A stretch of 64,000 bases of DNA from Hydra vulgaris (lineage: Eukaryota; Cnidaria; Hydrozoa; Anthoathecata; Hydridae), in NCBI RefSeq assembly GCF_038396675.1, contig NC_088924.1:33941501-34005500 (forward strand), written 5' to 3'. The stretch's first letter is position 1. The number at the start of each line of letters is the position of its first letter. The notes under the pieces are model-generated. The model was not told where the DNA came from. It made no database searches and saw only the letters and a list, made by a program, of their open reading frames with translations. Below, one piece after another: positions 1 through 64,000 of this stretch. The translations under genes and the position numbers were made by a program.

Positions 1-30
1 ACTAATAGACACGGCGCAAGTTAAATAATA

Positions 31-263
31 GGCCGGGTGAATAAAAATGAGCAGTTGCTCTTACTTAGTAATTGATCAGCTTTACGTGAATATAAACTAA
101 GCAGTTTTGCTTAAATTTTTAGTCACGTAAAGTTAAGCAATTTACTCAGTAATTGTTCAGCTTTACGTGAATAAAGAGTCAATCCAAATTGCTAAAGTTT
201 TTATTCACGTAAAGCTGAGCAATTACTGAGTAAAAGCAATTGCTAATTTTTATTCACCCGGCC
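31..263. mobile_element. Foldback MITE with TAATA flanks
   Basis: The two ends are perfect inverted copies (GGCCGGGTGAATA at 31-43 and its complement at 251-263). The word TAATA lies directly outside both ends (26-30 and 264-268) and looks like a target-site duplication. The inside repeats the word CAGCTTTACGTGAAT in both orientations (about 77, 158 and, inverted, 203), so the whole element can fold on itself. There is no coding capacity. Superfamily not assigned; a TA duplication inside the repeated TAATA is also possible. Confidence 0.75.
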
Positions 264-1029
264 TAATACTCTTCTAAAAGTGAAGCCAAAATAAATTCTG
301 CGAAGTGACGTCAGTTTGAGGCAAAAACATATTTTAACCAAGAGCTCTTGGCTCTAGTATTTACCTCACATTTTTTATCAATTTTAACTATGGTGCATTC
401 TTCCAGTGCATATAACAGCACAGAAAGATATAAAACTGGTACAGATATATCTTTTCATGGGTAAGACTTTTATTAAATAAAGAATGATTTGATATCTTGC
501 AAGAATCTTATATTCTTATGCATAACAGTAATAATTATTTATTTTAATAACTGTTTTAATCGCAAAATTAGTAATTAAAAATTCAAAAACAAGATTTAGT
601 GATAATTCCTGATTTTGCAATTGACGGTGCTTGTTTACATATGTTGGTGCTTGTTTAAAATGTTTTAATTATACATAAACAATAGTTATACTTATGATTG
701 TTATTTAAATAAATTCTAACTTAAGTTAATAAAAAGTTAATTAAAAATTAGTTATTACTTAATTTAAAAAAATACGATTTGTCATTAATCAAAATGCTGT
801 TTATTTATAGCTAAAGTATAAACAAACATTAATTTGATTAATGACAAATTGAATTTATTTTCCTCAAACCAATAAAGATACACATAGAATAGAGCATTTT
901 TTTGGAATAATGTTCATTATATTTACTATAATTACTATTATATGACATATATATTTAATAATCAAATATACTAAATTTTTATTATTGATAAAAGTTAAAA
1001 GTTGTTTTTATTGACGAATTATGTTGTAG
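264..1029. other. Non-coding stretch upstream of the P-like transposase
   Basis: AT-rich DNA without an open frame I can support. It has one TGACGTCA palindrome (306-313). The first exon of the THAP transposase, which should carry the first two zinc cysteines, would be expected here, but I could not find it. Confidence 0.4.
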
Positions 1030-3315
1030 ATTTCCAAAAGATTTATCAATTTGGAATAAATGGGTTGCTGCAATGCGTAGAGAAAACTTTAATCCAACAA
1101 AGAGTTCAAAAATGTGTTCCAAGCATTTTACTCAAGAATCTTGTATTGTTTGTGGTTGGAGTTCAAATAAGAAACTTAAAAAAGATGCTATACCAAGTAT
1201 TTTTGATTTTCCAAGCAGTTTAGTGAAGCTAGTGAAATCTAGAAAACCTCCAGAAACTAGAGCAATTATCACAAATGAAAGTAAAAACATCAAAACAATA
1301 AACAAATAAAACAATAAGTGAAACAAGTGAAAACATAATCAAAACAATAGAAGAAGCTACACCTGTAGACAGAGAGAAGTTATTCGAACTATTTGAGAAT
1401 TTGGAAAAAACAGCCTTAAAACCTCTTCTAAAAAAGAGAAGATATTTAACAAATGATTTGAAAAAACATTTTTTACGAGATGGTCATTCTTTTAACGAGG
1501 CTTTAAAATTAATTTCAAAGCAAAAAAAAAATCAAAATTCTACAGCAATGAAACAGACGACTTCAACACATAGTTTTTAACTCAAACTCTTTGCTTAAAC
1601 ATTTAAAGGAAATACAAATGATTGATGAAGAATCCTCCCTTAAACTTTCTGTAAGTTTTTATAGGTTATTTATTGTGGGTGATTTATTATTACAGTTAAT
1701 TTATTGTAGGTGATCAGTTAATTTATTGTAGATGGTTTATACATATTTTTATTAGACTGTGGTATGTATTTAAGCTTTCCATTCATTTGAGTTTATTTTT
1801 ATTTTTTTAGTTGATAGTTTATTACTTGCTTTATTTTGTAGGATACAATCCTATTTAAACAATTGCTTAAATCTAATTGCATTATAGCGTATCCAATGGA
1901 ATTGAAAAAATTTGCATATACTCTAAATTTTTATTCTCCAAAAGCTTATTTATATATCAGAAAAGCATTTTCTAACATGCTTCCTCATCCAAGAACCCTT
2001 CAAAAATGGTATCTGGTAATCACATGTGGACCTGGACTTCAATCTGAACCAGTTAAAGTATTGAAACTGAAATCAGTAGAACTAAAAGAAAATGGAAAAT
2101 CATGTATCTGCTCATTAATGATTGATGAAATGGCAATTCATAAGAAAATAGAATAGTATGGAGAAAAGTTTTTAGGGTAGGTTGTGTTAATATATTTAGA
2201 TACACAAAATTTAAATTTTTTATTTATATAAATAAAAAATTTTACAAATATTTTAGTTATGTTGATATTGGTTCGGAACTAAAAGGCAATTCTAAAGTTG
2301 AAGCAAAAGAAGCAATCATGTTTTTGATTAATAGTTTAAATGATGCATGGAAGTTACCAATTGGCTCCTTTCTAATTAATCAAATCTCAGGAGTTCAAAA
2401 AAGTAATTTCGTAAAAATGTGTTTAAAAATATTAGGCGAAACTTACATTACTATAGCTAGTTTAACTTTTGATGGTGTTTCTTCTAATATTAGTATGGCT
2501 GATCATCTTGGAGCAGATTTATCAGTTAACTCTACTTGCACATCCAGTTACAAAAAAGTCAGTTTATATTATAATGGATCCTCCACACATGTTAAAACTT
2601 ATAAGAAATACATTTGGTATGTACAAAATAATATTCGATTGTAAGAATGAACCAATAAAATGGGATTACATTGAAAAATTAGTAGCTATTCAAGAAAAGG
2701 AAGGTTTCCATTTAGCAACAAAAACATTTAGTCAAAAAGTTGCAAAAGCAATAGAATATTTAAGAGAAAGTCAGTACTTAAAAGATTTTGAAGACAGTGA
2801 AGCAACAGAAAAATTTATCATTAACATTAAGAACATTTTTGACATTTTAAATAGCAGAAATTTATTAGCTAAGAATTTTAAAGAAAGTTTTCAACAATAT
2901 AATAAAGAAACTATTTTCAAAGCAATAAGAGAGTCAATAGAATATTTAGTGACACTTAAATGTGCTAACAATGGAGAACCTATACATTTAAGTCAGAGAA
3001 AAACAGGCTTTATTGGGATGATTGTAAGCCTTTTATGGGAATATGGAACGATTATGTTCAAACTGGTGATTGTAGTTTAAAGTATTTTTCTGCCTGTAAA
3101 TTATCCCAAGACCATTTTGGAGTTTTTTTTAGTGCCATAAGGAGCAATGGAGGATATAACAATAATACCACATCAAAAGAATTTCTGCCTACAAAAAATT
3201 ATTAATGCACACAAGTGTTACAGGTTTTTATCAGGCCAATTGCATTGAGCAAGCACCATCGATATTTTTAGCAATTAGTACATTTAAAAATATTAAAATG
3301 AAAACAATTGATCAT
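1030..3315 (+). pseudogene. THAP/P-element-like transposase, 5' and middle part (broken)
   Basis: Relic of a P-element/THAP9-type transposase. The first readable exon (from about 1030, after TTGTAG) shows the second half of a THAP zinc finger, with W..W..A spacing and CSKHF near 1114; the upstream C..C half is missing. A charged stretch follows (about 1340-1580). The exon from about 1843 carries the P-transposase core: SPKAYLYIRKAF, a W..PG motif and DEMAIHKKIE, where the normal next residue W is a TAG stop (2154-2156). Later come TFDGVSSNI (about 2468), DPPHMLKLIRNT (about 2577) and LSQDHFGVFFSAIRS (about 3100), in three frames, so there are frameshifts near 2550 and 3020. The gene is cut at 3318 by a large palindromic insertion and continues at 10573. 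The family normally makes a nuclear DNA-cutting transposase; this copy is dead. Confidence 0.85.
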
Positions 3316-4119
3316 CAGGGTGCGGATTCACAACACTTTCGTAAGTCCAAAATTTGCGTAAAGTTTGCGTAAGTTTTGCTTAAGTTCAAAGTTACGCAAA
3401 GTGGTATTCACAAACCTTGCGTAAACAAAAACTTACGAAATTCCTAAGTTTTTACGTAAGTTATTACTTACGCAAAAAGTCTAAAAAACGGTATTCACAA
3501 CATTTTCCTAAAAAGTGCTGAGCAAACTTTACGCAAGAAAAGTTACGTCTGCTATTTTCTGACTTAAGTTTGGCGTAACTTTAAATCATCTAATAATATT
3601 TAAAAATGGCGTTTTTATTATTATGAAACATTTCAGATTTTGTTTGTTATTGCCAATAAAATATAATTTTATCTTAATTTTATACTGCTATGCGTTAAGT
3701 TATTTATTTAAATAATACAATTATAGTTTTTCTTTTTAACAACAACAACAATAGCAGTATATTTACCAAAAGTTTAGATGTACTACATAAACTTATTTTA
3801 TAAAACTTGTTTTCACCTTAAATTTAAGGTTAAAAAATATACACACAACCTGTATAATGGATGGTTCACTCTCTCATAGCCTAGCTAAAACAAGGAGAGC
3901 GACCATAGTACGAATATCATATAGTTTTGTAGTATGCCAATAACTTATTAAATAAGTTAAGTTAACATATTAACTAGTTATTGTCATACATCAAAACTAT
4001 ATGATGATTCCATACTATATTAACTTATGGTGCAAATCTATGCTATACTATCTATACTATATTATACAAAAATATATACAATAATATTATTGAAGTATAT
4101 ACTTTAACTTGCATAACTA

Positions 4120-4205
4120 GCATAAAGAGAGAGCATCTCTCTCACTCTCTCTGTGTTAGAGAGAGACTCTCTCTTACACTCTCTCATATCTAGGCTATGA
4201 GAGAG
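4120..4205. repeat. Degenerate GA/CT repeat, left-arm counterpart of the long CT tract
   Basis: GAGAGA and CTCTCT blocks interrupted by CATC, ACTCTC and GTGTTAG. It sits at the position in the left arm of the giant palindrome that corresponds to the pure CT tract at 9502-9596. Confidence 0.7.
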
Positions 4206-7200
4206 TGAACCATCCATTATATAGATTGAGTGTATATTTTTTTAACCTTATATTTAAGGTGAAAAAATATTTGTGCTAACATAGATACAATATTCACAAA
4301 AATATGTAATCAGTTCATTATTTTTTCAGATATCTATTTTTTTAAATTCATAAATGTGAACAAGACTATATAAAAGTATAATAATGCTAAAGTTATCTCT
4401 GAGTAATCAGGCTATTGAAGTAAAAAAGTATTATAACCTAAATATTAAACTTACTTTGAATAACGATGCTATGTTTTTCAAAAATTTCAGTTATTCAACG
4501 GTATTAACAATATTAAGATTATTTTGAATAATAATGCTTTATTTTTAGTTATTTCAATTATCAGGAGATATTAATATCTATGGATAATTTAAATTATTAA
4601 AAAAAAGAGCATTGTTTTTTAAAGCCTAATTTCTTGGTAAATAATATTGTTATTTGCAAATAATAAACATATTCTGTAATAGTTTAAACTGTTTTGGTAG
4701 ATCTTTTTTTTTGTATTTCTATATGAAATCTCATTGTTGTATTTTGTTATTGCAAAGAGCACATAAAAAGTTCCTTGATCCACCAGTTAGTCCAAATGGA
4801 GTAATAGCGCTTTTCACAATTCAGTAGAACTATTAACTGTTGCTGTGGTTGTATTACAACTCTTGAGATGACAGCATATTGTTCACACTGGTTGTAGCTA
4901 TTAGATTGTACTGTATTTGGTGTCTTGAAAACCTACTACAATACTTGTTGTTGTGATTTAATCAATACTTGCTCTGTCAAAGAGTCAAACTTTTTTATAC
5001 TGCACGTACCTGATTCACAGAATTAACTTTACGCTATCCATCAAATATAAAAATCATGTTTTTATTCGTGCAAATATGATACCATAAATTCTCAATCTGA
5101 AATATCACTGAAAAAAAACTTACAAAAGACAAGTGGGTTTTAATTCAAACTCAACTTTTATTAATTAATACAATTGAAACATTTTCCATAACATATTATG
5201 AAAAATACAATGTATTTTTCATAATATGTTATGGAAAAGTTGTTGAACTTTTGGTTATGTTATCAAAATGTTTCTTATATTTCTGACAATAGAAAGTTTG
5301 TTTATAAATGGTTTCAAATATACTAGAATGCAATCAAATGTATTTCTTGAATTTATTGAAGCAATTTCTTTATTTAATGAAACCGTCATTCCCTATTGTA
5401 AATAAAAGTGTTTTCGATTCAAGTCAATCATATGATAAAACAAGACCACTGAAAAGAAAATTTAACAATTATCATGATTTTTTCTTATACCCTAGGGTAT
5501 GAGAAGTAAGTATGAAAACAAGAATTAAAAAAAAAACACTTTAGTTTAGCACTTTATTTTTTTATGAACGTGAAATTTTTGCTAAACTAAAGTATTTTGT
5601 TTTAACATCCTGAAGCAATGCAAGACAAGTAGCATGATCTGATCAGGTGTGAACCCAGACCTTTTTTGGTACTATAGGACTGGTATGGGCGTCAAAATAA
5701 TGCCTCAAAGAATTAATCTCATGTTGTTTTTCTTTTTCTTTTTATATTGAAAATAGAAAAAATGGTTCTTTTAAATGCTAGTTTTCTGTATATTTTAGCT
5801 AGTTTATATAGCCTGTAATGTTTACAAATAAGGTTCGCGGCAGGTTTAGAGTTAGTGTTAAATAAAACCAATGGGCATTCACTGATGGCCTCATTCAGGA
5901 AGCCGAATTATTATCTTATATAAGCCCAGGATAATACAGTTTGTATTACCCATTTGGATTTGAATAAATATGCCCGAATTACTTCTTAATGAGTGTTTGT
6001 AATGTTTATATTTAAAATAATAGATGTGTAGCATTTTGTTAATAATCGATATCTCATTTAAAAAACCAATCGACTCTTAATTGTTTTATTTTTAATCCAA
6101 TTATTAATTATTTTGATTATTTTGCTAATAGATATACAAAATAGATTGAAAGATTGTTTATGCTATATATGCTATTACTTTTAAAAGTAATTGCACGTAT
6201 ATGCTATATGGGGCTATTCAAATAATACGAAACACTTTTTTGCTAGACTCTCTTCTTTGTATATGTAACATTTTAAACAATATCTCCCTGCCTTATTTGT
6301 GACGTGACATTATTTTTAAGCAAATATATCTTTGAGTTTGCACTTTTATGCTAAAGGTTAACTATTCCGCTGTGATTAGAATTTATATTTTAAAAATTTT
6401 GTCATGTCACACTGTGGCTAACCACCCCCTCTCCCATGTGATATTTGGTGACACTTTCAAACACCTCCACCCTATATAAGAATGTCAAGTATTATTTAAA
6501 TAGCCCCTATATGGTTTTGCTACATTTTTAAATATAGCAACAACAACAACAAAATAATTGTAGTAAATTTATGCCCTGACTCTAAAAAAGAAACATTCAC
6601 TGTTTGGTCACATTGCCCTGTGTGTCTTAATAAAAAAAGAATTAGTAATACTAACTACTTCCTTTATACAAATAATTATAAAATGTTTGCCTTAAATTTT
6701 GCGTAAGTTTTTGCCTAAGTTTTGCGTAACTCATGCGCAACCTTAACTTTACGCAAATGCTGCGAAAAAGTTGTGAATACCAAATAGTTAAGCAAAAAAT
6801 ATTTTGCGTAAGTTTTTCGTAACTTTTGCTCAGGGTGCGGATTCACAACTTTTGCGTAACTCTTGCGTAGCTGAGCTAAAGTTACGAAAAACTTACGCAA
6901 AATATTTTTTGCGTAGCTATTTGGTATTCACAACTTTTTCGCAGCATTTGCGTAAAGTTAAGGTTGCGTATGAGTTACGCAAAACTTAGGCAAAAACTTA
7001 CGCAAAAACTTACCCAAAATTTAAGGCAAATTTTTATAACTATTTGTATAAAGAAAGTAGTTAGTATAAATAATTTTTTTTTTTATTAAGACACACAGGG
7101 CAATGTGACCAAACAGTGAATGTTTCTTTTTTAATGACAGGGCTTAATTTTACTTACAATTTTTTTGTTTTTGTTTTTGTTGTTGCTATATTAAAAAATG

Positions 7201-9496
7201 TAGCAAAACTATATAGGGGCTATTCAAATAATACGTATTCTTATATGGGGTGGAGGTGTTTAAAAGTGTCACCAAATATCACATGGGAGATGGGATGGTT
7301 AGCCACAGTGTGACATGACAAAATATTTAAAATTTGTATTCTAATCACAGCGGAATAGTAAGCCTTTAGCATAAAAGTACAAACTCAAAGATATATTTGT
7401 TGAAAAATAATGTCACGTTTCAAATAGGGCGGGGAGAGATTGTTTAAAATGTTACATATACTAAGAAGGGAGTCAAAAAACAGCAAAAAAGTGTTTCTTT
7501 GTCTTTGAAATGCCCCATATAGCATATACATGCAATTACTTTTAAAAGTAATAGCATACATAGCTTAAACATTCTTTCAATCTGTTTTAAATATCTATTA
7601 GCAAAATAATCAAAATAATTAATAATTGGATTAAAAATGGAACAAATAGGAGCCGGTTGGTTTTTTAAATGAGATATCGATTATTAACAAAATGCTACAC
7701 ATCTATTATTTTAAATATAAATATTACAAGCACTCATTAAGAAATAATTCGGGCATATTTATTCAAATCCAAATGGGAAATATAAATTGTATTATCCTTG
7801 GCTTATATAAGATAATTATTCGGCTTCCTGTATGATGCCATCAGTGAATGACCATTAGTTTTATTCAACCCTAACTCTAAACTTGCAGCGAACCTTATTT
7901 GTAAACATTACTGGCTAAATAAACTAGCTAAAATATGCAGAAAACTACCAGTTGAAAGAACTATCTTTTCTATTTTTAATATAAAAAGAAAAAGAAAAAC
8001 AACATGAAATTTATATTTTGAGTCATTTTTTTGGCGCTCATACCGGTCCTATAGTACCAAAAAAGGTCTGGGTTCACCCCTGATCAGATCATGCAACTTA
8101 TCTTGCATTGCTTCAGGAAGTTAAAATAAAGTACTTTAGTTAAGCATAAACTTTCACGTTCATAAAATAATGGAAGTGCTAGACTAAAGTGTTTTTTTTA
8201 ACTTCTTGTTTTCATTCTTACTTCTCCATACCCTAAGGTATAAGAAAACATCATGATAATTGTTAAATTTTCTTTTCAGAGGTCTTGTTTTATCATTTAA
8301 TTGACTTGAATCAAAACACTTTTACTTGCAATAGGGAATGACAGTTTCATCAAATAAAGAAATTGCTTCAATAAATTCAAGAAATACATTTGATTGCATT
8401 CTAGTATATTTGAAACTATTTATAAACAAAATTTCTATTGTCAGAAACACAAGAAACATTTTGAAAACATAAGCAAAAGTTCAACAACTTTTCCATAACA
8501 TACTATCATGTTATGGAAAATGTTTCAATTGTATTAATTAATAAAAGTTGAGTTTGAATTAAAAGCCACTTGTTTTTTGTCATTTTTTTTTCAGTGTTAT
8601 TTCAGATTGAGAATTTATGGTACCATACTTGCAATAAAAACATGATTTTTATATTTGATGGATAGCATAAAGTTAACTCTGTGAATCAGGTACATGCAGT
8701 ATAAAAAAGTTTGACTCTTTAACAGAGCAAGTATTGATTAAATCATAACAACAAGTATTGTCGTAGGTTTTCAAGACACCAAATACAGTATAATCTAATA
8801 GCTACAGCCAGTGTGAACAATATGCTTTCATCTCAAGAGTTGTAATACTATTTTCAACAGCAATAGATAATAATTTTACTGAATTGTGAAAAGCACTATC
8901 ACTCCATTCGGACTAACTGGTGGATCAAGGAACTTTTTATGGAATTTCTGCTCTTTACAATAACAAACTACACCAATGAGATTTCATATAGATATACAAA
9001 AAAAAAAGATCTACCAAAACAATTTAAACTATAACAGAATATGTTTATTATTTGCAAATAAAAATATTATTTATCAAAAAAATTAGGCTTTAAAAAACAA
9101 TTTTAAAGCCTAATGTTTTTAATAATTTAAATTATCCATAGATATTAATATCTCCTGATAATTGAAATAATTAAAAACAGATTATTATTATTCAAAATAA
9201 TCTTAATGTTGTTATACCTTTAATACCTTTGAATAATTAAAATTATCGAAAAAACATAGCATCATTATTCAAAGTAAGTTTAATATTTAGTTTATAATCC
9301 TTTTTTACTTTAATAGCCTGATTACTCAGAGTTAATTTTTGCATTATTGTATTTTGAAATAGTCTTGTTCTCGTTTATAAATTTAAGAAAAAAAAAAGAT
9401 TTGAAAAACTAATAAATTGATTACATATTTTTGTGAATATTGTATCTATATTAGGACAAATAATTTTTCTCTCACACAGAGAGAGTGAGAGAGTGA

Positions 9497-9598
<102 letters not shown>

Positions 9599-9790
9599 AT
9601 GCTACTTATGCAAGTTAAAGTATATACTTCAATAATATTATTGTATATATTTTTGTATAATATAGTATAGATAGTATAGTATAGATACAACCATAAGTTA
9701 ACATACATACCATAAGTTAATATAGTATGGGTACTTCATTATAATGTATCCTTTATCATAATGATACATAATTATGATGTATCATTATTA

Positions 9791-9867
9791 TGATGTATCA
9801 TTATGATATGGTGATCATATAGCATTGAATCAATGCTATATGATCACCATATCATAATGATACATCA
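9791..9867. repeat. Perfect 38-base inverted repeat with 1-base spacer
   Basis: Arms at 9791-9828 and 9830-9867 are exact reverse complements around a single A. The matching part of the left arm (near 3960-4020) lacks this hairpin, so it was gained in the right arm after the large palindrome formed, or lost from the left. Confidence 0.9.
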
Positions 9868-10572
9868 ATGATTGATGTATGACAATAACTAGTTATTAAG
9901 TTAATTTATTTAATAAGTTATTGGCATACTGCAAAACTATATGATATATCCGTACTATGGTCGCTCTCCTTGTTTTAGCTAGGCTATGAGAGAGTGAACT
10001 ATCCATCTTATAGATTGAGTGTATATTTTTTTAACTTTAAATTTAAGGTGAAACAAGTTTTATAAAACAAGTTTATGTAATACATCTAAATTTTTGGTAA
10101 ATATACTGCTATTGTTGTTGTTGTTAAAAAAAAAACTATTGTTGTATTATTTAAATAAATAACTTAACGTATAGCAATATAAAATTAAGATAAAATTATA
10201 TTTTATTGGCAATAAACAAAATCTGAAATCTTTCATAATAATAAAAACGCCATTTTTAAATATTATTAGATGATTTAAACTTAAGTCAGAAAATAGCAGA
10301 CGTAACTTTTCTTGCGTAAAGTTTGCTCAGCACTTTTTAGGAAAATGTTGTGAATACCGTTTTTTAGACTTTTTGCGTAAGTAATAACTTACGTAAAAAC
10401 TTAGGAATTTCGTAAGTTTTTGTTTACGCAAGGTTTGTGAATACCACTTAGCGTAACTTTGAACTTAAGCAAAACTTACGCAAACTTTACGCAAATTTTG
10501 GACTTACGAAAGTGTTGTGAATCCGCACCCAGCTACGCAAGAGTTACGCAAAAGTTGTGAATCCGCACCCAG

Positions 10573-11145
10573 CTCGTTGAAGATTTTGAATTAAAAAAAA
10601 CAAATTCTGATAACCATGCATATGCCCTAAATAACATAAGTTATTCAAGAAAATTATAAATATATATGTCTGATGTTGTGGAATATATTGCTAAATTTGT
10701 TGTAAAAAAAGTTTCAAAGGTTTTAGATTGTGACATTTTTTAAACCTTAATTCAATCAAAGACCCCAATTTCAACTTTAAAATCCAAAAAAGATTACAGT
10801 AGTGTTAAACTCTGTTTGGTTCAACCAGCCAAAGATGTTATTCGCATATGTAAACTTGCAGAAAGCGAAATAAGAATTTTTCAGGAAGAAAAGAGGTTGT
10901 TTCAAAAAAATATAATGAAAAAATTGATTATTAATATTCTAAATAGTGTTCGTGCTTATATTTTTATTGATAATAGAGATCGTATGTTTAACAATGATGT
11001 TCATTTAGTCAATTTAGTAAAAATGATTGTATTTTATTATTGTAACCTTAGGTTATACCACCTAGGAGATACTTTAAATAAACATTCAATAAAATTACGA
11101 AGTAAATTAACTAAAAACATTTTATTTTGGGAAAAAAAGTTATGA
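10573..11145 (+). pseudogene. THAP/P-element-like transposase, C-terminal part
   Basis: Continuation of the transposase relic at 1030-3315 after the palindromic insertion. It begins with LVEDFELK, passes through YIAKFVVKKVSK, and meets a TAA stop (CDIF then stop, about 10743). The same frame then stays open through VQPAKDVIRICKLAESEI to KLTKNILFW. The pattern of a hydrophobic helix, then VIRIC..AE, then a basic LTK..LF end matches the C-terminus of the THAP9/P family as I remember it. The final codons overlap the left terminal repeat of the next element (from 11121), so the true 3' end of this gene was probably replaced there. Non-functional. Confidence 0.8.
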
Positions 11146-14100
11146 CGTCACAAAGATTAGGAGTAAAATACGAAATTTTAAACGTTGCTGATAAATTTTA
11201 AGTATGCTGTACAATAAGTTGCGTTGTAACTATAATAACACTTATATTTAAATAATATAAAAGTGTTGAGTATATATATATATTTTTTGTTACTAGAAAC
11301 ATGGCTTTCGGAGCCGCGGGGGCCACAGCCCCCCAAAGGACCTTTTTTGAATTTTGCAAGAGGAATTTTTTTGATTTTTTGTTTGTTTTTGTCAAATATT
11401 TTTGTTAAACTTTGTTTCTGTAAGTAAAAATGGGTAGAGGGAATAAAAATTCCTTGTTCTACATTTCGAATTTTAAAGTTATTAGAATGTAATATTCTTT
11501 TTGTATTCGAAATGTAATCGAATTTTTTTGGCAATATTTATCAAAAACTTTTTAATAAATTATTTATCTTAGTGTTTATAATTATGTAATGATTTGCTAT
11601 TTTCAGATTTTAATATAAATTATCTGATCTTGTAAGTGATAATAAAACTAGTTCTGAAACTGAAAAATTATGGACTTAAAAAATGAATCCTCTGTATGTG
11701 CATTGTGTGGTAAAATGAAATTAGAAGGAGATTCGTTGAGCCAAGTGGGGGCAAGATTTGGAAGGAATGTTGATAACCAAGGAGCTCTTGGAAAATTATT
11801 TGAATATGCTTTAAAATTGGATTTAAATGTATTGGTAAATGAACTGAATAAAAAACAAGAGACAGGAGAAAAGGTTTTTACTCACTCATCGTGTCGAACT
11901 AAATTAAGAAACCAATCAAAATCAATTAAACGATCACAAGCATCGATGGAAACTCCTATTGAAAGAAAACGTTCAACTCGATCAGAACAGATTTTTGTTA
12001 ATTTTAAAGAGCAATGTTTTTATTGTGGAAATATGTGCACACTTGACAGTCGCCATCCTGAGAGAAATAATTTCATAGAAGTAAGAACAAAATCATCAAA
12101 AATTTATCATGCAACTCTAGAATTATGCAACGAACGTAACGATTTTTTATCTAAAACAGTTGAAGCTAGACTTTTGAATATAAATGATCTTGTAGCTGTT
12201 GAAGCACGATATCACATCTATTGTCGTGCAAAATTTGAAAAACCTATTACTACATCAAGCTGTGGAAGACCAACATCAACAGAAAAGCTTACTGTCTTTA
12301 ATGCAGCATGCATAAAACTTGAGGAAGATATTGATCTATACACAGTCTCTGAGTTTTACGAGATGATGCAAACATTAGGAGAAGAAATATATTCCCTTAA
12401 AATGACGCAAAATAAATTAAAAGAAAAATACGAAGATTCTATGCAATTAGTCTCGCGACAAGGTAAAAGTAATGTAATTATACTGGACAGATTTAGACAT
12501 ATATTATGCGAAAACTGGTACACCAGAAAAAAACACAATGCAGAGGACGAAAAAATCAGAGTTATAACTGCAGCAGCAAAATTATTGAGTGATTGTATAA
12601 AGAATTTTGACCATGATGTAAAAACGTATCCTTTAATAGAAGATGTAACTAACAATGAAAACACCTGCATACCCTTATTGCTGAAGGTGTTTATCAGAGA
12701 ACTAATTCCTGTGCCATTAAAACAAACGTCAATTTAACAAGCATTGTTTTCTGCAGTGAGGCCACAATCAATAATGCCAATGCAGTTAGGAGTAGCCGTT
12801 ACCGTTGATAATGTACTTTCTTCCAAGTGGCTAAATGTTCTACTTGCTAAACTGGGTTTTGCATCAAGTTACGACGAGGTTTGTTTATTAAGTGATAATT
12901 TTATTTGTATTTGTTTTTTAAAAAAAATTTTACACATAACAATATATAATACAAGAAAAACTAAATTTATTTAACAGGTCATTCGTTACAAGCAGAACAT
13001 AGTGAAACACAATAAAATTAACGATATACTTTGCCCTGAAGTTACAACATCTATTCAGTTTGTTGGGGATAACACAGATCATGATTTAGCAACAATTGAT
13101 GGTAAAAATACACATCACGGATTAGGTTCCATATCAATTGCAAATGGAAATTTTATTGAGAACTCAAATAAGAAAAGATTGCCTAGGGATAAAAAAGATT
13201 ATTGGTCCAACATAAACTTTGACAACCACATTACAATTTCTCAGTTTTACAGCTCTGACGTTTCGGTTTTATCTCAAATAAAATTTCAAGAATTTACAAA
13301 GGTATTTACTTGTCTGGGGTTAAGAGGGATAGCGTTTCAAAAAATTAGTGTTTAAATTTCATGTGCAGCTTTAAAATATAATAAAAACTTCTATAGATAC
13401 AATTTATTTTGAGATTTTTGATGATATGAGACAATCATTAACTTTTAACTTTCTTTTATTTAAGGTTACTTTAAAGTCAAACCTTGTCGATATACTTTGG
13501 AACATGTCGCATATCTTTGAATTACAATGCCCAAGTTGGGCTGCCTACATGAGTCGTCAAGTTAATGATGTTCTTCCTATTTCTAAAGTATCCATGCTTC
13601 CAGTAATCAACTTACCGGCAACTGATTTTAATGCTTTATATTCTTTGTTAAGTTTCGTTGTAATACAATCAGAAAAGCTAAAACTTGGAATGCCATGTGT
13701 TACATTTGATCAACAGCTTTATGTGAAAGCCTATGAAATTGCGGCTTCAAAGAAAATGAAAGTTTTTATTAGAATTGGTGGATTTCATCAGCTAATGAGT
13801 TTTCTTGGAGCTATTGGAACATTGATGGAAGGAAGTGGATTAAAAACTGCTCTTGAAACTGTTTACGCTTCCGCTTCAGTCAACCACATGTTTTCTGGAA
13901 AAGCAATTTCTCGAAGTCTTCGAGGCCATATGTTTGCTGCATCTTCTATCTTATCTATATTGCTGGAGGAAGTTTGGGTTGAACTAAGCGATGAAGAAAA
14001 AACTGAAATTAAATTAATGTACAGCTCAAATATGTATAACAAAAATGGCGACACTGACCTTGAAAAGAAGTTAATTCTATTATTTGAAAAAAAGCAAGAA

Positions 14101-16773
14101 GAATACATGGCAAAATCACGAACTGCAAAATTATGGCTAAACTATGTTCACTATATATTTATTGTACAAGAGTTTATTCGAGCGGAAAGAACTAGTAACT
14201 GGAACCTACATATTGCTACAACAAAATGTATGCTAAAACTACTTGCCTCAACAGGGCACAATAATTATACAAAATCATTACGTTTATATTTACAATCAGT
14301 GGATGAATTAGCATGCACTCACCCAGAAGTATATAAACAGTTCCTCAATGGAGAACATACAGTAAGGCGCACTTCAAAGAGTTGGTCTGGAATATGGACT
14401 GATTTATCAATAGAACAGATATTAATGAAATCGTTAAAGGGCAAAGGAGGAGTTGTTGGCAGAGGAATTACTGAAAATGTTTTACATGTTTGGTCAAGTA
14501 CAATGCATAGGTAAAAATAAAATTAAATATTTATTGTTTCGTTTACTTGGAATTTGCTAATAAAATAGATATTTCCAGCAAAAACTAAATGGGGCAAATA
14601 TTTACAAATATAGAAATAATATTTTTTATCAAGGTGCGCTGAAATGACAGAAGCAATAAATTCATTAACCTCGCCAAGAAACTCAAATAAAGAACACAAA
14701 GAACTTTGTGCGGGAAGGATTAGACGTGACTCTGAAGATTTTCAAAAAATTAAATCATGGTTTGATTCTCATAGCCCATTTGATGTAAGAGAACAACTTG
14801 AGGCTCTGGACTCAGGGCTTGTAGATGAGTTTAATCAGGTGACTTGTGATTGTTCGGAAAGCATTGGTGCATCAATACTGGCACAAATGAATGATATGAC
14901 ATACACAGAAGTATCCTTCAGAAGGAGTAATCAACTCAAAAATCTTCAAGGACTGTACTCAAATGTTAAAGTCAACAATGAAAATATATCAGTTGATCCC
15001 TTGACATTGTTTTTGCGTTTATCAGTTATCGTTGAGAAAAAACCAGAAAAAGAAATTGAAGACTACTTTTACTATGAACTAACTTCGTTCCCTATGTCAC
15101 TTTTTAAAGATGGTCTTATGCGCAGTGCTCAAAAACACAAGCTGAAAAATTACCTAACAAAGCCAGTTATATCTATGCCATTTGCTCCTTATTCTTTAAA
15201 AGTTGCCGATGGTGGCGCTCTTTTATACTGCTGCGATTGGAACAAGGGTGAAATATTTGACAATATTTTTGAAAAGTACATCCAATTTCTTAATTACCTT
15301 AAAGTTAGTGTAGTAGTATTCGATGGATATGAAAATTCTACAAAAGACGCTACGCGTATAAAGCGTGGATCTTTATCACAATTTGCAGTTGAAATACAAA
15401 AAAGCAATCCTTGTCCGTCTGATAGAAGTAAATTTTTCTCAAACTACGCCAACAAAAAATCATTTATCCGAATTCTAGAAGTTAGATTAAGAGAAAGAGG
15501 TTTTACTGTGTATGTGTGTCATTCTGACGCAGATACTACAATTGTTAAAAGTGCACTTAACTTTTCCAAAACAGAGCCCGTCACAATATTTGCTGATGAC
15601 AGCGATATTCTTTGCCTCTTATTACACCACTGTAAATCAGTTGAATCTTTACACAAAATATATTTAACAAGTATGACAAAAAGAGTTGATTGCCAGCGTG
15701 AATGTTATGACATTGATCAGATTATTGGCAGTACAGCAGAACATGTCATTAACAATATTCTTTTTGCGCACGCATTTACAGGTTGTGATACAACATCAGC
15801 AATTCACAATTTTGGAAAGACTTCAATTTTTAGAAAGCTTGAAGCCAAAGACTTGTGCAATGCAGCAAATATTTTTTACCATGATGATAAATTGCCTGAT
15901 GAGATTGAAAATGCATCAATTCGTTTCTTTCAGCTGCTACATTCCTCAACATCAAATCTACAACAAATACGAAAGCAAAAGTACGAGGAAATGATAAACT
16001 CAGATCGAGCTCACATAGACCCTTCTGTTCTTCCACCATCTCCTAGAGCTGCTTACTACCATGGATTGAGAGTATATCATCAAGTGCGTATTTGGAGATG
16101 TCTAAGTGAAATTGATCTTGACCCACTTAATTGGGGATGGAAATTAAATGGCTTTATGTACTCACCAATAGCGACAGATGAAAACGCAGGTCCAGAGGAT
16201 ATCCTAAAGGTTGTTCAATGTGGGTGTAAAAACTCCTGTTCGAGTCGATGTTCCTGCAGAAAGATGGGACTTCACTGCACTTCATCGTGTGCTACCTGTC
16301 ACGGGATTAACTGTACAAATATTGAAAAAGTTGATGAAGAAAATGAACCAGCCCATGACCGTCACTTCTCAGATGTTTTTACATAAATTTTAATTTAATC
16401 AGAATAAGTAAGATAAACTTAATGCATAAAGATAAACTTCTTTGTAAATATTTTTTAACATGCTCTTGGTAACATTACAGAATAATTACGTTTAACAGTA
16501 TTTTATATATTCTGAATATATTTGTTTTGTAAACACATCTTTAAGTCAAATTTTCAAAAAAGTAGCGTCCCCCTCTGCCTTTATACCGTACTTTTACTTA
16601 TTATTATTTCGCTTTCAGTTCATTAAACCAACTACTAATACTTAGGAGTAATAAATATAAAAATATATTACATTTACTTGCTTAAATTATAAATTCTTTT
16701 AGTAAAAAAACGTCAATTTTGGTGCTTTTCTGCTAATCTTTATGACGTCACAACTTTTTTTCCCCAAAATAAA
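11121..16773 (+). mobile_element. Academ-like DNA transposon with TGACGTCA-bearing terminal inverted repeats
   Basis: The segment 11121-11160 (TTTATTTTGGG, seven A, then GTTATGACGTCA) reappears inverted at about 16732-16773. Weaker similarity extends about 30 bases further inward on both sides. These repeats enclose one large spliced gene (11670-16386), so I read them as the terminal inverted repeats of a 5.65-kb element. The palindrome TGACGTCA lies in both repeats. I cannot see a clean target-site duplication. Class assignment rests on the encoded protein (see gene). Confidence 0.65.
11670..16386 (+). pseudogene. Academ-like transposase with XPG-like nuclease domain, one nonsense codon
   Basis: Four exons fit perfectly in phase: 11670-12878, 12978-13301, 13465-14510 and 14634-16386. 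Together they have 1444 codons with one internal stop, TAA at 12735-12737 (SI-stop-QA). From the N-terminus: two C-x2-C...H-x2-C modules (C10, C13, H72, C75; C116, C119, H182, C185). A DDE-type core follows, with GDNTDHD (residues 433-439) and VTFDQQLY (D593). Next is an XPG/PIN-like nuclease with VVFDGY (D1090), DADTT (about 1159) and ADDSDI (about 1181), then HAFTGCDTTSA (about 1239). The tail has nine cysteines (1389-1420). A transposase with an XPG-like nuclease and a Cys-rich finger is, from memory, typical of the Academ superfamily, first described partly from Hydra. The product would cut and move the enclosing element in the nucleus. I chose the first ATG after the 5' terminal region. 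Alternative: an unnamed relative with the same nuclease. Confidence 0.7.
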
Positions 16774-16883
16774 AAAAATTACCAATTACTCATTTAAAAG
16801 AGGAAAAAATAAGCTTTCCAACAATATATAACATGTCTTTATACTAATTTTTTCTAGGTTAAGACTAAATTCTACCGGACTAT

Positions 16884-18219
16884 AGAGGCCATAGGAATGG
16901 ACACCCCTTCAAAATATATGAAAACTTCACTTTGGTGTGTTTTTAAAAGAAAATAACCATATTTATGCGGTTTTCTATATTGATTATTATTTTTTGATGT
17001 GTTTAGATTTAAAAAAACTAAAATTTTGATTAAAATTCACAATTTTAATATAAAAATATAGCAATTTAATGACAAAGTGGCAAATATGGTAAATTTAGGT
17101 TTTACAGCTTACAAAACATATTATTAAAAAAATGGGAGTATTTTGGCTTCTAATATGTTTTCTTGGTATTTTTTGGCGTTTACAATACCATTCACAATGT
17201 GGATACGACCCACAGCATCTCATCTCTGGTCATGCATCCCCACACCATTACACTTATGGGATGCTTCATTGTAATCAATGTGCACTCAGGTAAAAGATCT
17301 TCACCGGGCCTTCTTTTCACATAATTGATTCCATCACACTTAAAAATGGAAATTTTACTTTCATCACTCTAACTCTTGCCCAGTCTTCCTATGTCCACTC
17401 TTTTGCCCAAATCAAACGATTCTTTCGTCGTTTTCTGTTTAAATATGGTTATTTTCTGGGACTTCTTGCTTTTAAACCATTTTAATTTCAGCTAAAGTTG
17501 CTCTTTGGTTCTTAAGTGCTAGCCTCATTATTATCCTGTCATCGCTGGCAGTTGTCTTCTTAATTTTTCCATTTTTTGGCATAGTTTTGAAAGTATTGGT
17601 TGCCTTAAACCTATCGCACACCTTCCTCACTCCAGATTTTGTTGCTCCATTTCTCAACTTTTTGGCGATTTCCATGAACAAATAGCCTTCTCCGCGTAAT
17701 GTAACAGCTTTGCATCGCTTTGTAGGTGACCAATATCCTTTCGCCATTGTAAATAAAAGTACAATTTTAAAAAACACACTAAATCTTCAAGAGCACTGTC
17801 GACTTTTCACCAGCAATTGTTGAAACTCAACTAAATGACTACAAAACAATGATCTTGTATTTATAGCTTAAAAGATTTATGGATAAAAATGTTAATTAAT
17901 AACGTAATTAACTATTAGTCGGCACAATAAATAGACTAATTTTCACAAAAGCACACAAATAATTAGACATTCACCTTTTACTAGAGAAACCCATTAGCAG
18001 AGCAATGACTCATTTTTGACACCAATTAACAATAATAATCCATAATTATGTTTAAAATTGATATAAACGATTGAAAGTTGCGATTTCCTATAAGCCAAAT
18101 AATAGATGACGTGTTTAAATATAAAAATAAATAATTAAATCCACCAAATGCATGATATGTCAACTTTTCCAAGAAAAAATGGTAAAAATTACAGGGGTGT
18201 CCATTCCTATGGCTACTAA
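16884..18219 (-). mobile_element. Tc1-like element relic
   Basis: The inverted ends share GCCATAGGAATGGACACCCCT: left from about 16887, right complement ending about 18213. TA lies just outside on both sides. A broken minus-strand Tc1 transposase lies between them. Confidence 0.75.
17100..17747 (-). pseudogene. Tc1-like transposase remnant
   Basis: Starts at the ATG at 17747 (MAKGYWSPTKRCKAVTLR). An N-terminal helix-turn-helix region with EIAKKLRNGATKSGVRKVCDRF binds the element ends in this family. The frame is open to 17472 and then breaks. Further fragments in other frames include RRPGEDLLPECTLITMKHP and VMVWGCMTRDE, which match the Tc1 catalytic region around the second Asp. There are several stops and frameshifts, and the part before the second Asp is shortened. 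Dead copy; the DNA-cutting function is known for the family only. Confidence 0.8.
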
Positions 18220-18905
18220 TGTATGTTTATAAAACTTTTTGTTATTTACTGTCCAATAAAATCGATTTTTTTTAATTAATTTCAGTAAAAATTATTTAGG
18301 TTTACAAACGAGTTTTAAAAAAACAACGTAGTCGTTGATTTTTATAGTCTTTAATAAAAAATATCCTCAAAAAATATACTCAATCATTTTTTAATAGGAG
18401 GAGTTTTCCTAAACATCTAAACTAAAATCCTGTCGTTATTGCGTTTTACCCACAAACTGATATCATGCGCGGAAAATATTTTGGCTTCAACTTTTTTTTG
18501 AAAACAGCGTGTTTATCAGTTTATATGGTCTAAGATTTTGAGGGAAGTTAAAGTCTGCAAACCGTAAATAATTGTCGACAGAAGTAGTATTAGTCATCAT
18601 GCGAGACCTCGAAATACAGCAAAAAAGCAATCAAAAACACCAACAGCAAAAATTTAAAGGAATGACTCCGCACCCGAATGGGGTGTTCTGCACCCTTTGA
18701 ACAAACAATTTGAACTTTGTAACACCGTTCCACTTAATTTACTATTCTACTTTAACCCCTGGTTATAACAGTAATAAATTATAACTGTAACTACAATTAT
18801 AAAACTGTTGTTAAACAGTTATAGTATACAATTATAACTGGTACAACTTACTTTGTAACTCCTATAACTTACATTTATAACTTAAAACAGTTACATTTAT
18901 ATAAC
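18220..18905. other. AT-rich intergenic stretch
   Basis: No gene or clear element seen. The part 18770-18905 is a run of short TTATAACTG-type words in both orientations, probably a degenerate simple repeat next to the following element. Confidence 0.4.
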
Positions 18906-21900
18906 GAGTCATTCCACGCCAACTGGACCAAGGTCAAACATGGACTTCTCAGATTTTGATGAAACTTAGTGGGTTTTTTATTATTAATGAGAAAAGCAAT
19001 TCCTGAAAATTTCAGCATAAAATCTTTTGTGATTCATGAGATATGGTCATTTGAAATTTCTGATTTTTTCAAAAATAAAAACTTCAGTAGCAAAATTTCA
19101 GAAAACTTTCTAATTTTTTTTATCGTGTACAACTCTACACTTACTTTAAAAAAACTTTGACATTGAATTCTCCAATGTCACATTTTTTCCATAATGGCTA
19201 CCTGAAAAACCTAAAAATATGTTTGCAAATATAAAAAGTTGATTTTTGATGAGTCAATATACAAAGCCTGCAATTTAAGAAGTGAAAAGACATATTTTTT
19301 TAGTTTCTATATATGGAAGGCTTCCAAATTTTCAGAAATTTACTGATAAAATACAATTCAGTAAAAAATTATAGACTAAAACTTAGGAAAATGTGTCTCC
19401 ACTTCAAACCACCGGTAACCTAAGATCAACACTGGTTTTAATTAGATTTTTTTTTTCTTCAAATTTATTAGACTTTATTACGGTGATTTCAGAAAAAAAA
19501 ATAGTGGGTATTTATGGGGAAGTTACAAAATCAGAACAATGAAAGTTGCCCAAAATGCATTAAAAACATTAAAAATAAAGTTATTGTTGTAATTTAGTTT
19601 GTATTATAATTGTAATACAAAGTATGTATGAATTTAAAAGTATGAATTTAAAAGTAATCAGTACTAGAAATAAGTCTTTAATTAAGCCTGAATTAAACCC
19701 AGTTTTTAAATACCCTAGCTCTTTCCTGCCCCCTCCTCCTTCCCCGTCCATTTACTTTTTAACACTCACATTTTCCCCAGAACTTAGAAAAAAATTGTAA
19801 TTGAACACTTCTCCATTCATGATGTGTCTGGTTTTATGTCTGATGTATGAAATGCTTTTATGCCCAAACACACCACTAAACATGAACATATAAAAACTGA
19901 AATTTAGTTTTTAATGTTTTCATATAAAACTTATTAGTAACCTATTAAGTAAAATTGAAAAGAAAGACTTTTAGTCTAATTTACCTAATAGTTAATATCA
20001 TGACTATAAATTTTATAATATTTTTCCAATACATTTACTATTCCACCCCTCCCCATGAATTTGACTTAATTGATTATCATTTTCAAATTGAGAAAATTAT
20101 AACAAGTTATAAGAGTTGACTTGTCAACACAATGCACACGTTGGTTATGTAATAAAGAATATTTATATGTAATAAACAATCAGTATAAACATTGAATCTT
20201 TTAAATAAATTTTTGCTAAAAAACTAGGTTTAAATCAAATAAATCAAATTTATAACAATTTTGCGACGTTGCTATTTTGTTATGTTACTTATGCTATTGC
20301 GCAATGTAATGTACAGTTTTTTTTTGAGCTTATAGTTCATATCATTTACCAGTTGTTGGTTGAACTTTTAAAGATGAAGAAAGATTTAAAGATTTTAGAT
20401 TAAAGATATAAAGATTTAAAAATGTTTTTAGATATTTCCTTATCACCACATATTTACCAGATATTTCAGACTATACCTCTTGACATTAGTTGTTTGTGAC
20501 TCAACAACATAAGACCTCTTGACATTAGTTGTATGTGACTTTACAAATCTAGATTGCATGCAACCCAGTTGTAATAACTGCCCAGATACCAACACACCTA
20601 AAGAGTATCTTACTGCTTTTTTTTGATAGAAATAGCATGGAAGATATCACCTTTAACCAGTGGCAAAAAGCCAACATAAAACATGATATAGTTCCAGTAA
20701 CCCTTCAAGTGTATGATTTTATTGAAAAAGCTTGTCACCAAATAGACCAATTAAGAGACCACCATTATATAGCCAAAAATCAAGCAGCATATTTGCAGCA
20801 TCTAAAAATAACATTACCAAGTAATCATATTTTAGCATTACTAGACTTTGCTGAAAATTACAGTTTTTAATTTAAGATGCAGTACAAGGTTTCCATTAGA
20901 ACAACAATCAAGCAACATTGCATCCTTTTGTTATTTACTATATTGAAAGAAATATGATAAAATGTAAAAAGTGTTTTTATCATTTCAGATCATTTGCAAC
21001 ACAATACAAACTCAGTTCATTGTTTCATTTATGAAGTAATAAAACAAAAGAATTGTTGCCTTACTTTAACGATTGCATTTTTTTTAGTGATGGGGCAGGT
21101 TCACAATACAAAAATTATAAAAACATATCTAACTTATGTCACCATGATTATACGTTTGACGGCAGGGGGGGCAAAAATTTTGGGGCTTTTTTGTTCTCAG
21201 CCTCCAATCATTGCAATTTTTTGCAAACCCTCATTATTTGACATAAGTATAAACATATAAATGTTTGGAGTTTGCTCCATGTCTGGAAGTTACCTATCTC
21301 AAACACCAAAAAATTCTTTCTACGCCTATAATATAGTTCCATTGCTTCTCTTTTAGTAGGAATTAGTATAGCATGTGTTTATGATGTATAATGGTTTTTA
21401 GGCAATATTGTGGAAATATCTGAAGAAAATCAAGGTGTTCTTATTAAGTTCATGACGCAGTCTATTTCCTTAAAAACTTTTACTTGGCCAAATAAAGAAG
21501 ATATTTTCTGGGTTCCAATAACGCACATTTTATGCAAAATTTCATGTTTAAATATTCTTTATTACATAACCAACGTGTGCATTGTGTTGACAAGTCAACT
21601 CTTATAACTTGTTATAATTTTCTCAATTTGAAAATGATAATCAATTAAGTCAAATTCATGGGGAGGGGTGGAATAGTAAATGTATTGGAAAAATATTATA
21701 AAATTTATAGTCATGATATTAACTATTAGGTAAATTAGACTAAAAGTCTTTCTTTTCAATTTTACTTAATAGGTTACTAATAAGTTTTATATGAAAACAT
21801 TAAAAACTAAATTTCAGTTTTTATATGTTCATGTTTAGTGGTGTGTTTGGGCATAAAAGCATTTCATACATCAGACATAAAACCAGACACATCATGAATG

Positions 21901-22817
21901 GAGAAGTGTTCAATTACAATTTTTTTCTAAGTTCTGGGGAAAATGTGAGTGTTAAAAAGTAAATGGACGGGGAAGGAGGAGGGGGCAGGAAAGAGCTAGG
22001 GTATTTAAAAACTGGGTTTAATTCAGGCTTAATTAAAGACTTATTTCTAGTACTGATTACTTTTAAATTCATACTTTTAAATTCATACATACTTTGTATT
22101 ACAATTATAATACAAACTAAATTACAACAATAACTTTATTTTTAATGTTTTTAATGCATTTTGGGCAACTTTCATTGTTCTGATTTTGTAACTTCCCCAT
22201 AAATACCCACTATTTTTTTTTCTGAAATCACCGTAATAAAGTCTAATAAATTTGAAGAAAAAAAAAATCTAATTAAAACCAGTGTTGATCTTAGGTTACC
22301 GGTGGTTTGAAGTGGAGACACATTTTCCTAAGTTTTAGTCTATAATTTTTTACTGAATTGTATTTTATCAGTAAATTTCTGAAAATTTGGAAGCCTTCCA
22401 TATATAGAAACTAAAAAAATATGTCTTTTCACTTCTTAAATTGCAGGCTTTGTATATTGACTCATCAAAAATCAACTTTTTATATTTGCAAACATATTTT
22501 TAGGTTTTTCAGGTAGCCATTATGGAAAAAATGTGACATTGGAGAATTCAATGTCAAAGTTTTTTTAAAGTAAGTGTAGAGTTGTACACGATAAAAAAAA
22601 TTAGAAAGTTTTCTGAAATTTTGCTACTGAAGTTTTTATTTTTGAAAAAATCAGAAATTTCAAATGACCATATCTCATGAATCACAAAAGATTTTATGCT
22701 GAAATTTTCAGGAATTGCTTTTCTCATTAATAATAAAAAACCCACTAAGTTTTATCAAAATCTGATGGGGTCCATGTTGAAATCCTAAAGTTTTGGTCAA
22801 TTTGGCATTGAATGACC
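18906..22817 (+). mobile_element. TIR element with 1.2-kb inverted arms around a decayed transposase
   Basis: The ends match as inverted copies (GRGTCATTC..YGCCAA from 18906, complement ending 22817). The inverted similarity runs inward to about 20170 on the left and 21547 on the right. Long internal stretches of the arms look identical; for example 18969-19160 and 22554-22745 would translate to the same 63 residues on opposite strands. One arm end differs by small indels. The 1.4-kb middle holds transposase fragments related to those at 57545-59803, so this is a second, much older member of that unplaced family or of a sister family. Confidence 0.75.
20637..21545 (+). pseudogene. Relic of the unplaced transposase family seen at 57.5-59.8 kb
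   Basis: Three separate pieces line up in order with the protein at 57545-59803. 20637-20870 has FNQWQKANI, HHYIAKNQAAYLQHLK and LLDFAENYSF, matching the KQWQ, HYFIAHSQSQYLNQLK and GDFAENYAF region. About 21085-21140 has SDGAGSQYKNYK, matching TDGCAGQYKNCK. About 21400-21545 has FTWPNKEDIFWVPITHIL, matching the C-terminal WPERDDYCFIP region. The first putative catalytic Asp is kept (LDFAEN), as is the second (SDGA). Between the second and third pieces, about 21155-21345 looks like a foreign insert with GC-richer ends. The N-terminal third is absent. Not functional. Confidence 0.75.
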
Positions 22818-23819
22818 CTAACACATGGCATGGAATGCCCATTTTATTACCAGATGGGAAGTCTTGCGTAATTAATAAACATATGTGACCCATCTAGAAA
22901 CCAGAAATTGCAACCATCTAAACTCTGTTTCCCTAAACCCAATAAAAACCGTACGGGGCTCGTTTACTATTGCTGGCTGGGTAGTCGATGACTACCCACT
23001 ACTAACATCTTGAAAAATTATTGGGTGGGCAATTATAGCAACCACTGTAAATGGCGAACCAATTAAAATTAAAAGAATTTAAATTTAAAAAAAATGTATG
23101 CTTTAGGCTTGGTAATAATGTGAAGTTGTCAGAGGATCTAGTATGGGGGATATGGGGTAGGGCATTTTTCAGATTTAATGATTTGTATGCAAGCAATCAC
23201 ACAATTTTGGATTTTATTAAAATTTTAATTTTACTTTGACAGCCTTCAATTTTTTATTTTGACAGCCTAACTATATTATTTCCGTTTTCAAACAACTTGC
23301 TGTGTTTAATATAAAACTTACAAAAATAAACAATTTCAAAACTTTTTAAGGAGCAATCGCCCTCATTATGGATCCACCCTCGCGAACAGCCTAAATTTAC
23401 TAAAATGTTTTGATTGAAATCGGAAATAAACAAAATAATAACGAGTTATAAAAAAAATGTAGAAAATACAATATATTTTGTGCCAGTGTTTATTTTTCCA
23501 ATATTTGGGATTCCTATAGATAAACATAAGTTGCAGTGCCTATGTATCTGATAAATAAATGTTTGCTATGTTGGGCCTCTGTGGCGGAATTCAATAACCG
23601 ACTTTTGATATGAACTGTTGACTCTTGTAATTAAATAAAAAAAATATGTTTTTAGTCAAGTAACATAAATTAAAGATTTTAAAATTGAAAAAAAAAGATT
23701 TTAAAATTGTAGAAATCTTTTTACATCACATGCATAATCTTTCTCCTTAATTTTGCACAGTTCCAAAAAAAATAAACACAAACTTCAGCGTATTTTAAGT
23801 CTTAAATTACACACCAATA
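22818..23819. other. Stretch without recognised genes
   Basis: AT-rich DNA with a small inverted repeat around GGGTAGTC/GACTACCC (about 22979-22998). Short open frames on both strands near 23000-23240 overlap each other and have no recognisable content; I do not accept them as genes. Confidence 0.35.
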
Positions 23820-25470
23820 TAAGTGCTACAATGCTTTTCTAGGTAACTCAAACGCATAATGTATAATAAACTTAACAACCATTTAACTGTAAATAAAGTG
23901 TTGTGCAACAAGCAATTTAGACTTTAAAAATATCATTCAACTGATCACGTATTGACCAATTTAATCATGTAATCAATACTTCTAATGACGGCTGTGTGAC
24001 AGTTTTTATTGATCTGTCTGAAGCCATTGACAGAGTAATCCATATCATTCTTCTAAAAACACTTGAGCAATATGGAATAAAGAAAAATAGTTAACTTTGC
24101 TTTAAAGAATATTTATGAAACAAACTCTTTAATGTAGTTAAAGAAGAGGCAAACGATATAAAAGATCAGTTTATTTGTAACCGACTCTCACTTGACGTTA
24201 AAAAAATAAGTTTCTCTTTTTTACGAACTAACTTAAACTGAGAACCTTTATTTAAACTTACCTTGAAGATTGCAAGAAAATCACAAAATCATGGAATTAT
24301 AGTATATAATGAACAGAAGTTAAATCGAAATACAAAATAAGTAATCTAATTTCGTTTCATTACATTTAATTTTTTTATTATAAATTTTAAAATAAAAACC
24401 AGCTTGCAATTAAATAAAAGGTATGCAACTGCAATTTACAAACGCATCAAATTGCAAACATTCACTAACTAAATGTAATTAAATGTTGTGTTTTGAGTAT
24501 ATATAGAAAAAAAAATTATCGTTAACCGTCTTAGAAAAACTTTTTACTGCGAAACATTATCAATTAATAAGTTTAGAAAAATAGTAATTTTTTAATAATT
24601 CTTTATGTCAAACAAGCTTTAATCAAATTTTTATTGACTTTCAGGCATCTTTGGAAAAAAAAATTTTTTGCCGTATTTCGATTTTGATCTATATTTTACT
24701 TTTCACCATTTTATAAATAAACTAAAAAAAATTATTCCTTCATTATATTAGATATTGCGTTAATATTAAAAGTGTAAAACAAAATATGTTTTTTACATTA
24801 ATTTTGTGACTTTTATATTCTACATCTCCATAAAGTTTATTCGCACTTATTTTCTATATTGTTTCTATATGTTTCACTTTATGAAATATATGTTGCTTTA
24901 CGTCTATATAAAACTCTGATGAGGAGTGATATTTCCCCACATGCATAGTTTATATACATTGTAATTATGTGAAAGTTTATTAATGTCTTCTATATTTAGC
25001 TGTATTATATTATCTGGTACATTTTTAGCTTGGGGGCACTAGTTAACGTTAAACTCATTTATTATATAACTTTGGATTATTTTATTACATGAAAAAACAA
25101 GACGAATAATTTTTCATAAATATTTCTAAACACATAAGAGTACATGGATTTCTATTTTTTAAAAATTACATAAAGTCCTATTTGTAAAGGTTACAACAAT
25201 TTCTTTAAAATTCGAGCACGATGCAAAAGTAAGCGATCTTTTTAATCTAAACAAAAAAAAATAGTGTTTAGTAAAAACTACGATACCATATGTAACAATT
25301 TTCAAATTACATTAAAAAAAAAAATTGATTTAAAAAATGTTGCATACCTTATTTGCCTCTGCCTCTTGCTCTGTGATTGCCACCACCTCTGTGTTCACCT
25401 CCTCCTCTGTTATGACCTCTGCCTCTACTTTGGCCTCCACCTCCTCCACCTCCTCCTGCTCCACCGCCTC
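23820..25470. repeat. Segmental duplication, left copy
   Basis: Matches 28755-31870 in direct orientation, apart from insertions. It starts with the words around GCTTTTCTAGGTAACTC, runs through a reverse-transcriptase relic and a stretch with AAATTATCGTTAACCGTC (about 24515), and ends inside the last exon of the glycine-rich gene. Divergence is a few percent by eye. Confidence 0.8.
23935..24330 (+). pseudogene. Non-LTR reverse-transcriptase fragment
   Basis: Short relic of the polymerase domain of a CR1/jockey-like retroelement. It reads VTVFIDLSEAIDRVIH then LEQYGIKKN, matching motif A of the family (consensus FIDLSKAFDTVDH), then stops. About 100 bases later it continues with FICNRLSLDVKK. 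Only a piece of the reverse transcriptase is left and the motif-A Asp region is altered (AID). It lies inside the duplicated segment and recurs at 28880-29067. Confidence 0.6.
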
Positions 25471-26215
25471 CTCCACCTCCGCCCCCACTTCCTCCTCCTC
25501 CGCCCCCACCTCCTCCTCCGCCCCCACCTCCTCCTCCACCTCCACCCCCACCTCCTCCACCTCCACCACCTGCGCCTCTACCGACCCACGGATCTTCGAT
25601 TTCATTTCTGAATCAAATTAAGTTAGTATTAAAAATCAAATCAAGTAAAAAGATTAAAAAAATAAAGATTGAGGTTAGATTAAAATATATGATTGAGCAA
25701 AATTAAATTATATCGCATTAAAACTAACGAGTAATATATTATGTTGAATAAACTTACAACTCTCTTTTTCCATAGCCATATCCACCATATCCACCGTATC
25801 CATTATCTTTGTTATTACTGACTTCATTTCTAAACAAAATCTTTTCAGGCTTAAAAACTACCTTTTATAAATGTTTTTTTTCTTTCTTTTTTTCTGTTAC
25901 CAGAAAGTGATTATTTTCTAAATGATATCGTATTTAAAGTTAAAACAAATTTAAAACAAAAAAGTTGTTTTTCAAAAAATGCAACTGTAATCATACTCAC
26001 TTTATATCTGCAAGAACATTTTTATATACTCGGTTTATAAAAGCTCCTTCACTCAGCTAAAATATAAACTCAAACGTTAATGTTGTTATAAACTAATTAA
26101 ATTATTTTTTTGTTATTAAACATGATGTATAGTATTTTTGTTATTAAACATGATGTCTACTTACTAGATGTTGAAAAAAAATCACAAAAACAGCAAATAA
26201 TTTGAGCTGCACCAT
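25349..26215 (-). CDS. Secreted glycine-rich protein, gene 1 (four exons)
   Basis: Spliced gene on the minus strand. Exons are 26165-26215, 26001-26056, 25758-25829 and 25349-25607; all junctions are GT..AG and in phase, giving 145 residues. Exon 1 is a signal peptide (MVQLKLFAVFVIFFQHL). Exon 2 is a short polar segment ending VLADIK. Exon 3 is tyrosine/glycine-rich and ends GYGYGKRE, a possible amidation and dibasic cleavage site. Exon 4 is a long glycine run followed by an Arg/His/Gly tail (RGRGHNRGGGEHRGGGNHR). Exon architecture, phases and the YGYGKRE motif match gene 2 at 39984-41558, so they are paralogues. Function not known. It resembles in composition secreted structural or antimicrobial YGGYG-type peptides; that is inference. 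A truncated copy lies at 31739. Confidence 0.8.
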
Positions 26216-26257
26216 TCTTTTTAGCGACGCTTTTTTTGTTCATCAAGGTGATTTTTT

Positions 26258-26269
26258 ACCCTTTTTATA
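26258..26269 (-). promoter_or_regulatory. TATA box of glycine-rich gene 1
   Basis: TATAAAAAGGGT on the minus strand, about 43 bases upstream of the start codon. The identical 12-mer precedes gene 2 (41621-41632), which supports it as a conserved core promoter. Confidence 0.7.
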
Positions 26270-27315
26270 CAACTTATAAACTAATTACTAAAACACCCAA
26301 AATGTAGTTTATTTTACCTTAACGTTGTAGTAATCGAAAAATAATAGGCTTCTATCAAAATAAGGCTCCTAATTTTAATTACATACCATTTAGTAGGATT
26401 AAATTTATAGAAACACCAACGAAACTGCATCACAATGTTTATATTAGAACGTTTTTGAGTAGGACATTTAATGATCAAATATTTTAAAATATTGAATGAT
26501 GTAAACGTAGGAGGCAGGGTAGTGTAGTAGCGGTTGAATTTGTATGCTTTAGCAGATTAGAAAACAAAACCACAACAGCAAAACAATTGCATTAGAAAAT
26601 GTTGAATTGGTTCGAAATTAACCAAAAGCAAATCAAATGTCAACAAATATGTCTTAAGATGATTTTCGTTGATAAATAATTTATTTTTATTCGTATCCAG
26701 GTTTTTAAAATAAATTATGTCATTTATTTATTTATTGAAGTTAACTCAAATGACTTAACACTTTTATGAGAAAATAAAATAAGAAGTTCATTTTTATTTT
26801 TTTGCCAAACATCTTTATTTCTATATATTAAAAAGTATTTTTTAACTTTACAAGAAGTTTAAAGATTTTTGCGCTTAACTTTTGTGTTTTTGCGATAGTT
26901 AGGTAAATTCTGGAAAAATTTAAACATTAAAATTTAAAGAAAAGAAAGTTACCAAAACGAAAGGTTATCAGAAATAAAATTTCAACAACTTGTTTGTTGT
27001 CCACTTACTCTGAACGAGTGAAAATGAATTTAAAAATGTGTATTAGTTTGGACGAAAATGAGTGTTTTTTTTTTGTTACAATTCTCTAATTAATGTACTC
27101 TTTTGCAAAGCATTATTTGATATAGATATTTCAACTGTTTGGAGTTTGCTCCGTGTCTAGAAGTTATCTTAAGAAGCTAAAAGCGGTTTTTGTACTTTAT
27201 ATACTGAATTATTAAATTTCATATTTTACTAGAAAAAATATACTTTTTGACGGTGTTTGGCAAACTCAGAGTTAGCAAAATCATGTATTATGTATAAAAA
27301 AATTCGGTACCGATT
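26270..27315. other. Stretch without recognised genes
   Basis: AT-rich upstream region of glycine-rich gene 1. A degenerate tRNA-like word (GGTAGTGTAGTAGCGGTTGA, about 26518) may be a SINE remnant. Nothing else could be supported. Confidence 0.35.
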
Positions 27316-28330
27316 TAGGGCCGGATTAAGGGTTAAGTTGGCCTGAGGCTAAATATTTGATGTGAGCCTACGGTGTATTACTAGAAAACTCTAAAATTTC
27401 TAAGTAACAAAGTACTTATTGTAATTAGTACTTTTTAATGAAAAAGTATTTTTTCTTTTAAATTTGACAATATGACAAATCTATGAAATAAGTTGCAAAT
27501 AGTTCTTTCTTCTAAAACCATTGACTAAATCTGGAGTACTAGTCCTGTCTCTTTCTTATTCATAATTGCCGTAGGTTGTTTTGCTTCCAATTGCGTGTCA
27601 GCTTTTTCAGAAGTTTGTTCAGACACACTGACAAGAATCTGTTGATATGTTTCGCATTCTTTCTATTGTGCATCAGAGTAGATTCCATCGCTGTGTTGAT
27701 GCAGAGGAAAATACAAAAAGTGTTGAAATGAAATCAAAAAAATAAACTGCAACTAGGCAGCTGTCGACAACATTTTGACTAAAAAGGTTTTGGGAATGCC
27801 TCTAACACGGAATGTATATAGCTAAACTGTTTGGTGACAATCCAGGCTTGCATAAAATTGTATTTTGCACTCATACTTGATGCTTTTTCATATAATTTTC
27901 CTCAACAGTTTGTAATATCACTCTCTTCTAAAAATGCAAGTAGCATTTTTTTTGCTAAGCTCTCGCCAGTACGCTCATATATTGGAATAAATTTTATAAA
28001 ACGTTCAACTGGTCGGGTTGCTATTACATATCAAATTATCAATGTTAAATGGTCTGAATGTGACACATCCGGTGTTGAGTCTACTGAGACAGAACAGTAT
28101 TTTGCATCTTTAATTTCTTGTATGACCTGTCTCATTGCCTGATTACTTATTTATCACCAGTTGTTGGTAAAAAACGTGGTATTTGTCCTCTATCTTTGTT
28201 AGCACGTTGTTGAATGTGTTCTGAAAGAAATTGATTATAATCTGCAAGTGACTCCGAACGTGTTAGGTTGTCATTGTTCACAGAACCAAAAATCTTGTCC
28301 TTTCCACAAAAACGCAAGACCTCCCGGCAA
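27316..28330 (-). pseudogene. hAT-type (DUF4371-like) transposase relic
   Basis: Read on the minus strand, 27831-28142 and its neighbours contain VSVDSTPDVSH, then YVIATRPVERFIKFIP, then a degraded GKLYEKASSMSAKYNFMQA. These match the DUF4371/hAT pattern (DSTPD.SH, PVERF, YDNASNMSGKY.G.QA). The second Asp motif has become YEKAS. Further on, SASTQRWNLL (about 27680) fits the family's ST.RW motif. Multiple stops and frame changes. The word TAGGGCCGGATTAAG at 27316 resembles a hAT end and probably marks the 3' terminus. The 5' part upstream of 28330 is missing. Confidence 0.65.
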
Positions 28331-28650
28331 CAATAATTTGATTTTACTTAAAATCCGTTTAAGCAGATGAAGCCTATAGTCCAATACTGCCAAGCAAACA
28401 GTGTTTTAGTGGAATTGAAAATTTTTATTCATCGGTTACTTAGTGGACCATTAATGGCAGCGCTATAAATGGCCTACAGATAACTTTCTGACATGTTTAT
28501 AATAGCTAGACATCGGCTGCCACTGATGGTCACCGATCAAAATGCCTATATAGGACTGCAAATCCACTTCGACAATGTTTGCTGGGTAGTCAATATTATC
28601 AGTTTGAAAAGTTTCAGTTTATGCTGTGCTACTTGTATCAGAAACAATAT

Positions 28651-28735
28651 GAGCAGCCGTGGTGCGGTGTATAGAGCGCTTGCTTTAGAAGCAAGTGATC
28701 CGGGGCTTAAGGCGACCGTATTTCAAGCCTTCAAA
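28651..28735 (+). mobile_element. tRNA-derived SINE head fragment
   Basis: The sequence GCAGCCGTGGTGCGGTGTAT followed by AGAGCGCTTGCTTTAGAAGC is the same tRNA-like head as the SINE at 33744, with an A-box-like TGGTGCGGTG. The T-arm is mutated and the SINE body is missing. Not a working tRNA. Confidence 0.6.
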
Positions 28736-28879
28736 CTACAAACCAATATCAGCGATACCATGCTTTTCTAAGTAACTCGAACGCATAATGTATTATAGAC
28801 TTAACAGCTACTTAATTGTAAATAAAATGTTGTACAACAAGCAGTTTAGACTTAAAAAATTCAACTGGTCACGCTTTGA

Positions 28880-29067
28880 CCAAGAAAGTTAATCATGTAA
28901 TCAATACTTTTAATGATGGCTGTGTGACAGTTTTTATTGATCTGTCTGAAGTCATTGACACAGTAATCCATGTCATTCTTCTAAAATTATTTGAACAATA
29001 TGGAATAAAGAAAAATAGTTTAATTTTTTCTTTATTCCGTATTGAAAATATATTTATGTATAAATAA
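28880..29067 (+). pseudogene. Non-LTR reverse-transcriptase fragment, duplicate copy
   Basis: Same relic as at 23935-24330: NHVINTFNDGCVTVFIDLSE then VIDTVIHVILLKLFEQYGIK. Here the motif-A region reads VIDTVIH, closer to the functional consensus, and the frame stays open longer. The continuation (FICNRLSLDVKK-like) lies beyond a foldback arm, near 30130. Confidence 0.6.
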
Positions 29068-30735
29068 ACAATAGTTTAGTGCAGTTTAGCTTATTTCGCC
29101 GTTTATATAAATTTACAATGTACACAAATTTAAGAAAATATATAAATGGCTGAAGCGAGAGGACGATATAAATCAACCTTGTCACCGAGCCCCATCAGAA
29201 ACGCTTCTAAATATCCGTACCTAAATTCTACCTAAATATACGTACCATACCAATACCTAAATACCCACAGCATCACAGAAAAAACAACAACAAATGACGT
29301 CACGTAAGATGTCGAGAAACAAATAAAGAATTAAAATTAAAAAAAATGAAAATAAAATTAAAAAATAAAAGAAATCATTAATATAAAATAATGTAAAAAC
29401 GACAAAACTTCTCGCTTTTGTTTTTACACAGGTTGTAATTCAAATTTAAAATAAATGAAATTTGTGTTGCAACATCATGAAACACTGATATTTTATAAAA
29501 AATTACATAAACCACCTTATTTCTTACACTGAAGCGTTAAAAAGAACTTGAATATAGAATATAATATACAAAGTAAATGTAATATACAAAAAATAAATAT
29601 ATATATAATATACAAAACATTGTATACAGCAAGAGTCTGCATATTTAAATTAAACGAATGTAAATGTAATCTTCAATGAAAGTGTGAAAAAGTCATTGAA
29701 ATTGCTAATATCATTTGATTTTATTCCATTTGTTTAATGATCAAGATATTAAAGGTGCTAATTTTGTTTAACAATTTCTAAAAAAGGGAGAAAAGACCTA
29801 CTATATTAAAATCCGTACGTACTAAATGACGTCTTAATTTAGATTTGACTTGCGGAACTGTATTTTCTTTAATATTCAACAATATGCTGAAAATATTTGC
29901 ACAATATACCCAGGAAAAAAAGTTCTATAGAATTTCTCTTTATTTTATAGAAAATAAAGTTTTATTGCTATAAAACTTTATTTTCTATAAAATAAAAAGT
30001 AGAAAAAAAAGTTCTATTGGAATTTCTATAGAAATTAACAGAGATTCCATAATTAACAGAGATTACATAAGTATTAAAAGAATACTTATGAAACAAACTC
30101 TTTAATGTAGTTAATGACAAGGCAAGCAATATAAAAGATTAGTTTATTTGTAACAGACTCTCACTTGATGTTAAAAAAACTAAACTTATTTTATTTCACA
30201 AACTAACTAAAACAGAAAACCTTCTTTTAAGCTTACCTGATCTGAAAATATATGAAATAAGTATATTTAGACAAACATCTGTACACTTCTAAAATGTTAT
30301 TTTAGATGAACATTTATGATGAAAGAAAACTATTTTAAATTTGAATTACAACCTGTGTAAAAACAAAAGCGAGAAGTTTTGTCGTTTTTACATTATTTTA
30401 TTTTAATGATTTCTTTTATTTTTTTCATTTTATTTTCATTTTTTTTAATTTTAATTCTTTATTTGTTTCTCGACGTCTTACGTGACGTCATTTGTTGTTG
30501 TTTTTTTCTGTGGTGCTGTGGGTATTTAGGTATTGGTATGGTACGTATATTTAGGTAGCATTTAGGTACGGATATTTAGAAGCGTTTCTGATGGGGCTCG
30601 GTGACAAGGTTGCTTTATGTCGTCCTCTCGCTTCAGCCATTTATATATTTTCTTAAATTTGTGTACATTGCAAATTTTTATAAACGGCGAAATAAGCTAA
30701 ACTGCACTAAACTATTGTTTATTTATACATAAATA
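29046..30735. mobile_element. Foldback element with 0.4-kb inverted arms
   Basis: The left arm 29046-29453 (TATTTATGTATAAATAAACA start) reappears inverted at 30331-30735. The arms contain TGACGTCA and a GAAGCGAGAGGACG segment. The 0.88-kb interior holds host sequence that continues the RT relic (about 30055-30260), so either the arms are two solo insertions in opposite orientation or the element captured its host. Inside, 29939-29996 is a 26-base hairpin. No coding region. Confidence 0.7.
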
Positions 30736-31738
30736 TTTATATCTATACTGTCCTGTGAAGTACAAAAGAAATGTAATTTGCAAACTCTTTATCTCTGTTG
30801 TAATCCGTATTATCAGTTTTGCGGATCGCATCTCTCAGTAGAACTGCAAACATATACAAACTAAATGTAATTAAATGTTGTGTTTTGTGTATATACAGAA
30901 AAAAAAATTATCGTTAACCGTCTTAGAAAAACTTTTTACTGCGAAACATTATCAATTAATACGTTTAGAAAAATAGTAAATTTTTAATAATTCTTTATGT
31001 CAAACAAACTTTAATCAAATTTTTATTGACTTTCCGGCATCTTTTGAAAATTTTCTTTTGCCGTATTTCGATTTTGATCTATCTTTTACTTTTCACCATT
31101 TTATAAATAAACTAAAAAACATTATTCTTTCATTATATTAGATATTGCGTTAAAATTAATAGTGTAAAACAAAAAATGTTTTTTACATTAATTTTGTGAC
31201 TTTAATATTCTACATCTCTATAAAGTTTACTCGCACTTATTTTTTATATTGTTTCTATACGTTTTATTAAATATATGTTGCTTTACGTCTATATAAAACT
31301 CTGATGAGGAGTGATATTTCCCAACATGCATAGTTTATATGCATTGTACTTCTGTGAAAGTTTATTTATGTCTTGAATATTTAGCTGTATTATATTATCT
31401 GGTACATTTTTAGCTTGGGGGCACTAATTAACGCTAAACTCATTTATTATATAGCTATGGATTATTTTATTTTATTGCATGAAAAAACAAGACGTATAAT
31501 TTTTTCATAAATTTTTCTAAACACAAAAGAGTACATGGTTTTCCATTTTTTTAAAATTACATAACGTCCTATTTGTTAAAGTTACAACAACTTTATTAAA
31601 ATTCGAGCACGATGCAAAAGTAAGCGATCGTTTTAATCTAAACAAACAAAAAAATAGTGTTTAGTAAAAACCACTATATCATATGTAACAATTTTCAAAT
31701 TACATTAAAAAAAATTGATTTAAAAAATGTTGCATACC

Positions 31739-31883
31739 TTATTTGCCTTTGCCTCTTCCTCTGTGATTGCCACCACCTCTGTGTTCAACTCCTCCTCTGT
31801 TATGACCTCTGCCTCTATTTTGGTTTCCACCTCCTCCATCTTCTTCACCTCCGCCTCCTCCTGCTCCACCGCCTCCTCCTCCT
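31739..31883 (-). pseudogene. Truncated copy of glycine-rich gene 1, last exon only
   Basis: Homologous to 25349-25607 but with a shorter glycine run. The minus frame reads a Gly tract, EEDGGGGNQN, then RGRGHNRGGVEHRGGGNHRG and a stop at 31739. An AG lies just upstream (CATTCAG). The first three exons and the promoter are absent, because the duplication breaks within the glycine run. It could only be expressed by joining a new upstream exon; none was seen. A duplicate gene fragment. Confidence 0.75.
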
Positions 31884-32911
31884 CTGAATGAATTTGCAGC
31901 CTATCCTTCTCCATTTTTGGGAAAATACAAAACTTCTTTGTACATACTTGGAAAAAAAAAGAAACCACTGACCAGATTGACATAGGAAATAGAAAAGGCT
32001 ACGTTTAAGTTAATTGCATCTGTTAGAATATAATTTTAAAACATCTGTTAAAATATAAAGATGTAAAATATAAAGATGTAAAAATACTGAATAGTTAGTG
32101 TTTAGATTGACTTTCAATTTGAAGCACAAATCTGTCATTATTAGAGTTAAGATTGATCAAAGCCTTTTTATCTCTTTAGAAAACAAATTAAATATATAAT
32201 CAGAGGATTATAAAATATAAAATGATATTGGTATACTGAAATTATTTAGTTCATGGTTTGAAGCATAAGTGCTGCAAATCAAGCGCTTTAAAAGACCTTA
32301 CATCATTGGTATCGGAACAAGGTATGCGCAGTGCAGAACAGGTGGCTTTTTCCATAATCAATGAAAAAATGAACATAGAACACGTAAATTAAGATGATTT
32401 TCTTTAGCCAACTGTAGACAACTTCTGATGATAAGTTGGTCGTCCTTAGAACATTGGAGACAGAGATAAAATCTAGCAAATCCCTTTTGAAATATTCAAG
32501 CAACTTCGAATAAATCTTAATCTTTCTAACAGAGGAACTATAAAACTATTTTCAAATCTTAACAAGGCCACAGAAAAGAGAATTTTCCAGTCAGAAGTGA
32601 TAAATTACTTTTAGGTTTTGAATTTCAACTGTATAAAGTTGTTACGGTGTTCAGTTCATGAAATTTAAATTTGGGGATAAAAAGAATAATAGAAGCCTGG
32701 TTTTTGTAAAAGATTCTTTAATTTTCTTTTGTATATTTTTTTATGAACGTTATAAGTTAGAGAGTATTGAATATAATTACGAGTATCAATTAATGGAGGT
32801 GGAGTTTCTTTGAAAGTATGTGTTAATGTCTTTGATGCAGATAAACTTGAATTTAACAGTAATAATATAGAGGAGTAAACGTCAGGATCAGACTAAAATA
32901 TTGGGTCTGGT
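31884..32911. other. Stretch without recognised genes
   Basis: AT-rich. No domain or repeat recognised. A 66-residue minus-strand frame at 32303-32503 has no support. Confidence 0.35.
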
Positions 32912-33139
32912 GTGCAACATATACAATTTACTGCTATTGCTGAAGATATTCCTGAAACATTTCAAAATATAAAGCAGTTTTTAGATTTTACCCAGATCGA
33001 TAGCCTGGATTTTCATATTGCATGGGATTTGAAGTTGGCTAACATAATTATGGGCTTATCTGACCAGGGTGGCATCCATGAATTTTTAGAGACTCAAGTG
33101 GGATTTCAACGTGATTTATTCGTGATTGGATTAATATAA
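32912..33139 (+). pseudogene. Relic fragment related to the transposase at 44.4-47.1 kb
   Basis: Open stretch of 75 residues with IAEDIPETFQNIKQFLD, then FHIAWDLKLANIIMGLS. This aligns with ETHSNLTVLTEKLQ and SLASDLKLINILLGIS in the gene at 44402-47057, around its putative second catalytic Asp. Here the residue before that Asp is W and the following zinc-type CAWC segment is missing. A lone piece of a second copy of that family; no ends seen. Confidence 0.45.
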
Positions 33140-33224
33140 AAAAACAAATTTAAAAAATAATAGAAAGAATGTTATAAAAGGTGACTTTTAGATTTAGAGG
33201 ATTTTAGAGGACTTTTTTTATAGG

Positions 33225-33455
33225 TTTAATGCCCATTTCAATAATTCGACACTTGTCGGGTTTAAACAAGGGTCAATATGCCATATTGACTCAATTCTAT
33301 ATAACTCAAAACTTGGCATCTTCGTGAGGAACTACAGAGACCTTCAAGTATTAAAATTTTTTACATCCAATACTGAGTTTCATAACTCTTTGCTTTACAA
33401 TCAAGAGCTTGCTGACACGTTTCACGAAAGTATTGATTCTGAAGATGAAGAATAA
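33225..33455 (+). CDS. Open frame of unknown nature after a possible splice acceptor
   Basis: From TTTTTATAG at 33215-33223 the frame stays open for 76 codons to TAA at 33453. It reads FNAHFNNSTLVGFKQGSICH and later NTEFHNSLLYNQELADTF, ending in an acidic SIDSEDEE. It has no ATG, so it could only be a 3' exon. It starts inside the left inverted arm of the 33187-34230 element. Not recognised; it may be the last exon of an element gene or chance. Confidence 0.3.
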   Translation, partial: FNAHFNNSTLVGFKQGSICHIDSILYNSKLGIFVRNYRDLQVLKFFTSNTEFHNSLLYNQELADTFHESIDSEDEE

Positions 33456-33743
33456 ATAGACGTCTTTTTTTATTTAAAGTTTGGCTTGCTTTTTAAGTCT
33501 TAGTGTTTCTTAAAAGATTTTTAAAATTGAATATGTTTCTTTTTTCTTTGTATTTAACCTATAACATTTTATAAAATTAATAGTCCTAAATATTTGCAAT
33601 ATAGATATTAAAATAGTTAAAAGTAATTTTTGTTACACTTTGTTTACTCATAAAAATTTTAACCTTCTCTATTATCACAGGTTGCCACAGCTCCTGCAAA
33701 AAATTCTAAAGTCCTCTTTTTTTATAAATCTACTGTAAATTGT

Positions 33744-33946
33744 GCGGCCGTGGCGCAGTGGTTAGAGCGCTTGCTTAAGAAGCAGGAGATCCAGGTTCGA
33801 AACGAGCTCTGGACATATTTTCGCGTCACGGTAAGGAAGGAGGCGTAAACTTCCTGGTTAAATGAACTTCCGCGGTGCTCTGTGACAAAACCGTTAGGTC
33901 TTCTTGGGGCACCTAAATAACAAAAAAAAAAAAAATAAATAAATCC
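33744..33946 (+). mobile_element. tRNA-derived SINE, head type GCGGCCG
   Basis: The tRNA-like head begins GCGGCCGTGGCGCAGTGGTT, with an A-box-like TGGCGCAGTGG and a B-box-like GGTTCGAAACG. It is followed by a body (GCGTCACGGTAAGGAAGGAG, then CTTCTTGGGGCACC) and an A-rich tail (CAAAAA..TAAATAAAT). The 3' side does not pair with the acceptor stem, so this is a SINE and not a tRNA. The related copy at 42733 is inverted. Confidence 0.85.
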
Positions 33947-34355
33947 AGCACTATTCTCTAAAAAGATAAAAATTTAATCAGATCTCCTTTTAACTTCTCT
34001 TTTAATATTTATTTCATTTTTTCATGATAGTATAATGTTAAAAATTCTTTGTCTGCAAAACTGGTTAACGTCTATTAAGGTATTGGGTTTTAAAAATTTA
34101 GAAAATTTTTATATCATTTATCATAAATATGGCATGTTGACCCCTGTTTAAACCCGACAAGTGCCGAATTATTGAAATGGACATTAAACCTATAAAAAAA
34201 AGTCCTCTAAAATCCTCTAAATCTAAAAATACGTTTTGCAGTTTTGCAAGATAAGCCCTCTAAATTAAATGCAAAATCTCTCTAAAATCTTTTAAAATTC
34301 TCTTTTTCTTATAAATATTTTATGTAGCCACTCTATATTCAAAAAGGCTTCTTGC

Positions 34356-34530
34356 CAGGGCCGCTCCGAAGAAAAAGAGAAACTGTTAGTAACCCAAAGT
34401 AAGATTGAATAACCTTTTTATTAAATAAAGTTGATGTTGCAGGAAAAATTTTAAAGAAATGGTATTTTCATAAAAAAAGGCCTCAAAAGTTAAAATGCCC
34501 CAGGCCCCAGTCAGCCTCGAAGCAGCCCTG
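34356..34530. mobile_element. Small hAT-type MITE with 8-base target duplication
   Basis: The ends are CAGGGCCGCTCCGAAG and, inverted, CAGGGCTGCTTCGAGG. The flanking 8-mers are CTTCTTGC (34348-34355) and CTACTTGC (34531-34538), which match at seven of eight positions. An 8-base duplication and CAGGG ends are typical of hAT elements. No coding capacity. Confidence 0.75.
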
Positions 34531-35480
34531 CTACTTGCAGAAAATACCTGTTTTTGGATACAGTTTTGTGACATCTGCATGTGCGAAGTTTGCACTTCGT
34601 CATTAATAACTAAAAAGTTTTTTTTAATTTATACGAAACTCTTATAAAGATATTATATTTTAAGGTGAAAAATGTTTGATAAAATAAACTTCTTTCTAAT
34701 TTTTATTTATAAGCTAATATAAAAAAGTAATAATTAAGTTTATGAATTAATATAAAAACGAATACAGCCGTTATACCGGGGAAAAAACGGCAGGGTCCAA
34801 AAGATCTTCACTTAAAAAAGAAAGTCCAAAATAAAAACTATTGCACGTGATTTAGAAACATAACTTCAATTGCAATATAATAAGGTTATATCCCTATAAG
34901 GCAAAATCCCTTTAAAATTTACGCATTTTTTCGAAAAATCAAAAAATTACATAAAATTAAAAGTTTAATATTGAGTAGGGGAGAGTGGGGCGAAGTGGGA
35001 CGCGGGAGAAGTGGGAAACCCCTATAATTTTATTTCGCAGCAGCGCCTAATTACTGTTATTTAATGTAAACGTATAGATTTCATCTGCTCTTTTTATTAG
35101 ACATCATTTCGACCTCCCTGCACGTGGTGAAAACCCATTTTTTAGAGAGTACCCCAAAAAAGTACTTTTGCTAATAGCCTTATGTATGTATTTATTTTTG
35201 ACTGTTGTTGCACCTTTTTTCTATTTATAGGCAAATGCACTTATCATCTAAATATTAACAATTAAATTTATATTTTAGCTTTAATTGTGTGGCTGTAATT
35301 TTAGTCTTATTTCGTCTTCCCTACATAGGGATGAAGGGGGACAAAGAAAAAAGTCGCTGTCCCACTTCTCCTTAACAGTTTTGCGTTACTTTATAGCGGA
35401 AATTTCTAGAACATTTTAGCTACGCTTTTTTAGAGTTTTCAAAATAAAAATATTAATACGTATAAATATTAATTGAAATA

Positions 35481-36203
35481 CAATACTGCTCAAAAATTTA
35501 GCACACATTAGATTTAAGTTGCGTTTTTTTCTTTAAAAATGAAATAAAAGTAAAAAATAAGAATCTCAGGGTTTTTTAAAAAACGAAACTTTTATTTGAC
35601 TTTTTTAATTACATTAAAAAATCAATTAGCTCTGAAATAAAACAGCGTATTGTAGGACTACATCTTGGTGGTTTCAACAGGTCTGAAATTTCAGAACTGT
35701 TGAAACCACCAAGATGTAGTCCTACAATACGCTGTTTTATTTCAGAGCTAATTGATTTTTTCCCCATCTTATTGGTCAAATAATGGACAAAATTTAAGCG
35801 AAAAATACCAAGTTTATTTCAAATGAGATAATACATACTATGTATATCTTAGAAGCTTTTGTTCAGTTAAAATGTAAAAATGGATAGTTAAATTTACTTT
35901 TTCGTAAAAATTTGACGTCACAAAGTAAAGAGCGGCAGTTAAAAGACAATAGAAGTGCAAGCGTGCTAAACTTATGAGCAGCTTTTTTACACCGCTTTAA
36001 TTAGCGGTCTCTGTTTAAGTTAAAAATAGATGGTTAAATAAACGTAATTTTTTTTTATTTTTTTTTTTCTATTTAAGGTATGTTTTAATTAACTGTAAAA
36101 AAACAAACTGAAATGGCATAAGAAGTTTACCGCCTAAAAATTCAATTAAAAGAAGAAAAATGAAACTTAAATTTTATGTGTGCTAAATTTTTGATCAGCA
36201 TTG
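35481..36203. mobile_element. Non-autonomous Tc1 element with internal hairpin
   Basis: The ends CAATACTGCTCAAAAATTTA and, inverted, CAATGCTGATCAAAAATTTA are flanked by TA. The interior contains the first codons of a Tc1 transposase twice in opposite orientation (35616-35761) and a TGACGTCA (about 35912). It has no complete gene. Confidence 0.85.
35616..35761. repeat. 146-base hairpin made of a Tc1 transposase N-terminus
   Basis: Arms of 73 bases, no spacer, one mismatched pair. The plus arm translates as SISSEIKQRIVGLHLGGFNR, the N-terminal helix-turn-helix of Tc1 transposase. The minus arm repeats it and even retains the ATG start (MGKK before SISS, on the complement near 35755-35770). Confidence 0.9.
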
Positions 36204-36519
36204 TATTTAGTTTTAGTTTTAGTTCTTATACAGTTGATTTAAACAAAATTTGAAAACCTTTATTAAAGATAAATTTGATTTGATTCATCATTATTGCTTG
36301 GAGCAAATTGAGAATTCTTTTTACATCAATAATTTGAAAGCATTTGGAAAGCAAAAGGCATGCATAAAAGTTTTTTTAATCTTAAATAAAATTATAATTT
36401 CATAATAGTATGATATAAGATATAGTAATAACAGTGACCTTAGTACCATAACAAATAAATATTTTTATCAAACCTAATTTCTTTTAAGTTTTAGGTTTAT
36501 AGAAATCTAGAGTTTATAA

Positions 36520-38627
36520 AAAAAAAAGTGAAACTCCACAAGTTTTAGAAAACATTTTGAAAGTTGCTGTAGCCGAATTGGAAAATGGTATAAGCCTTAG
36601 AGAAGCAGCATATTCAGCTGGTATTTCTAAGTCTGCACTTCATAGGTGTATAAAAAAAAGTGTCAATACCCAGCTGCTAACCTTCAACCAAATTATCAAC
36701 ATTCTATGATTTTTTCTGTTTCACAAGAACAAATACTGAGCACTTATCTAAAGTCATGTTCTGATATGTTATGTGGCCTTACACCAGTTCAAGAGCTCTA
36801 GCTTTTGAAATGGCTTAAGCAAACAATATAAAATTTCCTCTGTGTTGAATAGAGCAAAAAAAGAGTGGTCAAGATTGGTTAATAGGGTTTTTAAAAAGAA
36901 ACCCAAAACTATCTGTTAAAAAACCAGAGGCAACTTCAATTGCCAGAGCATCGGCACTTAATCGGTATACTATTGATATTTTCTTTAACAAATTACAAGG
37001 AGGTATATCAGAGTCTAAAGCAACATCATTTAAAATTTTTAATCTTGATGAGACAGGTTTTACTACTGTGCAAAAACCTTCTCGTGTCATTTCATCAAAG
37101 GGAACAAAGCAAGTCGGGCAAATAACATCTAGAGAAAGAAGTTAATTAGTAACAGTGTGTTGCATTGTCTCCGCAGCTGGTGCAGCAATACCCCCTGTTA
37201 TTGTTTTTCAAGAAAATTATTAAGAAACCCACTAATGAGAGGAGTAACAGATGGTCCTATTATATAAGCCAATCAATCTAGATGGATGAATGCTGAAGTA
37301 TTTTTTGATGTTTTAAAGTATTTTGTTAAGTTTGTTCGCCCAACAGTCGATCACAAAATTTTATTGATTATGAATAGTCATGAAAGCTACCTTCACTACA
37401 GTCACTTGAATATGCAAAAGAGAACCATGTTTGTATGATGACTTTGCCACCACATACTTCACATAAGACACAACATTTAGATAGATCCGTTTTTGGTCCA
37501 ATGAAAGCATATTTTAATGCAGTTGCAAATAGCTGGATGCTTAGCAATCCATGACAAGCCATTACAATTTATGAGATGGTCTCATTCGACAAGCATGGAA
37601 AAAATCTTGCACACCAATAAATATTATGTCAGGATTTCGCGTGACAGGAATTTGGCCTTATGATAGACATGTATATGGGGATGATATTTTTTTACCATCA
37701 GTTGTAACAGATAGAGATGTGCCTCAAGAACCATGCAGTGAAGACTCATATGAGAAATTGATTACAACTGCTACTCCTTTAGATATCTCAGGTTTGGATG
37801 TGCAACATAAAGCATTTGTTACAGATAGAGATGCGCCTCAAGAACCATGCAACGAAGGCTCATGCGAGAAATCTAATACAAGTGCTATTCTTTCAGATAT
37901 CCCAGGTTTGGGTGTGCAACATGAAGCAGTAAAAGAAAACTTAACTGTATTTTCTCCTTAAATTGTACGAAGTTATCCAAAAGTAATTTAAACTAAATAT
38001 TCTTAGTTTAGGTTTTCTTTAAATTCTATAATTATATAATACTATAATATATGTTTTGCAGGCATCTACTCATAAGATTTTAAGACGTGGACGAAAAAAG
38101 GGAAAGTGTATGATAGCCACATCAACACCAGAGATTTTAAGAGCAAAAAATGAAGTATTAAAAAAAAAGGTAACAAAAATTGTCCTTCTAAAATCTAAAA
38201 AAGTGAGGAAAAACATATTACGCAAATCAAACAGGGACCTTGATGTAAATTTCAACAAAATCTAAAATAATGTTTATGATAATTGTTACTCACTAGAGCT
38301 TGAAAAAGAAATGGAAACTATTTCTTTTAGCGGTCAAAATGTGAGTGTCGGTGATTATGTTCTTTGCGAGGTTTATAGTAAAAACACCATTTCTTATTAT
38401 GCATAGTGCAGAAAGAAATAGACTCAAGTTTTGATGTAGAGGTCAGCTTCCTGAAATGCCAGAATAAAGAAACTTCTAAATTTGTCAAATCTAGTATTAA
38501 TGACATTCGTAGTGTGAATATTTATGATATAAAAGCTGTCCTGCCTCAACCGCTTGCTGGAACAACATCAAGAACAAAAGCTGAAATCATTTTCCAAGTG
38601 AACTTTAGCATCTTAAATGTAAAATAA
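36520..38627 (+). pseudogene. pogo/Tigger-like (DDE_1) transposase, broken
   Basis: Fragments in order: a psq-type helix-turn-helix (ELENGISLREAAYSAGISKS, about 36575), LKRNPKLSVKKPEATS, the first catalytic motif NLDETGFTTVQKPSR (about 37040), PPVIVFQ, and then RPTVDHKILLIMNSHES. The second catalytic Asp (LDNHES in the family) is replaced by Asn (MNSHES). TLPPHTSHKTQHLDRSVFGP (about 37440) keeps the third Asp. MSGFRVTGIWPYDRHVY follows, then a basic RRGRKKGK tail (about 38085) and a C-terminal LPQPLAGTTSR segment ending near 38624. An internal near-duplicate of VTDRD.PQEPC occurs twice (about 37708 and 37819). Many frameshifts and stops; inactive. The family cuts and pastes DNA at TA sites. 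Confidence 0.8.
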
Positions 38628-38734
38628 CTTTTTTCTTTTTTTAACAAAGAAATTTTAATTCTTAAAATGCAATTTTAATTTAATTGAAAAAGGCATTGAT
38701 AATTTGATTTTTTTTCTTTCTATTATTCACCTCT

Positions 38735-38973
38735 CTAAGGTTGCCACTTCAAGCGAGGAGGCTACGCATTTTTTTTGCATTTTTAAATATTTTTTTAAAT
38801 TGTGATTACAACCCTCTCTCAACCCTTTAACTTGGAAACACGAACCTTTACGAAAAAGACCCGCTGCGCGGAGAAACTAAGTTGAACGTGGTACTTCCAG
38901 GGACGTGGTAGGAGTCGAACTCGGAACCTCTCGCTTATAGGCCAAGCGCTCTACCACTCCACCACTGCCGCAC
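38735..38973 (-). mobile_element. tRNA-derived SINE, second head type
   Basis: On the minus strand the head reads GCGGCAGTGGTGGAGTGGTA, with A-box TGGTGGAGTGG and B-box AGTTCGACTCC. It is followed by CACGTCCCTGGAAGTACCAC and a body ending near TTGCCACTTCAAGCG on the plus side. The head differs from the SINE at 33744, so two SINE families are present. The acceptor stem does not pair; not a tRNA gene. Confidence 0.75.
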
Positions 38974-39435
38974 TTTATTTAAACTAAACTTAACTTTAAA
39001 ATCAAAATTTTCTCAAATTAATATTTAACTAGATTTGGAGTCGTTTTTATATAGTCCCACATCTCCCCCAAATGTCCCGCTTCTTCCGCACACTTGTCCC
39101 ATTTTACCCCAATAGCAGGGTTCTTTTTAAATCAAAAAATATATACTTTATTAAAACACTCTGTCAATATTAGGGTGTGGATTCGGTGCCCCAAATACTG
39201 CTTTATTTGTTAAGACTAGTCTGGTTCAATTTATACATCATATAAAAAAGATATTGCAATTACTCTGAAAAAAATGTGGGTCCCACTTCTCCCCACTCTC
39301 CTATTCTCAAAATGAAAAAATGTGACCCTGTTGTTTCTTCCCTTCATATCTAAAGTCATTACCTCAAAAAATTGAGGGTTTTCAGGTGATGCATAAAAGG
39401 TAAACTGATGAGGTAAACTAGTCGTATTGAATTGT

Positions 39436-39513
39436 AAAAAATTTATAGAACCGATAAAATAGTTATTTCGAGTCGACTCGAAATAACTATTTTATCGGTT
39501 CCATAAATTTTTT
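39436..39513. repeat. 78-base palindrome centred on GTCGAC
   Basis: Arms of 39 bases with no spacer and one mismatched pair (39447/39502). The centre is CGAGTCGACTCG. No gene is associated with it; it may be a tiny foldback element. Confidence 0.9.
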
Positions 39514-39983
39514 GATTTTAACAGAAGATGCATATGGCAAATTATTGTTTAAAAAGCATTGAAACCACAAAATTGCTTTGTGGTAATGACTTTAAACCGT
39601 CAGTATTCATAATATGTAAGAAATAACTCTATTCCTAATATTAAAGGTTGCGTTACCTGAACAAAATCAAACTTTGTATTTAACGTTGTTTGACAATGAG
39701 CAAAAAGCGTCCAATTTCTATGTTGAAATTAATTAATCAATTTAACTGAGCAAAAAAAAAACTATGGTTTTAGTTGTAAGAAAACATCATTTTTTATACA
39801 AGATAAACTGAAAAAATACTTGCTTAAAAATATATTAAAATATACAAGATTACAATAATGCGTCGAAAATTTGAATTACATTCTTTTCATACTATATTTT
39901 TTTAAAATAAATGATATTAAAGAGCGCAACGTTAAAATTTAGATCATGTAAGATGAAATTCTTTAATAGGTTGTGGACATTCA
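39514..39983. other. Stretch without recognised genes
   Basis: AT-rich DNA downstream of glycine-rich gene 2; presumably contains its 3' untranslated region. Nothing else seen. Confidence 0.4.
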
Positions 39984-41558
39984 TTACTTCCTTTCACCTC
40001 CTCCAACTCCACCTTTTCCACCGTAACGACCACCTCCTTTGCCACCTTTTCCACCTTTTTCTTCGGTTCCGTCTCCACCGTTTTCACCATTTCCGTCTTT
40101 TTCTTTATTTCTATCCCCTGATTTGCTTCCGCCATGGTTTCCTCCTCCAACACCACCTTTTCCGCCGTACCAACCACCTCCTTTGCCTCCGCTACCACCT
40201 TTTTCTTCGGTTCCATCTCCACCGTCTTCACCATCTCCGCCTTTTTCTCTATATCCATCTCCCCCTTTGCCTCCGAAACCATCATGCTCTTCATCTTCAT
40301 TTCTAAATCATAAACAAATTAAATTTTTAATACTGAAATAAAACTGAAGTATAACTCAAAATAGAAAAAACCTACGTTTCTCTTTTCCCATAACCATAAC
40401 CGCCTCCGTAACCACCTCCATATCCGCCTCCGTATCCACCTCCGTATCCACCATCATTATGTTCGTTTCTTAAAAAGAAATTACTTAATGTTATGGTTGC
40501 ATTAAATGCGGTATTTATTTAATATTAAACTACTAAAAACCTACATTTCTTTTTTATAGTAACCTCCACCATATTTTCCTCCATAACCTCCACCGTAACC
40601 TCTACCATATTTTCCTCCGTAGCCTCCACCGTAACCTCCACCGTATTTTCCTCCGTAGCCTCCACCGTAACCTCCACCGTATTTTCCTCCGTAGCCTCCA
40701 CCGTATTTTCCTCCGTAGCCTCCACCATAATCGTTCATTTTATTAGAAGATAACTCTTCGCTGATCTAAATCGAAAATTGTTTGTATATTGGAAACTAGC
40801 AAACACTAAACGTCTTTTAAACGTTCAAAAGGCGTTTAAGAGATGTATAGAAGTTTTTTTTATACCTTCATTGTTATATGCGGTTAACAGAAAACTGTTT
40901 TTACAACATTTAATCAGGGGAAATTCTAGGAATAAACTGAGGGAAACAAATCTTTTTTTTTTTTTAAAGTTTCTTAAAACTTAAAAGTTCTGTAGACTGA
41001 AATGTGAAAAAAGCCTTTTTTGAAAAAAGGGGAAGACGAGATGTTACACACCCCAAAACCTCTAGTAAAATCACCCCTGCGTTTAATTTAAAATAATTCT
41101 AAAACTCAATCTATTAGTTTAGTTCTATAAATATAATATCAATTATATTATATAAAATAATCTTTGGATACAACTAAAAAAGTTAAAAAAATATGAATGA
41201 TTTTACATGATTATTGGTTTTATATAATAATTTTAAAAATAACTTAAACCAACCTCGTTACTGGATTCATCTTCGTTATCATTTACTGTATTTCTAGAAG
41301 GGAGAAGTATAAACTTATTACGTCACAAAATATTAAAAACTAAAATTTTCGTACTAATTTTTTTATAAAAAACAAACTCAATATCTGCTACAATGTTATC
41401 ACTTGCAAAATGTCTCGGACTTGCTGCTCCAAGCTGAATGAAAAAAAAATTAAAATATTTTTATTTATTTAAATGATTTATAGTATTGCTACACTGTATA
41501 AATAAAGTTTACTTACGAAAACCTGAGAAGAAATTATGAAAAAAATAAGACGAAACAT
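39984..41558 (-). CDS. Secreted glycine/tyrosine-rich protein, gene 2 (six exons)
   Basis: Minus-strand spliced gene. Exons are 41517-41558, 41378-41433, 41254-41293, 40545-40765, 40376-40468 and 39984-40302; they are all in phase and give 256 residues. Exon 1 is a signal peptide (MFRLIFFIISSQVF), likely cut after LGAA. Exon 2 ends IVADIE, the counterpart of VLADIK in gene 1. Exon 3 is acidic. Exon 4 holds repeats of GGYGGKYG. Exon 5 has YGGG repeats and ends GYGYGKRET, as in gene 1. Exon 6 contains two copies of a block starting at GDG and ending YGGKGGVGGG. All internal GT..AG junctions fit. It is likely exported. The role is unknown: an extracellular structural or mucus protein, or YGGYG-type defence peptides released at KR. 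The exon 4 acceptor (GATTTAG at 40766-40772) is the best of several choices. Confidence 0.78.
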
Positions 41559-41620
41559 TCTTCTTCTGGATGCTTTTTTAAGTGTTTTTTTTTTCTTTTT
41601 TTAAAGTTGCCGTTTTTTCA

Positions 41621-41632
41621 ACCCTTTTTATA
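41621..41632 (-). promoter_or_regulatory. TATA box of glycine-rich gene 2
   Basis: TATAAAAAGGGT on the minus strand, about 63 bases before the start codon; the same 12-mer as before gene 1. Confidence 0.7.
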
Positions 41633-42732
41633 CGCTCTGCAGACCTAATTAAGAAATACCCAAAAAGCTAATAACTTAACCACAAATTTGCAGTATCTGG
41701 GTAATAGTAATTTGCAATTAAAAGAAAACTTCTAATAATCATTAAAAGGTGGTAAAAGTTAATTTAGTCATCAAAAATCTTTAAGTGTTACGTCATTAGT
41801 CGAATAATAAAATTCTTGTTACGTCATTAATTAGAACCCGTAATAAAAATGAGTTACTTATTTATGAAACAATAGAATACAAAGTTTTATTTTCCAAACA
41901 TATTCTTATGTTATTATCGACCACATTACCTAATGAAATAAATTTATTAGAAAACGCCGTATATTTAAGTTAAACAAAAAATATGTTTTTTAAAATTTTT
42001 ATTGAGGTTATTTTGATTTAGAGTTTATTTGAGCGACGAGTTAAATTATTTAATTTTTCAAATTCAAAATTTTTAAAGTAACATTTTAATAAAGTTTGAT
42101 AGATAACGGTAAAAATTATAAAAAAAATATTTCAATTTTGACTAAACAGAATTATAACGATCCCTTTAGTTATGCGATAAATGCGAGTTTTTGAAAACTC
42201 CCATTCGCTGCAAAACTTTTTCGATATGAGTTGGTCAGGAAATGTTTCTTGCTCTTTAGAGGATCATATCCAAACATCGAAAGTAAGTAAGTACAGGCCA
42301 AGTTAAGCTTAACTTTTAATTTAATTTAAAATTTAAACAAATAATTTAAACAAGATATATTTTAAAGTTGTGATTAAAGTTTTTTCATTATCAAAATAGA
42401 AAGATAAGCGAGCTATTTTTTAAAGTACATATTTATATGATATCATATGAACCAATTACAACGTCGACACTAAATGTATTTAAAAAAATAACTATACCAT
42501 GGTATAGTTAACCAAGGTTACCATGGTATAGTAACCAAGGTTACCATGGGCGTAATCAAAAGAAGATTATTAGTTTTCTTAATTACCTTTTAAATAGTTA
42601 AAATCTTTATTTCACCATCAATCATTGATTTAATAACTTATATAATTAATTTACGTAAAAAATGACTTCAGAGCTTTTTTATACTGAAATTATACAAATA
42701 ACATTTTTTTATTATCATTATTTTATTTTTTT
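41633..42732. other. Upstream region of gene 2, no genes seen
   Basis: AT-rich. Near 42489-42549 the palindrome AACTATACCATGGTATAGTT is followed by repeats of AACCAAGGTTACCATGG, a small cluster of inverted and direct words. No coding region recognised. Confidence 0.45.
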
Positions 42733-42890
42733 GAGGTGCCCCAAGAGAATATCCAACGGTTTTTTTACAGAGCACCGACAAAGAGTATTTAACTGGGAAG
42801 TTCACGTTTCCTTCATATCAGGTCAGGTCATGCAAAATATGCCCCGAGCTCGCTGTGAACCCTCTTGCTTCTAAATCAAGCACTTTACCT
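42733..42890 (-). mobile_element. tRNA-derived SINE, inverted copy
   Basis: Reverse complement of the family at 33744. Read on the minus strand it has AAGTGCTTGATTTAGAAGCA and then GGGTTCACAGCGAGCTCGGG, the body with AACTTCCCAGTTAAA, and CTCTTGGGGCACCTC at the 3' end. The 5' end of the tRNA head is truncated. Confidence 0.75.
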
Positions 42891-43415
42891 AATTTTTATT
42901 GCATACTTCAAAACCACTTTAATAAAGCATTAACCATCACAAAAGATATGATTAAAAATTCGACTTGAAAACAACAAAAATATAGTGTCAATACATATAT
43001 ACTTTATATACAAAAATGCTTTTTTTGTTTTAATTTATCCGCGTTTGCTTTTTTAAGGAAATATAAAGTGACGTTCAAAATATACTATAAATTTACAGTT
43101 TCAATAGCGGATTTTTGATTTTGATAAAAACCAATTAAAAATGAACATTTGAATTTTTATTAATAAATTAGATCATAAAAAAATTGTAATGTTTATTTGA
43201 AATCTGCTAAAATATTTTGTTTGCAAAATAAGAGGTTTGAAATTCTGCGTACTAATGAAATCTAAAATAAGCAAAGAATGAATAAAATGATCAAGTTTAG
43301 CACTAATATTTTTAAAAGTCACCAAGTTAACAATATTTTAAATTTTTTTTTTTTTTTTTAATATAAAATACTCTTTTTAATTAAAAACATTGAAATTTTA
43401 AAATACTATAACTTC
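42891..43415. other. Stretch without recognised genes
   Basis: AT-rich, with a poly-T run near 43341-43361. Nothing supported. Confidence 0.4.
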
Positions 43416-46400
43416 GCACAGGTCAGAAATTGGCCTTTTAGGTTTGATTTTGGAACACCCCAAATATTTATATAGATTCTTTATAACAAACCTTTAAGCT
43501 TCACAGAACTGTTAAAATTAAAATCCTGATGGTGGCACATTTTCTGAAAAACCATTTAAAGTGGGGGAACCTACAAAATTTCATGTTCAAGTAAAGAAAC
43601 TTCCTGAAATAGTGCAAACCTTAAATTATTGCATACTAATACTAACATCAAATAATGATTTTCTGTCAAAAAAAAATTAAAAATAAAATCTAGGAACATG
43701 GAATACACAACGTTTTTGGGGCACCGACCCCAAATGGGGCAAATAAAAAAATTAAAATTTTTTTTTTGTACAATCTCATAGGTAATCTAACTTTGTTCAT
43801 AGAACTCAAATTTAAAAAAAATATAAAATTACAGTTCAAGAGTTATGACCAAAAAACTTTTGATCCCCCTCCCCTTTTTAAAAAAATTAGAAAGTTTGAA
43901 ATTTTAAATAACCATAACTTCTAAAGTGCACATAGTTTTTTTATGAAACTTGAAATTTGTCAATGAATTTCTATTTGGGCTAAGAATTAACAAAAATATT
44001 TTTTCAAATGCGTAAGCCCCCTCAAACGGGGCAGTTTTCCTGAATTTTGGGGTACTCTTGTTCGAAAGCTTAAATCGCAGCTATTTTTGGGATACTTCTC
44101 TTTTTTATTAATACCAAGATTTACATACAAAATAATATGTTTAATAATATAAAGATCAACTTAGAGTTAGCTCAGCTTTTATTAGTACGTATTACTCAAC
44201 ATTTATTACTACTTGTTAGTTGTTTATTGTTATTTAAAAATTTGATAGATATAAATAATGATGACTAACTACATTCCAACAAAGTTATTTGATTTATTTA
44301 AATTAGAAGAAATTAATATAAATTTATTTAATTAAAGTTCACTTATAAATTTTGATAAACTATTAATACTTTTAGTAAGTATTAAAATTAAAGAATTCAT
44401 AATGCCTCATTTAATGTCGAAAGAAGGAAGAAGATTTAAGTTCAAAAGATCTCATAAGTTAAACAGGCTTTTAGTCTGTGCTTGTTGCTTTACTAAAAAC
44501 ACTAAGTGTATTCCAGTTACAGAAAACTTGGAAAGGCTTGTTGTAAAGCATTGTCACAATGACTATAGTATGAAAGTAATGAAGTATCCAGCTGGGCTAT
44601 GCCTTACGTGTAAAAGAAACTTGTACTTGGTTAAAGCTGGAAAACCTCTTTCAACATCTGTTAAACAGAAATGGAACAAGAAATCTTTAAGCAATATCTA
44701 CTGCGATAGGAGCTGCAAAAAATGTAAAATTTGTAAATTGGCAACTAATAAAATCTCAGGTTCTATATTATGCTTCTTTTTTAAAAATTAGTTAAAATTA
44801 AATTCATTAAACAGTTCTTTAAATAAATATAGACAAATAAAACAAAAATAATATAATTTCAGAAAAAGTTGGTGTTTACAAGAGTTCAAATGTTGCTTGC
44901 TTAAAGATTTGTCAAAAATGTTTTCACGTTATTGGTAAAGGTATACGCCATAAATGCTACCCTCGAAAGCAATCAAAGAATCTGGCAACTTATGTATTAA
45001 ATAAAGATGTTAACGTAAAATATTTATCTAAATATTATTATTACAACTAATTTTTTAAATCAGAATGTTTCTTATTATTATTATCTCATTTGTAAAACAG
45101 TTAGGTTTTACAGCTTTCACTGTATTGAGTAGGTTCAAGGCCAAGTAGTGTCCAATATTCTGAAAGGTTTATATTCCAATAATGAAATGGAAAAAGGTGA
45201 AGAAATGTTGTGTTCGACTGGTAAAATGTTAAAAAACTTGCTTTCTTTTTACATATTGGAAAATGTTTTGCCTTTCTAAAAATTTTTGTCAATTATATAG
45301 GTGGTTCTAGAGTCCCTATAACTTTAGGTCAAACTTGTACGAAACCGATAGAAATACCATTTTCTGAGTTTAACAAGTTAGTTGTTTGTTTGCAACTGAC
45401 TCAGTTCAAATCTAATGTACTCTTGAAGACTTTCCGAAAAAATGGAGTTAAGTTTGAAAGTAATATGGAAAAGAAATTGGATGATAAAACAAAAATACTT
45501 AAGAACTTCTATGCTTTACAAAACGTTTCCTTTGAGGAAAAAAAGAAAGGTTTAATAAATAATGTAAAAAGAGATTTAGTTTATGTAAAAGATATTACAG
45601 AGTATATTAAATTTGTAATTGAGTACAGAAAGCAAGATCTCTTCAGTACTTTTGTAAGAGTTGGCATAGATTCAGGTATGAGCATTTGATTTGTAATAAT
45701 ATAGATGGATAATAAACTATAAATTTAAAGAATAATGAGTAAATAAAAACACCTTAGGTGGAGGTTCAATGAAAATTATTGCAAACTTGTTTAACCCAAA
45801 CCAACACAAACAGAATAACCGGAATGATAGGGGAACTTACTCTGGAATAAATTCTGCGCTTCGATTGGCATACTGTGAAGATATGCAAGAAACACATAGC
45901 AACCTCACAGTATTAACAGAAAAACTTCAACTTCATAATTGTAAATATTCTCTTGCATCTGACCTTAAACTCATAAACATTTTGTTGGGAATTTCGGTAA
46001 TTAAATTACTTGAAAACCTCCCAATTTATTTTATAAAGGAAATGGAAATTTAAGGAAATTTAAATTTTGTATATATATATATAACTATTTATATAACTAA
46101 AAAATATTTATAGACTCATGGTGGAAAATACAGTTGTGCCTGGTGTGATGGGGAAGCTGTTCTGAAATCTGGTCAACTTAGAAGCTTCGGAGACCTAGAT
46201 AACTATTACCGCCAGTATGCTGATGCAGGTTTTCCTGAGAAACAAATGATGAATTTTAAGGTTACCGTTATTTATATATTTGTAATCTAATAAAAAGCTT
46301 TTTATACAAAACTATCGTGTTCCATTTATTTTTATTCAGAATGTTGTGAAGCCTTGTCTTATAAAGGAAGACGATCCTGAGAAGCTAGTAATAAGCATAG

Positions 46401-47873
46401 TGCCTTTACCAGAACTTCATCTTCTCATGGGTTTGGTAAACCACATTTGTAATTATATAATACCACTCTGGGAAGGTTTAAAAGATTGGGTTAATAGTCT
46501 TGGTGTTATACGGAAAGGTTATCACGGAGGTACATATGACGGTAATGTTTCAAGAGCAATATTGAAAAATGTAGACAGTCTTGCATCACGAATTCCAATA
46601 AAGTTTTTCCCTTTAGTTGATACATTAAGGATGTTTGACAGAGTAGTTACTGGTACATTTAGTGAACCACTAGATCCTGAGTATCACAAGCTTATCCAAG
46701 ACTTTACAAGAAGTTTTGAACATTCTCAAACATACTGTTCAGAAGTGAGTACAATAAAAACTCGTTATGTTTAAAACTTCTTTAAATTTGAATAATTTCA
46801 TTATAAATACTTATATATTTTAGTTCTTGAATAAAAGTCTCAGCGTGACATGGACAGTACATGCCATAAGCGCTCATCTTGGAGCCTTCATAGATATGCA
46901 CAGCTGCTCTCTTTCAAGATACAATGAACAATCAACAGAAGCCTCGCACCAAAAAATGAAGTTTGTTGTAAACCGATTTAATGTCTCTGTCCTTAGCTCG
47001 AAGCATGGTGACAGAAGTAAACGAATTGCTGAAACTTTTTCCAGCATGAACATGTAGTTATTGATGTTTTAATATTCTTTAGTGAACCTAAACAAAAAAT
47101 AATTACTAAAAATAAAGGGGCTCACAATTATTTGGCATTTTGAAGAACAAAATATTTTTACACAAAGTCATAGTATGGTCATAAATAACAAATCTGTCCT
47201 AAAAATAGCTGCAATTTAAGCCTTCGAACCAGAGTACCCCAAAATTTAGGAAAACTGCCCCGTTTGAGGGGGCTTACGCATTTGAAAAAATATTTTTGTT
47301 AATTCTTAGCCCAAATAGAAATTCATTGACAAATTTCAAGTTTCATAAAAAAACTATGTGCACTTTAGAAGTTATGGTTATTTAAAATTTCAAACTTTCT
47401 AATTTTTTTAAAAAGGGGAGGGGGATCAAAAGTTTTTTGGTCATAACTCTTGAACTGTAATTTTATATTTTTTTTAAATTTGAGTTCTATGAACAAAGTT
47501 AGATTACCTATGAGATTGTACAAAAAAAAAATTTTAATTTTTTTATTTGCCCCATTTGGGGTCGGTGCCCCAAAAACGTTGTGTATTCCATGTTCCTAGA
47601 TTTTATTTTTAATTTTTTTTTGACAGAAAATCATTATTTGATGTTAGTATTAGTATGCAATAATTTAAGGTTTGCACTATTTCAGGAAGTTTCTTTACTT
47701 GAACATGAAATTTTGTAGGTTCCCCCACTTTAAATGGTTTTTCAGAAAATGTGCCACCATCAGGATTTTAATTTTAACAGTTCTGTGAAGCTTAAAGGTT
47801 TGTTATAAAGAATCTATATAAATATTTGGGGTGTTCCAAAATCAAACCTAAAAGGCCAATTTCTGATCTGTGC
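43416..47873 (+). mobile_element. Unplaced TIR transposon with 675-base inverted repeats
   Basis: The left repeat 43416-44090 begins GCACAGGTCAGAAATTGGCC and recurs inverted, near identical, at 47199-47873. The repeats include the GGGGAGGGGGATCAAAAGTT segment. Between them lies one spliced gene in the same orientation. Such long, nearly identical inverted repeats and a mostly open gene suggest recent activity. I see no clear target-site duplication outside the ends. Confidence 0.85.
44402..47057 (+). CDS. Putative DDE-type transposase of an unplaced transposon family (seven exons)
   Basis: Proposed exons: 44402-44759, 44863-45014, 45301-45675, 45758-45996, 46114-46260, 46340-46744 and 46824-47057. 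All joins are in phase except exon 2 to 3, where I could not find a donor giving the right frame (mis-set boundary or a frameshift). N-terminus: basic, with CACC and CxxC-H-CY cysteine clusters in exons 1-2 (CDRSCKKCKICK; CQKCFHVIGKGIRHKC). Core: RVGIDSGGGSMKI (first Asp), SLASDLKLINILLG (second Asp), a CAWC zinc-like motif, VPLPELHLLMGLVNHI, and SRYNEQSTEASHQKM (candidate Glu) near the end. This order fits an RNase-H-like D-D-E enzyme that would mobilise the surrounding element. I cannot match it to a named superfamily from memory. A relic lies at 32912. Confidence 0.7.
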
Positions 47874-48189
47874 ATACCATATGGTAGACCTAGTTAAAAA
47901 ATAGGTAGACTGAGGTAATAGGTAGGTAGGCTATAGGAAGACTTAGGTAAAAAATGCAAGGTTCTAAATGAACACAATGTTATTTTGTTTGCAATAATCA
48001 ATTATGTAAATAACAAAATTAAATGAAAATATATATAATTAAAAATTTATATATGTATATTCTATTATATAAAATATACATATATAAGATTCTGTTATAT
48101 ATTTATATGTAATAGAATCTTGAATTCTAGTATTTCTGGAAAACTAGGAATATTATGGTGCAAAAATAAGAGTTGCTCTCCAGTTTTGG
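47874..48189. other. Stretch without recognised genes
   Basis: Contains a purine-rich run of GGTAGACTTAGGTAA-like words (47880-47960) and TATAT-rich sequence (48030-48110). Nothing coding seen. Confidence 0.4.
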
Positions 48190-49690
48190 ACAACAACCTA
48201 GGTCATTTTTCATCAAAAATGTTACCTGCCTCAGAGAATAGTTTCTCTGAATAGACATATGAAGCATGCAGATAGTAGTTTACTTGCTATACATTATATA
48301 TGGGAATAATTAAACTTATTATCTTTCCACCATTTTAACATTGCTTTTTCATTTTCCAATCTACCTATTCCTTTTCCAGCCATAAAACAATCTATTTTTC
48401 CTTATTTCTTTATCTGCTATTCCAATAATCTTTCTTTGCTTCTTTCCTTTAGGGTTACTCTCTCTTTCTTCTTCTGACAAATAGCAAGTAAGAAAACTTT
48501 TTGCAATTGTCATTCTTAAATTTTATGCATAAAAAGCTGTAGATGACTGATGATAGATGCATAAGAAGATGTAGATGGCTTACAGACTTTATTGGTTGGT
48601 GAGGAATTAGCTCTATCGGAGGAAGATGAACTAGTTTCTGTCATATTAGTCTGGTCATCAGTCTCTTTTTGTGATTTAATTTGATCCTTTATTTGGATCA
48701 AAAGCAAACTTTTAATCAAATATTTTTGCTCGTCAGGAAAAAATAACAGTTTATACCTTGGATTAACAGCTGTGGACAAAACATGTACTCTACTCATTAC
48801 TGCATTAAAGTGATCTTTTAATGGAACATCACTCATGAATCTTTTTTCAATAGATTCTCTTAATATCTTTTTCATTGATTGGACTTGAGAATCATCTGCA
48901 AGGTTTCCAATAAAATTAAGTAATGCCCGAATATGATTAATTACAGATGACTGCATTGATTTTGATTTACTGACTATATCAGTAATCATATAAAAATGGT
49001 TGCAAATAAATACTATTCCGTCTTGTTGGAACATCTTGGATTGGTAATAAAGGTGTCAAAATTTTGGAATCTAATTCTTTCTGTATTCTTTTTAGTTCAG
49101 TGCAAGTCAAATTTGAATGGTTAAAATAAGTGCAGATTCTTCAGCATTTCTTTATCGTGTAGTATACTGCAACCTAATTAAAAAGGGCATATTTGATAAC
49201 TAGCTGCAGTTGATGAATAAAACATGAGATGTCTAAGGACTCCATCTTGTCATTTCCAAGTTGCGTGTTATAGGCACTGTCTTGAAGAACAAGATGTATT
49301 TTCTTTTTGGAAATATTCCAATCAGTTAGCATTACACCAAATGAATATGCAATGTCTATTCCAGTATAGGACCCTGGAAAATGCTTACAGTGTAAAACAC
49401 AATCCTTTCTAATAAAATTATCTGTGATCCAATGCGCAGTCAAAGATATAAATGCATCGTTGCTATGGGTATTTGTCAAAATATCTGTTGTTAATATGAT
49501 CAGCTGCAAAAATTTCATTAAATACTACGGTTATAATGCTATTTTTCATATAATGCTAGTAGCGATCTTTAAAAAACCTTCTAATTGGAATTAGATGTTA
49601 TAATTTCAAATGAGTGATCAATTCAATGAACCACTGATCTTCAACTACAAAAAAAGGTTGATTGTCAATTGCAATAAAATTCATATTATT
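48190..49690 (-). pseudogene. hAT (ZBED-like) transposase relic
   Basis: Minus strand, N to C. QPFFVVEDQWF (about 49650) and IPIRRFFKDR come first, then TTDILTNTHSNDAFISLTAH (first Asp, about 49480), LHCKHFPGSYTGIDIA, LQDSAYNTQLG (second Asp) and CFIHQLQLVI. A gap follows, then MFQQDGIVFICNHFY to NPRYKLLFF (49034-48516). The dimerisation motif SYVYSEKLFSEAGNIFDEK lies at about 48275-48220. This order is that of hAT transposases of the ZBED type. The BED zinc finger is missing, and the frame is broken at about 49170-49035 and before the C-terminal motif. Inactive; no terminal repeats found. Confidence 0.8.
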
Positions 49691-49835
49691 TGATTAACTT
49701 TGAAGGAGTGCAAGTCTATTATATCCCAAATTTTTTTAGGAACAAAATCATTCATACTAGTTTGTATTTGCAATTTAATCGCTTCTTTTTACATTATGTA
49801 GCAAAAAAGAACTATCTAGATTTTGTATTATATAT

Positions 49836-49987
<152 letters not shown>

Positions 49988-50002
49988 ACAATGTTACAAA
50001 GA

Positions 50003-51561
50003 CTAGATAACTCTTTTTTGCTACATAATGTAAAAAGAAAAAATAAAGATAACGTAAACAATGGTATTAATTTATGTTCTGTAAACGCTTATATCAGTTC
50101 ACAAAAAGAAGTTCTAAAAATACACACATAAATAGTAAAAAATTAACAAGCTCAAAAATATCTCTAAATCAACGTTTAAAAAACTTAAAAAACCACAGTA
50201 AACTTATAATAGGAAATCTTAACATAAGGTCTTTACCTAACAAATTTGAAGAACTTAAATTAATATAACAAAATAAAATAGACATTATAATACCTACAGA
50301 AACTAAACTAGATTTCTCCTATCAAATATCGCAATTATTGGTTAAAAGTTATGCCATTCCATATGAAAAAAGGCAGAAACAAAATAGAGGTGGAATACTT
50401 GTATATGTTAAACAAGAGCTACAAGGTAGGATACTTTCTAATTTTAAATTTAATGAAGACATTGAAGGCTTAAATATTGAAGTTAATTTAAGGCAATCAA
50501 AATGTGTAATATTAGCAAAATATCACCCTCTATCAAGCCAAAATAATAGTTATTATTTACTAAAAATTGGCCATTCAATTGGTTTTTATTCACTAAAATA
50601 CGATAAGTTTATATTTGTTAGTGATTTTCATATGCAAGACTCAGAAAAATGCAAAGAATATGGTCAATGTTAACTCTTGTTTTAAAAACATAAATAATCC
50701 AAGCTGTATAGACTTAATCATCACGTATAGCCCAACTTATTTATATATATATATTTTCAACTTTTTATTAGGTGCCTAAGATGTCCTTACGGTCTAATCA
50801 CAGATCACCGCGGAGGAGCATTTAATTGGAACTTAAATGCTCATTCTCCTTCACAGATCACCGCGGATGTCGCAAAACTTGCCCAGAGGCGGACATTGAA
50901 CCACGGATCCTTTAAATAAACTACAATATTACTGCAGCATTTGTTATTGGTCTATCAGATTTTCATAAAATTGTAGTAACAGCTTTAAAATGGTCTTTTA
51001 CACGAAAAAAACCTAAAGAAGAAATATATAAAGATTATAAACAATTCGATAATTTTCTTTTTAAACAAGAACTCGAAAATTAGTTAAAATGAAACCAGTA
51101 ATTAACCTATAAAATTTTTAAACAATCATTTCTTGAACAAACATGCTCCGATAAAATCAAAAATGGTTCGAGCAAATCGAGCACCGTACATAACTAAAAC
51201 TCTTCGAAAAGCAAATATGAAACAATCAGAGTTGGAAACAAAGTATCACAAAACGAAGCAAGAAATCGATAAGTTAGTATTCATAAAACAAAAAACTTTT
51301 GCAGTAGTCTTTATAAAAAAGAGAGAAAATTGTATTTCACTAATCTTTAAGTAAATAACATTACTGATAATAAACTATTCTGAAAAACTATAAAACCATT
51401 TCTTTCTTCTAAATCAACACACAAATCTACAATCTTCATACAAGTCCAAGGAATAATTATTTCAGATGATAAAATGGTTGCCGAAATTTTTGATAAATTA
51501 TTTAATAAAACTATACCTAAAGAATCTGATACTAATCTTAGAACCGTTGAAAACATAATAG
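50003..51561 (+). pseudogene. CR1-like non-LTR retroelement, 5' half with endonuclease domain
   Basis: Pieces of an AP-like endonuclease: IIGNLNIRSLPNKFEELKLI (about 50209) interrupted by a stop, then IDIIIPTETKLDFSYQ (SETKLD in the family, catalytic Glu kept), GGILVYVKQEL, NIEVNLRQSK and FVSDFHM (GDFN motif altered to SDFH). NPSCIDLIITYSP follows at about 50697. After a SINE fragment the post-endonuclease part continues with LSDFHKIVVTALK (about 50955), KHAPIKSKMVRANRAPYITK (51136) and KSTHKSTIF. Several stops. The element is interrupted at about 51562 by a second non-LTR element and resumes at about 54560. Confidence 0.75.
50750..50920 (-). mobile_element. SINE fragment inside the CR1-like element
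   Basis: On the minus strand, CGCGGTGATCTGTGATTAGA and GACATCTTAGGCACC resemble the 3' body of the SINE at 33744. GCGGTGATCTGTGA occurs twice (about 50806 and 50855), so the body is internally duplicated. GGATCCGTGGTTCAATGTCC resembles a decayed B-box side. Confidence 0.55.
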
Positions 51562-52377
51562 GAATAATGTCAGGTCAGGTTATTCTGCTACTGGTAACAT
51601 GTAACCCAGTACAACCTGCTTCATGTCCTGCTGCTTTGTAGGATAAGCTTTTTTAGGTGAAGGATAGGAGAAGTCAACTCCGACTTAAAATACCACCTGC
51701 CTTGGGGCTCTTGGTTGAGAAAAGGCTAGAAATGTTGTCTTGATAAAAATACTCATCTTGGGTAGATGTTAAACGCATCCGGCTACTGTCTTTTAGAAGA
51801 TCTCCAACGCAAAGAATTAAGGGGTAAACAGATTCTATCTGTTGACCAGCCTTGCATTCCTCTTTCATCTATTAGGCTGGCACAGATGTATTTTTAACAC
51901 ATTGTTTCCAGTTTAGGATGTTGAATGCTGTATCTTCTTGACTCAATGCATGGGTTTTGTTTGTGTCTCTGTTTTTATGACTAGGCAACTCATTCTATTA
52001 TCTCCTAATAAGGTTACAGCTCTAAAAATCAGTTTTATGGTTCTGAGGCCGGCTGGTAGTCAGGTTTCCTGAAGTCTGTGGTAGCTCTCAAAGAGACTGA
52101 TTCCATCAACAGCTGAAAAATATCAAAGTATTAACAGTGCCATGTTGCGCATGGATGGTATCCCTGTTCTTATTTTTGGTGTGTATTGTTGAGACCACAT
52201 TTGGAGCCCTTTGTTACGGCTTAGGATTTATTAGTAGTAATGAGGCAATTGATTGGGCTATTAAACAGTGTATTAGACAGTGAGTACTGTCTATGCTTTG
52301 AGTCGAGTTCTTTAATAAATTTAAAAATGAATAAAGTACCAAAAACTTTAAAACACATAAAATCATTGTCATCACCA

Positions 52378-54499
52378 AGTTCTCTAAACCTATCATTCAC
52401 TAATAATCGTGGTCTTCGAAGTAACTTTTCTTTTGTTGAGTCTTATCTCTTTTAAAGTTCACCAGACTTACTTGCTCTTTGTGAGACTAATTTGAGTTGT
52501 CTCATCTTGTGATCTTAGTGTTGATGGTACCTTCCGTTAGTTCGCAAAGACTCCAATAGTCACATGCTTGGCCTGGGCATTTACATTCGTAAGAATTCAC
52601 TCATTTGTCAGGAAACTAGTTTTGAATCCACAGAATATTCATTTATGTGCTTTCGTTTAGCACAACTCCACTCTATTGACTTTCTCTTTGTTTTATATTG
52701 CTCCCCTTCATCTCAAGACTGCATTCTTATTGATATTATTTCTCAACACACTAAATGGATTGGCTCTAGTGTCAATGACTCTGCAAGCATTAAAGCCCAC
52801 AACTTTTGCCTTTCTCAATCCCCAAGCTCAAATAGTCAACTTTCCAACTCGCTTTCCAGACAACTCAAATTATTTACTTTCTCTACTCGACTTATATCTT
52901 GTTTCGAAGACAAATCTGAATTGTTTGCTAAGAACTTTTCATCAATATTATCTCTTGATTACACTAGTTGCGTTCTACTTGATATAGCCGTCAAGCAGGT
53001 TGATTCATTGCTTGACATTCGTATCACTCCAGCATTTGTATCTAAAGTGATTTCCTGCATAGACTCTTCAACAGGATGTGGTCCGGACAACAAACCTGTT
53101 AATGTCTTGCAGAAGTGTTCTCTTGAGCTATCGTCTATACTTTCAAAACTATTCAACAAGTGCTTATCAGAGTCTTGTTTTCCAGCCCGCTGGAAAGCGG
53201 CATCTGTTATCCCTACTTTCATAAACTCTGGAGAGCGATCTGATTTGTATTACTACCGTCCCATTAGTCTTCTTCCTATCATAAGCAAGGTTTTTGAAAC
53301 TCTAATTAACAAACACTTAATCTCTCATCTTGAATCTAATAACTTACTTTCTGATCACCAATATGGATTTCGATCTTTTCGTTCTACAGCTGATTTGCTA
53401 ATAGTAATAACCGATTGGTTTTGTGGTACATTAGATAAAGGTGGAGAAGTTAAGGCTATCGCTCTTGAAATTTCTAAAACTTTTAATAAAGTTTTAGAAA
53501 TTTCAAGTTTTAATCAAGTCTTCTCCATTAGCTCTCTTCTTACGGTGTATCTATTACAATTATTGAATCCTTCCTTTCCAATCGTGGTATAAAAGTTGTC
53601 CTCGATAGACAGCACTCTTTTTCATATTCCGTAACTTTAGGGGTTTCTCAAGGTTCAATCCTTGGCCCTATACTCTTTTTAATTTACATTAATGATCTTC
53701 CAAATATTTTCATATCTAAGGTGGAATTGTTCGCTGATGATACTACCATTTATTATTGTCATGATAAGAAGCCAATACTCTCAGGTTGCTTGGAAGGGGC
53801 ATTTGAGCTTGAAAAGGATCTCACTTCTGCTACAACATGGGGCTTACAGTGGCTGGTGAACTTTAATTCAGATAAAACTCAATTTTTTTCAGCCAATCGT
53901 TATCACAATAATTTAGATCTTCCTATATTTATGAACGGTAATGTACTAGTTGAGTCATCTACCCTTCATCTTCTAGGATTAACTCTTACTTCTGATCTTT
54001 CTTGGAAACCATATATCAAATCCGTTGCAAAATTAGCATCTGCTGAGGTTGCATCTTTTTATGTTGTAATATCTGGGGCGGATCTTCTAATGAAGCCTTT
54101 TCTCTTTTAGACTAAGTGCTAAAACGCGATGTAAACATAGTTATACCTTCTCTTGCAGCCAACCTGCAACCATTATCACATTGTCGTAATGTTGCTTCTC
54201 TTTCTCTTTTCTACAAATACTATAATGGGCATTGCTCTAAAGAGCTAGCGTCTCATGTGCCATCTACTAAAATTCATTCTTGTGTTACTCGTCATTCAAT
54301 TAAGTCTCATCCTTTTTCTGTGACTGTTCCTAAAACTCTTATTCTTTCAGTTTTTTCCCTCGAACATCAGTTCTTCGGAATTCGCTTCCTTCATCTTGCT
54401 TTCCTGATTCATATAATTTGCAATCTTTTAAGTCGTCTGACAATCTTTTTCTTGCTCTACAATCTTTATCTTTTCTCTTCCAGTAACTTTCAACTCTAA
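52378..54499 (+). pseudogene. Non-LTR endonuclease/reverse transcriptase, inactive
   Basis: Reads LSFTNNRGLRSNFSFVESYL, then LGIYIRKNSLICQETSFEST (endonuclease). A large internal deletion joins IDIISQH to TKWIGSSVNDSASIKAHNFC. The linker IRITPAFVSKVISCIDSSTG and RT motifs GPDNKPVNVLQKC, YRPISLLPIISKVFE and HQYGFRSFRSTADLL follow. Motif A reads ALEISKTFNKV instead of ALDISKAFDKV, so the catalytic Asp is lost, and a perfect 20-base hairpin lies exactly there. After a frameshift come LGVSQGSILGPILFLIYIND and LFADDTTIYY (catalytic YADD-type motif kept, about 53728). PSLAANLQPLSHCRNVASLS and a C-terminal tail to 54499 complete it. Family function: target-primed reverse transcription; this copy is dead. 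Confidence 0.85.
53464..53507. repeat. 20-base perfect hairpin at reverse-transcriptase motif A
   Basis: CTTGAAATTTCTAAAACTTT and its exact complement, separated by TAAT. It replaces the coding sequence expected after ALDISKAF. Confidence 0.9.
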
Positions 54500-54869
54500 T
54501 AGTGGTTGCTTGCAGCCTCGTTGGAAGCGAAGATGTTGAATATATATATATAAAAAAAAAGTATAAAAATCACCAAAGTTTTCTTTTGATAAAACGAAAT
54601 TATAAAATCTTTTAAAAATTTAAAATTTTCAAAGTAAGAAAATATGATGATAAATTTTTAATAAGGAATAAAATTGACAAACTTAATACAAGGAAAAGTA
54701 ATACTATCGATGGAATTCCTGTAAAGACAACGAAGCTTAATGAAGATTTATTTCAAAATAATTTTTAAACATATGGAATAATGATGTGGTAATAAGCAAC
54801 ATTTATCCGAACGAATTTAAAAAAGCAGACATAAAGTATTATAAAAGGTTCGGTGTTAGGACCCCTACT

Positions 54870-55345
<476 letters not shown>

Positions 55346-55407
55346 TTGCTCTGTTCTTTTAAGAACATTGAGCACTCTATTGTGTAGAATACTTTATAAA
55401 GTTGTTT

Positions 55408-55528
<121 letters not shown>

Positions 55529-55763
55529 ATGATTTGTTCTTTCTAATAAAAAACTGTAAAGTTTGTAATTTTGCCGATGACACTACACCTTATGTAATAG
55601 ATAGAGACGTGCATGTTCTATTTAATAAACTTGAGAATACCAATTTGATTGTAAAGTGATTCAAATATAACTGTCTAAAACTTAATCCTAAGAAATGCCA
55701 TTTACTAGTTGCGGGACATAAACATGAAACAACTTAGATACATGTTGATCTTAATCAAATTAA

Positions 55764-55924
55764 TTACATTTGTAAGAATTCACTCATTTGTCAGGAAACT
55801 AGTTTTGAATCCACAGAATATTCATTTATGTGCTTTCATTTAGCACAACTCCACTCTATTGACTTTCTCTTTGTTTTATATTGCTCCCCTTCATCTCAAG
55901 ACTGCATTCTTATTGATATTATTT
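55764..55924 (+). repeat. 161-base patch copied from 52581-52741
   Basis: 159 of 161 bases identical by eye to the endonuclease region of the second non-LTR element, in the same orientation. Inserted in the CR1-like 3' region with sharp borders. Confidence 0.9.
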
Positions 55925-56371
55925 TAAAGAAAATGATGTTAAACTACTTGGTATAACTATCGATAACAATTTAAATTTTCATAAACATCTTACTCAAGTC
56001 TGCTAAAAAGCAAATCAAAAACTTAGGATTCTTAGAAGAGTAGCTAAATATCTAAACCTTCAGAAAAATAAAATAGTATTAAATGCCTTCTTCAAATTAC
56101 AATTCATGTACTGCACTCTTGTGTGGATGTGTTGTTTTAAAGCCTAAGTTACATGCAAGGGCTCTTCGATTGATATGCAATGATTACAAATCAACATTCG
56201 AAAAGCTTTTAGAAAAGGATAATTCTGTCTCAGTGCAACAAAGAAATTTGAAATTTTTAGCTATAGAAATTTTCATAATTAAAAATGATCCTAACGAAAG
56301 CTCACTAAGGGACATTATATTCGGTAATAAGAAAACGCTCAATACACGAAGTACTTACCTCTCAAGTTAAA

Positions 56372-56616
56372 TTGGAATTGTACGGAAAACATAGTATATA
56401 TTGCAGGCCCGTAGCAACCGGGGGGTCAGCAAGGCATTGACCCCCCTCCCAAAAAAAAATTTTTCAAATAAATAATTTGGATAAAAAAAAAAGGTCCTTG
56501 AAAACTATTTCGGGCCCCTTTATCCAGCACTGCTCTCCCCCGCCGTCCTCCAATATAATTTTTGTTCCTTTTATTGTGCATATAGTTTTTATATTTATCA
56601 TCATTATATCATTTTA
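56372..56616. other. Short intergenic repeat fragment
   Basis: Includes a GC-richer piece (GGCCCGTAGCAACCGGGGGG, 56406) that looks like the end of another dispersed repeat, followed by A-rich sequence. No gene. Confidence 0.35.
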
Positions 56617-59600
56617 TATATGGGTAATTCCGCATCAAATCACCCAAAATTTAGAAAATTTTGAACCATGGGTTTTCAAATTTTTTAAAAACCTCTTTGG
56701 CTGTTGCATCTTAAAAAGAAAAGTTAACATTTAAAATTTTAGCTAAAAATGTTGAGAGGTTGACAAGATACTGCAATTTTAATATTGACCTGGTTTCCTA
56801 AAATGACCCGGTTTTCATAACACTCTGAAAAAACATTTTTCTTAAAATAATAAGAAATAAAAATGGCAAAAACATGAAAATAAACATATATAATGTTTTT
56901 TTGATGCTGAATTCAATAAATGTACTTAAAATGCTAAAATATAAAAGGAACATGCTTAAAAATTAATAAAACAACTAGTTTCTATAAAACAACTTTGGGG
57001 CCCAATATCTCAAAGTACCCCCATCGAAAAAAAAATTTTTTGCTGTTAATATTTTCAGCTGTTTATAATCTTACTAGGCACAAAAAATCTAACTGTAAAA
57101 ACGACCGAAACATACGGAACTTTAATTTCAAAGATGTATCAAATTTTCAATAAGCTATTTTAAAAAACTTTCAAATAGAATTCTCTAAAATATTATATTT
57201 AGTTAAAAGACTCCTTAAAAAAAACAAACAATTTTGTTATATTTAAGGAAGTCTTAATTATATGATAACTTAGTTATTTGAACTTAACAACTGAAAAAAA
57301 CATCCTGTTTTGTTTTATATAAAAACTGAATTGGTGTGATATGGATGTGCATTTGTTTTTAAAATTTTGACAACTTTTGTAAAAGTTTATTATTACAAGT
57401 TATTACAATTGTGCAGATAAGCTATATACAACTAAACATACAATTATACTATATACAAAATACATAAAGCTATATGCAATTATATATACAATTCGATTAC
57501 TTTTAAAAAATCTTAGAGTAGTTACGATAAATGAGTCACAAGACATGATGAGAAGTAGCTTAAATATTGCTCCTGGGAAGAAACTTTACAAACCCTGTAA
57601 GCAAAAGATTGCCAAAAAAGCAGATCTTAAAAAAGAGAAGCAAAGACAGGGTGAATAAGATGAAGATTTTCTAATATCATCATTCAAATCAAAAAGACAG
57701 GAGATCAATGAAGAACTTGAAAATTTTGATATATCTCCTCTGAAATCTCATTCAAAGTCATCAAAACATATACTCTCAGAAGGAAAGCGAAAAGTTGCGC
57801 GCATCAACGAAATGGTAAGTAACCTTACTAGAAAAACTGAAAGTCAATTCAATGTTCCCTCAAAACTGTGTTATGAACCAAATGACATTAAAAAGAAGGC
57901 TGAAAACTTTGATGAAACTATGAGCTTGATAAAAGAAAAAATTCTATGTTCTGACAAAAGAATTATTGTTCAACTTCTAACACTGGCACCCCCAAGTTGG
58001 TCAATATTAGAAGTACAAAATAACTTTGCAGTTACAGAATACCAAGCAAAAAAGGCTAGACAACTTTTTAATAAAAAAGGATTGTTGGCTACCTCACCTT
58101 TGTATAAAGGGAAAGTCTTACAAAAAGAAATAGAAGATTCTGTTAAACTTTTTAATGATTCAAGTGATTTATGTCTATGAATTATGCCTGGAAAAAAAGA
58201 TTATGTTAGCATTCAAAAGAACGTCCATAAACAAAAAAAACTGCTTTTGTGTAATTTAAAGGAACTATATTTATTATACAAAGAAAACAATCCGGAAATA
58301 CAAATAAGTTACTCAAAATTTGCTTCACTTAGACCAAAGTGGTGCATTTTGCCAGGTGCAAGTGGTACACATTCTGTTTGTGTTTGTTCTTATCACCAAA
58401 ATGCCATATTGCTAGTAGATGCTTTAAATATTGGACTAAAGTATAAGGACTTACTTTCAAAAACCGTTTGCTCAGTAGAAAACAAAGAGTGCATGCTTGC
58501 ACAGTGTGATGATTGTCCTGGTAAAGAACCCCTCACCAAATATTTGTATGAGATTTTTGGAGAATACGAAGATGATTTTGAGATACACTACAAGCAATGG
58601 CAAACTACTGACCGTGCAACACTATTAAGTTTAACAGCTGATGTTTCAACGTTTGTTGAACTATTAGCATCTTGTTTTGAAAAGCTACAAGCTCATTATT
58701 TTATTGCTCACTCTCAATCACAGTACCTTAACCAACTGAAACAATATATGGATCAATCAAACATTATCATTATTGGCGACTTTGCTGAAAATTATGCTTT
58801 TGTTGTCCAAGATGAAATACAGAGCTATCATTGGAACACCCAACAATGTTCTTTACATCCATTAGTCATATACTATAAAGATGATAAAGGTGAACTGAAA
58901 CATATTTCTTACTGTTTTATATCAGATGACATTATACATGATGTAACTTATGTGTACAAAATATTCCAACTAATCATACCAATATTAAAAATAAAATTTT
59001 CCAATTTGTCCAAATTACATTTATTCACTGATGGTTGCGCAGGACAGTACAAAAATTGTAAAAGCTTTTACAATCTATGCCAACTAGAAAGCGAATTTTG
59101 CCTTAAAATTGAATGGAACTTTTTTGCCACGTCCCACGGAAAGTCACCATGCGATAGGATTGGTGGTACTGTAAAAAGATTAACAGCACAAGAAAGTTTA
59201 AAACGACCGTACAGAAACCAAGTTCTCACATCAGAAGCTAAGTATGAATTTTGTATTGATAAAATCAAAGTTGTTAACTTCATTTACATAAAGGGATTGG
59301 ACTTACAATTGCAACGTGAAGAGCAAAAAGAAAGGTACACTGGTGTAACAACTCTACCTGGTACTCGTAGCTTTCATCAATTTATACATCTTGGAGATAA
59401 CAAGGTTGGGGCAAAGAGGTGTAGTACAGACACTAATTATACAATAATCCACAATCTTAAAAAGAAACAAGACATATCTCAACTTGATACTGTCACTTTA
59501 GGTTGTTATGTCGCTGTAGTCTGTGATGATAAGTGGTGGATCGGCATTGTAACTAAAACCAACTTAGAAGAAGTTGATGCTAAAGTTAAGTTTCTTCATC

Positions 59601-60426
59601 CAAATGATCCATCAATCTGTTTTAACTGGCCTGAAAGAGACGACTACTGTTTTATTCCAAACACCAACATATTGAAAAAACTATCTGTTCCACAAGCTTG
59701 CTCTAGTTCTGGTAGAAACTATGTGTTTGAAAATGCTGAAATAGAGGAAGTACAAGTAAAATGGGAGCAATATTGTAAACTATTACAAACACAGTCAAAA
59801 TAACTTTCATCTTTGATACCTTTACAAATCTTGTATATTTAAGTAACTTTTTAAAGCACGATTAACTTTATTTTATTTACAAATATTTTTTGGGAATTTC
59901 TTGAAAAAGTAATACATCTTTGAAATTAAAGTTCCGTATGTTTTAGTTGTTTTTCCAGTTAGATTTTTTGTGCCTAGTAAGATTCTAAACAGCTGAAAAT
60001 AATAACAGCAAAAAAAAAAATTTTTTTGATGGGGGTGTTTTGAGATATTGGGCCCCAAAGTTGGTTTATAGAAACTAGTTGTTTTATTAATTTTTATGCA
60101 TGTTCTTTTTATATTTGAGCATTTTAAGTACATTTATTGAATTCAGCATCAAAAAAACATTATATATGTTCATTTTCATGTTTTTGCCATTTTTATTTCT
60201 TATTATTTTAAGGAAAATGTTTTTTCAGAGTGTTATGAAAACCGGGTCATTTTGGGAAACCAGGTCAGTCATAAAATTGCAATATCTTGTCAACCGCTAA
60301 ACTTTTTTAGCTGAAATTTTGCATGCAATATTTTTTTATAATTAGGAATAATGTGTCAAAATATAACACAAAAGGAAGACACATGGTTCAATGGACTGGG
60401 TGATTTGATGTGGAATTGCCCATATA
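56617..60426 (+). mobile_element. Unplaced TIR transposon with about 0.53-kb inverted repeats
   Basis: The left end TATATGGGTAATTCCGCATC recurs inverted at the right end (TATATGGGCAATTCCACATC, ending 60426). The inverted similarity extends inward to about 57150 and 59890. The flanks ATCATTTTA and ATCATTTA are nearly the same and may be a decayed target-site duplication. One long gene lies between. Older than the 43.4-kb element, since the arms differ at many sites. Confidence 0.8.
57545..59803 (+). pseudogene. Putative transposase of an unplaced family, two nonsense codons
   Basis: One continuous frame of 753 codons from ATG at 57545. It is interrupted only by TAA at 57656-57658 and TGA at 58178-58180; the frame continues on both sides (SSDLCL-stop-I then MPGKKDYVSI). 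The N-terminal 200 residues are basic, with PGKKLYKPCKQKI at the start. A zinc-like stretch follows: GTHSVCVCSYHQN and cysteines around CMLAQCDDCPGK (about residues 275-325). The catalytic-looking core has IIGDFAENYAF (D412), LFTDGCAGQYKN (D496), then FFATSHGKSPCDRIGGTVKR (D537). A C-terminal segment with KWWIGIV and FNWPERDDYCFIP ends it. The order suggests a D-D-D/E RNase-H-like enzyme for the surrounding element. Superfamily not recognised. Relic relative at 20637-21545. Confidence 0.75.
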
Positions 60427-60503
60427 ATCATTTATAGTTTTATTCAAACATTTTAGTTTTGTAAAGTGTTTTTTTAATGACTGGCGGTAATTTGAAAATT
60501 AAT

Positions 60504-60550
60504 ATTTTAGTTCGTTTTATAAACATATAGTTTATAAAACGAACTAAAAT
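60504..60550. repeat. Perfect 21-base hairpin
   Basis: ATTTTAGTTCGTTTTATAAAC and its exact complement around ATATA. Confidence 0.9.
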
Positions 60551-60557
60551 AGGTTAT

Positions 60558-60626
60558 ACTCGAGAGTATAAACTATATTATCAAGTAAGTAAAACTCATT
60601 TGATAATATAGTTTATACTCTCGAGT
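60558..60626. repeat. Perfect 27-base hairpin with CTCGAG ends
   Basis: Arms at 60558-60584 and 60600-60626 are exact complements around a 15-base loop. The outer word ACTCGAG also ends the neighbouring inverted-repeat element. Confidence 0.9.
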
Positions 60627-61189
60627 CCTTAATACAAGTAAGGGGAGGGGGGGAGGGAGGTGGAAATAAAAGAGTGAGTGTCAATTTTAGTCCAGATCTA
60701 ATAAACGGGGATTTTTATAAAAGGGGGAATAATTTATAAAGGGGTGGGAACAATTTATGTTACAATATAATTTTTATAAAATACTCATAAAACTATTTAA
60801 TTCTTGCTTTCGGTCAAATTTTTTAACAGCTGTTTTATCATAATTTCAATAATATTCAATACGTAAATATAAGTTTTATACTTTGGTGAGAAATAAACCA
60901 AAAGCTCATTTTCGACAAATCGAGATTTACTTGGTTGGCAATTTTTAAAACTTGTTTACACTGAAAGTTTTTGTTTTTATCAGTGACTGAAAGAATTATT
61001 TTTTTAGTTTTTAAGGCCGATTTTCAAACCATCTTTTTTTAGTTTGAGGTATGCATTTTTTGTTAATAACAAATAAAATTTAATAAAGAAAGGGAGGGGG
61101 AGGGGAAAGGAAAATGTTGGGTGGGTGGGAAAAATTTCCAAAAATTAATAAACGTTCCTCCCTCTCCTTTTATTAAGGACTCGAGAGTA
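60614..61189. mobile_element. Possible MITE with CTCGAGTCCTTAATA ends
   Basis: TACTCTCGAGTCCTTAATA at about 60614 recurs inverted (TATTAAGGACTCGAGAGTA) at about 61171-61189. Both are followed inward by a G-rich run (GGGGAGGGG type). The interior is non-coding. It abuts the hairpin at 60558-60626. Confidence 0.6.
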
Positions 61190-61258
61190 AGTTACAAACT
61201 TACAGAACAAATTGTAACTATTTATATATCTTTATGGTTGTAGATATCATAATTATGA

Positions 61259-61263
<5 letters not shown>

Positions 61264-61297
<34 letters not shown>

Positions 61298-62482
61298 TTT
61301 TAAGTTTGCCGTTTAAAATAATTACAACTCTCGTATTGGTAAAATATACACATGGCGGGGGCAAGAAGAAGACAAAATAGTCTTATCGCCAAGCTCCCAA
61401 TAATCCGTAAATATTTTTTTTTTTAATCAAATCTTGTCATTAAAAATGTTATCAAATATAAAAAGAAAAAAAAAGAAAATTTTTTTTTTTATTTTTTTTT
61501 ATTTATTTTTTTTAAAAAAAAAACAGAAACAAAAACAAAAAAAAAAGACAAAAAAATAGAGATAATAAATTCTAAAACTTATTTTCAAATATAATTGAAC
61601 ACAAAGCAAAAATGAAAAAGAAACAAACAAACAAAAATGATATTTGAAACTATATATAAATGTTTTTAATTATTGCGATTAAGAATTCTTAATTAGGAAA
61701 TATAATGAAAAGAATTTAAACTTCTATAGCAAGACCTTTAGTTTTTCATAAAAAGAAAATAAAAAATAAGTTTTTTAGTGAACTAAGTTTTTAAACCTTT
61801 GCAAATAAAATGAAAATATACTATACAATATTTTAAAGGCCAACAAATAAATATAGCTCTAGAAGAAGTCCTTCATGTTTTGATTAATTGAAATTATTTC
61901 TTTTAGCTTTGATTTAAAAATATTTATGTTTGCAAGCGTTTTGATATCATTTCTAATTACTTTACTCCATAGTTGTGGGCCTCTAGTTGTGATAGAAAAC
62001 TTAGTGGCTTCAAAGTGATTTTTAGCTTGAACATAATTATTGTTTGCATGTCTAGTAAGGTATTTGTGCTGTATTTTTTTAAATAGCGTTTTAAAAATAT
62101 TTGGCATCGTATCGTTATTGATTTTATACATAAAAATTAAATGATGATATATATTTATTTGGTAAACATTTAAGATTTTTAGATTAATAAATAGTGGTTG
62201 TGAATGAGAGAGACGGTCTGCGTTGGATATTATTCTTATGGCATGTTTTTGTTTGTTAAATAGTTTGTTTAGTTTTTTTTTATTGGTGCGGCACCAAGCA
62301 ATGTTAGCATAATTGAGATAACAATGAATAAAAGAGAAGTAGATATATTTTAAGCAAGTTTGATTTAGATAAGGTTTTACCTTATAAAGTATGCCAATAT
62401 TTTTAGAAATTTTATTTTCGATTAATTTTAAGTGGTTTGTCCAGGTGGTATTTTCGTCAAGAAGAACACCTAGAAACTTCAT
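61264..62482 (-). pseudogene. 5'-truncated non-LTR retroelement, C-terminal RT part
   Basis: The minus-strand frame 62482-61859 (207 residues) is open. It begins inside the RT after the catalytic motifs with KFLGVLLDENTTWTNHLKLI. KISKNIGILYKVKPYLNQ, FIHCYLNYANIAWC, KKLNKLFNKQKHAIRIIS and TRGPQLWSKVIRNDIK follow; these are the typical thumb and C-terminal motifs of CR1/jockey-like elements. The region to the left is a non-coding tail of about 0.57 kb ending in a T run on the plus strand (61264-61292), i.e. a poly-A tail. Truncation at the 5' side is the normal result of incomplete target-primed reverse transcription. Near the truncation point, about 30 bases (AAGAAGAACACCTARAAACT) are repeated in tandem. 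Confidence 0.85.
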
Positions 62483-62576
62483 TGAGTGTCAAGAAGAACA
62501 CCTAAAAACTTGATTGAATTAATCATTGTTATGGCATTAGTGACTATAGTTTTAGTGTATCAAACAGATTTAAATC

Positions 62577-64000
62577 ATGTCTAAAGAAAAAGAAAAATAT
62601 AGAAAATTTGAAAGTGGTTTTGGAAAGCAGAAGAAAAAGGACAAACGTAAAAAGTTTTTTAAAATTATGGCATGACGCGCTAGTTAAATTTTTAATACAA
62701 GATGGAGCTAAACTTCAAGGTCAAGATGGAGGATCAGCTGTTGTTGAGGGTTTGAGTATGGTGGGTAAAGAAAATAAAATATTCGTAGATCAATCTATTC
62801 CAAGTATAAGTAATGATAAAGAACTAAATGATTTTTTGCCGTCTGATACTTCTGATCCTCAAAACTGCTAAATTTGATGAAATTATTCAAAAAGGCTCTT
62901 TGCAAGAAACTAATTTTAGTTTTCCTAAAAACTCAGAAAAAAGATATTTTTCGGCTAAGTATTATAAAAGAGTCATGAGCAACGGAGAAGAGGTGCATAG
63001 GCAATGGCTTGTATACAGTAAAACTAGTGAAAAAGCGTTTTGTTTTAGTTGTAAGTTATTTGGTAACAACACTGGATCTCAATTATTTTGCAAAGGTTAC
63101 AGTGATTGAGCACATCACGACAGAGGAATTGAATCCCTTAAAAGGTGACCAAAGCACGTTGAGAACGTTAAAAAATGGAAAGATGTGAATTGCGTTTAAA
63201 CAAACCTTTAACAATAGATACAAAGCACAGGGAAATGATAAATAAAGAAAGAAAGCACTGGCGTGAGGTTCTAAAAAGAATATTTAATGTTATTAAATAT
63301 TTAGCAGAACACAACATTGCATTCAGAGGATCAAACAGCAAAATATACGAGAGAAACAACGGCAATTTTTTGGGACTGATTGAAATGTTGGCTACGTTCG
63401 ACCCCGTTTTTCAAGAGCATGTTAGGCGAATTCAATCATCTGAAATTCATGATCACTACCTAGGGGCGAACATTCAAAACGAATTAATACAGTTGCTGTG
63501 TGAAAAGGTAAAATCTAAGATTGTCGCGAATATAAAAGCAGATAAGTATTTCTCAGTAATGCTAGACTGCACACCGGATCTTAGTCACAAAAAGCAGTTA
63601 TCCTTGGTCATACAATTTTTAAAAATTGATATGAATGCAAGTTCTCTTGAGAGTGAAAATGAAGGTGTAAGCATCAAAAAAAATTTCCTTAAATTCTTAG
63701 ACGTTAAATCATCAACGGGAAAAAATGTAACTGATATTCTTCTACAAGAGTTAGATTAAATTGGATTGCAAATCAGGGACTGCAGGGAACACGGGTATGA
63801 CAACGGTTCTAATATGAAAGGTATCCATGCTGGAGTACAAGCACGGATCTTAGAAATAAATCCAAAGACATTTTACATGCCCTGCGCTAGCCATAGCCTC
63901 AATCTTCTAATTTGTGACGCTGCAAAATGCTCACCTAAATGTATGACATATTTTGGTGTTGTGCAAAGAATTTATGCACTTTTTTCTCCGTCAACATTGC
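62577..64000 (+). pseudogene. hAT-type (TTF zinc finger, DUF4371) transposase, partial at window end
   Basis: Starts at ATG 62577 (MSKEKEKYRKFESGFGKQKK). It shifts frame near 62640 (ALVKFLIQDGAKLQGQDGG) and again near 62870, then reads EKRYFSAKYYKRVMSNGEEV and CFSCKLFGNN, a TTF-type zinc finger. A TGA at 63107 replaces the usual W after GYSD. After another shift (63175) a long open part runs to 63759: NIAFRGSNSKIYERNNGNFL and VMLDCTPDLSHKKQLSLVIQ (first Asp). It continues in other frames with EHGYDNGSNMKGIHAGVQAR (second Asp) and PCASHSLNLL. Layout is that of ZMYM1/DUF4371 hAT transposases. At least four disruptions. The C-terminal half lies beyond the window. Confidence 0.8.

Follow-up and report, generated by a model that had tools for sequence, protein, structure and literature searches.

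Ends, target duplications and motif order suggest a Chapaev-type placement for a long-armed transposon family of Hydra vulgaris

Introduction

The window analysed here is a stretch of 64,000 nucleotides from Hydra vulgaris (C5:33941501-34005500 of the genome searched, which comprises 911,502,276 bases in 15 contigs). Between positions 43416 and 47873 it holds long inverted repeats with a spliced gene inside them, and a first-pass annotation, made from the letters, read this as a recently moved transposon of a family that it could not name. The locus raises two questions: to which lineage of DNA transposons does the family belong, and has this copy moved recently?

The published hallmarks of Chapaev, as given in the available excerpt of PMC4079192, are a 3-4 bp target duplication, CAC/GTG ends, a DDE triad, and the C(2)C, LH and H(4)H motifs. 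For CMCT elements, the excerpt of PMC12730594 lists C(2)C, H(3-4)H, CA..TG ends and a duplication of 2-5 bp. The Pfam family DUF1280 (PF06918) corresponds to Chapaev and DUF1258 (PF06869) to Mirage (PMC3985635, in part), and Repbase later moved both under EnSpm (PMC4455052, in part). Chapaev has also been filed within a broader Transib superfamily, as one of its clades, which is a matter of nomenclature (PMC4411706, in the part available).

The element and its gene

Two inverted arms of 693 nt each (43416-44108 and 47181-47873) are 98% complementary, and the element proper, with its boundaries set from other copies, spans 43417-47872 (4456 bp, CACAGG..CTGTG) and is a full-length copy. The arm has at least 43 matching stretches in the genome at 72-100% identity, including the window's own two and some pieces of single arms; this count is a lower bound, with 40 of the 116 candidates scored. 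The inverted repeat is therefore far above chance. The near-identical pair of arms reported earlier is real, and its length is corrected from 675 bases to 693. The features of the element are as follows.

43417..44108, plus strand: left terminal inverted repeat, first bases CACAGGTCAGAAATTGG, its end placed at CACAGG from the copies
44402..44759, plus strand: exon 1, N-terminal cysteine clusters; a Chapa-like finger by motif only
44863..45014, plus strand: exon 2, alternative end at 45008
45133..45220, plus strand: exon 3, 88 bases
45301..45675, plus strand: exon 4, carrying D323 (codon 45669-45671), candidate for the first catalytic Asp
45758..45996, plus strand: exon 5, carrying D393 (codon 45961-45963), candidate for the second catalytic Asp
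46114..46260, plus strand: exon 6, C(2)C motif (C412/C415)
46340..46744, plus strand: exon 7, LH motif (L479 H480) and a Chapaev-like YHGGTYDGN stretch
46824..47057, plus strand: exon 8, H(4)H motif (H601/H606) and the catalytic Glu candidate E627 (codon 46938-46940)
46926-46928, plus strand: alternative Glu candidate E623 in exon 8, conserved in relatives
47181..47872, minus strand: right terminal inverted repeat, terminal GACCTGTG in most copies seen and GATCTGTG in the window copy

A single gene lies between the arms, with eight exons, seven GT..AG introns and every join in phase; its spliced product has 665 amino acids, or 663 with the alternative donor of intron 2. The first-pass annotation was right about a spliced gene inside the arms, and its seven exons with one out-of-phase join give way to eight that are all in phase; the 88-base exon 3, overlooked there, probably explains both the lower count and the bad join. 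In L052, a relative that is about 50% identical, the translated pieces are interrupted at five of the window gene's junctions, and the stretch corresponding to exons 1-3 is uninterrupted (both by eye).

Ends and target duplications

Fourteen of the 20 fetched loci have both ends, which with the window copy gives 15 copies for the examination of ends; the other six (L019, L022, L024, L025, L026 and L028) show a single end and were omitted from this count. The family ends are CACAGG..CCTGTG, and a perfect 4-bp target duplication was found in 12 of the 15 copies, 11 of them from a script table and one, AAGT at L013, by eye, where it becomes apparent once the mutated end is read correctly. At L017 three of the four bases match, and among the 15 two-ended copies the flanking 4-mers are not duplicated in L020 and the window copy. 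The duplication of L021 sits in a TA repeat and so carries little weight.

Two sister families (L029 and L047), about 33% identical, have the same ends and 4-bp duplications. In L029 and its relatives, CAC..GTG ends are found and the 4-bp duplications agree in 10 of 12 copies, the exceptions being L045, where the duplication is mismatched, and L036, which runs into N. For the L047 family, one copy was found by eye to have CAC..GTG ends with CCAA on either side. The family thus shows the CA..TG ends and a duplication within the 2-5 bp range of CMC/CMCT elements, as well as the CAC/GTG ends and 3-4 bp duplication of Chapaev, the window copy itself being without a duplication.

Conserved protein motifs

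Relatives in the genome, apart from the window itself, are 31-97% identical, and some of these families have an uninterrupted main frame. They were aligned with the window protein in alignment A2, which is shallow (9 rows, Neff 2.5). In A2, D323 and D393, the latter in AxD(L/M)K, are kept wherever rows cover them. C412-x2-C415 and H601-x4-H606 are kept in all covering rows, and the family thereby has the motif pair that marks CMC/CMCT proteins. L479-H480 is kept in covering rows except L053 (Y for H), so that the LH and H(4)H motifs of Chapaev are present besides C(2)C. YHGxxxxGN is kept in covering rows, but L050 has Q for H, and E623-Q-x2-E627-x2-H is kept in covering rows. The motifs follow one another as published for Chapaev (PMC4079192, in part) and for CMCT elements (PMC12730594, in part). 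By eye, it is E627, and not E623, that aligns with the glutamate stretch of a Hydra Transib.

Cysteine clusters, a feature that the first-pass annotation mentioned for the protein, are present at the N-terminus. CxxC followed by P..CxxC..NLY is seen by eye in the window protein, L052, L029 and L047; in L029 and L047 the N-terminal-like cysteine stretch lies in an upstream frame. A zinc finger termed 'Chapa' has been described in Chapaev, Chapaev3, TransibSU and RAG1 (PMC4411706, in part), and that the clusters may be such a finger is a lead from the motif.

The D, D and E stretches picked out earlier are conserved in relatives, and the earlier reading of a DNA transposon with DDE-type motifs is backed by these motifs and by the alignment to relatives, that is, at the level of sequence. 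The ends, the 4-bp duplications of other copies, the open spliced frame and the conserved motifs are direct observations. In the mechanism proposed here, the N-terminal region would bind the long inverted repeats, a DDE site formed by D323, D393 and E627 would excise the element and insert it at a new site by cuts staggered by 4 bases, whose repair would leave the 4-bp duplication.

Database searches

For the window protein, Pfam yielded no family at E<=10 and NCBIfam no model, and the spliced protein matches no PDB chain. Searching PDB with the A2 profile returned three zinc-cluster chains alone (E 0.7-0.9). Among the relatives, L051 weakly matches the Mirage family DUF1258 (E 0.0073, 16.3 bits against a cut-off of 33.1), and one has a sub-threshold match to PpnN_C (E 0.018). 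These two sub-threshold hits were the strongest; whether the query was the spliced protein, a relative, or alignment A1 or A2, nothing usable came from Pfam, NCBIfam or PDB, and the lineage of the family is accordingly diverged. Scans of viral and genome contigs seeded on short exact peptide patterns found no relatives.

The earlier statement that the protein fits none of P, hAT, Tc1, pogo, Harbinger, MULE or piggyBac agrees with the Pfam result at E<=10, a weak agreement in that diverged members can be missed. Pfam does detect Hydra DUF1280 and RAG1-like proteins. The Pfam null is a weak argument, since Pfam overlooks the family's relation to Chapaev as well.

Profile comparison with named lineages

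The same genome holds at least 150 DUF1280 matches at E<=0.001 (150 of 291 candidates scored), together with 12 DUF1258 and 24 RAG1 matches at the same threshold. Using hhalign, A2 was compared with one Chapaev family, two Mirage proteins and one Transib protein. Against the Hydra DUF1280 protein L066, A2 scored 44.7 (E 9e-5), the best of 20 shuffles being 23.4, and against four DUF1280 rows it scored 52.8 (E 9e-6), the aligned region covering YHG..GN and the E stretch. In the latter alignment, the window C(2)C is paired with the cysteines of a PHD-like finger, which we take to be chance. A second alignment to DUF1280, through the D1, D2 and LH stretches, is weak (E 0.0013, probability 18%). 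By eye, L066 is without C(2)C and H(4)H where they are expected, and it is therefore no close sister of the window family.

With the Mirage proteins, A2 scored 27.0 against L068 (20-shuffle best 24.5) and 17.5 against L070 (21.8). The Transib protein L056 gave 20.4, with a 20-shuffle best of 18.7 and a score of 26.3 for L056 reversed. Four other window frames scored 16.3-20.5, with 20-shuffle bests of 21.3-24.0. A frame adjoining L062, with no Pfam match of its own, scored 127 (E 4e-18) and has the same D1, D2 and C(2)C.

Placement of the family

These data place the window family, very probably, within the CMC clade. Of the three branches compared (Chapaev, Mirage and Transib), Chapaev is the best supported, and the family is likely to be a cut-and-paste DNA transposon of Chapaev type in the CMC/CMCT clade. 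The narrower assignment is held less firmly than the clade because it comes from a comparison with a single Chapaev family and, among the other branches, with Mirage and Transib. What the first-pass annotation could not name is thus placed, most likely, as a Chapaev-type CMC element by its ends, duplication, motifs and profile similarity; the match to a named superfamily that would speak against its reading was found at the profile level, with moderate strength. The family is either a new member of the CMC transposons or one already catalogued.

A separate, perhaps unnamed CMCT lineage, which is sister to Chapaev or falls between it and either Mirage or some other branch of CMC, is a possible but clearly less probable placement. 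It would accommodate a window protein without a Pfam or NCBIfam match, the modest similarity to DUF1280, the weak DUF1258 match of L051 (E 0.0073) and a score for Mirage L068 just above shuffles (27.0 versus 24.5), whereas the ends, the 4-bp duplication, C(2)C, LH and H(4)H all agree with published Chapaev, which is also the top-scoring of the three named lineages compared. Slightly more tentative is the proposal that the window family, L029, L047 and the frame adjoining L062 form an undescribed deep CMCT lineage in which a Chapa-like finger is retained together with C(2)C, LH, H(4)H and 4-bp duplications; if true, it would broaden the known range of the finger-plus-core architecture, which RAG1 presumably inherited.

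A transposon of Transib/RAG1 type is very improbable. The E and GN stretches of the Hydra Transib L056 look similar by eye, its hhalign score of 20.4 is slightly over the shuffle best, and the Chapa finger is known from TransibSU as well (PMC4411706, in part); yet reversed L056 scores higher, the 4-bp duplication differs from the 5 bp typical of Transib in the same source, and the window protein has no Pfam RAG1 match, whereas the Hydra Transibs have one.

The Chapaev-type placement shows that a transposon unmatched in Pfam can be assigned from its termini, the duplications at its targets and the order of its motifs. The clade, a relative of the V(D)J recombinase's ancestor, gains further families, and these come from a cnidarian and have an N-terminus that resembles a finger. 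Otherwise the finding is ordinary, since CMC elements, including Chapaev-3, are already known from Hydra (PMC12220107, in the part available).

Age and flanks of the window copy

Dating by arm divergence was rejected: each move carries both arms along, and their likeness is therefore silent on the date of insertion. Divergence was compared among 12 copies including the window copy; L022, whose sequence runs into N and lacks a right end, was omitted. Pairwise identity is 95.5-97.7%, with a star-like pattern in which no two copies are close. Each of the 12 non-window copies tested (here including L022) has at least one exon with a frame-changing length difference, an alignment-based result in which single cases may err. 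The coding differences of the other copies range from 1 synonymous with 22 non-synonymous up to 8 with 18; the window copy has 6 and 13, and such counts are too small for showing constraint on it. The pattern fits a family that spread in one burst and decayed afterwards.

Both flanks of the window copy lie in repeats.

43413..43416, no strand: left flanking 4-mer TTCG, within an interspersed repeat, absent as a duplicate on the right
47873..47876, no strand: right flanking 4-mer CATA, within another repeat

The 300 bases leftward of the element are a repeat with at least 39 other matches at 74-86% identity (40 of 426 candidates scored). Three fetched copies of this repeat reach the junction and then continue, and the continuation has no match to the window's right flank. 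A 37-base likeness (84%) had hinted that the left flank might be a former copy of the element's own inverted repeat, a reading that was dropped, the flank being the interspersed repeat. On the right, three matches begin at the first base of the flank; these fetched copies are element-free, have ATATATAACATA leftward of the junction, and read ATATATAA-CATA-(C/G)CATATG. When the three were compared with the window's left flank, short stretches were alike, none of them at the junction. The two ends of the window copy occupy different insertion sites, TTCG and CATA, and since the flanking repeats differ, the ends derive from two sites. Later recombination between copies is the simplest cause of the mixed flanks; they may also reflect a join error in the assembly.

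That the window copy recently moved and is active, judged from its sequence, seems unlikely. It is the only copy among those compared with all exons open, and it lies nearest the majority, at 11.0 differences per kb versus 13.2-24.6 in the 11 others; its coding differences, however, are near those of the broken copies (the highest being 8 to 18), its target duplication is missing, and its left and right flanks belong to different repeats. The recent movement proposed in the first-pass annotation is not supported, given the star of copies, the lack of clear constraint, the missing duplication and the flanks of two repeats. The window copy resembles a rearranged remnant of an earlier burst, with a gene that still reads through, and near-identical arms with an open frame do not by themselves signal recent movement.

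Comparison with known systems

EnSpm/CACTA elements have CACTA ends and a Transposase_21 domain. They share the CMC clade and CAC..GTG ends with the window family and differ in having 3-bp duplications (PMC12730594, in part), a comparison made by description and Pfam scan. Transib/RAG1 has the same order of D, D, C(2)C, LH, H(4)H and E, with an E stretch that is alike by eye, and differs in its 5-bp duplication and in a profile score under the reversed control.

Mirage duplicates 2 bp of its target. It shares the CMC clade and a C(2)C after D2 with the window family, and differs in that the evidence for it consists of one relative's weak match and a profile score that is marginal.

From Chapaev, the window element differs in its 693-bp arms, its seven introns and a protein without a Pfam DUF1280 match; a PHD-like finger (Pfam E 0.0005, under the cut-off) is present in L066, the DUF1280 element of Hydra, whereas the window protein does not show one. 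The window family and Chapaev have in common the CAC/GTG ends, a 4-bp duplication inside the published 3-4 bp, the order D-D-C(2)C-LH-H(4)H-E, YHG..GN and ExxGExxH-like stretches, and a cysteine-rich N-terminus.

Relatives of the transposase in the window and elsewhere in the genome

Another member of the transposase group appears to lie in the same window as the Chapaev-type element at 43417-47872. Searches by tblastn with the transposases of two sister families, L029 and L047, returned pieces of both at 32255-33088 with at most 39% identity, and on this similarity the segment is read as a decayed relative. Directly downstream of it is an inverted repeat of 75 bases, 95% complementary (33213-33287 and 34126-34200, spacing 838 bases), and the pair spanning 33213-34200 is perhaps a small non-autonomous element.

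Elsewhere in the genome, the Hydra locus L062 appears to carry, next to a Transib fragment, a further lineage of the group, with two plus-strand frames. The first (2287-2652) is finger-like, with CFLCMRK..GICDTC; the second (2622-3191) contains LGIDGGGDF..SCDLKVANI..CTWC and matches the nine-row A2 profile of the window-element family with an E-value of 4e-18. The family also has a deleted form, an 884-bp short copy at L023 499-1382 with the family's ends and TTTA flanking each side, which is presumably non-autonomous.

Other frames in the window and a Hydra DUF1280 (Chapaev) element

Three long frames on one strand at window 11670-16386, encoding 355, 362 and 580 aa, gave zero Pfam matches at E<=0.01 and possibly form a single multi-exon element. 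A 539-aa frame at 58184-59803 has a sole, weak match, to the MORC2 chromo-like domain (E 0.0016, under the cut-off). The frame at 2469-3080 strongly matches TNP-like_GBD (Pfam PF21788, E 1.3e-29), and we take it to be a P-element-like transposase remnant. In L066, a Hydra DUF1280 (Chapaev) element, a PHD-like finger (Pfam PHD, E 0.0005, under the cut-off) sits between the LH and E motif stretches.
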